Positions 1 to 42,642 of a stretch of DNA of 42,642 nt are shown one piece after another. The stretch's first letter is position 1, and every line of letters begins with the position of its first letter. Source of the stretch: a virus; IMG/VR virus record IMGVR_UViG_3300037314_000074, positions 1-42,642 of that record; one strand, written 5' to 3'. A program made the position numbers and the translations under genes. Under the pieces are notes generated by a model. The model was not told the origin of the DNA. It saw nothing but the letters and a program-made list of their open reading frames with translations, and did no database searches.

Positions 1-437
1 TGGCATACAATTTGAGGTATAGAACGTATGATTAGCTTACCGTATTCATCTATTGATTCAATGTAATTACCTTCTAGAATGCTTTCTATTTCATCAAAAC
101 GCTCTAAAAAGTATTCACTATCATTGTCGTATAAATCAAACACATTATATACCCATGTTGCACTTTTCTCGTGTTGACTCATTACAGCTGATTGGATAGT
201 GTTGTAATCTACTTGTTCCCAAGGATATCCTATAGTTATTTCTCCATCAAATGAATAGGTATCCATATCTAAATGATGGTACAAAAATTGTAGATGTTTA
301 TTTGGCAATAGTTTTAGTTTACGAGAGAATAGTCCCGTTTTACCCGCTAGTGCCCTAATTCCATCTATTTTTGGACTAATTACACAAGGTAACTTTACTT
401 CATCTGGTGTTACACTGCAAGCTAGCATTGGTTTCAT
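1..437 (-). CDS. ATP-dependent DNA ligase, partial (C-terminus beyond left edge)
   Basis: The reverse strand is open from an ATG at 437 to the window edge (about 145 residues). The protein has the nucleotidyltransferase motif KIDGIR near residues 23-28, where the lysine would form the ligase-AMP intermediate, and the motif FDGEI near residues 63-67. The order and spacing fit the adenylation domain of small T7-type phage ligases, which seal nicks during replication. The start is chosen because it lies just upstream of the conserved region and about 60 bases downstream of a sigma70-like promoter. The OB-fold domain would lie outside the window. An RNA ligase is possible but less likely given this motif context. 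Confidence 0.85.
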   Translation of the reverse strand, partial: MKPMLACSVTPDEVKLPCVISPKIDGIRALAGKTGLFSRKLKLLPNKHLQFLYHHLDMDTYSFDGEITIGYPWEQVDYNTIQSAVMSQHEKSATWVYNVFDLYDNDSEYFLERFDEIESILEGNYIESIDEYGKLIIRSIPQIVC

Positions 438-494
438 AATTTTAACCTTTTTTAGTCTTCATTTATAGTAGTTCTTTAATTTCAAACTATTTAC

Positions 495-523
495 ATAGTA
501 ACGTACCTATATTTAGATGTCAA
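495..523 (-). promoter_or_regulatory. sigma70-like early promoter of the ligase gene
   Basis: On the minus strand TTGACA (523-518) is followed by a 17-base spacer and TACTAT (500-495). Transcription would begin just upstream of the ligase ATG at 437. Confidence 0.7.
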
Positions 524-535
524 TAGGTACGCTAC
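498..535. promoter_or_regulatory. inverted repeat over the ligase promoter, candidate operator
   Basis: Arms at 498-510 (GTAACGTACCTAT) and 523-535 (ATAGGTACGCTAC) match at 12 of 13 positions around a 12-base centre. The repeat covers the -35 and touches the -10 of the ligase promoter and has no following T-run, so an operator is more likely than a terminator. Confidence 0.5.
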
Positions 536-544
536 CAAAATAGA

Positions 545-985
545 TTAAGGTTTGTAAATTAAAAGCATAGATTCTGATAAATTTTCTATATCAGTTTCAT
601 AAAATTCTTGTAAAAGGATCACTTGAACTGAATTAAAATCACAAGGGGAAAATTCCTCATTAATTTCTCCATCTTCATTAATATATTTATTCATATTTAC
701 ATAAAAATCAGATGGTAAATCATTTTCGTAGAATTTGAAAATATTACAATCACCTATAATAAGTTGAGCATGTTGATCGCAAATTCCATATTTTGCTCCC
801 GTATCTTCTAAATCTTCCTTAGTGAATTTATACAAATGTATAATAAGATGTATCATTAAACTTTCTGGATTATCTATAGAATATACAGATAAATTATCCA
901 AATCCTTTGGTAGTGAATTGATTACAAAATCTTTTTGTTTGTCTGATAAATTGCTTAATTTTTCTTTAAGTTTGAGTGTATCCAT
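545..985 (-). CDS. hypothetical protein, 146 aa
   Basis: The family is not recognised. The protein is acidic and mostly helical in appearance, with no signal peptide or membrane segment. Its start codon overlaps the 3' end of the upstream ThyA-like gene by 20 bases, so the two are probably cotranscribed and translationally coupled. It is followed by about 100 bases carrying the ligase promoter. A role in nucleotide metabolism is suggested only by position. Confidence 0.6.
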   Translation of the reverse strand: MDTLKLKEKLSNLSDKQKDFVINSLPKDLDNLSVYSIDNPESLMIHLIIHLYKFTKEDLEDTGAKYGICDQHAQLIIGDCNIFKFYENDLPSDFYVNMNKYINEDGEINEEFSPCDFNSVQVILLQEFYETDIENLSESMLLIYKP

Positions 986-2402
986 TTTTCTCCTTTGAAC
1001 ACCTGTATAATTCTACTGATAAGTATGCTATATGGCTAGAATCTAACCAATAACAATCATCTATAATTTCTGAAATCAACTTTTTGTGTGATTTACCTTT
1101 ATAGGTTTTTACTAATTCCTTAGTATCAGGATTTATACGTTCTACCTTGATTTCTTTATTTTCCCATTGTATCACAAAATCACCTACACTGTCATAGAAA
1201 TCTATATTTACTTCGGTATGATTAGAAATTAAATCATCAGCAGACTCGAAACAATCGTCGTATATATGGGCACTTAGGGAGTTAGTGCTAAAATAACCTA
1301 ACTGTAAATTCCAACCATTGCGACTATTTAATTCATCTAGTATATGTAATTGTAAATACCATAACCCAATTGCATTAGCTACCCATGCACCAAACATATC
1401 GTTACTGCGAAATAATGCATTTAGGTTTAAAGTATCTTCAGTTATGCGTACCCATATATGATTCAAACATGGAGATCCGCCTTTATCGTGATCGGCAGGA
1501 TCCCATAAATCGATAACGGCTGATGCTGCATCTGGTTCTATACTGAGCTTATTTATAATCTGTTCTATTTGATCGTAACCAAAATAAGACCGTATTCTCT
1601 GACCATAGGTGTATTTTACACCCTCTTTATACGGTGCATCATTTATTATTTGTGGTACATAATCCTTGATAAATTCTTCATCTACTGGCAACCATGGTTC
1701 ATAATCTACATCCCTATGAGTGGGGTTAATGACTACTGATAAATTGTAAGTTTCCTGCCATTTGCCATCATACCCAGTAGGTCTTAAAATACCTGTTTTA
1801 CGAATGTATTTTAAAACCTTGATCCATGCATTCTTGATTTTAGTATCTCGAATAACCCCTGAAACTTTATCACCTGGTAATATGTTAGATGGTTGCTCTT
1901 TTAACTTAATTATTTCTGGCTTACGTATGATACTGGGATAATAGTCAACTGCAATATTAGCACTTTGCACTAATTCTTTTAGTTTATCTATGTCATGGCA
2001 TACAACTGATTTTACTTTTTTAGCTAGTAATTGGATTTTATCGTATGGTATTTCCTTAGATAAATATCCTATTACTTTATTTTCGTCATTTTTAATACCC
2101 CACTTATTTCCAGCATCACTAATATTGCCTTTTAAAGCATTTTCAGCAGCAACTACACTCATGCTGTTTTTGTCTTCTTTAGTACTTTCCAGTAGTACTA
2201 CATAATTTATATGGGCATTATACAGGAGATTACAAATTAAAAAATCTATTCCCCTAGATGGTGAATATAGGTTACCAATAGCTGCATATTTTGACTCATC
2301 TAAATGTTTAGATACTACTTTTGCTGGTGACCAACCAGTTACAACCAGCACATCCCCTTTACCATATAATAGTTGATTTTTCTTATATAACGGTTTATAC
2401 AT
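966..2402 (-). CDS. thymidylate synthase-like protein with MtrA-like N-terminal domain
   Basis: Residues 270-385 look like the ThyA fold: a YGQR motif (266-269), an SPC motif with a candidate nucleophile Cys312, an RSND motif (332-335) matching the phosphate-binding RSxD of ThyA, and an AHIYDD motif (378-383) matching the D-x-HIY region. Residues 15-125 resemble the MtrA-like domain (DUF4346 type) found at the N-terminus of archaeal-type ThyA-like proteins, with GNLYSPSRGI and LLESTKED blocks. The likely reaction is methylation of dUMP to dTMP, or hydroxymethylation of a pyrimidine nucleotide; the sequence does not decide between them. It has its own sigma70-like promoter. With the RNR gene it would supply deoxynucleotides for replication. 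Confidence 0.75.
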   Translation of the reverse strand: MYKPLYKKNQLLYGKGDVLVVTGWSPAKVVSKHLDESKYAAIGNLYSPSRGIDFLICNLLYNAHINYVVLLESTKEDKNSMSVVAAENALKGNISDAGNKWGIKNDENKVIGYLSKEIPYDKIQLLAKKVKSVVCHDIDKLKELVQSANIAVDYYPSIIRKPEIIKLKEQPSNILPGDKVSGVIRDTKIKNAWIKVLKYIRKTGILRPTGYDGKWQETYNLSVVINPTHRDVDYEPWLPVDEEFIKDYVPQIINDAPYKEGVKYTYGQRIRSYFGYDQIEQIINKLSIEPDAASAVIDLWDPADHDKGGSPCLNHIWVRITEDTLNLNALFRSNDMFGAWVANAIGLWYLQLHILDELNSRNGWNLQLGYFSTNSLSAHIYDDCFESADDLISNHTEVNIDFYDSVGDFVIQWENKEIKVERINPDTKELVKTYKGKSHKKLISEIIDDCYWLDSSHIAYLSVELYRCSKEKNGYTQT

Positions 2403-2434
2403 AATACTCCATTTAAATTTAACTACCTATTTCT

Positions 2435-2463
2435 ATTCTACCTATTTATAAACATATTGTCAA
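2435..2463 (-). promoter_or_regulatory. sigma70-like promoter of the ThyA-like gene
   Basis: Minus-strand TTGACA (2463-2458), a 17-base spacer and TAGAAT (2440-2435) lie about 35 bases upstream of the ATG at 2402. Confidence 0.7.
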
Positions 2464-2644
2464 TCTAGGGTTACAACCTGTAATAGGCTATTTACATTAT
2501 AGCCAGATCAACCCTTTACGTCAACCTATTTCTAATTAAATTTATTTATACATAATAAATTTTCTATAAATTTTTCTTAATGATACCCTTATAACTAAAT
2601 TAATTTCAGACATACAGGGAATTATATGGATTTTAGGATAGGTA

Positions 2645-2695
2645 TTGACAGTGCTAAATAAATGTGCGATTTTGTAAATGTAGCGTTCAAACAAC
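2645..2695 (+). promoter_or_regulatory. promoter and repeated leader of a small early gene
   Basis: TTGACA at 2645-2650 is followed 31 bases from its first base by AAATGTAGCGTTCAAACAAC (2676-2695). The same 20-mer occurs at 21957-21976, at almost the same distance from a TTGACA. The -10 here is weak. The shared leader marks the transcript start region and argues for translation start at 2701. Confidence 0.5.
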
Positions 2696-2700
2696 ACATT

Positions 2701-2919
2701 ATGTTTATCACTTACGAACACATCATTACCGAGATGAAAACCAACCACGGAGAACAGCTAAGCAAAATTTTGAACAAGGATTCAAACCAAAATCCTGAAA
2801 CACGCACTCTCAATATAGCTTTCGACATCTGGATGTATTGGGACAATGAAATTTGCTTAGGCGAGATTACACAGGCTCAGGCTTGTGTAGCCGCCCACTT
2901 TCTTAAAGACCTAAGCTAA
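2701..2919 (+). CDS. small early protein, 72 aa, paralogue of the gene at 3216-3419
   Basis: The ATG at 2701 is preferred over one at 2662 because the latter would lie within the promoter and leader region. The N-terminal part shares the pattern HxITxxKTNxGEQLSKIL with the convergent gene at 3216-3419, and the DNA beneath it is a 35-base near-perfect inverted repeat (2737-2771 and 3355-3389). The C-terminal part is also alignable (EITQAQA against SISASQA). Function unknown. A strong terminator follows directly. Confidence 0.65.
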   Translation: MFITYEHIITEMKTNHGEQLSKILNKDSNQNPETRTLNIAFDIWMYWDNEICLGEITQAQACVAAHFLKDLS

Positions 2920-2929
2920 ACCACACACA

Positions 2930-2966
2930 TACCCCGGAGTTTCCGGGGTATTTAAATACCTTTTTT
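2930..2966 (+). terminator. Rho-independent terminator
   Basis: A perfect 9-bp stem TACCCCGGA / TCCGGGGTA with loop GTT (2930-2950) is followed by an AT-rich stretch ending in six Ts (2961-2966). It ends the plus-strand gene at 2701-2919. Confidence 0.85.
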
Positions 2967-3009
2967 ATGCCCTAAGTACACACCTGGGTATTTATTTGTT
3001 TCCATTAGT

Positions 3010-3066
3010 CCAAAAATTTTGGGTCATTTTGGTTAATCTACTATCTTTTATATGGTATCAACCCTA
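3010..3066. repeat. dispersed intergenic repeat, copy 1
   Basis: The copy contains AAAATTTTGGGTCATTTTGG followed about 20 bases later by TGGTATCAACCCTAA. It matches the copy at 3650-3707 and more loosely those at 16279, 41957 and 42600. Function unknown. Confidence 0.55.
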
Positions 3067-3130
3067 AGCAAATATAAAGCTTATTTTGATGCCAAATTTT
3101 AGAAGTAATAAACTATAAGTATAATTACCA

Positions 3131-3196
3131 AGATCCATATTAAGATCTACACTAGGATCCACATTAGGATCCTAATATAGATTTTAATGTGGATCC
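3131..3196. repeat. 12-bp iteron-like direct repeats plus an inverted copy
   Basis: Four head-to-tail 12-bp units start at 3131, 3143, 3155 and 3167 (AGATCCATATTA, AGATCTACACTA, GGATCCACATTA, GGATCCTAATAT). The third has a perfect inverted match, TAATGTGGATCC, at 3185-3196. The array sits between convergent genes. Such arrays can bind replication or partition proteins, or it may simply form the 3' hairpin of the minus-strand gene. Confidence 0.55.
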
Positions 3197-3215
3197 TTTC
3201 CCCCCTAGTTTGTGG

Positions 3216-3419
3216 TTACAGTTCGTCTTCAGAGTAGCCACATTGACGTTTCAGTTCCGTTGCTATCTCTAGTGCTTGGCTTGCTGAAATGGAGTCATCT
3301 ATCAAGAGGTCTTGAATTTCGTCTGCGATAAACATTGTGTTTGAGTGCTGTTTTAAAATTTTGCTTAGCTGTTCTCCGTAGTTGGTTTTAAGGTCTGTGA
3401 TATAGTGTTGAATGTTCAT
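3216..3419 (-). CDS. small early protein, 67 aa, paralogue of the gene at 2701-2919
   Basis: The protein shares HYITDLKTNYGEQLSKIL with its convergent paralogue. It is acidic and helical in appearance with no recognised domain. It has its own sigma70-like promoter, and its leader (a GTCAATAAACAAGGCAAAC block before the ATG) closely matches that of the gene at 3756-4103. Function unknown; it may be one of several small host-takeover proteins. Confidence 0.65.
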   Translation of the reverse strand: MNIQHYITDLKTNYGEQLSKILKQHSNTMFIADEIQDLLIDDSISASQALEIATELKRQCGYSEDEL

Positions 3420-3450
3420 GGCGTTTGCCTTGTTTATTGACTACAATTCT

Positions 3451-3479
3451 ATAATGGCACACTTGTCTCATACTGTCAA
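3451..3479 (-). promoter_or_regulatory. sigma70-like promoter for gene 3216-3419
   Basis: Minus-strand TTGACA (3479-3474), a 17-base spacer and CATTAT (3456-3451). Confidence 0.6.
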
Positions 3480-3649
3480 CACTTACCAAAAATCTCTTAA
3501 ACCATCTGTATGACTGTATTTAGATACTACAGGTACCTTTAGATATACAAAATTTATAAAAATTTTTATAGATAAATTTTAATTATTAGGATCCTAGTAA
3601 TGTATAAAGTTGGCACAAACTAAACCATACTAGTATGATTAAATAGCTT

Positions 3650-3707
3650 CTAAAATTTTGGGTCATTTTGGCTTTAAATTTAAACATCAGGTGGTATATA
3701 TCCTAAA
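3650..3707. repeat. dispersed intergenic repeat, copy 2
   Basis: CTAAAATTTTGGGTCATTTT is followed by TAAACATCAGGTGGTATATA and TCCTAA. It shares its first block with copy 1 and its last block (GGTGGTAT-ATCCTAA) with the copy at 41957-42002. Confidence 0.6.
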
Positions 3708-3724
3708 TGGCATACAAACTTAAT

Positions 3725-3748
3725 ACACCCCCTGAATTTAGGGGGTGT
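3725..3748 (-). terminator. terminator-like hairpin
   Basis: A perfect 9-bp stem ACACCCCCT / AGGGGGTGT with a 6-base loop lies just after the stop codon of the minus-strand gene at 3756-4103. The following T-run is weak. Confidence 0.65.
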
Positions 3749-3755
3749 GTGGTGG

Positions 3756-4103
3756 TTAGCTTATGTAGACGGTCCAGCTTTCCGATTTATTGTGGTCGAA
3801 GAATTCTCCGAAATGCTGGTCTAAAAAAGCCTCTTGAGTTTCAGGGTCATCTAGGGTAAAAAGGTCTTCTAGATTGGGAGAGTTATAGGTGAGAATACCG
3901 TCTACAACGTCTTCTAAAGGGTCATCAGAATCTTGGTCTGTTTCGTCTATTAGTTCAGGTGCTTGATTTTTGATAGCTTTGCGAGTCTTCTCTAGCAGGG
4001 AGTTAATCGCGATATCTTCAGCTTCAGTTGTGCTTAGGGTTTTGCTGTAATTGATTGTGATTTCGATTTGGATTGTTGGGTTTGTGTGAAGTGTGTAAAG
4101 CAT
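3756..4103 (-). CDS. acidic hypothetical protein, 115 aa
   Basis: No family recognised. The central part (about residues 50-70) is rich in Asp and Glu. The gene stands alone with its own promoter and terminator hairpin. Its untranslated leader closely resembles that of the neighbouring gene at 3216-3419, which suggests coordinated early expression or common ancestry of the leader. Confidence 0.65.
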   Translation of the reverse strand: MLYTLHTNPTIQIEITINYSKTLSTTEAEDIAINSLLEKTRKAIKNQAPELIDETDQDSDDPLEDVVDGILTYNSPNLEDLFTLDDPETQEAFLDQHFGEFFDHNKSESWTVYIS

Positions 4104-4137
4104 GGTGTGTTTGCCTTGATTTATTGATTACATTTTC

Positions 4138-4166
4138 ATAATAGCCCCTATACACTCTACTGTCAA
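4138..4166 (-). promoter_or_regulatory. sigma70-like promoter for gene 3756-4103
   Basis: Minus-strand TTGACA (4166-4161), a 17-base spacer and TATTAT (4143-4138). Confidence 0.75.
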
Positions 4167-4261
4167 TACCCTTTAAAAATCTATTAAACGCTCATGTACA
4201 CTGAATCTTAGTCTAATCTATACTATATCATAAATAAAATTTATGGAAAATTTATTTCCAA

Positions 4262-4915
4262 TCAAATTATACAATCTTCTATAAATTTTCTAATCTCTTC
4301 TATGTGATTGTTCATTTTATTTAGTGGGATAAAATCATAGGATCCAATTGTTATCACACCTAGTATTAAATTTTCTTTATAAATTGGTAGATGGTATATA
4401 TACTCATTAAATATATAATCAGGTCTAGTGTTCTCATCTTCATCTGTTGAAATTTTGTACGCTTTTCTACTTATAAGTACAGGATCATCTAAATTTTTCC
4501 AAGGTGGTTCCTTTAATCTAAAATAAATACACTCCCATCTAATTTTGGTTAAATGGTATCCATGGTCTGATATTTCTCCATTGTGTAATATACCTATCAT
4601 TCCCCAATTTAATTGCAATTCATTTACCACTTCTCTGATTTTTTCATAAAGTTTATTTTTTTGATGGTTATTTATACCTAAAATTGGATTATCACTAACT
4701 TTAGATTCAAACCATGGTAAAAAACTTAGTAAATAACTCATTGCATTCACAAAGTTACTAGCTAAGATAGCAGGCTTTATTGCGTATCTTACGATCAATG
4801 GAGTAATTATAATTAGTAGCGTTGAAACTTCAGCTAAATTAGTAGGTATATCAATATTATCTATATTTATTTTTTCATCTTCTTTGATTTCAGTGTTTTC
4901 AGTGTTTTTACTCAT
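4262..4915 (-). CDS. membrane-anchored protein with possible GAF-like domain, 217 aa
   Basis: The N-terminus is charged and cytoplasmic in appearance. Residues 27-67 are hydrophobic and could form one or two membrane segments. Residues 85-217 alternate strands and helices and end with an LGVITIGSY-like strand, reminiscent of GAF or sensor domains; this is a weak structural impression, not a confirmed match. It lies downstream of the 689-residue gene on the same strand, separated by a hairpin, so it may be a second, attenuated cistron of that operon. Possible roles include sensing a host signal at the membrane. Confidence 0.6.
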   Translation of the reverse strand: MSKNTENTEIKEDEKINIDNIDIPTNLAEVSTLLIIITPLIVRYAIKPAILASNFVNAMSYLLSFLPWFESKVSDNPILGINNHQKNKLYEKIREVVNELQLNWGMIGILHNGEISDHGYHLTKIRWECIYFRLKEPPWKNLDDPVLISRKAYKISTDEDENTRPDYIFNEYIYHLPIYKENLILGVITIGSYDFIPLNKMNNHIEEIRKFIEDCII

Positions 4916-4941
4916 TTTGTTTAAACTCCTATTTATAGATG

Positions 4942-4980
4942 GAGAGAGAGAAAGATTAGATGTATTCCTTCCTCTCTCTC
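4942..4980 (-). terminator. hairpin between two operon genes, attenuator candidate
   Basis: A purine-rich arm (GAGAGAGAGGAAGG on the minus strand) can pair with CTTTCTCTCTCTC about 12 bases later, just after the stop codon of the upstream gene. No strong T-run follows, so partial termination or mRNA stabilisation is more likely than full termination. Confidence 0.45.
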
Positions 4981-4988
4981 GTTGTTCT

Positions 4989-7058
4989 TTAATCTCTAGG
5001 GGGTAAAGTTGAAATACTGTTCATTTTGTTTAGAACTTCATTTCTCAAACTATCTGCTAATTTATAATCTTGTATAAATTCGCTCAAATCCTCTAATGGA
5101 CATACTATAGTCGCTTTATACTCATTCTCTGTATCTTGGTCTACTAGTTGTTCTAAGATTTTAGTATTAGTTATTGCTGGAGTAATTGGCATCACCCATC
5201 CCTTTTGACTTTGAAACCTATTTATGTATTCAATAGCTGGGATGTAATCTATAGATCCTGTAATAGGCATCAAATCATACTTACATAGAAAGTCTTTAAT
5301 TAATTCTACTTGATTTTCATCCTTTTGCACAATTTGGTATTCTTTAAACGCTTGATAGAATTTCCTTTGCAAACAAATCTCCATAAAATCTTCAATAGAT
5401 ATTTGCTTACTATCTAGTTTTTTAGCGTAATCTTTAACTAAATCGTAGGTGTTCTCTCCATCATAAGGAGTTAACATCATTAGAAGTTCTTTTAATACAT
5501 GGTAATGAGGGTGATTATAACCTTTTTCTTTATTAATGTAGTTATATTGATCGGAGTAAATTTCAGGATTTTTACTACCTTCTATACAGTCTTTAATACT
5601 CCTATTGTCTTCTTTTTTATCTAGTAATGAATGAAACCCATAAGTACCCAAACCATTATAGTAAGTTAATTGGTCCTTTTTATTTTCTAAAGAGTAAGCC
5701 AAACCAGAATAATCGTAATCACTTGGTCTATGAAATGGACTAAGACTAGATGGCTTAAGTGATTTATTCTTTTTAGTAAGCATCTTGTTGATGATCTTGT
5801 TATCTGGTTGCTCATCTAATCCTATTGGATAACCTGTAAACAACCAATTACGGTAACGTAATTTATCGAATTTCAATTTATACGATAATGGATTAATTTT
5901 TTCTCGTAATTTACTTGCACTTTCTTCATACGTGTTATCAATATCGGGTTCAAATTTTGATAGAAAAGACCATGCTCGTCTTAAAAGTAAATCCTCAACA
6001 CAATTTAATGTTGCTGCATATAGTAAATTTTTCTTACTCTCGTATTCCCATCCTGTAATCCATTCATTTGTTGTAAACATTTCTGATTTGTCTATCTTAT
6101 CTAGTATTTTATATAATTTACTTTCATCATTTATCCTTAAATTAGTATTAGTTTTCAATTGGTTAATATATGAATTCCATTCTTCATTTTCCATATCTGA
6201 TACATAAGGAGTATCTAAAATTTCAAGACTCTGTATGTTGTTTAATGGATGCCCTGTTGCTGGCTCTTTACAAATGTTATTGCTGTTAAAAACATCGGTA
6301 TTACGAGAGATCCGAATAACCTTTTTACCAGTCCATTCATTGACATCAAGTTTAGTAATATGATCTTGATTTAATTCTTCTTTTTCTAAAAGATGTTTTG
6401 TATGCCTAGTATAAATCGGTTTATATTTATTACGATTTTTAAATAAACTTTCATCTTCTGAAACAGCTGTATCATCAGTTGCTAAATACTTCTCATGAAT
6501 ACTATCAGCTATTGCTTGGGTTTTATTCCTGAAATCATTTATATCTTCATTGTTTTGTACTTCTACAATGTCTTCTTTTTTGGTGCTTCCATCTTCAATT
6601 TCATCCCAAACAGAGTGATGTAGAATAGATTTCAATGTTTCTGTATTTTCAGCCGGGGGACTTTTAACCACTAAATCTTTACCAATATTACTGGGAACTT
6701 TAATTAGTGAAAATAGGTTATCAACTTGTTTATCTGTAAAGTTTTTCATAAAGCTAAATAGATTTTTAAACCAAGTAAATTTTCTTATAGTGAAACGTAC
6801 CATATCCGGTGATGTACTTTCCCGCATACTACCATATATAAACAGATTATATATACCTAGGAAAAACAATTTAATACCTAATTCACTATCTAGCCCATAT
6901 TTTGATAACTCATCATAATCAAAATTTGGCAAATCACTATTTTCTACTTCATTTTCTAGATTAGTTAATTGATCTTTTTCTAATTGGTACGACTGATATA
7001 GTTTATTAATAGTAAATTGGATTGATTCTACTGTGTTTTTGTTTAGTTTAGTAGCCAT
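4989..7058 (-). CDS. large hypothetical early protein, 689 aa
   Basis: No family is recognised. The protein is hydrophilic and rich in Lys, Asn, Asp and Tyr, with no convincing membrane segment or signal peptide. Residues 120-210 are low in complexity and probably flexible; residues 290-640 look globular and mostly helical. It follows three near-identical tandem sigma70-like promoters, so it should be strongly expressed by host RNA polymerase early in infection. That is unusual for a gene of this size in this window and makes it a candidate host-interaction or replication protein. Confidence 0.7.
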   Translation of the reverse strand: MATKLNKNTVESIQFTINKLYQSYQLEKDQLTNLENEVENSDLPNFDYDELSKYGLDSELGIKLFFLGIYNLFIYGSMRESTSPDMVRFTIRKFTWFKNLFSFMKNFTDKQVDNLFSLIKVPSNIGKDLVVKSPPAENTETLKSILHHSVWDEIEDGSTKKEDIVEVQNNEDINDFRNKTQAIADSIHEKYLATDDTAVSEDESLFKNRNKYKPIYTRHTKHLLEKEELNQDHITKLDVNEWTGKKVIRISRNTDVFNSNNICKEPATGHPLNNIQSLEILDTPYVSDMENEEWNSYINQLKTNTNLRINDESKLYKILDKIDKSEMFTTNEWITGWEYESKKNLLYAATLNCVEDLLLRRAWSFLSKFEPDIDNTYEESASKLREKINPLSYKLKFDKLRYRNWLFTGYPIGLDEQPDNKIINKMLTKKNKSLKPSSLSPFHRPSDYDYSGLAYSLENKKDQLTYYNGLGTYGFHSLLDKKEDNRSIKDCIEGSKNPEIYSDQYNYINKEKGYNHPHYHVLKELLMMLTPYDGENTYDLVKDYAKKLDSKQISIEDFMEICLQRKFYQAFKEYQIVQKDENQVELIKDFLCKYDLMPITGSIDYIPAIEYINRFQSQKGWVMPITPAITNTKILEQLVDQDTENEYKATIVCPLEDLSEFIQDYKLADSLRNEVLNKMNSISTLPPRD

Positions 7059-7087
7059 TGATGAAACTCCTTTAGTAGCCTATTTTC

Positions 7088-7247
7088 AATATAGCGTACT
7101 CTTAACTGGATGTCAAGAGTGAAATTAAATTTACAACCTATTTTTAGTATAGCGTACTCTTAACTGGATGTCAAGGCTATGTCTAAAAAATTTGGTTGTA
7201 AATTTGCAACCTATTTCTAGTATAGCGTGCCCTTAATCAGATGTCAA
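7088..7247 (-). promoter_or_regulatory. array of three tandem sigma70-like promoters
   Basis: Three minus-strand promoters point at the 689-residue gene: TTGACA 7116-7111 with TATATT 7093-7088; TTGACA 7174-7169 with TATACT 7151-7146; TTGACA 7247-7242 with TATACT 7224-7219. All have 17-base spacers, and the spacer sequence is identical in two of them. Each is followed by a similar AAATAGG-type initial transcribed sequence. The most upstream -35 overlaps the TGA stop of the nuclease gene. Confidence 0.8.
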
Positions 7248-7792
7248 TATAATTCTACGTATTCATCTAAAGAAACTTCAATCACCCATCTGTTGCAATG
7301 TTTAACTATTTCATCGTACAGAGATTGTTTAGCTTTACCGTACAAATGCAGTCTAAGAGTATTACATGGATAGTATAGACCATAGACCAGTAATTGACCA
7401 ATTGCTGATTTCCAACTTTTGAAAGATTTGCACTCTATTAGCTCCCCGTCTGTCAATAGGTCAATATTACCAGCTGGCGTTTTAACTTCTCTTTTGCCAC
7501 CTATCTTTTCTTGTAACCGTTGTACTGCTGATTTTTCAGGCGTTGTCTTTTTCCTATCTGTAAATATATGAGTATCACGGTAATACTTATCATGAGGCAA
7601 ATAGGGCATATCTATTAGTTTAGACCCATCTTCTGTTCTTAATCCCCTGTCGTAAAAATATTTTATTATATCTTTTGCCATTTGTAAAGATATATCATTA
7701 TAATTAATGTCTTGTTGAAAATGAGTTTCAATTGCATTTAATACTACTCTAGGTTTGGTACCACTTAGTTTAGCAACTTCATGCAGATTCAT
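7244..7792 (-). CDS. PD-(D/E)XK-type nuclease with N-terminal HTH-like segment, 182 aa
   Basis: Residues 105-140 carry the nuclease signature GNIDLL (Asp111), LIECK (Glu120-x-Lys122) and a following Gln133 in a WKSAIGQ helix. The first 25 residues (MNLHEVAKLSG...) look like a helix-turn-helix. Such nucleases act in recombination, DNA repair or as free-standing endonucleases. No ribosome binding site is visible; the ATG lies directly after a terminator hairpin. A late-type element lies upstream (7835-7844), so it may be expressed with the virion genes. Confidence 0.7.
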   Translation of the reverse strand: MNLHEVAKLSGTKPRVVLNAIETHFQQDINYNDISLQMAKDIIKYFYDRGLRTEDGSKLIDMPYLPHDKYYRDTHIFTDRKKTTPEKSAVQRLQEKIGGKREVKTPAGNIDLLTDGELIECKSFKSWKSAIGQLLVYGLYYPCNTLRLHLYGKAKQSLYDEIVKHCNRWVIEVSLDEYVELY

Positions 7793-7793
7793 G

Positions 7794-7831
7794 AAAAAAT
7801 ACCTGGTATCGTCACAAATACGGTACCAGGT
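7794..7831 (-). terminator. Rho-independent terminator after the portal-scaffold operon
   Basis: On the minus strand a 12-bp stem (ACCTGGTACCGT / ACGATACCAGGT with one G-U pair) is followed by ATTTTTTC. It separates the upstream scaffold-portal operon from the nuclease gene whose ATG follows at 7792. Confidence 0.8.
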
Positions 7832-7844
7832 AATAACTAGGGGT
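7818..7844 (-). promoter_or_regulatory. late-type promoter element, weak -10
   Basis: ACCCCTAGTT occurs on the minus strand at 7844-7835, overlapping the stop codon of the 76-residue gene. The hexamer 11 bases further (CCGTAT) is a poor -10, and the terminator hairpin overlaps it, so activity is uncertain. Confidence 0.4.
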
Positions 7845-8074
7845 TACATAGGATAAAAAATGTAGTACTCTCGTTTTTCACCACCAATAGCTCTAACAAT
7901 ACTACCGTAATAGAGATAACCTTTATCGTAGTACTTGTTAATAAATTCTGTTAACTCCTTATAACTAGATTCAGCACTGGACGGAAAGTTAGACATACCA
8001 CTATTTTTACTATCTAATACTAGTGGTTTAGATTTGGGTTTGGATTTGGTCTTAGGTTGTTGTTCACTAGGCAT
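7844..8074 (-). CDS. hypothetical protein, 76 aa, in the portal operon
   Basis: The N-terminal 30 residues are a flexible Lys/Pro/Ser-rich segment; residues 40-76 look globular (winged-helix-like or a small alpha/beta fold). It shares the start MPSE and the leader AAAGGAGTAATAT with the adjacent scaffold candidate, so the two 5' regions probably arose by duplication. Function unknown; the position suggests a virion or assembly role. Confidence 0.6.
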   Translation of the reverse strand: MPSEQQPKTKSKPKSKPLVLDSKNSGMSNFPSSAESSYKELTEFINKYYDKGYLYYGSIVRAIGGEKREYYIFYPM

Positions 8075-8091
8075 ATATTACTCCTTTATGG

Positions 8092-8763
8092 TTATAGAAA
8101 TAAATCGTCAAATGCACTAAAGTCATCCGAACTTAATTCTTCAAATGTTTTTGGATTTGGTTTAGATTTTTGTTGTTGATTTGAAGGGGGTCCATCAGGT
8201 TGTGGTGCATCTTCTTTAGGTTGATTGCGTTGTTCAACCATCTGTACCCCTTCTTTGAGCTTTTTATATTTATCGCTATTTAAGAAAGTTTTAAGTTTTT
8301 TGGTATCACTAGGTAGAAATTCTCTTAACTCATCTGGCACACCGTGTTTTTCAATGATGTTCTCTTGAATTTCACTTTTTAGCTCATTAAGTTGGGATTT
8401 TAGTTCATTAATATATTCACTATCTGGATTAGATTTTTGTTTCTCTTGTTCTATTTGTTTCTCTTTGTTTTCAATCCATGTAGGAGATTGTTTTCTATAA
8501 TTACTATTTTGTACTTTATTTTCCGAACTTTCTGTACTTTCTGTACTTTCTGTACTTTGTTCTGTACTTTGTTCAGAATCTACCGTAGACTGTGATTCAC
8601 TACCACCATTAGGGTTAAGATTGGTTTGTGATTCAGGTGTTTGTTGCTGAAAATTCTGTTCAAATTGTTTAGCAGATTCTTCTAAACTTACTTCTGTATT
8701 TTGCTGTTGTTCGGTAGATTCTTCTGTATTTTGCTGTTGTTGTTGTTCAAATTCGCTAGGCAT
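8092..8763 (-). CDS. candidate capsid scaffolding protein, 223 aa
   Basis: The protein is highly acidic and Gln/Ser/Glu-rich. Residues 1-85 are low complexity with Gln runs and STE repeats, residues 95-135 look like a coiled coil, and the C-terminus ends in an acidic-aromatic tail (DDFSAFDDLF). This composition and its place next to the portal and capsid genes fit a scaffold, but there is no sequence motif proving it. The STE repeats come from a 9-bp DNA tandem repeat (TACTTTCTG, about 8527-8562), which could vary in copy number. Confidence 0.5.
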   Translation of the reverse strand: MPSEFEQQQQQNTEESTEQQQNTEVSLEESAKQFEQNFQQQTPESQTNLNPNGGSESQSTVDSEQSTEQSTESTESTESSENKVQNSNYRKQSPTWIENKEKQIEQEKQKSNPDSEYINELKSQLNELKSEIQENIIEKHGVPDELREFLPSDTKKLKTFLNSDKYKKLKEGVQMVEQRNQPKEDAPQPDGPPSNQQQKSKPNPKTFEELSSDDFSAFDDLFL

Positions 8764-8775
8764 ATATTACTCCTT

Positions 8776-8964
8776 TTATAGCTTACAAATAAAAATGCGG
8801 TCATTTAGATTTTCATTTTCTAGATTAATAACATCTAAATAAAGATACCAATCTGTATCATCTATATAAAAGTACCATCCAATATCCCAACTATCATCAA
8901 AACCTAGTAAATTTTTCAGATTTTGATAATCTTCAATCCTTTTGAAACTTCTATTTAGTGCCAT
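8776..8964 (-). CDS. hypothetical protein, 62 aa
   Basis: A small Trp/Asp/Tyr-rich protein (DSWDIGWYFYIDDTDWYLYL) with no recognised family. It is the first gene after a late-type promoter element (8991-9017) and precedes the scaffold candidate. Confidence 0.55.
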   Translation of the reverse strand: MALNRSFKRIEDYQNLKNLLGFDDSWDIGWYFYIDDTDWYLYLDVINLENENLNDRIFICKL

Positions 8965-8990
8965 AATCTTACGGTGTTTAACTCCTACTA

Positions 8991-9017
8991 TATCGTAGCC
9001 TTGGACAAACTAAGGGT
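8991..9017 (-). promoter_or_regulatory. late promoter, ACCCTTAGTT type
   Basis: Minus-strand ACCCTTAGTT (9017-9008), an 11-base spacer and ACGATA (8996-8991). It is preceded by GGGTCAACCC, resembling the GGGTTAACCC seen at two other late sites. Confidence 0.6.
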
Positions 9018-9022
9018 TGACC

Positions 9023-10327
9023 CTACCCTAGGGTATTAGAAGACATGTCGTCTAAATTGCCAGATAGTTTACTTTCTATTTCATCTAAAGTCAAATCAGA
9101 CCATATAGTTTCTTTTAATGCTTCTGCCCTGTCTACTCCTAATTCCACTAGTTGAGTAGCTACATTAAGTTGTTGTACTTTCTCTGAAGGGGACGTGGGA
9201 AAATAAGGTTTACTTCTAGTCAAGTTTACATTGTAGGTTTCAGTATCTAAAGGATCTACATTAGATAAGATACCATCTGTATTAGCCATTAACAAAACCT
9301 TTTCTAATAGTGGTTTTAAACCATTGTCTACATAGTTTTTCCATTTAGATTCAGCTTTAGAAATTGTAGCACTATTTTGAATTCTCAGTGTCAGAGATGA
9401 AACATCTTTACCTATATCAGAATTATTTGATTTGATACCCATAGAATCATTAAAATTATCTTTAAGTTGATCGATGAAGTCAAGATGTTCTTTACTAATA
9501 GCGTTAAAATTCAATGTGTCTAATTTACCTGCATCAGCTTCCGGCATTGATGTCAACACTTGAATTCTTTTCTTTAGTTTGTCCAAAGTATCATCTGGAT
9601 CGGGACTAATTATAAAAGGGTTACCAAATAAATGCACATTTTCCAAGGCATCATATACAGCCATTATTTCTGAGACTGCTTGTTTTAAAATAGCATGATT
9701 AAAATCACTGATGCCCCTATCTTCTGAAATCTTAACTCTATTTTTAATTACTTTTGCTGGTACAAATCTATACTCATGGGGTACTACCGTTTTATTTTTA
9801 TTCCAATCAAATTGTTCTGCTACTTTGTATTCTACTAAAGGGTAATTTATGAATTCTTTTTTGTTTAAATCAAATTTAAATACATAGTATGTATCTTCAT
9901 TTTCATCATATATCAACTTTTCTATATTTACTTCATCTAAATTACCTTGATTATCATAATAATAATTAAACTCTCTTTTACTAAAGAAATCAAATTTATA
10001 CAATTCACCAGATAGTCTAACAGTGACTAAAATTTCACCTTCTATTACCCCTGTTTCCCAAATAGAGTAAAGATTAGATTGCAATTCATTTCTATTTACC
10101 ACGTCTTCTAAATATTGTGTTTTCAATTTTTCTTCATTATCATTTGATACATCAATATTTAAACCACCATCAAATAGAAATCTATTCACCTCTTGAATAT
10201 ATCTATTTATTGGGCTAACTATAGGTGGTAAATTTTTCTTTTTATCTTTACTATAAATACTATTGTGATTAGAGCATTCTGGTATGTCCCCTACTAAATA
10301 CCATAATATCTCTGTCAATTCATCCAT
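9023..10327 (-). CDS. portal protein, 434 aa
   Basis: The arrangement fits dodecameric portal proteins through which DNA is packaged. The N-terminal half contains the beta-rich wing; the block near residues 195-240 (KISEDRGISDFNHAILKQAV) matches the conserved portal core that ends in an alpha helix; residues 285-345 hold the helical segment facing the channel. The C-terminal 70 residues form the helical crown. It is slightly short compared with SPP1-type portals. It is divergent from the capsid gene, and each has its own late promoter in the gap. Confidence 0.85.
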   Translation of the reverse strand: MDELTEILWYLVGDIPECSNHNSIYSKDKKKNLPPIVSPINRYIQEVNRFLFDGGLNIDVSNDNEEKLKTQYLEDVVNRNELQSNLYSIWETGVIEGEILVTVRLSGELYKFDFFSKREFNYYYDNQGNLDEVNIEKLIYDENEDTYYVFKFDLNKKEFINYPLVEYKVAEQFDWNKNKTVVPHEYRFVPAKVIKNRVKISEDRGISDFNHAILKQAVSEIMAVYDALENVHLFGNPFIISPDPDDTLDKLKKRIQVLTSMPEADAGKLDTLNFNAISKEHLDFIDQLKDNFNDSMGIKSNNSDIGKDVSSLTLRIQNSATISKAESKWKNYVDNGLKPLLEKVLLMANTDGILSNVDPLDTETYNVNLTRSKPYFPTSPSEKVQQLNVATQLVELGVDRAEALKETIWSDLTLDEIESKLSGNLDDMSSNTLG

Positions 10328-10361
10328 ATACTTTTACCTCTAAAATTATATCTCACCTATT

Positions 10362-10388
10362 ATTATAGGTGTTCAAATAACTAGGGGT
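10362..10388 (-). promoter_or_regulatory. late promoter of the portal gene
   Basis: Minus-strand ACCCCTAGTT (10388-10379), an 11-base spacer and a perfect TATAAT (10367-10362). This is the clearest example of the motif. Confidence 0.75.
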
Positions 10389-10421
10389 CTATTATCTAAA
10401 GACTAGGATTATTTATACTTA

Positions 10422-10448
10422 ACCCCTAGTTACAAAAAGTTACTAACT
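10422..10448 (+). promoter_or_regulatory. late promoter of the capsid operon
   Basis: ACCCCTAGTT at 10422-10431 points at the capsid gene. The -10 region (TACTAACTAAG from 10441) fits the consensus only loosely. With the portal copy it creates a TAACTAGGGG / CCCCTAGTTA inverted repeat. Confidence 0.6.
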
Positions 10449-10490
10449 AAGTGAAAAGATGAGAATGTTTAAATATGGAGGTTAAAATAA

Positions 10491-11561
10491 ATGGCAGTTG
10501 ATTACACTCAACTACAAAACGTACTAAATAGAACTTTTAGAGAACCTTTACAAGAATACGTGGTACGTGCAAATCCCGTACTACAAGCTCTAAATAAAAG
10601 GGCTGTAGCTAGTGATAAAATCTATATCAAAGGTGTGGGTGATTCTAGCCATAGTGCTGGTCCAGTAGCAGACGGTACTAGTATTTCTGCTAGTGTTAGC
10701 GATCAAACCACTTACCTTAATCCTACTCTAGATTGGTCTACTTATGTGGCTACTTTTAAAGTTCCCAAACGACTACTAGAACAACTAAATGGTCAACCTG
10801 GTATGCTTGGGAATGTGTTACAAGCCGAGATTTCAAACGCTGCAAAAGATTTGGCAGATCGTATTGCGCAAGATATTTTTGCAGGTGATGTCGCTAATGG
10901 TATCAAAGGTACTATTAGTATGATTGACGATGCCAATACTTATGCTGGTGTTGATAGATCGGTAGGTGCTAATTCTAATTGGCGTGCAACTGTAGTCGAT
11001 CTAGAGGACGGGGGTAGCCCTAGTGAATTATCTACTGGTTCTCTATATCAAGCTGATGAAGACTTTTTTGCTAATAATGGTTATGGTTTTACTGAGCAAC
11101 CGGGTCGATTCACTGCTATTACTGACCGTAAAATCATGACCAAATACAAAGCAATGCTAGAAAGTATTGATTTATCGTCTCTTAGTTCAGCCCATTTTGT
11201 AAACCGGGCTAACTCTAGCGGTAGTCTAGGTTATACTAATGTAGGTTGGATGGGTATCCCTATGCTAAGGGATAGAAATGTTCAATCAGCTAGTGGTGAT
11301 TTGGCAGACTCTGGTCGTCTATATTTCCTAGACATGGACAATATCGAACTAGCTGTTCTTAATCCCGATCCTAATAAGTCTCTAATTCATCAAGTGCAAG
11401 GTTACCGTAGTGCTGAACGTACTAATGGTATGCGTACCTATATTGAAATTCTAGGAAATAACGGGGAATTTGTAGAAGGATACGTTAAAACCTATGTACA
11501 ATTAGTGACTAATGATGCCAAAGCTGCCGGTGTTGTTGTCAAAAACATCAAGAATACTTAA
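10491..11561 (+). CDS. major capsid protein, HK97 fold, 356 aa
   Basis: The protein begins with a short N-arm and an LLEQL-containing spine-helix region near residues 100-135. Its C-terminal part (VQGYRSAERTNGMRTYIEI) resembles the A-domain end of HK97-type capsid proteins. Its length is typical of a subunit without a long cleaved delta domain, which agrees with the absence of a recognisable prohead protease. A GGAGG ribosome binding site precedes the ATG. It opens the plus-strand head operon. Confidence 0.85.
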   Translation: MAVDYTQLQNVLNRTFREPLQEYVVRANPVLQALNKRAVASDKIYIKGVGDSSHSAGPVADGTSISASVSDQTTYLNPTLDWSTYVATFKVPKRLLEQLNGQPGMLGNVLQAEISNAAKDLADRIAQDIFAGDVANGIKGTISMIDDANTYAGVDRSVGANSNWRATVVDLEDGGSPSELSTGSLYQADEDFFANNGYGFTEQPGRFTAITDRKIMTKYKAMLESIDLSSLSSAHFVNRANSSGSLGYTNVGWMGIPMLRDRNVQSASGDLADSGRLYFLDMDNIELAVLNPDPNKSLIHQVQGYRSAERTNGMRTYIEILGNNGEFVEGYVKTYVQLVTNDAKAAGVVVKNIKNT

Positions 11562-11620
11562 TTTCATTCATAATTACTCCTTTCTTAGCCTATTTTCATA
11601 CAAAAAGAGGGGTACTTATC

Positions 11621-11911
11621 ATGGTATCCCTTTTTAATCAAAACTATAAATTCAAGGTGATAAAAATGTTAATATTAGCATACTTTTTAATTTCGATTGT
11701 AATGTTTATCTTATTATTAGAATCTGAAAACATTAAAAAACCATATCCATTATCACAAAGAGAAGTACTATTTTGTTTAAATAGTGCATTATTGTGGTGG
11801 TTGACTGGAGTATATATGATGTATGAAAAGCGTCATATTATTTTAGAAAGTTTAGAAACATTGGTAGAAATAGACAGAATTAAAGGAAAGTTGGCAAATG
11901 GCATTGACTGA
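11621..11911 (+). CDS. small membrane protein, 96 aa
   Basis: Two hydrophobic segments (about residues 16-35 and 48-66) are followed by a charged C-terminal helix. A GAGGGG ribosome binding site precedes the ATG, and the 3' end overlaps the next gene by 14 bases. A membrane protein inside a head operon is unusual; a lysis, superinfection-exclusion or virion role is possible. No family recognised. Confidence 0.6.
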   Translation: MVSLFNQNYKFKVIKMLILAYFLISIVMFILLLESENIKKPYPLSQREVLFCLNSALLWWLTGVYMMYEKRHIILESLETLVEIDRIKGKLANGID

Positions 11912-12308
11912 AACACAACAAGAGAGAATTAGTTTCCATTTAGACATTTACAATGATTACAATTTACTATCAGTAACTCTAAACGTAAGACAATTAGATT
12001 ACTCTCCTGAAAAGGAAAAATCAATTGTAGGTAACTTATCAACAGCAGATACAGATGAAATTTTGACCCATATGGGTGAATCACTCTGTACTAAAGACAG
12101 TGTACTAGGTAGAGTGGAAATAGCCTATCGTAAATTATCCCCTGATAATGTTGATGATAGTTTGTTAGTCAAGAAAGCTGGTAATGTAGAACTTAGAAAC
12201 GATGAATATAGAGCGCGTAAAACAGTATACCATGAAAAAGTAAAAGAATTGAAACGTATTACAGGTTATGCTGACCAAGGGAATGATAGAGCCTCATTAA
12301 GTTTTTAG
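11898..12308 (+). CDS. head-tail connector candidate, 136 aa
   Basis: A helical protein of the size and position of gp6/gp15-type adaptors that bind below the portal. The assignment rests on order (capsid, then this gene, then MuF) and on the helical pattern, not on a clear motif. Confidence 0.5.
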   Translation: MALTETQQERISFHLDIYNDYNLLSVTLNVRQLDYSPEKEKSIVGNLSTADTDEILTHMGESLCTKDSVLGRVEIAYRKLSPDNVDDSLLVKKAGNVELRNDEYRARKTVYHEKVKELKRITGYADQGNDRASLSF

Positions 12309-12318
12309 GAATTTAGAT

Positions 12319-13281
12319 ATGCTACCAAAAACAATACTAAAAAGAATCGTAGATGACGATTTACAGATGGAGTATAAGTCAGCTAAAGTATTACAACAAA
12401 ATTTAGCTGAAGCTAGAAATAATGTAAAAAGTGCTTTATATAATAACCCTGATGATGTATACAATGCTAGATTGAAAAATGTACTAGATAAATATTTAGA
12501 TAAACTACCAGAAAAAACAAAAGAAAATTTCCCAGTAGATGAAATATATAATCATGGTGCTAGACAAGGTAAACGTATTTTGTCAGAGTCAGCTAATATA
12601 CCAAGTGACGATGACTTCCATGGATGGATGCCTGTTTTACCCATTAATGCAATATCTGCTGAAAAAGCTAGGATGGCAGACTTAATTCAACAAGTATCAG
12701 AAGATTTAAAAACTAAGATTCTTAGAGCTACACAAGTAGGATTAGCCCAAGGTAACACCCCTCAACAAACTATAGATGCCATTTTAGGTACTGGTCTAAG
12801 GGGAATGAATGGACGTGATGGCATATGGAGAAAAGCTACTCATAGAGCTGAAACCATAGGTCGTAGTATATCAAATGAATTAATAAACAAAGGGGCATTA
12901 CAGACTTATAGACAAGTAAATGATAAATCTCCTGAATTAGGTCTTAAAAAGGTATGGCAAGCTGTAAGCGATAAACGTACTTCTAATATTTGTCGTTCTC
13001 TTGATGGTCAAATTGTAGAAATGGATGAAAATTTCTCAGGTGCTGGTTTTACAGGAGAAACACCACCAGCTCACCCAAATTGTAGATCGAGAATCACTAC
13101 TAGACCTGCTAAAAATTGGGATAAGAAAAAACAAAAAGGAAAATACGATCAATCAAATACTCCAGAATATACAAACCCAAAAAGAGTGCCACCTAGAGGC
13201 ATTAGTGTATTTAAATTGAAGAGTATCATAAACTTAGAGATGAGTATCATGGCACTAGTACCACTTATGAAGAATTTCTAG
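12319..13281 (+). CDS. MuF/SPP1 gp7-type head morphogenesis protein, frameshifted at its end
   Basis: The C-terminal core carries the MuF signature: SDKRTSNICRSLDGQ near residues 220-235 and PPAHPNCRSRI near 250-260. Members are minor capsid proteins carried near the portal. The final 20 residues after RGISVFK look non-native. The -1 frame becomes open at 13215 and continues naturally into the gene at 13308. One extra A in the AAA at 13213-13215 would join both into a single protein of about 667 residues. Confidence 0.8.
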   Translation: MLPKTILKRIVDDDLQMEYKSAKVLQQNLAEARNNVKSALYNNPDDVYNARLKNVLDKYLDKLPEKTKENFPVDEIYNHGARQGKRILSESANIPSDDDFHGWMPVLPINAISAEKARMADLIQQVSEDLKTKILRATQVGLAQGNTPQQTIDAILGTGLRGMNGRDGIWRKATHRAETIGRSISNELINKGALQTYRQVNDKSPELGLKKVWQAVSDKRTSNICRSLDGQIVEMDENFSGAGFTGETPPAHPNCRSRITTRPAKNWDKKKQKGKYDQSNTPEYTNPKRVPPRGISVFKLKSIINLEMSIMALVPLMKNF

Positions 13282-13307
13282 AGCAGTCTGGTTTTAATCA
13301 AAATACG

Positions 13308-14321
13308 ATGGAACGTATGAAAGATAAAATTTCAGATGACCTTAAAAGAATACAAACACTAGATAAAAAACTGGATGAAAAAATAGAAGAAACTAAGAAT
13401 AAATTAGAGAGGAATAAATATAAAGACACAAATGGTAATAATTATAGAAGTATTTTAGAAAAGGAAAATCCTAAAGCTAGAAAATTAAGAGATAAAATTT
13501 TAAAAGAATCTGATGCTAGTTTAGATGATACTCCTGTATTAGATTATAGCACTAACGATGAAAAACTTGACAATAAATTTATAGAGAAATCTTTAGATCA
13601 ATTACCTGAGAGACAACGGAAACTAATTAAACGATTTATTTCTTCATCTAATCAAAATTATGTGATAGTAGATTTTAAGTCTGATAATAATGTATTGAAT
13701 GATACTGATAAATTAAATAATTATGCTAAAGATTTATCAGAAAAATTAAAATTAACTAAAGACCTTGTACGAGATAGTTTCAGGAGAGCTATTCTAGGTA
13801 GTAAAAACAATCTTGCAACGTATTTTAAACCATGGACTACATCTAAATTTGATAGAACAAATGGTTATACAGTTAAGTGGGGACAAGGGAATGTCATTAT
13901 GTTAAGAAATCAAGAAATAAAAGGAGATTATCAATCTTCTAAAGCTTCAGAAAGTGTAGCTAATACTCTTAAAAAACGCGGTAAACAAAAAGATTGGTCA
14001 ATAAATGATAAATCTACTAATACTAATTCTACAATAGGCACTTTAATCCATGAAACAGGGCATCAAGTACATTATAGGGCACAAGATAAATATAATTCCC
14101 TGAGAAACAACGAATTAAAAAATATAGGTGAATTTGATGCTGTTTCCACCTATGGAGATGAGGATAATGAAGAATTTCATGCAGAATTATTTGCAGCGTG
14201 GGCACAAAATCCTGATGCTTTGAAAAAAGAATACCCTGCTAAGTACTATCATATTGAAAATCTAATGGCTGAAGCATTATACGACGTAGAAACAGACGAG
14301 TTAAACGATATGTTGACTTAA
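13308..14321 (+). CDS. zinc metallopeptidase (HExxH) domain protein, probably the C-terminal part of the MuF protein
   Basis: The zincin motif HETGH is at residues 248-252, with a candidate third ligand in EEFHAELFAAW near residue 293. The N-terminal 110 residues are lysine/glutamate-rich coiled coil. Its reading frame is open from 13215 and reads sensibly before this ATG, which lacks a ribosome binding site. This suggests a MuF-metallopeptidase fusion, a layout known from MuF proteins that carry C-terminal effector domains. It could be a virion-borne protease injected with DNA or used in capsid maturation. If the frameshift is real, expression may depend on internal initiation. Confidence 0.7.
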   Translation: MERMKDKISDDLKRIQTLDKKLDEKIEETKNKLERNKYKDTNGNNYRSILEKENPKARKLRDKILKESDASLDDTPVLDYSTNDEKLDNKFIEKSLDQLPERQRKLIKRFISSSNQNYVIVDFKSDNNVLNDTDKLNNYAKDLSEKLKLTKDLVRDSFRRAILGSKNNLATYFKPWTTSKFDRTNGYTVKWGQGNVIMLRNQEIKGDYQSSKASESVANTLKKRGKQKDWSINDKSTNTNSTIGTLIHETGHQVHYRAQDKYNSLRNNELKNIGEFDAVSTYGDEDNEEFHAELFAAWAQNPDALKKEYPAKYYHIENLMAEALYDVETDELNDMLT

Positions 14322-14322
14322 T

Positions 14323-14369
14323 ATATACATATTACCCTAGGGTTAACCCTTAGTTTACAATATGTATAT
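14323..14369 (+). terminator. long hairpin after the metallopeptidase gene
   Basis: Arms ATATACATATT (14323-14333) and AATATGTATAT (14359-14369) are perfectly complementary and enclose a GGGTTAACCC palindrome. There is no T-run. It overlaps a late promoter and may be a processing site or a bound operator rather than a terminator. Confidence 0.4.
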
Positions 14370-14372
14370 AAT
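14346..14372 (+). promoter_or_regulatory. internal late promoter
   Basis: ACCCTTAGTT (14346-14355), an 11-base spacer and a perfect TATAAT (14367-14372) precede the connector genes from 14403. Confidence 0.7.
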
Positions 14373-14402
14373 CAGTAGAAAGTAAATTATTAATAGGATA
14401 TT

Positions 14403-14609
14403 ATGGCTAAATCTAGAAGTATCATTAATTTTGAAGAAAAATTGAAATCAATTCTCAATAAATCAAAAACGTATGAGGAATTTGAAGCAGAAATGGATAA
14501 ATTGAGAGATGAAATAGAAGGCGACTATTATGAAGACACAAAACTAGATATGATGGGAGATATAGAGGAGGCAGGTATGGCTAAACTTTTTAAAATGCCG
14601 AATGTATAG
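14403..14609 (+). CDS. hypothetical protein, 68 aa
   Basis: A small, charged helical protein, first in the unit behind the internal late promoter. Function unknown; possibly a head decoration or connector accessory. Confidence 0.55.
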   Translation: MAKSRSIINFEEKLKSILNKSKTYEEFEAEMDKLRDEIEGDYYEDTKLDMMGDIEEAGMAKLFKMPNV

Positions 14610-14621
14610 GAGTAAATATTC

Positions 14622-15290
14622 ATGACTGTACGAAATTTAGAAGTAAGACTTACAGAATTAGAAGATGATATATCTCAAAACTTAGGATATAGAGAGTATA
14701 TAGTTAAAGTAGGTAGTACCACTTTAGATCCTAGACCTTATTGTGATATGAAAAAAGTAGAAGACTTTAAACCCGGTACTTTAGACCTATTTAAGCAAAA
14801 TTTACAGGGTAATACCACTCCTATTGGTTTTTTCAGTCTGAATATTTCTAGAACAATCCCAGAAAACATTATACGTACTTACGACTATTGGTATATTATC
14901 CGAGACGGTATTGAATCACAATGCTTACCTGTATCTATTCAAGTAGAGGATGCAAGGTACAAGGTAATGTTGGCTATCGTGAAGAAAAATAAATACAATT
15001 ACGATTTTGATTCTGTGACTCTCAATAACACTACCCTTAATCCTAATGATACTCTATCTGTCAATGTATCTGTCAATAATTATCCTAATTCTGTGATCCA
15101 AATCACATGGAAAGGAGAAATTAGGATAGAAGATGTAGAAGGTAAATTACCTAGTCAAGTAGTCACAGATGGTGATAGTAATGCTTCATTTTCTATTCAA
15201 CTAAAATCTGATGTAGATCCTAAAAGTTTCTATTTTATTTTGAAAATGTTAGAGATAGATTATGAATCTGAAAAAGTAGAGGTAGTATAA
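14622..15290 (+). CDS. hypothetical virion protein, 222 aa
   Basis: Beta-rich in appearance, with a possible Ig-like segment in the C-terminal third (DSVTLNNTTLNPNDTLSVNV near residues 130-149). The stop codon directly abuts the next start. Position among connector genes suggests a head-tail junction or decoration protein. No specific family is recognised. Confidence 0.55.
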   Translation: MTVRNLEVRLTELEDDISQNLGYREYIVKVGSTTLDPRPYCDMKKVEDFKPGTLDLFKQNLQGNTTPIGFFSLNISRTIPENIIRTYDYWYIIRDGIESQCLPVSIQVEDARYKVMLAIVKKNKYNYDFDSVTLNNTTLNPNDTLSVNVSVNNYPNSVIQITWKGEIRIEDVEGKLPSQVVTDGDSNASFSIQLKSDVDPKSFYFILKMLEIDYESEKVEVV

Positions 15291-15704
15291 ATGGAACTGA
15301 GAAAACTACACAATAGTTTAAAATCTAAACTATCAGAATTATTAGATGTATATGCTTGGGATACAACACAATTCACTATTTTACCTAATGAGCCACCTAA
15401 AGGATATCTACAACTAGTACAAACCACCATTGGATCGGTTTATCGCACTGAATGGATGGTAGGTATCGCAGTAGCTAATAGTGATTGGAATGCTTTATGG
15501 GATGATGTATACACTATTCTAGAAAAAATTAATAAATATTTAACTAAACCACCACCATGTATAGATCCTGGTGGTACTTTATCATTAAATGGTAGCATAG
15601 ATATAGAAGTACCTAGCAGTTATTCCAATCAAACAGGTATTAGCAACACAGAAGGTTGGAAAACTGCAATTATCTTTAGTGTAGTAGTACAAGGATCTAG
15701 GTAG
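15291..15704 (+). CDS. tail terminator / minor tail protein candidate, 137 aa
   Basis: Size, alpha/beta pattern and position directly before a gp10-like gene fit the tail terminator or completion proteins that cap the tail tube. The start immediately follows the previous stop. No defining motif is visible. Confidence 0.45.
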   Translation: MELRKLHNSLKSKLSELLDVYAWDTTQFTILPNEPPKGYLQLVQTTIGSVYRTEWMVGIAVANSDWNALWDDVYTILEKINKYLTKPPPCIDPGGTLSLNGSIDIEVPSSYSNQTGISNTEGWKTAIIFSVVVQGSR

Positions 15705-15714
15705 GTGATATATA

Positions 15715-16278
15715 ATGCCTAGAAGACGTAGAAATAATAGTAGTGGTGTTAGTGGTAGTTTTTCTTCAGAGTTTGTATCTACATCGGGAACACCACCTGA
15801 AGAATATTACAAAAAGACTAGACAAGAAATAGCTAATATACTTAATGATACTGCTGCCAATTTAGAATCTGATTTAGTAGCAGCCACACCAGCGGATACA
15901 GGTAATTTAAGACAAGGATGGACTAGTAGATTTGCTAATGAACAAAATTTAACTGCTATCGTATCTCAATCTAAGCAATATTTTCTACCCTTAGAAATGG
16001 GTCGTAAACCAGGGAAAGGTATTAGTCAACAAGGTCAACAATCTGTAAAACGTTGGGCTAGTCGTAAACTAGGATTAGGTGATACAGAAGCTGATAGTTT
16101 CGCATTTCTGTTGTCTCAAAAATATAAACGAGAAGGTAGACCAGCTGAAGGTTTTGCAGGTCTAGCACATCCTGGAGATAATCCAGTATCTAATACCAGT
16201 GATAATATTCAACCTGTATCCGGTGGTCTTATCGATGATGCATTCCAGAATCTTAAAAATAAATTAAATTCTATCTAA
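15715..16278 (+). CDS. HK97 gp10-like head-tail/tail completion protein, 187 aa
   Basis: The pattern ATPADTGNLRQGW near residues 60-72, followed by a YFLPLEMGRKPGKG strand-turn, is typical of HK97 gp10-like proteins that join head and tail. The N-terminal 35 residues are a basic, serine-rich flexible extension. It is the last plus-strand gene before TnpB. Confidence 0.7.
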   Translation: MPRRRRNNSSGVSGSFSSEFVSTSGTPPEEYYKKTRQEIANILNDTAANLESDLVAATPADTGNLRQGWTSRFANEQNLTAIVSQSKQYFLPLEMGRKPGKGISQQGQQSVKRWASRKLGLGDTEADSFAFLLSQKYKREGRPAEGFAGLAHPGDNPVSNTSDNIQPVSGGLIDDAFQNLKNKLNSI

Positions 16279-16336
16279 TCCTAAAATTTAATGTCATTTT
16301 AAGTTCAATCTATCTTTAGGATGTATCCTACCTAAT
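16279..16336. repeat. dispersed intergenic repeat, copy 3 (diverged)
   Basis: It begins TCCTAAAATTTAATGTCATT and ends in GGATGTATCCTACCTAA, matching the other copies in block order. It lies just beyond the downstream end of tnpB. Confidence 0.4.
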
Positions 16337-16374
16337 ACACTCATAGAATATCCTGTAAATACCGATAGTTTTTC

Positions 16375-16400
16375 GTTAACAAGTACAATTACATGTTAAC
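16375..16400 (-). ncRNA. hairpin over the tnpB stop codon, candidate omega RNA scaffold end
   Basis: On the minus strand GTTAACATGTA pairs with TACTTGTTAAC (11 positions, one U-U mismatch, 4-base loop). TnpB guide RNAs are known to derive from the 3' end of tnpB and the element end, so this hairpin is a candidate part of the RNA. The element boundary, and therefore the guide, cannot be fixed from sequence alone. Confidence 0.4.
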
Positions 16401-17759
16401 AAATGCACTCTTGATTTTGTCAAGAATGGGACTATCTACCAAAGCTTTGAGAAGAATTCCCAAAGCACCATTAAGATCACGATCCATCCATTCTTGTGTG
16501 CTAGGTGATTTAATCTTTTTACGACCACCTAAGTTCTCGACGATTTCTCCCGTCCATGAAACCGTTTTGCTAGTGTAGGATTCATTTACCAATAAAACAG
16601 TCTTATTACGTTCTTTTGCTTTGTGCAACAAAAACTGTTGAAATCGGTAATGACACCATGTAAGCATAGCTCTTACCGTTTTAGAACTGAGTTTACGACC
16701 AGCTCTAGAAGACATTTTGCTGGTTTCAAAAGTTGGCAGAAGGATGACATCAAACTCTTTAGTTAACCAGTTGGCGACTTGATGGTGAACTTCTTTGATT
16801 AAATTGTCAATCTTCGTTCTCATTCTATCACAGGCTTTTTTAATCCTGCGTTTCCTTCTACTAGTCGCTTTTGATGCCTTAGAGAGTAATTGGTCTAAAT
16901 AATGACATAGACGTTGGATACGGGAGAAGTCTCCATCAGCTAGCTTTCCAAAGCAAGTCGGAGAATAAAAGGTCAAAAAAGTACGCACACCTGGATCTAG
17001 GGCTACAATCCCACCTTGACTCTCAGTGGGAGTTACTTGTGTTTCAGTTGAAACACATAAGAAGTATTGACCTCGATGTAGAATTAATCTTGAATCTTTA
17101 ATGACTTCTGGTAGGCGTTCTCTATAATTTAGAACACCTAATTTGGTATGGTAAACGCCTTTTTCTTTTATTGCACTAGAAGGAACATAGAAAGATTGAA
17201 CTCGATCTTTTTTCGACCTAAACTTCACAAATGACGGTTGACCATTTGTGGTCTTTTTCTTTGCTTCCCTTACCGCTGTACAAGCATCTTTGACTGCGAT
17301 ACTTTTGATTTGGTACGGCACTGTTTTTGCCCATTCTGGAAGATTAGACAGAATACCACCCTTGATTTCCTTCCAGTTTGCTTTCGTATTTGGTTGTTTA
17401 AGATACTCCACTGTCTTATTGTAAACATATCTGGAAACTCCGAACCAGTGCTTTAATATAGCCTTCTGGGTTGTCGTCGGGGTAATACGAATCTTTTTTG
17501 ACTTTTTAATAACTTCGTTTTCCGTGCATTCTACAGCTAAAGATGTGCAGAATTGATAGTAGGTCTTCGGTAAGTTCAGTTTCGGGGGACTTACCTTTAT
17601 TGAGGAGAACCACGATTTCTCCACTACTGGTTTCGATGATAAACTCGATAAGTCGATCCCGATGGGACAGTACAAGTTTGACACTATCTCCTTACAAACA
17701 TCGTTATAGTAAGGTTTTAAGTCTTTTTCGTTTGTAATTGATTTTTCCTGCTTTTGCAT
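16389..17759 (-). CDS. tnpB: TnpB-type RNA-guided nuclease (IS605/IS607 OrfB family), 456 aa
   Basis: An N-terminal extension of about 88 residues precedes the usual TnpB start (IRITPTTTQKAILKHWF, residues 90-106). The RuvC residues appear intact: Asp255 in ALDPGVRTF, Glu345 in LPTFETSKM and Asp426/Asp428 in MDRDLNGA. The zinc-finger cysteines usually lying between the second and third RuvC motifs are missing: SYTSKTVSWTG stands where SKTCSxCG would be expected. No TnpA or serine recombinase is adjacent. The gene is visibly richer in GC than its neighbours, suggesting recent acquisition. TnpB proteins cut DNA next to a short target-adjacent motif using the element-derived RNA. Confidence 0.85.
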   Translation of the reverse strand: MQKQEKSITNEKDLKPYYNDVCKEIVSNLYCPIGIDLSSLSSKPVVEKSWFSSIKVSPPKLNLPKTYYQFCTSLAVECTENEVIKKSKKIRITPTTTQKAILKHWFGVSRYVYNKTVEYLKQPNTKANWKEIKGGILSNLPEWAKTVPYQIKSIAVKDACTAVREAKKKTTNGQPSFVKFRSKKDRVQSFYVPSSAIKEKGVYHTKLGVLNYRERLPEVIKDSRLILHRGQYFLCVSTETQVTPTESQGGIVALDPGVRTFLTFYSPTCFGKLADGDFSRIQRLCHYLDQLLSKASKATSRRKRRIKKACDRMRTKIDNLIKEVHHQVANWLTKEFDVILLPTFETSKMSSRAGRKLSSKTVRAMLTWCHYRFQQFLLHKAKERNKTVLLVNESYTSKTVSWTGEIVENLGGRKKIKSPSTQEWMDRDLNGALGILLKALVDSPILDKIKSAFVNM

Positions 17760-17896
17760 ATTATCAAAAGGTATTTGGATAAAGCTTTTCTACTTGGTGC
17801 GTATTTCATTTAAACGTTTGTCGATCATTGTTAATATATTAGCAAATTAATCACTGTTTGACAACCTTTAATCTTATCTATTTACTTTCTATTTTC

Positions 17897-17925
17897 AATA
17901 TAACCTAATATTTAGGCATTGTCAA
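17897..17925 (-). promoter_or_regulatory. early promoter upstream of tnpB
   Basis: Minus-strand TTGACA (17925-17920), a 17-base spacer and TATATT (17902-17897). The sequence from AATCCC through ATAGAAAG is nearly identical to the promoter of the gene at 42079-42246. About 140 bases separate it from the tnpB start; only a 12-codon ORF (MIDKRLNEIRTK) lies between. Confidence 0.7.
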
Positions 17926-17931
17926 GGGATT

Positions 17932-18078
17932 TTAAAGAAAAGTTTGGTCTTCGTAACCTAGTAAACTTCGTAAGTCTGCAACTAAAATCCAAACATTGTC
18001 TACTTTGTCATCTGGTGAAACGTAGCAGCGGATATTATATCCTGCCCAATTACCATCATGAAAAATAAAATTAGACAT
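17932..18078 (-). CDS. short BRO-N-like protein, 48 aa, probably a truncated antirepressor
   Basis: The C-terminal half, VWILVADLRSLLGYEDQ, resembles the conserved start of BRO-N domains of phage antirepressors (WFVAxDLxxLLGYxN), but the ORF stops right after this motif, where about 50 more residues are expected. It has a good sigma70 promoter. It is either a remnant or a minimal DNA-binding fragment. The early promoter facing tnpB begins immediately after its stop. Confidence 0.5.
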   Translation of the reverse strand: MSNFIFHDGNWAGYNIRCYVSPDDKVDNVWILVADLRSLLGYEDQTFL

Positions 18079-18543
18079 AAATTAAGTGTCCTATTCAACT
18101 CTACAATTTCATTGTAGCTAGAAAATTTTTATCTGTCAAGTACATTTTACTGTAAATGGCTTTTATTTACTTTTTAGTCGCTAATGCCTTGTATATCAAG
18201 GGGTTTGATTATCCGAAAGGTAATTTTCTTTAGCCGTCAAAATAAGCTGTATATAATGATTTCAGCCATTTCCCTTTTCAATGTGTTTACATCTTAAATG
18301 TTACCATTTGCAATATAAATTTATAGTTACCAAATTCATCTGAAGTATGCCTAGAAAATTTTTATCTATTAAGTACATTTTACTGTAAATGGCTTCTATT
18401 TACTTTCTTGGTCGCTTATGCCTTGTATATCAAGGGGTTTAATTATCCGAAAGGGTATTTTTTATTGGTCGCCAAAATAAGTTGTATATAACGATTTCAG
18501 CCATTTCCCTTTTCAATGTGTTTACATCTTAAATGTTGCCATT
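18079..18543. other. gene-free interval filled by a tandem duplication
   Basis: Apart from the promoter of the BRO-N-like gene this interval consists of the two copies of a 233-bp unit. The palindrome CCTTGTATATCAAGG recurs in both copies. No ORF is convincing. Confidence 0.6.
18111..18139 (-). promoter_or_regulatory. sigma70-like promoter of the BRO-N-like gene
   Basis: Minus-strand TTGACA (18139-18134), a 17-base spacer and TACAAT (18116-18111). The -35 lies inside copy A of the tandem repeat; in copy B the equivalent hexamer is TTAATA, so only copy A is an active-looking promoter. Confidence 0.75.
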
Positions 18544-18586
18544 TTACAATATGAATTTATAGTTACCAATATCATCTGAGGTATGC
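18118..18586. repeat. tandem duplication of about 233 bp, including the terminase 3' end
   Basis: Copy A (18118-18350) and copy B (18351-18586) align throughout with scattered substitutions and a few small indels. Copy B ends inside the terminase gene and carries its last codons. Copy A ends with a diverged version of the same codons (reading HTSDEFGNYKFIL without a stop). The unit therefore arose by duplication of the terminase end plus its downstream region. Confidence 0.8.
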
Positions 18587-20061
18587 CTAGATGATACGGT
18601 TTTATAGAAGTCGTTAATGTCAAAGTTTTCTTGTTTATCCCTTGGCTCATTGTGGTGCCTAGTGTATAAACAGTACCGGATAGCATCGGGGTAGTGGTCA
18701 TCTTCTTTTATTGGTTTATCTTCCCAGCTTCCATCTCTATTTTGTTTCCATGAGTAGGCGTTAAGCTCTCCCCAAATCAAATCCATATCGTTAGCATTTG
18801 GATCTACAACTAATCTACCCTGGTTAAAGAAACGATGTACTAGGTTAATACCACCCAGCACTTTGGTATTTGCCGATTTTATTTTAGAAGATCCTAAAGT
18901 AAATCTAGCAGTCTTAGCTATTCCTGGTTGATCATGTGGTAAGTAAAAATACTCAATATTGTATTTAGAATCTAATTGTTTCATGGCTTGTATAATTTCG
19001 TCTGGAGTACTCTCAGACTTAGACCATCCTTCTACAATAGTATAAGCAGATGCGTATTTATACTTTTCTCTAAATTCCCATTGGTCATTTTTGCTTAAGA
19101 CATGTTCTGATAGGACTACAATACGGGGGTTATGGTAGCCAAAATCAACACCAGCATAATAGGCAACAGGAGTACCCCAATCTGGTTTTCTCAGGTGCCA
19201 ATAATCATCTAAATCGTAAATGGCACCTTCTAGTGCTACCCACTCTCCTAGCAGATTTCTTTGACCAAAAGGAGTTAAGTGGTCATGCAGAAAATACCCA
19301 CTAGGATCTTTTTCACCATTTCTAATTTTATAGATTTGTTCTTTAATCCAGTTTCTACTGACACCAGGTCTAGTATAGGCTGATAAATTATTTACTAGGT
19401 AGATTTCGGGGAGATTATTGTTACTGATTGAGTTTGAAGTATAGGAGATATGTCCCGGTTTAGGATCTTCTATAAATCGTTTGTATAAATAATGATTAGT
19501 ACTTTTGGGGTTACAAGCTAGAATTAATTGCCGTTTATCAAAAGTATTATCAACGTAGGATTTGTACTCATCAGGTAAAGAATCATAATTAGGTGGATAG
19601 AGTAGTTCACCAGATAAACGCCCCTGAATCATACCTAGTGATTCTTCAGATAATTCAGCAGCTTCATCTATGAAGCCATAGGTTAACTCAATGGACCCTA
19701 GTCTATCGCTAAATTCAGCACCAATAAAAGAAATGGTAGAGCCATTTATAAACTCGGCTTGTAATTGAGTATTGCTAAAGTATTTAAGCCAAGTTGGATG
19801 TATTAGCTCTAGGACTGTAACCAGGGTACTCCGTTTTAATGACGCTAAGTGTTGCCTAAATACTCCTACTTTAGACTGAGGAAAACACAAGGCATGACGT
19901 AGAGCCATTCTGGCACCAATTTCAGATTTACCCGAGCGATAGGCACCAGAAAGCAAAATAAACGAATTATCAAAATCGTTCCATGCTTTTAATTGCCCTG
20001 GTGTGTAGTAACCTTCTGACCATCTTTTGAATCCTCTACCTATATATGTGTCAAATCTCAT
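18544..20061 (-). CDS. terL: terminase large subunit, 505 aa
   Basis: The ATPase domain has Walker A GAYRSGKS (residues 39-46), Walker B YGFIDE (128-133) and a coupling motif LILACNP (179-185). The C-terminal nuclease domain has Asp306 in YYAGVDFGYHNP and a later acidic pair in DHYPDAIRY. Both domains are complete. It packages DNA through the portal using ATP and cuts the concatemer. It is the last gene of the minus-strand tube-chaperone-terminase unit and starts 2 bases after the preceding stop. Confidence 0.93.
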   Translation of the reverse strand: MRFDTYIGRGFKRWSEGYYTPGQLKAWNDFDNSFILLSGAYRSGKSEIGARMALRHALCFPQSKVGVFRQHLASLKRSTLVTVLELIHPTWLKYFSNTQLQAEFINGSTISFIGAEFSDRLGSIELTYGFIDEAAELSEESLGMIQGRLSGELLYPPNYDSLPDEYKSYVDNTFDKRQLILACNPKSTNHYLYKRFIEDPKPGHISYTSNSISNNNLPEIYLVNNLSAYTRPGVSRNWIKEQIYKIRNGEKDPSGYFLHDHLTPFGQRNLLGEWVALEGAIYDLDDYWHLRKPDWGTPVAYYAGVDFGYHNPRIVVLSEHVLSKNDQWEFREKYKYASAYTIVEGWSKSESTPDEIIQAMKQLDSKYNIEYFYLPHDQPGIAKTARFTLGSSKIKSANTKVLGGINLVHRFFNQGRLVVDPNANDMDLIWGELNAYSWKQNRDGSWEDKPIKEDDHYPDAIRYCLYTRHHNEPRDKQENFDINDFYKTVSSRHTSDDIGNYKFIL

Positions 20062-20063
20062 AA

Positions 20064-20267
20064 TTAACCTGTATTAGGACCAGTGGGGATAGGTACAATA
20101 TTAGAGTTATTGCCTTTTGCCATTTGTTCTTCTTTTTGTTTTTCATCTTCATATTGATTAATACGTAACACCAAACCACCAATTTGAGCTAAATCTTTTG
20201 GTGCTAATTCCTCATCAGAAGATAATAGATTATATAATCTTTGTTTTATTAAGTATAAATTATCCAT
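20064..20267 (-). CDS. hypothetical protein, 67 aa, possible terminase small-subunit substitute
   Basis: A helical protein with a flexible Gly/Pro-rich tail, ending 2 bases before terL. The position is that of a terminase small subunit, but it is much shorter than known ones (usually above 100 residues) and has no clear helix-turn-helix, so the call is tentative. Confidence 0.45.
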   Translation of the reverse strand: MDNLYLIKQRLYNLLSSDEELAPKDLAQIGGLVLRINQYEDEKQKEEQMAKGNNSNIVPIPTGPNTG

Positions 20268-20273
20268 TTTATC

Positions 20274-20950
20274 TTATCCTTTTTCTACATTTACTCCTAA
20301 AGCTTGACTAAGATCATTTTCTTTGATTTCACTTTGACTTACTTCATCTCGCCATTTATTGTACTTAATCTTTTCGAGCTTGTCTGAATCTTGTAAAATC
20401 TCGACATAACGTCTATAAGCCAATTGAGTAATAATCCTAGACAAAGGGATATTTTGGCAAGTGGTTTCACCATCCAATTCATTGTAGGCAAATATTCTCG
20501 CAACATCAAAATCGTTAGGGTTGTCAAGCTCACTAAATGGATTGTCTCTACCGTCGAAGGGATCTGATCCATCTTCGACGTAGGGAACTTTGGGTAGGTA
20601 CTATGTAGACCAAAAATCACCCCCGGTATTATATTACCATCTTTATCTTCAGTACTTAAAAACAGAATTTGCATTTGCTCAGGTGTTAAATAATTTGGGT
20701 CTATGCCTACAATATCACAAGCCGTATCCATCAAATTCCTAAACTGTGTATTATATATATAATTATTAACAAAATCGTCGTCACTACCTACTTGCATTGC
20801 TAAAATCCAATTTCTATAGAAATTTTCGTATTCTACCATTGGTAGTTCATATATTGTTTGAACATTTTGTTTTTTATCCATCACAGTTATAATACCTGTG
20901 GATGCATAAATTCCTGCATTTTCATTATTATATTCAAATTCCATAGCCAT
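20274..20950 (-). CDS. tail assembly chaperone, -1 frameshift product (gpGT-like), 225 aa
   Basis: This protein is read from the ATG at 20950 in frame 0 to codon 121 and then in the -1 frame from 20588 to the stop at 20274. The -1 part (104 codons) reads like normal protein, with FDVARIFAYNEL followed by a helical end. The switch occurs at the heptamer CCCAAAG. The -1 frame is closed by a TAG at 20603-20601, just two codons upstream. Tail chaperones of long-tailed phages are classically made this way from a gene directly downstream of the tail tube gene, as here. Confidence 0.75.
20339..20950 (-). CDS. tail assembly chaperone, unshifted product (gpG-like), 203 aa
   Basis: This is the zero-frame reading of the same gene. 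The first 121 residues are shared with the frameshift product and look globular and acidic. The last 82 residues come from continued zero-frame reading over the -1 coding region and look less natural. In lambda-like phages the zero frame usually ends soon after the slip site, so the long tail is odd. If only the fusion is functional, a one-base deletion is the alternative explanation. Confidence 0.6.
   Translation of the reverse strand: MAMEFEYNNENAGIYASTGIITVMDKKQNVQTIYELPMVEYENFYRNWILAMQVGSDDDFVNNYIYNTQFRNLMDTACDIVGIDPNYLTPEQMQILFLSTEDKDGNIIPGVIFGLHSTYPKFPTSKMDQIPSTVETIHLVSLTTLTILMLREYLPTMNWMVKPLAKISLCLGLLLNWLIDVMSRFYKIQTSSKRLSTINGEMK
20588..20594 (-). promoter_or_regulatory. -1 ribosomal slippery site CCCAAAG
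   Basis: The heptamer is phased as C CCA AAG in the zero frame (codons 120 and 121), the X XXY YYZ arrangement that allows two tRNAs to slip back one base. Confidence 0.75.
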
Positions 20951-21022
20951 TTTTAATTACTCCTTTCTTTACAAAAGGTGACATATATTGCCACCTTATT
21001 ACTTTATAATTATATATTTAAT

Positions 21023-21766
21023 TTATTGACGAGTAATAACAGCAAAGTTACCATTATTATCTCGTAATGCAGTAGCAGTCAAAGATGCACTAGCTGCTTC
21101 TTCTCCTACAGACATTTCCAAATTACTATCAATACGTGCCCTAGGGATAGCGATTAGCAAAGTATCAGGACAACCAAAGAAACGTCCATATAGACCAATT
21201 TCACCCAACTTACTGCCCGATCCTAGTGCGATCTCGTTATGAGTACCACTAGCGGCTTCTTTATAAGAAATGATTAGTTTTTGACCTGCTGTGATATCAC
21301 CGTTGGGATCGGTAACTGTGATAGTACCAGCTGAATCGTCGTAAGTCACTTCATAATGTTTCCCATTTTCATCGGCAACAAGGATACTATCGCCATTTGT
21401 GTTTACCGGTGTGAAATCAACTGAGATGGTAGCATCACCAGTATCAAGATCCGCATCTTGCACTACATAGCTATAGCTTTTACGTGGGTTAATTGACCCA
21501 TCACGTGCTAGAGTATTAGATGCAGCTTGTAGGAAACTCCATGCTAGGTTAGAAGATCCTAGTTGCATACTACAACTTTCCCTAAATGGACAAGATGCAC
21601 TAACACCTTTAATTCCTTGATTGCTGAAAGTTTCACTCATTACACTTTCTGAAGTGTATGTGAAAGTAGCATTTTCGATTTTATCTGCAAACGGTAACAT
21701 TTTCGCTGTTCCAGATTCTGTATAGGTGATTAATCCCTCTACAAAACCAGTAATAATACCTGACAT
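21023..21766 (-). CDS. major tail tube protein, 247 aa
   Basis: A beta-rich protein with an N-terminal MSGIITGFVEGLITY segment, a middle Ig-like or loop insertion (about residues 95-160) and a conserved-looking C-terminus. Size, composition and its position before a frameshifting chaperone identify it as the tail tube subunit. It has a late promoter and a GGAGG ribosome binding site. Confidence 0.75.
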   Translation of the reverse strand: MSGIITGFVEGLITYTESGTAKMLPFADKIENATFTYTSESVMSETFSNQGIKGVSASCPFRESCSMQLGSSNLAWSFLQAASNTLARDGSINPRKSYSYVVQDADLDTGDATISVDFTPVNTNGDSILVADENGKHYEVTYDDSAGTITVTDPNGDITAGQKLIISYKEAASGTHNEIALGSGSKLGEIGLYGRFFGCPDTLLIAIPRARIDSNLEMSVGEEAASASLTATALRDNNGNFAVITRQ

Positions 21767-21805
21767 ATTTTAAACCTCCATTTATAAATACACTTTATTC
21801 CAATT

Positions 21806-21832
21806 ATTTTACACATCAGACAAACTAGGGGT
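21806..21832 (-). promoter_or_regulatory. late promoter of the tail tube operon
   Basis: Minus-strand ACCCCTAGTT (21832-21823), an 11-base spacer and TAAAAT (21811-21806), preceded by GGGTTAACCC overlapping the core. Confidence 0.7.
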
Positions 21833-21924
21833 TAACCCTACTAAAGGGGTTACTGAAAATTTTTCTCTATCATAGCCCAAGATTGACTCTAGAGTTGGGT
21901 ATCAAAATAAATTTCAGAAAAGAG

Positions 21925-21976
21925 TTGACAGTTTGGCATAGTACTAGGTATATTAAAAATGTAGCGTTCAAACAAC
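21925..21976 (+). promoter_or_regulatory. early promoter with the repeated 20-base leader
   Basis: TTGACA (21925-21930), an 18-base spacer and TATATT (21949-21954), followed by AAATGTAGCGTTCAAACAAC (21957-21976), identical to 2676-2695. Confidence 0.7.
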
Positions 21977-21986
21977 CACCACCACC

Positions 21987-22169
21987 ATGCAATACAACAA
22001 CAACCAACAACAACAACAAAATCTAGACCTTTCCTATGAGGATCTAGAGAAGTCCGAACAAATGTTATTTAACTCTCTTGTATCTGTAAATGGGTACAAT
22101 GAAGATTCTTTGGAAACTTGGAAACAAATTAACCAAGATACTCCAGACATTAGTCTAGAAGACTTGTAG
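21987..22169 (+). CDS. small Gln/Asn-rich early protein, 60 aa
   Basis: The N-terminus is a run of Asn and Gln, followed by an acidic helical part (DLSYEDLEKSEQML). It shares promoter architecture and leader with the gene at 2701-2919 but not its protein sequence. It ends at a terminator. Confidence 0.6.
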   Translation: MQYNNNQQQQQNLDLSYEDLEKSEQMLFNSLVSVNGYNEDSLETWKQINQDTPDISLEDL

Positions 22170-22183
22170 TACCCGGTTAAAAG

Positions 22184-22211
22184 GGGGATTTTAGAAAATT
22201 TCTAAATCCCC
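22184..22211 (+). terminator. hairpin terminator
   Basis: GGGGATTTTAGAAA can pair with TTTCTAAATCCCC. The trailing sequence merges into the next TTGACA, so terminator and promoter are compactly fused. Confidence 0.6.
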
Positions 22212-22240
22212 TTGACACTTTCAAAATTATAGGCTATATT
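22212..22240 (+). promoter_or_regulatory. early promoter of the duplicated gene, copy 1
   Basis: TTGACA (22212-22217), a 17-base spacer and TATATT (22235-22240). Confidence 0.8.
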
Positions 22241-22276
22241 GAAAATAGAAAGTTGAAAACACAGGAGCAAATCACC

Positions 22277-22444
22277 ATGAAACTTAAAACCATCAAACAA
22301 AACATTTATGCTCAATTTAATGTTTCTTCTACAAAAGAACTTAAAAATAAATTAATGCAGCTCGATTATCGAGTAGATGCCAAATTAGATTTAAGGAAAA
22401 AAGAAAATTGGCTTCATTTGTACAACCTATTCGTTAACGATTAA
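22277..22444 (+). CDS. small early protein, 55 aa, copy 1 of a duplicated gene
   Basis: A lysine- and leucine-rich helical protein. The ATG at 22277 is chosen because an AGGAG site lies 10 bases upstream and the same start is used by the second copy. An in-frame ATG at 22253 has no such site and is absent from the second copy. Only three residues differ between copies. Function unknown; conservation of two copies suggests selection or very recent duplication. Confidence 0.75.
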   Translation: MKLKTIKQNIYAQFNVSSTKELKNKLMQLDYRVDAKLDLRKKENWLHLYNLFVND

Positions 22445-22460
22445 CCCTACTCTAAGGTTA

Positions 22461-22487
22461 ACCCTAGGTTTTTCAAACGAGTAGAAT
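22461..22487 (+). promoter_or_regulatory. diverged late-type promoter before the RNR gene
   Basis: ACCCTAGGTT (22461-22470), an 11-base spacer and TAGAAT (22482-22487), with GGTTAACC overlapping the core. It keeps the late spacing but with two changes in the core. Confidence 0.5.
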
Positions 22488-22526
22488 AAATAGCAGCAGT
22501 AAACACATACACACAAAGGAGTATTT

Positions 22527-24803
22527 ATGAAATCAGCAAGTACGTTTAATGCAGCATATTATCGTTCTTATAGTCGTCTATCTTTGGACGGAGTACGAGA
22601 GAATTATGAGGATACAGTTAACAGGGTGGTAGATGGACTACAGAAAGTTGGCAAATTAGATAAAAATGAAAAATCTAAATTGAAAAGTGCAATGTTAAAG
22701 CTAGAAGCTACGGCATCAGGTCGTGCTTTGTGGTATGCTGGAACCAATTCTAGTTTTAAACCGCAGAATTACTATGGACTATACAACTGCGTTAGTATTC
22801 ATACTGAATCGTTAGCGGATATGGAGATGCTGTTTTATCTCCAGATGTTAGGATGCGGTGTGGGAGCAGTATTAGAACAAAAACTGGTAGATAAACTACC
22901 TAAAATTGAAAACTATATTCATCTTCAATGGGATGGTGAAATTGGCGATAAGGATCGATCCCAACGTCAAGAAAACACTACTGTAGAATGTTTAGATAGG
23001 AATACAGTTAAAATCACAGTAGGAGATAGCAAAGAAGGCTGGAGTAAATTTTATCGCCAGTTATTAGAACTAGCTATTGATTGTCAATACTGTGAACAAA
23101 ACGGTATTGACCATTGTGGAACTGTAACGGTAATTGTAAATATTTCCAATATCCGCAAAAGTGGAGAGAAGTTGAAAGGATTTGGGGGGACTGCCAATCC
23201 CACATACTTTAAAAAGTGTTTTGAAAAGGTAACTAAAATCCTGAATAAAGCAGCAGGACGTTATCTGACCCAGCTAGAAGTTACTCTACTTATTGATGAG
23301 CCATCCCTGCTTGTCGTATCAGGAAACGTGCGTCGATCAGCGGGCATAAGGCAATATGATTACAACTCGCCATTGTATAAACAAGACTTATGGCAACCTG
23401 GTGAAGATGGAGTGTGGCGGATCGATCCTGAACGTGATGCATTACGTATGGCTAATCACACTCTAAACTTTCATCGTAAGCCATCATTTGAAGAAATTCA
23501 GGATAAAGTACAATCCCAATTTTATAGCGGTGAAGGTGCCATCATGTACACGCCAGAAGTGTTAGCCCGTGCTAATGCAGACTTGTTGCCTAACCGTGAA
23601 TTGAAGAATGAATTTATTCAGGAATACGAGAAAGGAAACGGCAAAGAGTACCTATTAAGTCTAGATCCTGAAATGGATAAACATGAACTAAACCACCGTA
23701 TTAATCGATACGGCACAAATCCTTGTGCGGAGATAGAAGGGAAAGATTTCCTTTGTAACCTATCTGAAGTATTTTTGAATAATCTAGATCCTGCCAATTT
23801 AGATCAACAAAAAGAAGCATTTGAAGCCGCAGCATTAGCAGTAGCTGCATTACTACATCAGAATTTCACAGATGAAAAAATGCAGTATTCTCGTGAATTG
23901 GACCCTATTGTAGGGGTAGGTATTACAGGTCTATTTGATTTCTTTGTGAATGCAATTGGTGTGGATTATGCTCAGTGGATGGTAGAAAATAGACCTATGG
24001 ATGATGAAACACGTGGTCCAGTGTATGCCGAACTAGAACAACGGTATTTAAATCTATGGTATCGTTGGGTAGAAGATACAATTACAGAGTACTGCAATAA
24101 ACATGAACTGAAAAAGCCAAATCGTTTCACCTGCGTTAAGCCTAGTGGTACTCTAAGCCTATTAACTGGAGCATCACCAGGTTGGCACCCACCCAAAGCA
24201 TCACACATGATTCGTCGTATTACTTTCAGTAAAGAAGATCCAATTGCTATGGCTTACAATGCAATGGGTTATCGAATCACTCCAGCACACAGCGATACAG
24301 ATGAAAATGGCAACCTATTAGACGATCCTTGGGATTCGCGAGTAAATGAATGGTTGGTAGAAATTCCAATTACAACGACTTGGGGACATCTAGAAGGCGC
24401 TGATGAGGTTAAACTAGAGAATATTCCAGCAACAGCACAAATGGGACTATGGAAACAAGTCCAGATCCATTGGACTGGACATAACACAAGTGCCACTATA
24501 GAATTCAGGGAAAATGAAATTGACAGTTTATCTCAATGGATCTACGATAGTATTCAAAACAATGATGGTGCCTATACTAGTGTTGCAATGCTAGCACGGT
24601 TTGATAATTACCAATCGTTCCCACGTCTACCATTTGAGCCAATTAGTAAAGAAGTATACGAAAAATACTTGGCGGAAATTGAACAAAACCAAGTGTTTGA
24701 TAATTTTGATAAAGCATTAGCCTACTTTGACCAGTACTATCTAAATCAAGACCAGGTGCAAGGTCCAAGTGGTTGTGATTCTGATAAATGCCTAATTAGC
24801 TAA
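22527..24803 (+). CDS. nrdJ: adenosylcobalamin-dependent (class II) ribonucleoside-triphosphate reductase, 758 aa
   Basis: The enzyme reduces ribonucleotides to deoxyribonucleotides with a B12-derived radical. Visible signatures are CVSIHTES near residue 90 (first redox cysteine), the NPCAEI loop near residue 395 with the radical-site cysteine, and a C-terminal GCDSDKC pair that recycles the active-site disulphide. The length is close to the monomeric Lactobacillus-type enzyme (about 740). There is no ATP-cone. A clear AAAGGAG site precedes the ATG. With the ThyA-like protein it would feed phage DNA synthesis. Confidence 0.9.
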   Translation: MKSASTFNAAYYRSYSRLSLDGVRENYEDTVNRVVDGLQKVGKLDKNEKSKLKSAMLKLEATASGRALWYAGTNSSFKPQNYYGLYNCVSIHTESLADMEMLFYLQMLGCGVGAVLEQKLVDKLPKIENYIHLQWDGEIGDKDRSQRQENTTVECLDRNTVKITVGDSKEGWSKFYRQLLELAIDCQYCEQNGIDHCGTVTVIVNISNIRKSGEKLKGFGGTANPTYFKKCFEKVTKILNKAAGRYLTQLEVTLLIDEPSLLVVSGNVRRSAGIRQYDYNSPLYKQDLWQPGEDGVWRIDPERDALRMANHTLNFHRKPSFEEIQDKVQSQFYSGEGAIMYTPEVLARANADLLPNRELKNEFIQEYEKGNGKEYLLSLDPEMDKHELNHRINRYGTNPCAEIEGKDFLCNLSEVFLNNLDPANLDQQKEAFEAAALAVAALLHQNFTDEKMQYSRELDPIVGVGITGLFDFFVNAIGVDYAQWMVENRPMDDETRGPVYAELEQRYLNLWYRWVEDTITEYCNKHELKKPNRFTCVKPSGTLSLLTGASPGWHPPKASHMIRRITFSKEDPIAMAYNAMGYRITPAHSDTDENGNLLDDPWDSRVNEWLVEIPITTTWGHLEGADEVKLENIPATAQMGLWKQVQIHWTGHNTSATIEFRENEIDSLSQWIYDSIQNNDGAYTSVAMLARFDNYQSFPRLPFEPISKEVYEKYLAEIEQNQVFDNFDKALAYFDQYYLNQDQVQGPSGCDSDKCLIS

Positions 24804-24814
24804 AATTTCCTAGC

Positions 24815-24852
24815 GTATCTCTTGACAAATAAATCAAGGGATACGTTATACT
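24815..24852 (+). promoter_or_regulatory. early promoter with overlapping inverted repeat
   Basis: TTGACA (24822-24827) and TATACT (24847-24852) are 19 bases apart (TTATAC gives 18). Arms GTATCTCTTGA (24815-24825) and TCAAGGGATAC (24834-24844) match at 10 of 11 positions and overlap the -35, suggesting an operator, or a hairpin ending the RNR transcript. Confidence 0.55.
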
Positions 24853-24886
24853 GTAAACAGATGGATAAATTATAAAGGAGATTAAA

Positions 24887-25093
24887 ATGGCTAGTAGACA
24901 AACTTTAGATAATTTAACAGATAATTTGCTTAATTTCACTGGTGTGAAAAAAGCAGACTGGTATTATGATTATGACTACGAAATTACTATTTATGTTGAG
25001 AGTGATACAGATAGTAAATCAAGATTGTATGAAATACTAAATCAAGCCATCGAATTAGTACTCCATGAAGATTACTCTCTCATTTTAAGATAA
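24887..25093 (+). CDS. small early protein, 68 aa
   Basis: Pattern helix, strand, strand, helix, strand, with FTGVKKADWYYD and EITIYVES in the first half. The next two genes show the same layout, so the three may be tandem paralogues. A GGAG ribosome binding site is present. Function unknown. Confidence 0.6.
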   Translation: MASRQTLDNLTDNLLNFTGVKKADWYYDYDYEITIYVESDTDSKSRLYEILNQAIELVLHEDYSLILR

Positions 25094-25154
25094 TAACTAA
25101 ATTTTATCTTCAAGACCAATGGTAATTAAGTCTATAAAAGATTTACCATTTCCC

Positions 25155-25183
25155 TTGACAGTTTAAAATTGACACGCTAATGT
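25155..25183 (+). promoter_or_regulatory. sigma70-like early promoter
   Basis: TTGACA (25155-25160), a 17-base spacer and TAATGT (25178-25183). Confidence 0.65.
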
Positions 25184-25220
25184 TGGAAATATGATTGAAT
25201 TTAAAGGAGTAAATCGACGT

Positions 25221-25445
25221 ATGGTTTTAATTGAACTAGCAAAGAATCTTAAAAATGAGTGCCAAAGTGTAAAAGACGTAGAAGTGTCTGAGAAACCAGG
25301 TGAATTTGGTGTTTACGACATCAGACTAAATCTAAATCAAGACTCAAATGAAGACTTAGATTTGGTTGAAAAGTATTTGGACTATGCCACAAAATACCTA
25401 GATAGCTTAGGTCTAAAAACAAAATTAAATGTAGATTTTAGTTAA
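25221..25445 (+). CDS. small early protein, 74 aa
   Basis: The ATG at 25221 follows AAAGGAG by 11 bases; an in-frame ATG at 25191 would lie at the predicted transcript start without a binding site. The pattern VKDVEVSE then YDIRLNLN and a C-terminal LNVDF resembles its two neighbours. Function unknown. Confidence 0.6.
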   Translation: MVLIELAKNLKNECQSVKDVEVSEKPGEFGVYDIRLNLNQDSNEDLDLVEKYLDYATKYLDSLGLKTKLNVDFS

Positions 25446-25463
25446 TTTTAAGGAGTACTAAAA

Positions 25464-25727
25464 ATGGAATGGGACACTTATGCAGGACATGTTAGAAGCT
25501 TGATTGAAGATTTAAACGGAGTTGAAAAAGTTTATTACCAAAGAAGGGGTAATGATGTATTATTTAAAATTTATGTTGACAATGAGAATGATGAAATTTT
25601 AATTCACTCGGTAGCAGCTATCTTGTGGGAAATCAACACATACTATAACGAACGAGAGTGGGATAAAGACCATTACATAGAATTAGATTTTTACCCTGAA
25701 TTTATCAACAGAAATAGGAGGTATTAA
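25464..25727 (+). CDS. small early protein, 87 aa
   Basis: The pattern LNGVEKVYYQ, VLFKIYVDNEN and a C-terminal IELDFYP matches the two preceding genes in layout. The ribosome binding site is AAGGAG. Function unknown. Confidence 0.6.
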   Translation: MEWDTYAGHVRSLIEDLNGVEKVYYQRRGNDVLFKIYVDNENDEILIHSVAAILWEINTYYNEREWDKDHYIELDFYPEFINRNRRY

Positions 25728-25728
25728 A

Positions 25729-25935
25729 ATGTTTCATCCATATTACGCAGGAAACTATCAAATCGTATACATTCAATTTCATTATCATGATCCATACTGG
25801 TATGCCAGTATTAAAGAGTACTTAGACGACAAGTACTTTTTATCGGTACAGGGTAACAATTTCAACGACTGTAAAAACAAAGCATTAGATCCCAAATTAA
25901 TTAATGACTATTTAGTTATTAAACAAAATAAATAA
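25729..25935 (+). CDS. small Tyr/Asn-rich early protein, 68 aa
   Basis: Starts one base after the previous stop, with an AGGAGG site inside the preceding gene, so it is translationally coupled. No family recognised. Confidence 0.55.
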   Translation: MFHPYYAGNYQIVYIQFHYHDPYWYASIKEYLDDKYFLSVQGNNFNDCKNKALDPKLINDYLVIKQNK

Positions 25936-25950
25936 ACAGATTGATATCCC

Positions 25951-25979
25951 TTGACAAAATCTTGAAACTAGGTTATATT
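25951..25979 (+). promoter_or_regulatory. sigma70-like early promoter
   Basis: TTGACA (25951-25956), a 17-base spacer and TATATT (25974-25979). Confidence 0.8.
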
Positions 25980-26010
25980 GAAGATAGAACAAATTTTAGG
26001 AGAAACTAAA

Positions 26011-26370
26011 ATGTACAAAAAAGGGACTTTAGATGTTTCTGATTTACAGCTTAGAGCATTAGTCGATGAAGATGGAATGGAAATTTATTTGGATGCATAT
26101 CAATTAAACGAAGTACTGTATTCTTCAGAGTGTCCTATGACTCTAGAATTATTCCTTAATCAGTTAAATGAAGTAGATCCACTAGGGTTTGTTCTCTCTG
26201 AACAAACAGAAAAACTCAAATTAAAGGAAATAGATAATAGTAGCTGGTTAGATATAGATACAGCAATTTCCTTTCTAATGTTTAAATCATATTATGAAGC
26301 TAATACAGTAGCATTATCTATTATGATGTATTTAGCAAGTGCTGGTGTGGCACTATGCATCGAGTACTAA
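26011..26370 (+). CDS. hypothetical early protein, 119 aa
   Basis: The ATG at 26011 follows TTTAGGAG; an upstream in-frame ATG at 25978 lies within the -10 and cannot be transcribed from this promoter. The C-terminal 35 residues are moderately hydrophobic (VALSIMMYLASAGVALC) and may form one membrane segment. Function unknown. Confidence 0.6.
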   Translation: MYKKGTLDVSDLQLRALVDEDGMEIYLDAYQLNEVLYSSECPMTLELFLNQLNEVDPLGFVLSEQTEKLKLKEIDNSSWLDIDTAISFLMFKSYYEANTVALSIMMYLASAGVALCIEY

Positions 26371-26405
26371 ATTAGAGATATTTTAGAAAATTTGTAAGAG
26401 GCATT

Positions 26406-26603
26406 ATGTTTGTAGGTAAATTTACTAACATAGAGGTGGCAGACGATGGAACAATTTTCATTAATGAAATTTACAACAATTTTAGTTATCGCGTTATGGA
26501 TCCTGCTAATTTTGAGCTATTAGCAGATTTATTGGCAGGTGAGGATCCTGATAAAGTTTACTATGCTGCTTTTAAAGCTGGAATTTTATCGGAAATGTCT
26601 TGA
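26406..26603 (+). CDS. small early protein, 65 aa
   Basis: A compact alpha/beta-looking protein of unknown function. Its TGA stop lies within the TTGACA of the next promoter. Confidence 0.55.
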   Translation: MFVGKFTNIEVADDGTIFINEIYNNFSYRVMDPANFELLADLLAGEDPDKVYYAAFKAGILSEMS

Positions 26604-26628
26604 CAAAAAGACAGAGATTAGTTAAATT
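26600..26628 (+). promoter_or_regulatory. sigma70-like early promoter overlapping a stop codon
   Basis: TTGACA (26600-26605), a 17-base spacer and TAAATT (26623-26628). Confidence 0.65.
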
Positions 26629-26663
26629 GAAAATAAGTTGCAAATTAAATTAAGGAGTTAAAA

Positions 26664-26999
26664 ATGCAAGACAAAGTAAAAGTAATGGGAAAAATGATTG
26701 AAGGGTACAGTTACATTGACGATTGTTGGTTAGCTAATTACCTCTATAATTCAGGACGTAGTGATTACGGATCTGGGTCAATCCCAGCAGAAAAAGCAGC
26801 TGCAATAGTTTTAAAAGCAGCTATGACTGGAAATACTAACGCTTTGCAACTCGTTTATACTTCTGTTGCTTCTCAAACTCGTTTTGCACATGCAGTCTTA
26901 ACTGGTGCTTTATTTGATAAAACACCAATTATGATGAATACAGTTAAACAGTTTTTAGTTGCTGATTGGGGTTACCAAATTTCATCAGTACAACAATAA
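26664..26999 (+). CDS. hypothetical early protein, 111 aa
   Basis: A helical protein with an alanine-rich middle (PAEKAAAIVLKAAMTGN) and no charged low-complexity segments. It has its own promoter and AAGGAG site and is followed by a stable hairpin. Function unknown. Confidence 0.6.
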   Translation: MQDKVKVMGKMIEGYSYIDDCWLANYLYNSGRSDYGSGSIPAEKAAAIVLKAAMTGNTNALQLVYTSVASQTRFAHAVLTGALFDKTPIMMNTVKQFLVADWGYQISSVQQ

Positions 27000-27000
27000 A

Positions 27001-27057
27001 GGGGTATTTTAGCCAAGGTTAAATTTCAGGATTAATACCACCTTGGCTACCCTTTAA
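27001..27057 (+). terminator. strong hairpin after gene 26664-26999
   Basis: AGCCAAGGT (27011-27019) pairs perfectly with ACCTTGGCT (27040-27048), extended outward by GGGGTA / TACCC. There is no T-run, so it may stabilise or process mRNA rather than terminate. Confidence 0.5.
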
Positions 27058-27090
27058 ACACCAAAATGCAGTAAAATTTTAGGAGTAACT

Positions 27091-27321
27091 ATGGAATATA
27101 TATACGAATTTAGAGTAGACGAGAATGGAGATCACTACGTATCCTATAAGAATTTAGAATACCCTTTATCATCAAGACATGATATCCAACCAGAAATTAT
27201 ATTGAAATACTGCGATAATGGTGATTTGGTAAAACTAAGAGAAGGCATCTACGTTGTAGAAATTGAAAACACGTACGATTTAGCCAGTTTTAGTCTGAAT
27301 TTGATCCCACTTAGAATGTAG
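27091..27321 (+). CDS. small early protein, 76 aa
   Basis: A mixed alpha/beta, acidic protein preceded by TTTAGGAG. Function unknown; first of three closely packed small genes. Confidence 0.55.
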   Translation: MEYIYEFRVDENGDHYVSYKNLEYPLSSRHDIQPEIILKYCDNGDLVKLREGIYVVEIENTYDLASFSLNLIPLRM

Positions 27322-27331
27322 AGGAGATTTT

Positions 27332-27511
27332 ATGATATACTTTGTGCAAGAGCTTGGTAATTTACCTTATTTAGTTACTAATGGTTCTGTTTATATACCT
27401 AGTAGAGTAGCAATGATAACAGGAAATGTGTTGGATTTTAATTTGTGGGAATATTATGGAAATTATGAGAAATTTAAGGAGAATGTACAATGTCTAACAA
27501 TGACCCCATAA
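27332..27511 (+). CDS. small protein, 59 aa
   Basis: The ORF begins at an ATG preceded by GAGGAG and encodes MIYFVQELGNLPYLV... with no recognised motif. The 3' end overlaps the next tiny gene by 22 bases. Codon use and the strong ribosome binding site make it likely to be real. Confidence 0.5.
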   Translation: MIYFVQELGNLPYLVTNGSVYIPSRVAMITGNVLDFNLWEYYGNYEKFKENVQCLTMTP

Positions 27512-27573
27512 TTCAAATACTATGGACAATTAATTTACTTCTAGTATCGATTATTTTCTACCATTACTTATAA
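27490..27573 (+). CDS. tiny membrane peptide, 27 aa
   Basis: After MSNNDPI the rest is hydrophobic (ILWTINLLLVSIIFYHYL), enough for one membrane helix. An AAGGAG site lies about 9 bases upstream, within the preceding gene, and a terminator follows directly. It could be a small membrane effector. Confidence 0.45.
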   Translation: MSNNDPIIQILWTINLLLVSIIFYHYL

Positions 27574-27579
27574 ATACAT

Positions 27580-27610
27580 AATCCTAGTCCTAAATAGGGC
27601 TAGGATTTTT
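27580..27610 (+). terminator. Rho-independent terminator ending the early operon
   Basis: A 12-bp stem AATCCTAGTCCT / AGGGCTAGGATT (one G-U) with loop AAAT is followed by a T-run. It isolates the early genes from the tail operon. Confidence 0.85.
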
Positions 27611-27617
27611 GTATTGG

Positions 27618-27645
27618 ACCCCTAGTTTATTTATCTATCTAAATA
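27618..27645 (+). promoter_or_regulatory. late promoter of the tape measure operon
   Basis: ACCCCTAGTT (27618-27627), a 12-base spacer and TAAATA within TAAATAATAG (27640 on). Confidence 0.7.
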
Positions 27646-27680
27646 ATAGATGAGAGTATACACATAGGGAGAAAATAAAA

Positions 27681-28055
27681 ATGGAATTTGAAAATTTACC
27701 AGTAAATTCGTATTTATATAGTAAGGAACTATCGATCAGCCTTTATGATGTATTTGTAAAGGCATTTAAAAGTAAAGATAATGGAAATATCTATATTGAT
27801 TTGGATTCATTAGCTAAAATTAGTGGTGCTACTACTTCTGAAGTAGACACATTCACCACTAATAGGGTTACAGAATTAGGTATCACAGAAGATGAGTATT
27901 TATACTCACACACTGATGCTGAAGGTAGTTATAGGTTGGCTAAGTTAACTGAAAGTGGAAAATTTTTGTTATATTTATTAGATAATTCTTTTACAGAAGC
28001 TGAAAAACATTTAGAGTATTTGAGCAATAAAGGCATAAAAGGAGAGTATAGCTAA
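27681..28055 (+). CDS. hypothetical tail operon protein, 124 aa
   Basis: Residues 20-60 (IDLDSLAKISGATTSEVDTF) look like a helix-turn-helix, and the C-terminus is helical. Its stop codon overlaps the tape measure start. In standard gene order a tail chaperone would stand here, but the frameshifting chaperone is elsewhere; this may be a regulator or tail accessory protein. Confidence 0.55.
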   Translation: MEFENLPVNSYLYSKELSISLYDVFVKAFKSKDNGNIYIDLDSLAKISGATTSEVDTFTTNRVTELGITEDEYLYSHTDAEGSYRLAKLTESGKFLLYLLDNSFTEAEKHLEYLSNKGIKGEYS

Positions 28056-31000
28056 TGAGTGTTCAAAGTGTATATGAGATAATGATGAGATTAGAAGGTG
28101 ATGAGAATGTAAGAAATAGAGTACAAAATATAGGTCGATCTTTGTCTATGACAGGTGCTGCGATGACGGCATTTTCAGCTAAGACGGCTCAAATGGCTGC
28201 TGAGTATGAGGAAAATTTGGCTAGGCTTAAATCTGTGTCTACTGAAGCTACCGGGAGTACAGAAGAATTCAGCCAAGCTTTATTCAACTTGGCAGATAAA
28301 ATGGATGGAGCTATTCAGGTAAATCAAGCTGCCAAAGCAAGTTACGATATTTTAAGTGCTGGTATTAAAGAACAAGAAGCTGTACTAGAACTATTAGAAC
28401 AAGGGCAAAAAACAGCCATTGGTGGTATGTCTGAATTAGGTACTGTTACAGATGCTACTACATCTGTTATGAATAGCTATAGTGCCCAATTACAAGATGT
28501 GGGCACAAAATCACAACAAGTGAAACATGTGATGGATCTAATGGTACAGACTCAAAATCAGGGAAAGATCACCGCTGACCAATATGCGAGACAAATTGGG
28601 AGTGTGGCAGGCATTGCTAGTAATGCAGGTGTTAGTTTAATGGAATTAAATGCAGCTATTTCAACTGCTACTGCTAAAGGTCAACAAGCTGAAGCTGCAT
28701 TTAGTGGTTTAAGGGGTATGATTAGCAATATTATTAAACCTAGTGGTCAAGCTAAAGAAATGGCAGATAAACTAGGTATTGAATTTAATGCAGCTGCACT
28801 AAAAGCAAAAGGTTTAGATGGAGTGCTTCAGAGTATTGTTCAGTCAGGTGGTGATACTTCTGAAGCTATGGCTAAGCTTTTTGGTGACGTAGAAGCACTG
28901 GCTACGGCACAAAATTTAGTATCAAATAATGCTAAAGATTTTAACGAAAACTTAAAGGCTATGGGAGATGCTGGTGGTGAAGTAGCGAAAGCATTTAGAG
29001 ATGTGGAACAAACAGCAAGTCAAAAGGCACAGAGAGCTTTCAATAAATTACAAAATAATTTAGTAGAATTTGGTCAAGGTGCTTTAGTAGCGTTTGAGCC
29101 TGTTATAGAAGCAGTAAATAATCTATTAGATGCATTTAATTCTTTAGACCCAGCAACTAAACAAATGATAGGAACTACAGTAGCATTAACAGGTGCTGCT
29201 ACAACTTTAGCAGGTGGGTTAACAACATTAGTCTCTACTTATAAAACTTTATCAAGTGCTGTTACTGCGTTTATTCCTTTAGTTACTAAAGCTACCACTG
29301 CATTAAAGGGCATGAGTGTTGCTAATGTGACAGCAAGATTTAGTACTTTAACTACTACATTAGGAACTAGTACAGCTGCTGTAAAAGCATTTATTGTAGC
29401 GTGGGCACCTTTAGCTGGTACTTTGGCAGCTGCTGGTGGTGCTATATTTGCTTTAAATCGTCACATGAAAAACATGAATGAAGAAATGGAAAATCTAGAA
29501 AAGATTGGAAATCTCGAAGAAATTGGACCTTTAATTTCTAAAACTAATCAACTTGTATCACAAATGAGAGAAACAGGAGAAGCATTACCTGATGAGAAAT
29601 TTAATAGATGGTTACAGACATTAAAACAAGCCAAATCTGAAATAGGTGCTAATACTCAATCGGGTAAAATATTACAAGATACAATTGACGCTTTAAAATC
29701 CAAACAACAGGAATACACACAAGCTCAAGAGAAATCAAATCAAGCTATGGACCAATCTTCAAACAAAGCTAAAGAAGCTGGTAGAAGTTTTGAAGATTAT
29801 AAAAAATCTGTAGAAAGTACTATAAGTGCAATACAAAAACAAGCAGACTTAGATACCCGTAAAGTAGATTTAAGTGATGAATCTGAATCTACTAAAATAC
29901 AACGAAAACTAGAAATAAGAAAACAAGCCACTGAAAAACAAATCAAATATCTTAAAGATTTAGCTAATCAGTCTCAAGCTAGTGCTGAAACTAGGATGGA
30001 AGCAGAAAGGAAAGTACAAGAAAAGAAAATACAACTACAAGAGCAAACACAGCAAGCACAACAAAGATTACAAGAATTACATAATCAACGTACTTTAGCA
30101 TTACAAGAACAAAAAGTAGCATCGATGAAAGCTCAATGGGAAGCTGAAGGAAAAGGGTTTCTAGAGACTTATGAACAACGAAAACAATTAGCACGTGAAT
30201 CTTTCCAAGTAGAAAAACAAATAATGCAAAAACGAATTCAAAATGCTGCTAAAGGTAGTGCCCAAAGAGCTAAATTAGAAAAAGAATTAGCACAAAAACG
30301 ACAACAATATGCACAACAAGTAAATCAACTAGAGGAGCAATACCAAAGAGAACAATTAAATAGAATTAGAGAACAAGCACAAATACGTAATGCACAAAAT
30401 CAACAACAACTAGCACAATTACAAGCTCAATGGAAACAAACAGGAGCAACTATACTTCAAACCTACGAACAACGTAGACAAATAGCACAACAAACTTACC
30501 AATCAGAAATACAAGCTATACAGCAAAAATTACAAGTAGTAGAACAAGGAAGTGCTAGAGAAGCTGAATTACAACAACAATTAGCTGAAGCTAAAAGAAA
30601 TCAAATTCAACGATTAAGTGAATTAGAAAATCAATATTATCAAGCTCAAGCTGAAAAACAACGACAAGCTATAGAAGCTGAACAAAGAAGATTACAATTA
30701 GCACAACAACGTTCTGAGATTCAAGCACAGGAATTCCAAGTACAAAATCAATCTATTCAACAACAAAGTTCTCTACTAAGTGATATCCAAAATAAACTTA
30801 ATTCTCAGAATACGTCTTTAGCTGCTAGAAAAGAATTAGTAGGATTAGTAGAACAACTTACAGGTCAAACACTTAGAAATCAACAAGGTAGTTTAAGTGT
30901 AGGGCAAGCACAACAACAAATACAATCTACCTTAGCTAGTCTAGAACAACGTAAATTACAGTTAAAAATTAAGCAACTTAAAAATGACAGAGAACAACTA

Positions 31001-31849
31001 AAAGTAGCTAATGAGATTAAACAATTGGATCTTAAAGAAGAATTAACAGATATTCAATCAAAAATTAAACAAGCAGAAAATCAAGAGGAAAAACAAAGAT
31101 TACGACAAAGAAAACAAACTGTCAAACAAAGACAACAATTAACCGAACGTAGGGCACAAATAAAAAGAAAAGGAATTAACCAGCAAATTGAAACTACTAA
31201 ATTAGAAAAAGAATTAGCTGAAATAATAGCTAATAATGATAATTCTCAAACTTTAAAAGAAGCATCAGAAAGGATGGTAGAGGCTGCTAGAGAATCAGGC
31301 AGGGTGCAAACAGATGAGTTACAAAATCTACTACAACGTGGTATGATTAGCCGTGATGAATATCAACAAATAATGGATAGGCAAAAACAAGCTATAGAAC
31401 AAAATAGCAATAAAGAAAAACGAGCTATAGATAGAAATACTCAAGAAACATCTAATGTGTCTAGTGGCGTTTCTCAATCCAATCAAAAACTAAGTGAAAT
31501 ATCTAGGAATACTAGACCTAGTAACAATAGACAATCTAGTCCTAATCAATCTCAATCTAGACAACCTATGCAAATACAAGGTTTCAATAGGTTATCTCAA
31601 GCCACAGCACATATAGCAGATAATACTCATCACACTAATGCTAAATTAAGTAGAGTTGATGTACATCTTAAAGATTTAAAATCTATTGGAAATAATATTT
31701 CTAATGGTGTTTCAAGTATGAACAACCATATTTCCAATCTTAGGTCTGAAGTAGCAACTCAACTTAATAATTTACCTTCTAGGATAGGTAGTCAAATACC
31801 AGAACCTAGAATCATTCAGAGACGACCTAGTGGCAAAGATAAAAACTAA
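28055..31849 (+). CDS. tape measure protein, TP901 type, 1264 aa
   Basis: The N-terminal 350 residues match the TP901-type tape measure layout (repeated ADQYARQIGSVAG- and GVSLMELNAAIS-like blocks). Hydrophobic segments occupy about residues 370-410 and 440-470. Residues 560-1100 are an almost continuous Gln/Lys/Glu-rich coiled coil. The protein sets tail length and occupies the tube lumen. Using the usual estimate of about 0.15 nm per residue, the tail would be near 190 nm. Confidence 0.92.
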   Translation: MSVQSVYEIMMRLEGDENVRNRVQNIGRSLSMTGAAMTAFSAKTAQMAAEYEENLARLKSVSTEATGSTEEFSQALFNLADKMDGAIQVNQAAKASYDILSAGIKEQEAVLELLEQGQKTAIGGMSELGTVTDATTSVMNSYSAQLQDVGTKSQQVKHVMDLMVQTQNQGKITADQYARQIGSVAGIASNAGVSLMELNAAISTATAKGQQAEAAFSGLRGMISNIIKPSGQAKEMADKLGIEFNAAALKAKGLDGVLQSIVQSGGDTSEAMAKLFGDVEALATAQNLVSNNAKDFNENLKAMGDAGGEVAKAFRDVEQTASQKAQRAFNKLQNNLVEFGQGALVAFEPVIEAVNNLLDAFNSLDPATKQMIGTTVALTGAATTLAGGLTTLVSTYKTLSSAVTAFIPLVTKATTALKGMSVANVTARFSTLTTTLGTSTAAVKAFIVAWAPLAGTLAAAGGAIFALNRHMKNMNEEMENLEKIGNLEEIGPLISKTNQLVSQMRETGEALPDEKFNRWLQTLKQAKSEIGANTQSGKILQDTIDALKSKQQEYTQAQEKSNQAMDQSSNKAKEAGRSFEDYKKSVESTISAIQKQADLDTRKVDLSDESESTKIQRKLEIRKQATEKQIKYLKDLANQSQASAETRMEAERKVQEKKIQLQEQTQQAQQRLQELHNQRTLALQEQKVASMKAQWEAEGKGFLETYEQRKQLARESFQVEKQIMQKRIQNAAKGSAQRAKLEKELAQKRQQYAQQVNQLEEQYQREQLNRIREQAQIRNAQNQQQLAQLQAQWKQTGATILQTYEQRRQIAQQTYQSEIQAIQQKLQVVEQGSAREAELQQQLAEAKRNQIQRLSELENQYYQAQAEKQRQAIEAEQRRLQLAQQRSEIQAQEFQVQNQSIQQQSSLLSDIQNKLNSQNTSLAARKELVGLVEQLTGQTLRNQQGSLSVGQAQQQIQSTLASLEQRKLQLKIKQLKNDREQLKVANEIKQLDLKEELTDIQSKIKQAENQEEKQRLRQRKQTVKQRQQLTERRAQIKRKGINQQIETTKLEKELAEIIANNDNSQTLKEASERMVEAARESGRVQTDELQNLLQRGMISRDEYQQIMDRQKQAIEQNSNKEKRAIDRNTQETSNVSSGVSQSNQKLSEISRNTRPSNNRQSSPNQSQSRQPMQIQGFNRLSQATAHIADNTHHTNAKLSRVDVHLKDLKSIGNNISNGVSSMNNHISNLRSEVATQLNNLPSRIGSQIPEPRIIQRRPSGKDKN

Positions 31850-31863
31850 AGGAGTGAATTTAA

Positions 31864-32382
31864 ATGAATGATTTAAGTATTGTAGTAGACCCAGGTGGTA
31901 TAGACGGAGTAAGACCAGGAATAAACGTGGTAACATATCCTAATGGAGATGTACCAGTCAATTGGTCTAATCTTTCTACTTCTACTGAGAGATTAGCTAA
32001 TGGAAATTTAAAAATGGGTGGATGGGATGAAAGATTAGAGTTATCTTGGTCTGCTGCTTTAAATGCCACAGAATATAATAAAATAATGGCACTTATGACC
32101 TATAATAAACAAGCCAAATCCATGCTTAAACCATGGGAAACTGTGATCTATATATTAGTAGAACCGTACACAGAGATTAGTGAAAACCGTACTCGATATA
32201 AAGTACCAGATACTACAGTTAAAACTCAACAAGATTTAGGTCTAAATAAGTATTTATGGGAGTATTATGTAGCTGTTCAAGGGAATTTGAGAGTATCAGA
32301 AGTGAAAAGAAAAGGTAAATTATATTTTCTTAATTTTTCGTTTAAAGAAGGAACCAAACTAACATCAGATATGGAGGATTAG
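31864..32382 (+). CDS. distal tail / minor tail protein candidate, 172 aa
   Basis: A beta-rich protein directly after the tape measure, the usual site of a distal tail protein. Short for a full Dit, so it may be the N-terminal ring domain only. Based on position. Confidence 0.5.
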   Translation: MNDLSIVVDPGGIDGVRPGINVVTYPNGDVPVNWSNLSTSTERLANGNLKMGGWDERLELSWSAALNATEYNKIMALMTYNKQAKSMLKPWETVIYILVEPYTEISENRTRYKVPDTTVKTQQDLGLNKYLWEYYVAVQGNLRVSEVKRKGKLYFLNFSFKEGTKLTSDMED

Positions 32383-32384
32383 AA

Positions 32385-34130
32385 ATGGCTATTAGTGAAT
32401 ACGAACGTAGAGCTAGAGAAGCTGCCACATGGAGACAACAAGCAGGTAGATCCGGAATAGAGGATATGAATACTGCTAGTGTTTATTCTAATGCTGCGGG
32501 TGGTAGATCCTCTAGAGCTTTTTATGAGGCAACAAGAGATCCTGTAATTAGTCAGCCTAGTTCTGATTCGTCAGATTCTGAGGATAAAGATAATGATATA
32601 AGAACAGAAGATAGAGTCAGAGAAATAGCATCAAATCGTAGAACTGGTTACCCCAAATCTGAAGAAAAGGGTAGTAGTGTAATTACAGGTCATACTGTGG
32701 GTCAAGATAATGTAACAGGTGAGACTATTATTAATGATGGTCAAGGTAATAATATTCAAGGACCGAGTGATAATCAACCTAAACCTATGAAAAAAGCCAC
32801 AGCTAATAGGGATAATGTGGAACAAGGATCTAGAGATTTAAATATTCAAAATCATAATAGAAGGGTAGAAAGTGGTGGTAAATCTAAAGCAGGTGGTAAA
32901 GTTGAAAAATCAGGGGGACTAACTAAAGGAAAATCTAGTACTGATGAAATGGATCCATGTAAACCAGGTCAAACATCACCAGGGGATGATACAGAAAATG
33001 AACAGGATGAAGAAAATAGTGGTGGTTTAGGTACTGCTGATACTCCCGATCCTCCACCATCTCCTACAGATCCATTAGCTATTGATCCTAATAGAAATCT
33101 TGAAACTTCTACTAGTAGTAGTGATGACGGTGGTGGAAGTGGTGGTGGTAGTAGTACTACTTGGAATGATCCACCATCACCACCACCAGGAGATAACTCA
33201 GGTTACACACCACCACCTGATAATCCAGATAATCCTGGAAATGGTGGTGATGATAATTCTACTCCACCACAAGGCTGTGGGGGAAGTGATGATGACTGTC
33301 AATGGTATAACGTATCTTCATCTGACGATCCTTGTCCTACTGGTACATCTTCTAGAGGATTTGCAGAATTATCTGATGGAAATGTAATGAAACTTTGCTG
33401 CGGTGATAATAGACCAACTGGTGATGGGTGTCCAAACGATCCAACTTCAGCAGGTTGGGAATGTAGAAATGGAGGTTGTAAACAAGTACCAGGTGGTGGT
33501 ATATATGCAACTTTAAGTGAATGCCAAGATAATTGCGGTTCTGATGAATCTGATAATGTTGATCCAAATCCTATACAAAGATATGCTTGTATTTCTGGAG
33601 AGTGTACACAACAAAATGATGGTCCCTTTGAAAATATAGAAGATTGCATAAGCTCAGGTTGTGAATTACCACCATTGGACCAAAGTGGTACTTATACTGT
33701 GAAAGCTGAAACGTCTGGAAGCTGTTTAAATGAGCCAAATTCTTGTAGTAGGAAAGCTAATGATAATTTCTTTTTCGGTTTATATGAATGCGGTGAAAAA
33801 TGTCCTGAGGATTCAAATTTTAATTGTACCCCTGGTACTGTTGCAGGTTCTTCCAAATCAGTTTCTAAAGAGATAAACGGTCCTATAGATAAATTTAGAG
33901 TAGATATGGACGCAGAAGAAGATGAAACATTCGGTAACCCCACTGGAGACATACTTTGCAGAGCTAAACTTGTAGCAGTATTTCCAGATGGGAGTACTAC
34001 TGGAATTATTACTGAATGCGGATCTTTTAGTATTAGTGATTATGGAGATAAACAAACGGCTATACAACATTGTTTGGATAAATCTTTAGGTATAGGATGG
34101 TTTAGTATATCGGTAGATCCCCCCGCATAG
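32385..34130 (+). CDS. cysteine-rich virion protein with low-complexity linker, 581 aa
   Basis: Residues 1-180 are charged and flexible; 190-295 are a Gly/Ser/Asp/Pro linker. Residues 298-480 are cysteine-rich and contain a repeated module: Cys360-x4-Cys365 ... Cys380-x3-Cys384 and Cys402-x4-Cys407 ... Cys421-x4-Cys426, with a more diverged third copy further on. An aromatic residue lies near the first Cys and mid-module. Small disulphide- or metal-stabilised modules of this kind may act in surface binding. The last 100 residues look like a separate beta domain. It lies between tail tip and fibre, so exposure on the virion is likely. Confidence 0.55.
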   Translation: MAISEYERRAREAATWRQQAGRSGIEDMNTASVYSNAAGGRSSRAFYEATRDPVISQPSSDSSDSEDKDNDIRTEDRVREIASNRRTGYPKSEEKGSSVITGHTVGQDNVTGETIINDGQGNNIQGPSDNQPKPMKKATANRDNVEQGSRDLNIQNHNRRVESGGKSKAGGKVEKSGGLTKGKSSTDEMDPCKPGQTSPGDDTENEQDEENSGGLGTADTPDPPPSPTDPLAIDPNRNLETSTSSSDDGGGSGGGSSTTWNDPPSPPPGDNSGYTPPPDNPDNPGNGGDDNSTPPQGCGGSDDDCQWYNVSSSDDPCPTGTSSRGFAELSDGNVMKLCCGDNRPTGDGCPNDPTSAGWECRNGGCKQVPGGGIYATLSECQDNCGSDESDNVDPNPIQRYACISGECTQQNDGPFENIEDCISSGCELPPLDQSGTYTVKAETSGSCLNEPNSCSRKANDNFFFGLYECGEKCPEDSNFNCTPGTVAGSSKSVSKEINGPIDKFRVDMDAEEDETFGNPTGDILCRAKLVAVFPDGSTTGIITECGSFSISDYGDKQTAIQHCLDKSLGIGWFSISVDPPA

Positions 34131-34157
34131 ACCCCTAGTTTTAAAATTGTAATTAAT
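34131..34157 (+). promoter_or_regulatory. late promoter of the fibre genes
   Basis: ACCCCTAGTT (34131-34140) directly after the upstream stop codon, an 11-base spacer and ATTAAT (34152-34157). Confidence 0.65.
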
Positions 34158-34182
34158 AAATAGGAGATGAAAACTAAAAATT

Positions 34183-37100
34183 ATGCCTTTACAATACAGA
34201 TCGACACAAGTACAAAAACCAAGTACAAAACCAACAACAGATAACTCAGGTAACAATTACTGGGTACGACATAGACGGGTTAATTTAGATGGTCAACACA
34301 CAGAATGGTCAAACGCAGTACAAACCAATTTGCCTGCTACCATTACGCCTCAATCGTATTTCGACAATCTTGAATATAAACGAGATGAAATCCTGATTTC
34401 ACCTGACGATGTTGTATACCATATTGTACCTAGGAATTCAGATGCTAAGGGATCTATAACTATAGATTCTTTTGATAGTTCGTGGTCTACTTCTGATAAT
34501 GAAGACACCCAAAGTAGTACTATTAATTCTTTAGATTTTGGGGAATTTTCACCAGGAAATAATCCCACTAAAGTATTTTATGTTTACAATAATGGAGCGC
34601 CTGTTGAGAATTTAACTTTCAATATTGTAGATAACACCGATTTTTCTACTGCTACTCAATATTATGACAGAGTGCAGATAGAATTAGATGGTACCTTTTC
34701 TTATAAAGGTAGTTCCCCTTCTACACTCTACAATAAAACAATTGTATGGGGTAACCCTGCTGATTCTTTTAATACTATACCAGCACAACTACCTAAACGT
34801 AGTTTTGTGAAATTAAGGGTTACTTTGATTGATTTTCCATCTAATGGTTTCCAAGATCCTAATCTAAATCTAGAACTACGTATCACTACAAATAATCGAA
34901 GTTTTAAATTACCAATTAGTCATGATTGGTTTCCTGGATCTGCTAAAGTAGACATGATAGATTTTATGCCTAGAATCTTTAGTAGTGATACTTTTGGTAT
35001 ACTTAAAGTATCTCCTTTCTTAATCGAGCATAAAGGGAGACTTATTGCTAATTATTTCACTAAAGAATTAACCTTAGATAGAACCAATGAGGGAACATGG
35101 GATATTGTAGTTACTCCTAAAGGAAGCATCTTACAATATTCTACGGGATCTACTATTCCCGATTTATTCTTTAAAATTGGCACCGTTACCACTTACGATG
35201 GAACTACAGATATTGATACTACTTATCATTATCCTATAAAACCCGACCAGTGGTCTAAAATGGAAAATGGATCTGTTTCTAGAGGTCTATTTGTAAAAGC
35301 TAATGGTAATACTCTAGAAATTTGTGAATCTCCTAATAATGTCATAGGCGTTTCTCTAGGTAATAATTACTACTGCAATCAAGGTAAAGCATGGGTAGTA
35401 TTAGGAGAAACGATTAGTGCTGGAACGAGAGTAGCACCAGGTGCTAATGGTAAAGCTTATGCCTCACCAGAAGGTAAATTTCTACTTAAAGAAAGTGGAG
35501 AAGCCGATGATGTCAGAGTATTAGAAACAATGGGGTTAACCTCCTATGTGGTACAAAATGAGCCTGACACTAACGCATCAATCAAATTTACGGATCTAGG
35601 TCAAGAATTAAAACCTAGTATTGATTTAGACTTTCTAAAAGATGGAAATCTAGATGGATTAACTTTCACCAGGGCATCTAGTGCCACAGTAGTTAAACCT
35701 AATGGATACATTAAAACGGTTGGTACTGATGTCCCCAGAATAGGTTACGATCCCTTAACTCATGAGTGTAAAGGTTTGTTAATCGAAGAAGGATCTACTA
35801 ATGAATTAAATCATAGTGAAGATTTTACTAATGGTTATTGGACCAAAGATAATATAACCATTAGTACTGAAAATATTTATAATCCATCAGGAGTATCTAC
35901 TAGTCAAAAATTAATAGAAGATACAACTACCAATTTACATAGAATTTTTAAAGGTAGTATACCTGTAACAGCTTCTAGGTTTACAGCTTCTATATTTGTA
36001 AAACCAGCCGGAAGGAATAGTGCAAGTATACGTATACATGATGGAACGGGTACAACATATACATATTTTGATTTGGCATCTGAATCAATAGTCACAAACA
36101 CAGGTAATGGAATGACTACAGATGATGCAGGTATAATTAAATTTCAAAATAATTGGTTTAGAATTCATCTTTCTTTAACTTCTAGTAATTCCCCTTCTGA
36201 TATTTTATTATCTTATACCATAGGAAATGATGCAGGTGAGGTTAATTACACTGGAGATGGATCGTCTGGTGTTTATTTTTGGGGTGCGCAATTAGAGCAA
36301 AAAGATTTCTTAACTTCCTATATTCCTACAACTACATCCACAGCCACAAGATCCGCAGATATAGCATCAGTACAAGGAAATGATTTTTCTAATTCCTTCT
36401 ATCCAGATGAATTTAGCATTTATTATCATTTAACTGATATATTTGAGCTAGAATCAGGTAATAGATTTTTCGTTATTTCAAATGATGGAAATGATAACAA
36501 ATATGTTAATCTTATGCTGAACGCAGGATCGCAATTAAGAAATTATAAATCAGTTTCTGGAAATAAATATTTTCATGATATATCTTTATCAGAGTCTATA
36601 AATACTTTAAGACATGTATTAAGAATAAAACAAGATGTATCTAATATCGATTTTACAGTAAATGATAACAGCACATATAGCTCTACTCATACTTTTACCA
36701 ATAGCGGTATACCTTCACTAGATAGAGTATACTTAGGATCAAATTATGAAGGGACTAATGCCTATATAAACGGATATATAGGAAGATTTATAATATTCCC
36801 TTACAAGCTTTCAGATAACGAAACTTCTAATATTTTATCTGGTGATATCGATTTATCTTTAGAGTTACTTTACCCTGGTGAAGCATATAGCAACATTGCT
36901 CTAAATAACTTAGCAACAGCACCTAATACAGATGTAGCTCAAGCCGCATTATTTTTCCAAGATAATGACATCAAATTTAGGGAACCAGATAATGGTCCCA
37001 TACGTACAATTCCTTCACCTTTTACCGTTTTAGAAAATACCCACACTACCGCATCATTAGCCGATGGTGCTAGTGAAAATTTTAGTTTTGCATTAGGTAG

Positions 37101-37395
37101 AACTGGAACTTTTGTAGATATTACAGCAGATGCAGCATGTTGGGTTGTAGTATATTCAGATCCTACAGCTAGGAGTAATGATAGCTCTAGAAGTCAAAGT
37201 ACAGCACCTGAAAATGGAAGCGGTGTTTTAGCCGAGATTGTGTTTAGTAGTGCTGGTACTTATCGATTCACTCCTACGACTAGTTTTCACAATACAGAAA
37301 ACCCAATCACTGACAATATCTACTTTAAAATCACCAACAATTCTGGAGCTAGTACCACTATTACTCTAGACTTGAGAACAATTAAGCTATTTTAA
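34183..37395 (+). CDS. tail fibre protein with carbohydrate-binding-like modules, 1070 aa
   Basis: Residues 1-480 look like repeated beta-structured virion domains. The segment from about residue 490 (FTRASSATVVKPNGYIKT) to 560 (CKGLLIEEGSTNEL) is the recurring phage fibre motif that precedes a jelly-roll carbohydrate-binding domain, here about residues 560-730. A LamG-like domain follows (about 730-900), then a C-terminal beta domain. Likely receptor recognition or adsorption. Confidence 0.75.
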   Translation: MPLQYRSTQVQKPSTKPTTDNSGNNYWVRHRRVNLDGQHTEWSNAVQTNLPATITPQSYFDNLEYKRDEILISPDDVVYHIVPRNSDAKGSITIDSFDSSWSTSDNEDTQSSTINSLDFGEFSPGNNPTKVFYVYNNGAPVENLTFNIVDNTDFSTATQYYDRVQIELDGTFSYKGSSPSTLYNKTIVWGNPADSFNTIPAQLPKRSFVKLRVTLIDFPSNGFQDPNLNLELRITTNNRSFKLPISHDWFPGSAKVDMIDFMPRIFSSDTFGILKVSPFLIEHKGRLIANYFTKELTLDRTNEGTWDIVVTPKGSILQYSTGSTIPDLFFKIGTVTTYDGTTDIDTTYHYPIKPDQWSKMENGSVSRGLFVKANGNTLEICESPNNVIGVSLGNNYYCNQGKAWVVLGETISAGTRVAPGANGKAYASPEGKFLLKESGEADDVRVLETMGLTSYVVQNEPDTNASIKFTDLGQELKPSIDLDFLKDGNLDGLTFTRASSATVVKPNGYIKTVGTDVPRIGYDPLTHECKGLLIEEGSTNELNHSEDFTNGYWTKDNITISTENIYNPSGVSTSQKLIEDTTTNLHRIFKGSIPVTASRFTASIFVKPAGRNSASIRIHDGTGTTYTYFDLASESIVTNTGNGMTTDDAGIIKFQNNWFRIHLSLTSSNSPSDILLSYTIGNDAGEVNYTGDGSSGVYFWGAQLEQKDFLTSYIPTTTSTATRSADIASVQGNDFSNSFYPDEFSIYYHLTDIFELESGNRFFVISNDGNDNKYVNLMLNAGSQLRNYKSVSGNKYFHDISLSESINTLRHVLRIKQDVSNIDFTVNDNSTYSSTHTFTNSGIPSLDRVYLGSNYEGTNAYINGYIGRFIIFPYKLSDNETSNILSGDIDLSLELLYPGEAYSNIALNNLATAPNTDVAQAALFFQDNDIKFREPDNGPIRTIPSPFTVLENTHTTASLADGASENFSFALGRTGTFVDITADAACWVVVYSDPTARSNDSSRSQSTAPENGSGVLAEIVFSSAGTYRFTPTTSFHNTENPITDNIYFKITNNSGASTTITLDLRTIKLF

Positions 37396-37403
37396 GGATA
37401 CTT

Positions 37404-38213
37404 ATGAAAATACCTAAAACTATAGACAAATCTAATACTAATGGCATGGTGTATCCTGTTAACCTTTATGGCATAGGTAAAAAAGGCAAAGTATATCCAT
37501 CTGTGTACAAGTTTTCTGATTATATTGATATTTCTATTTTAGAATCATGGTACGATTTCACGGATACTTCTACAATAACTACTGATTCTTTCGGTGTAAC
37601 TCAAGTAGAAGATAAATCAAATAATAGCTACACAGCTACTCAAACTGTAGATTCACACAAAGCACCATACGATGGAAACGTAATATCTTTTACAGAAAAT
37701 AAATTTTTAGATTTAAATTTAGATTACATAGCTAATCAAAATCATTTTTGTATAGCAGTATTAAAACAAACAGATTATTTAGATTGTGTATATGGTGCTG
37801 TACTTGGTAACAGTGGTAGCAACTCCCCTCATATTGGTTTTAAAGGGGGTAACCCACCAAGTTCATATAGAATAGATATTTGGGGAAATAATTTCAGACC
37901 TAGTGTAGTAAATTTCGATTTTAGTAATTACAATATCGTCGTATGGGAATGGATCGATGGTAATTCTAGAAAAGTAAAATGCAATGGTTATCTAGAAGGA
38001 TCTACAACTACAAATAAAAGCATAGGTTTACCCGATGGTGGTGGTAGATTAGGAAGTGATGTTGTAGGAAATACTAGCAATTTTGATATAAGAGAAATAA
38101 TTTTCGTTACAGGATCTGAAGTAACAAACGACAATGAAGAAAAACTGGAGTATATCTTAGCATTAAAACATGGATTAATAAATCAATTTAATCCTAACCA
38201 TCCGTATTTATAA
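37404..38213 (+). CDS. LamG/concanavalin-like fibre protein, 269 aa
   Basis: Residues 45-260 carry the pattern LESWYDFTDTSTIT ... VEDKSNNSYTATQ ... REIIFVTG typical of LamG-like phage domains that begin with a WxDxxD motif. The N-terminus (GKKGKVYPSVYKFSDY) is a likely attachment segment. It starts 8 bases after the main fibre gene and is probably a second adhesion protein. Confidence 0.65.
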   Translation: MKIPKTIDKSNTNGMVYPVNLYGIGKKGKVYPSVYKFSDYIDISILESWYDFTDTSTITTDSFGVTQVEDKSNNSYTATQTVDSHKAPYDGNVISFTENKFLDLNLDYIANQNHFCIAVLKQTDYLDCVYGAVLGNSGSNSPHIGFKGGNPPSSYRIDIWGNNFRPSVVNFDFSNYNIVVWEWIDGNSRKVKCNGYLEGSTTTNKSIGLPDGGGRLGSDVVGNTSNFDIREIIFVTGSEVTNDNEEKLEYILALKHGLINQFNPNHPYL

Positions 38214-38226
38214 GGAGATGATATTT

Positions 38227-38586
38227 ATGGCATACATTACTTATTACCTTAAGGCACCAGACGAAGATACAGCTAAACAAGCTGCCAGAAATGCAGACAT
38301 AGGTTTACTAACTGAGGATGATAACGGAGATGAAATATGGTCATCATATAGTAATTCTAAACTAACTGCTATTGATTCAGGTTTTAAAATTTGGAAAACA
38401 GAACCAGAAATAGACAAAAATGGAAATGTAGTAACAGAAGGGGAATTAGAACCAGGTTTCTTTGCAAATCTTAATGTTAAAGATATTCCAGAAGCTCAAA
38501 ATGAATTTGATACACTTATAAATGAAGCTAAAAAATTAGGTATAGAAGTAAGACAACCTACCAAACCTAAGAGAACATTTCTATAA
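38227..38586 (+). CDS. possible fibre-associated or chaperone protein, 119 aa
   Basis: The ATG at 38227 is preferred because the AAGGAG site abuts an earlier ATG at 38218. An acidic, mixed alpha/beta protein of the size of fibre assembly chaperones, in the usual place after fibre genes. No motif confirms this. Confidence 0.5.
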   Translation: MAYITYYLKAPDEDTAKQAARNADIGLLTEDDNGDEIWSSYSNSKLTAIDSGFKIWKTEPEIDKNGNVVTEGELEPGFFANLNVKDIPEAQNEFDTLINEAKKLGIEVRQPTKPKRTFL

Positions 38587-38593
38587 AATAAAT

Positions 38594-38625
38594 AAACCAG
38601 GGATTAAGTTTTCCCTGGTTTTTAT
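38594..38625. terminator. bidirectional terminator between convergent operons
   Basis: A perfect 10-bp stem AAACCAGGGA / TCCCTGGTTT with an 8-base loop has T-rich tails on both strands. Confidence 0.85.
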
Positions 38626-38629
38626 TTGT

Positions 38630-39010
38630 TTACCTTTTTTTACCTTTTTTACTGGCTTGTTCGTACCTTTGCCTAGATTCTTCAATCAATTGCTCAGGAT
38701 TATCTAGTACCCATGATAGAAAATAAATAGGCACTGGGTAAGGATAATCCGTGTGATGGGTATAATATTTTAAATAAAGAAAATTTGAAGCAATACCAGG
38801 TGTGACCTTAAATGGAACTTTCCATCCAAACATTAACACTAGAGAATTCATAATCTTTAGGGGTACATGTGTATTTGTTTCTTCATAGATTATATGTGAA
38901 ATTAACTCTCTTTTGACAACTCTTACATTAGGTTTTTTACATTTATTAGATGTGTAAATAGACATTTCATGGATACTAAAATGATATTTATCTATGACAT
39001 AATTAAGCAT
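38630..39010 (-). CDS. hypothetical protein, 126 aa
   Basis: A Tyr/His-rich alpha/beta protein with a basic C-terminal tail (RYEQASKKGKKR). It has its own sigma70-like promoter although it lies between late genes, so it is probably expressed early and may be an inserted accessory gene. No family recognised. Confidence 0.6.
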   Translation of the reverse strand: MLNYVIDKYHFSIHEMSIYTSNKCKKPNVRVVKRELISHIIYEETNTHVPLKIMNSLVLMFGWKVPFKVTPGIASNFLYLKYYTHHTDYPYPVPIYFLSWVLDNPEQLIEESRQRYEQASKKGKKR

Positions 39011-39040
39011 AGTTTAATCCTCTACTTTACTACTATTTTA

Positions 39041-39069
39041 AGTATAACTAAAAATAATGAAACTGTCAA
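39041..39069 (-). promoter_or_regulatory. sigma70-like promoter overlapping the tail hub stop codon
   Basis: Minus-strand TTGACA (39069-39064), a 17-base spacer and TATACT (39046-39041). The TGA of the hub gene lies inside TTGACA. Confidence 0.75.
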
Positions 39070-41063
39070 TAATCAACACGACGTAATAACAATGTTTTTA
39101 CACTATCGCTCAAATCTTGATTGATGGAAATATTATGTACAATATAGTATTTTATGTCGCCATATTTGTCTGTAAATTCAACGCTATCACCAAGTGAAAT
39201 CACATAATGATATGGTAGAACTATTTCTATAGATTTTGCTAGTCCATTGTTTTCCTTTAGAAATCTATGCCCAAATTCCTCTAACTGTTGCATATTGAAA
39301 CAAAAAGGAGCTTCTTTAGATTCTGGCTTACCTTCAAATTCCTCTACTCTATCGTCTTTAACTTCAGTAAATGCATTTATATCTTGTCTAGGTGGTCTTA
39401 CCCATTTACTATTAGGGGGATCCTCGTCTTCTATAACTCTGTCTGGTTGTTTGATAAATGTGTCATCATCTTCAGAATAGGATCCTCTTTTTTCTGTTTT
39501 TTGCCAAACTTGCCCAGCACCGATATAAGATGTTAAACCTAGAGTAGATTTAGTAATTGGCTCGTACTTATCTATTTTTTGTTCTTGTAGTCTATACCCG
39601 AATACTGATTTTGTAAAACCATATCTCTCATGATGGTGCTTAGTTTGCAAATAAATATAATCTTTTTGACAAACATCGGGATTTTTCTGAGGGGTATTTT
39701 CGTATTCATCCTTCTGATACTCGATTTTACCATCATAAAGTTTATAATTACCGCTTTGTTGTCCTGTACCTTGTTCTACTTTTTTACCGTTGACCCATTT
39801 TTCCTCTTTTACTACTAATTTAGCACCACTAATATGATTTTGAGATGTTAAAGAATACGTTTCCTTTTTAACAGTACCCCACTCTACAGGTATAGGGTTA
39901 CTAGTTTTTGTATCAAAGGATCCATCTTTACATTGGTCAGCTTTTTGATCTGAATCTGACCATTGATTTACAGTGGGAACATAACCTTTTTGATGTATTT
40001 CCTCATGTACTTTAGTTTCTCCTACCATCCATTTTGTTGTCTCAGTTTCAGTATAACCCCCTTTAAACCATGGCTTCTTATTTGAAGGAATACTAGTGGT
40101 AGTAGTGTAGGATATTTGCTCCTCTTCCATACTTTTTAACAATGTGAAATTATTGTTAATCTTTATATGGTATATTTCCTCATAGTTATATGCTACTCTA
40201 GGATCTAATTCTAAGATTTGATACCAATCGATTTTATGAATCGTATTTTGTCCATACGCTGGTCTTTTCTTAACTATGATGTCACTATTAGCATTACATC
40301 TTACATCTTTATTTTTAGGAGCATATAGTTTTTGTAAATATTGATACGGCGATTCTGAAGAAAAAGATTGATCGTCAAGATTTGGTAACTTATGACCTAA
40401 TGGGAAACTTTTTGTTTTTAGTCCATGAGTTTTAGCATATATTTCAGCAGCTTTACCTGCATGAGTAGGGCGTGGACCACAATATAGATCAATAGGTGTT
40501 CTATTCCTTTCACCAAAATAATTCAACTCATCTCCTATGATAATGTCCATGTTTAATGTTCCATCTGTATCAGAGTATATTTTAGGAGATGTTATGACAT
40601 AAAATTTACCTAAACCTAGACAGTTTTCTGTACCATCCATATTATACCAGCATTGTTTAATCTCTATAAATCTACCTACATTAACTTTTATATCTTTGGG
40701 GACACCAGTTAAAGATATATCCCCTTCTATAGCACCACTAATGGGGAAAGATAACGAAAAATTTACCAAATAATCAGACAGATCGTCCCCATTGACTACT
40801 TTTACCTTAGTTTTAGGTACTGTTACTACTAATGAATAATCTTGTTTAGTAGTAAGTTTTGAAAGTGCTTTGGGATTAAAATCTTGATTATCTGGTTCTG
40901 TAGATCCTGTATTTTCGTCGGGTGCTTTTTCTACTTCTTGTATCTCAGGATCTATTGGTTGAAATAGATCACCTGTAAGATTTAAACCATTATTTAAGCT
41001 TTCTGGTGAGTAAGCATTTAGTGATAATAAGTTTTCATTTCTTAATTTACCTGTTATATTCAT
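39066..41063 (-). CDS. tail hub protein, gp27/Tal-like, 665 aa
   Basis: After a flexible N-terminus (residues 1-75), residues 85-200 show the beta-barrel pattern of tail hub domain 1 (FSLSFPISGAIEGDISLTG, then GKFYVITSPKIY). Residues 300-560 are a large Thr/Lys/Glu-rich insertion. The C-terminal segment (IEIVLPYHYVISLGDSVEF ... LLLRRVDY) matches the final barrel of hub proteins. Hubs form a trimer at the tail tip. It is on the opposite strand to the tape measure, which is unusual. Confidence 0.65.
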   Translation of the reverse strand: MNITGKLRNENLLSLNAYSPESLNNGLNLTGDLFQPIDPEIQEVEKAPDENTGSTEPDNQDFNPKALSKLTTKQDYSLVVTVPKTKVKVVNGDDLSDYLVNFSLSFPISGAIEGDISLTGVPKDIKVNVGRFIEIKQCWYNMDGTENCLGLGKFYVITSPKIYSDTDGTLNMDIIIGDELNYFGERNRTPIDLYCGPRPTHAGKAAEIYAKTHGLKTKSFPLGHKLPNLDDQSFSSESPYQYLQKLYAPKNKDVRCNANSDIIVKKRPAYGQNTIHKIDWYQILELDPRVAYNYEEIYHIKINNNFTLLKSMEEEQISYTTTTSIPSNKKPWFKGGYTETETTKWMVGETKVHEEIHQKGYVPTVNQWSDSDQKADQCKDGSFDTKTSNPIPVEWGTVKKETYSLTSQNHISGAKLVVKEEKWVNGKKVEQGTGQQSGNYKLYDGKIEYQKDEYENTPQKNPDVCQKDYIYLQTKHHHERYGFTKSVFGYRLQEQKIDKYEPITKSTLGLTSYIGAGQVWQKTEKRGSYSEDDDTFIKQPDRVIEDEDPPNSKWVRPPRQDINAFTEVKDDRVEEFEGKPESKEAPFCFNMQQLEEFGHRFLKENNGLAKSIEIVLPYHYVISLGDSVEFTDKYGDIKYYIVHNISINQDLSDSVKTLLLRRVDY

Positions 41064-41097
41064 ATTTATTCTAACCTTCTATTACTTTATCCCTATT

Positions 41098-41124
41098 ATT
41101 AATAGGGATAAAATAACTAGGGGT
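41098..41124 (-). promoter_or_regulatory. late promoter of the tail hub gene
   Basis: Minus-strand ACCCCTAGTT (41124-41115), an 11-base spacer and ATTAAT (41103-41098), within a small ATCCCTAT / AATAGGGAT hairpin. Confidence 0.65.
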
Positions 41125-41145
41125 TTAATTCAAATCACCCATGCA

Positions 41146-41535
41146 TTAAAAAGCTAAAGTGATTTGAACAGCGAACGACCAACTAATTAAAATACCACCA
41201 ATACCTATAGAAGTTAATAAAGTAAAAAGCATAGTTTTAGGGGTAACCAATTTATCAATTAGTGGTGTGAAAATTAATATTATACCTAAGTAACCTATAC
41301 CACCTCTTACATTTTCAGCTGAAGCCAACATGTCTGGATTATTGTTATACATGATAGTTCCTATGACCATACCTATCATTCCTATTGATACGTATTTTGA
41401 TAAATCTGATAGTATATTTTTAATCATGGTATCATCCCTATTAAATCCACTTGTTGATTGCTGTTGTTGCTGTTGTTGTTGCTGTTGTTTATTCAACAGA
41501 TTCTTTGTTTGTTTCTTCGGGGGCTGGTTTGTCAT
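41146..41535 (-). CDS. small multi-spanning membrane protein, holin candidate, 129 aa
   Basis: An N-terminal polyglutamine run (about residues 17-26, encoded by a CAA/CAG tract) is followed by three hydrophobic segments (about residues 48-65, 78-95, 103-125). The ATG at 41535 follows AGGATG; a TTG precedes it by one codon. It overlaps the upstream gene by 47 bases. Small membrane proteins in tandem overlap are typical of phage lysis cassettes, but no endolysin is beside it. Confidence 0.5.
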   Translation of the reverse strand: MTNQPPKKQTKNLLNKQQQQQQQQQQSTSGFNRDDTMIKNILSDLSKYVSIGMIGMVIGTIMYNNNPDMLASAENVRGGIGYLGIILIFTPLIDKLVTPKTMLFTLLTSIGIGGILISWSFAVQITLAF

Positions 41536-41947
41536 CAATCATCCTACTTGTATACTCACCAAAAACTAATAATAATGTAACAATAAGTATCGTGTAAACT
41601 AAAGCTAGTATAGTGTTGTTTTCATCTAAAGATAAACCACTAAAACGACTACTACTACTTTTACGACTATTGTCTGTAGAATTGTATGAGTCGTTTACAC
41701 TATTATTGATGTAAAAATTGTTATTGATTACAATGTTGCCTTTATCTCCTTTTAGTTTGTTCAAAATTTCTAATTGCTTTTGTTGGTTGTAAGCTGCCAA
41801 TTCCAATTCGTTCTTTATATTAGGATCGTTTTGTATTGCATTTTCTAAGTTGTTTGCTAATTCTTCATCTTTAGCCAATTCAGCATCTACTATTTCATAC
41901 GGGTTGTTTTCATCTTGGTTTCCTTGGTACTTTTGTATTTCACCCAT
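41489..41947 (-). CDS. single-span membrane protein, 152 aa, possible partner of the holin candidate
   Basis: The N-terminal 100 residues are hydrophilic with an acidic coiled coil and an Asn/Ser-rich stretch. One hydrophobic helix lies at about residues 112-131, and a short charged tail follows. Overlap with the next gene indicates coupling. It could be an antiholin, spanin-like or signalling protein; no family is recognised. Confidence 0.5.
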   Translation of the reverse strand: MGEIQKYQGNQDENNPYEIVDAELAKDEELANNLENAIQNDPNIKNELELAAYNQQKQLEILNKLKGDKGNIVINNNFYINNSVNDSYNSTDNSRKSSSSRFSGLSLDENNTILALVYTILIVTLLLVFGEYTSRMIDDKPAPEETNKESVE

Positions 41948-41956
41948 TTATAACTC

Positions 41957-42002
41957 CTAAAATTTGACGTTTAATCTTACCATTAGGTGGTATGCATCCT
42001 AA
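41957..42002. repeat. dispersed intergenic repeat, copy 4
   Basis: It begins CCTAAAATTTGACG and ends TTAGGTGGTATGCATCCTAA. The last block matches copy 2 (GGTGGTATATATCCTAA). It overlaps the ribosome binding site of the gene at 41489-41947. Confidence 0.5.
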
Positions 42003-42078
42003 GCTAATTTTATTGACTATATTGAGCGTTACTGTAGCAGGCTATATCATAGCCTAGTACGAAACGGTAAGAGTAGGG

Positions 42079-42246
42079 TTAATCGTTAACGAATAGGTTG
42101 TACAAATGTAGCCAATTTTCTTTTTTCCTTAAATCTAATTTGGCATCTACTCGATAATCAAGCTGCATTAATTTATTCTTAAGTTCTTTTGTAGAAGAAA
42201 CATTAAGTTGAGCGTAAACTTGTTGTTTGATGGTTTTAAGTTTCAT
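42079..42246 (-). CDS. small early protein, 55 aa, copy 2 of a duplicated gene
   Basis: It encodes the same protein as 22277-22444 with three substitutions near the N-terminus (KQQVYAQL against KQNIYAQF). The same promoter and an AGGAG site precede it. Function unknown. Confidence 0.75.
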   Translation of the reverse strand: MKLKTIKQQVYAQLNVSSTKELKNKLMQLDYRVDAKLDLRKKENWLHLYNLFVND

Positions 42247-42282
42247 GGTGATTTACTCCTGTGTTTTCGACTTTCTATCTTC

Positions 42283-42311
42283 AATATAACCTAGTATTTA
42301 GGTATTGTCAA
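42283..42311 (-). promoter_or_regulatory. early promoter of the duplicated gene, copy 2
   Basis: Minus-strand TTGACA (42311-42306), a 17-base spacer and TATATT (42288-42283). The spacer resembles that of the promoter upstream of tnpB. Confidence 0.8.
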
Positions 42312-42323
42312 GGGATTTTAAAT

Positions 42324-42557
42324 TTATTTACTTAGTATCTTCCAATAACCTAGTGCGATCAATCCTGAAACTACTCCGTGAATAGATTCAGGTAAATCTT
42401 CATTTTGATATTTAGCGTATTGATTAGACAAAAATTTAGCGTATTGTTCCATATTACCTGTAATAAATGGAGTAGCACCTCTATAAGATTCTAAAATTTC
42501 TTTTGATGTATTTCCACTAAATACTCTATCCGGTTCCCATACACTGTACAATTTCAT
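42324..42557 (-). CDS. hypothetical protein, 77 aa
   Basis: A small helical protein with no recognised domain (MKLYSVWEPDRVFSGNTSKE at its start). It is preceded by AAAGGAG and ends just before the promoter of the duplicated gene. Function unknown. Confidence 0.6.
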   Translation of the reverse strand: MKLYSVWEPDRVFSGNTSKEILESYRGATPFITGNMEQYAKFLSNQYAKYQNEDLPESIHGVVSGLIALGYWKILSK

Positions 42558-42599
42558 TTGTTTTTCTCCTTTTTAATGGTATACTTAGATCCCCTTAGT

Positions 42600-42642
42600 C
42601 CTAAAATTTAGGGGTATTTTGGCTTAGGTGGTACTTTAGGAT
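42600..42642. repeat. dispersed intergenic repeat, copy 5, at right edge
   Basis: CCTAAAATTTAGGGGTATTT is followed by TGGCTTAGGTGGTACTTTAG, ending with GAT at the window edge. Block order agrees with the other copies; it may continue beyond the window. Confidence 0.5.

Follow-up and report, generated by a model that had tools for sequence, protein, structure and literature searches.

The window, the whole stretch of 42,642 nucleotides that was analysed (IMG/VR record IMGVR_UViG_3300037314_000074), carries a gene that very probably gives rise to a pair of tail assembly chaperones by programmed -1 ribosomal frameshifting of the G/GT type, in a cyanophage-like virus; we put the probability of this reading at close to nine in ten (0.88). 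Most ribosomes would stay in the zero frame and make a 203-residue G-like protein, and a minority would slip on C CCA AAG, aided by a hairpin downstream, to make a 225-residue GT-like protein whose C-terminal domain would come from the -1 frame. By analogy to phage lambda, the shared N-terminal domain would form a coat on the tape measure protein, and the -1 domain would bring in the subunit of the tail tube. We infer the frameshifting itself, the ratio of the products and their function as chaperones. The features of the gene are the following.

20950..20339, minus strand: zero-frame open reading frame of 203 aa
20588..20950, minus strand: shared N-terminal domain, G-like, residues 1-121, supported by A-HIS1 ORF086, phrog_37800 and AlphaFold2
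20588..20594, minus strand: slippery heptamer CCCAAAG, in phase, with homologous in-phase sites in contigs L008 and L010 and in phage A-HIS1
20545..20586, minus strand: predicted RNA hairpin, a likely frameshift stimulator (MFE -17.0 kcal/mol, z -3.2)
20274..20594, minus strand: T-like domain in the -1 frame, 106 codons counted from CCC AAA plus the stop, with homologous -1 frames in relatives
20339..20587, minus strand: long zero-frame tail, 82 codons plus the stop, overlapping the T-like domain, stop-free and open in relatives

An earlier, sequence-only reading had proposed a chaperone with an in-phase slippery site, and its counts proved exact. The heptamer CCCAAAG lies at 20594..20588 on the minus strand and is read as C CCA AAG at codons 120-121, following the X XXY YYZ rule in the phase of the zero frame. 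The -1 frame opens two codons before it and continues for 104 codons after the Pro-Lys pair until a stop at 20274-20276, while the zero frame runs on for 82 codons, giving products of 203 and 225 aa. Together with G_GGA_AAG, C_CCA_AAG belongs to a class of heptamers that is highly shift-prone in Escherichia coli (PMC5009743). The ATG of the gene is preceded by a Shine-Dalgarno-like AGGAG.

The main evidence comes from relatives, which were reached through the neighbouring structural and terminase (terL) genes and not through the chaperone itself: searched alone or as a two-row profile, the window protein retrieved no relatives from IMG/VR or from 84,980 genomes. A scan of IMG/VR with the structural protein led to the contigs L004, L008, L010 and L011/L012 (a further contig, L009, is near-identical to L008, with 2 differences in 10 kb); two genome-contig scans and a plasmid search added no further relatives. 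The N-domain also matches ORF086 of the Acaryochloris phage A-HIS1 (41.8% identity over 69% of the query, E 8e-9) and phrog_37800, a family annotated as of unknown function (E 5.7e-16). In three of the four relatives with the gene an in-phase heptamer stands at the aligned place, CCCAAAG in L008 and L010 and GGGAAAG in A-HIS1; it is missing from L004, where the two halves are fused. The N-domains of the four split phages are 31-81% identical, and the predicted frameshift fusions of the relatives would measure 209 (L008), 208 (L010) and 216 aa (A-HIS1). The -1 frames of the window, L008 and L010 are homologous, and a profile built from these three finds the corresponding part of L004 (E 1.9e-6) and, weakly, that of A-HIS1 (E 0.013). 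Upstream of the site, substitutions between L008 and L010 follow the third position of the zero frame (0.25/0.09/0.53 by codon position). Since the heptamer occupies a homologous place in all four split phages and is followed by homologous frames, it is more than a chance occurrence. In L011 and L012, which are fragments, no chaperone was detectable in the records searched; there the structural gene, a small gene and the tape measure gene are adjacent, and none was found between them.

A predicted hairpin accompanies the site in the window. Its main stem begins 4 nt past the heptamer, and only 0.26% of the 5680 45-nt segments of the record reach an equally stable fold. Local stems are possible a few nt past the site in L008 and L010 too; the local RNA folds of L008, L010 and A-HIS1 are weaker than that of the window and unexceptional against their own genomes.

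The zero-frame tail had been called unusually long, and here the data go beyond that claim: its length is real, common to the relatives and statistically unexpected. The distance from slip to stop is 246 nt in the window, 252 nt in L008, 252 nt in L010 and 135 nt in A-HIS1 (82, 84, 84 and 45 open codons), as compared with means of 26 nt in 2,476 SEA-PHAGES genes and 36 nt in the Xu set (PMC10274946). We asked whether the -1 protein together with codon usage would by itself leave the zero frame open. Under a codon model that takes the next base into account, and whose stop density in that frame (0.0902) reproduces that of the real genes of the window (0.0888), the probability of a stop-free tail is <5e-5 in the window, 5e-4 in L008, 0.018 in L010 and 0.21 in A-HIS1; when the codons of the segment are instead shuffled among themselves, a stricter test, the values are 0.009, 0.027, 0.035 and 0.14, respectively. 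The relatives are the fair test, because the window was chosen for its long tail and they were not. Without the window their combined P is 2e-4 (model) or 0.007 (shuffle), values that are somewhat too small as the relatives share ancestry, although identical residues of L008 and L010 have the same codon hardly more often than chance predicts (0.41 against 0.35). An empirical count is in agreement: among 82-codon stretches of the window's genes, 21 of 8173 are open in that frame.

At the level of amino acids, L008 was compared with L010. As controls, 15 blocks of these same two contigs were used. The overlap block has no alternative-frame stops in either contig, and every control block has at least 2 in each. 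Its third-position change is 0.43 (controls 0.49-0.67) at a coding identity of only 0.50, and its alternative-frame similarity reaches z 3.7 (controls -0.9 to 2.0, with one block at 0.27 identity). Pairs that include the window are marginal, with z 2.2-2.4 and controls up to 2.5. Compared with simulated stop-free sequences, the excess similarity of the tails is significant for L008/L010 (BLOSUM P<0.001) and reaches P about 0.03 for the window pairs; this comparison was made without matched controls, and we rely instead on the 15-block and window-pair tests, which have them. The L008/L010 substitution patterns are typical of dual coding and are fair, not conclusive, evidence for selection on both frames, in a signal that rests on three or four sequences and to which A-HIS1 adds little. 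We consider it tentatively, at somewhat less than an even chance, that the region past the slip is truly dual-coded, yielding two chaperones of similar size with different selected C-termini and not a short G with an extended GT. Judged from its evolution, the odds are about even that the tail would be a second, dual-coded C-terminus of the major product and not read-out junk; its role would perhaps lie in contact with the tape measure protein or in self-assembly. AlphaFold2 places two helices in the tail at pLDDT of about 71-78, a score given no weight because short spurious sequences can also score high (PMC13294457).

The tail may instead belong to an ordinary G/GT gene in which selection acts on the -1 frame only, the zero frame having stayed open through luck or common descent, an explanation that we regard as less likely than not but far from negligible. 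Long tails do occur: the zero-frame product of SPP1, gp17.5, with 173 aa of which the first 112 are shared with gp17.5*, continues for about 61 residues beyond the slip (PMC6316719) and provides a partial precedent. The heptamer of SPP1 is a different one, UUUUUUC. The open run of A-HIS1 is not significant (P 0.21, as above), and the tails showed no known fold or family in the searches made. Against an accident stand the very low probability in the window, the significance of L008 and L010, which were not selected for their tails, and an amino-acid similarity between these two above what the -1 frame forces.

Alternatively, the zero frame might be kept open for translation only, so that unshifted ribosomes stay on the mRNA up to the neighbourhood of the genes that follow, which would prevent polarity or promote coupling, and the peptide itself would have no function. 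This would fit the position of the zero-frame stop, close to where the -1 frame ends in the window, L008 and L010, as well as the fact that the signal is strongest in the depletion of stops. We nonetheless think it unlikely: the excess similarity of the tails persists against simulated sequences that are themselves stop-free, and in A-HIS1 the zero frame ends less than half-way along the -1 frame.

Far less probable is a pair of overlapping genes that are translated independently, the second from a start codon of its own. A-HIS1 is indeed annotated in this way, as ORF086 and ORF085, and TTG or GTG codons are present inside the -1 frame. In the window, L010 and A-HIS1, however, the first 32 codons of the -1 frame contain no ATG, GTG or TTG; the first possible start is 32-39 codons inside, within or after a conserved motif, so a separately started product would miss the beginning of that motif. 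L004, moreover, has both halves as one protein. These observations make a separate initiation of the second half unlikely to be used.

The least probable explanation, that a mutation or a sequencing error has shifted the frame of a gene meant to be read as one, draws on L004, whose two halves lie within a single 209-aa frame without an in-phase heptamer, and is very nearly dismissed by four phages of separate origin that are split at the same place with a classical heptamer, both frames being intact, a shared split that independent errors would not yield. The sequence-only reading had named just such an uninterrupted relative as what would speak for a deletion or error; the relative exists, yet with four phages slippery at that very position an error in the window is very unlikely. 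L004 is the outlier among the relatives and seems to be a natural fusion of G and T; over 99 codons, its frame matching the zero-frame tail contains 11 stops. Its single frame might also stem from a faulty assembly of the contig. In phage TP901-1, which shares the heptamer GGGAAAG with A-HIS1 and whose mutants revealed the roles of gpG and gpGT, an engineered gpG-T fusion led to particles that look whole but are non-infectious (PMC4493119), in contrast to the natural fusion in L004. As a natural case, L004 could show whether a G product of its own is needed at all.

The setting of the gene agrees in part with what had been claimed for it, namely that it directly follows the tail tube gene. It does follow a structural gene; the identity of that gene as the tube is our inference, and no tail-tube family or PDB chain matched it. 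The neighbouring genes are listed here.

21023..21766, minus strand: virion structural protein, putative major tail (tube) protein (phrog_2729 'virion structural protein', E 8.9e-13)
20064..20267, minus strand: small gene, 67 aa, between the chaperone and terL; resembles, by eye, genes of L004 and L011
18544..20061, minus strand: terminase large subunit, next downstream (phrog_2, E 1e-35)
28055..31849, plus strand: tape measure protein (phrog_1533, E 3e-61)

Homologues of the structural gene precede the chaperone in L004, L008 and L010 and lie near it in A-HIS1. The tape measure gene of the window is on the opposite strand, about 7 kb from the chaperone; in L010 the structural gene is followed by the chaperone, terL and the tape measure gene, in this order. 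The 67-aa gene has no family match. Its apparent kin (L004:6438-6689 and L011:4014-4259) share by eye a motif resembling K/Q-DLA/IA-x-GGL/GNL-VLR, and it adjoins terL in the window and L004 and the tape measure gene in L011. Elsewhere in the window, an IS605-type TnpB (16389..17759, minus strand; PF07282 E 5.9e-14, PF12323) is located between terL and a neck-like gene. At 18118..18591 there is a tandem-like duplication of about 235 nt (pieces 89-95% identical, spacing 233-236), placed just after terL, with the second copy running into the 3' end of terL. A B12-dependent ribonucleotide reductase (22527..24803, plus strand; PF21995, PF02867, PF17975) is followed by several small ORFs.

Searches with the chaperone against Pfam, NCBIfam and PDB, made with shallow models, gave no match to a known tail chaperone, and structure searches of the PDB gave no credible match. 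This weighs against the main reading, as do the distant tape measure gene on the opposite strand, the unexceptional RNA folds of the relatives and the purely fused form in L004. AlphaFold2, run on an alignment that omitted the A-HIS1 row, predicts the N-domain (residues 1-120) at pLDDT of about 73-91. Two BFVD entries without names matched, A0A125T2X5 (E 6.5e-7) and G9BWF7 (E 1.3e-4, 216 aa). By guess, the latter was equated with ORF054L of PaV-LD (L031; 33229..33879, minus strand), a hypothetical protein that also has 216 aa, the size of a fused chaperone, and lies beside terL; its sequence showed no significant match to the profiles, and it is only a lead.

Taken against known systems, the gene resembles lambda G/GT in its in-phase heptamer (lambda's own GGGAAAG is the one found in A-HIS1), in a -1 domain fused to a common N-domain and in its place after a virion structural, putatively tube, gene. 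It differs in that no sequence similarity to lambda was found, in its 82 zero-frame codons past the site, and in being followed by terL and not by the tape measure gene. The lambda scheme proposed earlier is supported, with site, phase and -1 domain kept in three other diverged phages; it is the best reading because the site and -1 domain are conserved, three of the four phages have no early start codon, and the window has its hairpin. A-HIS1 ORF086/ORF085 (phrog_37800) is a true relative with the heptamer at the same place, differing in its 45-codon tail and in being annotated as two hypothetical proteins without a frameshift.

The finding gives phrog_37800, a cyanophage family of unknown function, a likely role together with a recoding mechanism, and the two hypothetical ORFs of A-HIS1 would become one frameshifted gene. 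Selection on the tail, if real, would leave the customary picture of a G protein that stops soon after the slip incomplete. Frameshift predictors that give weight to a close zero-frame stop would overlook genes of this kind.
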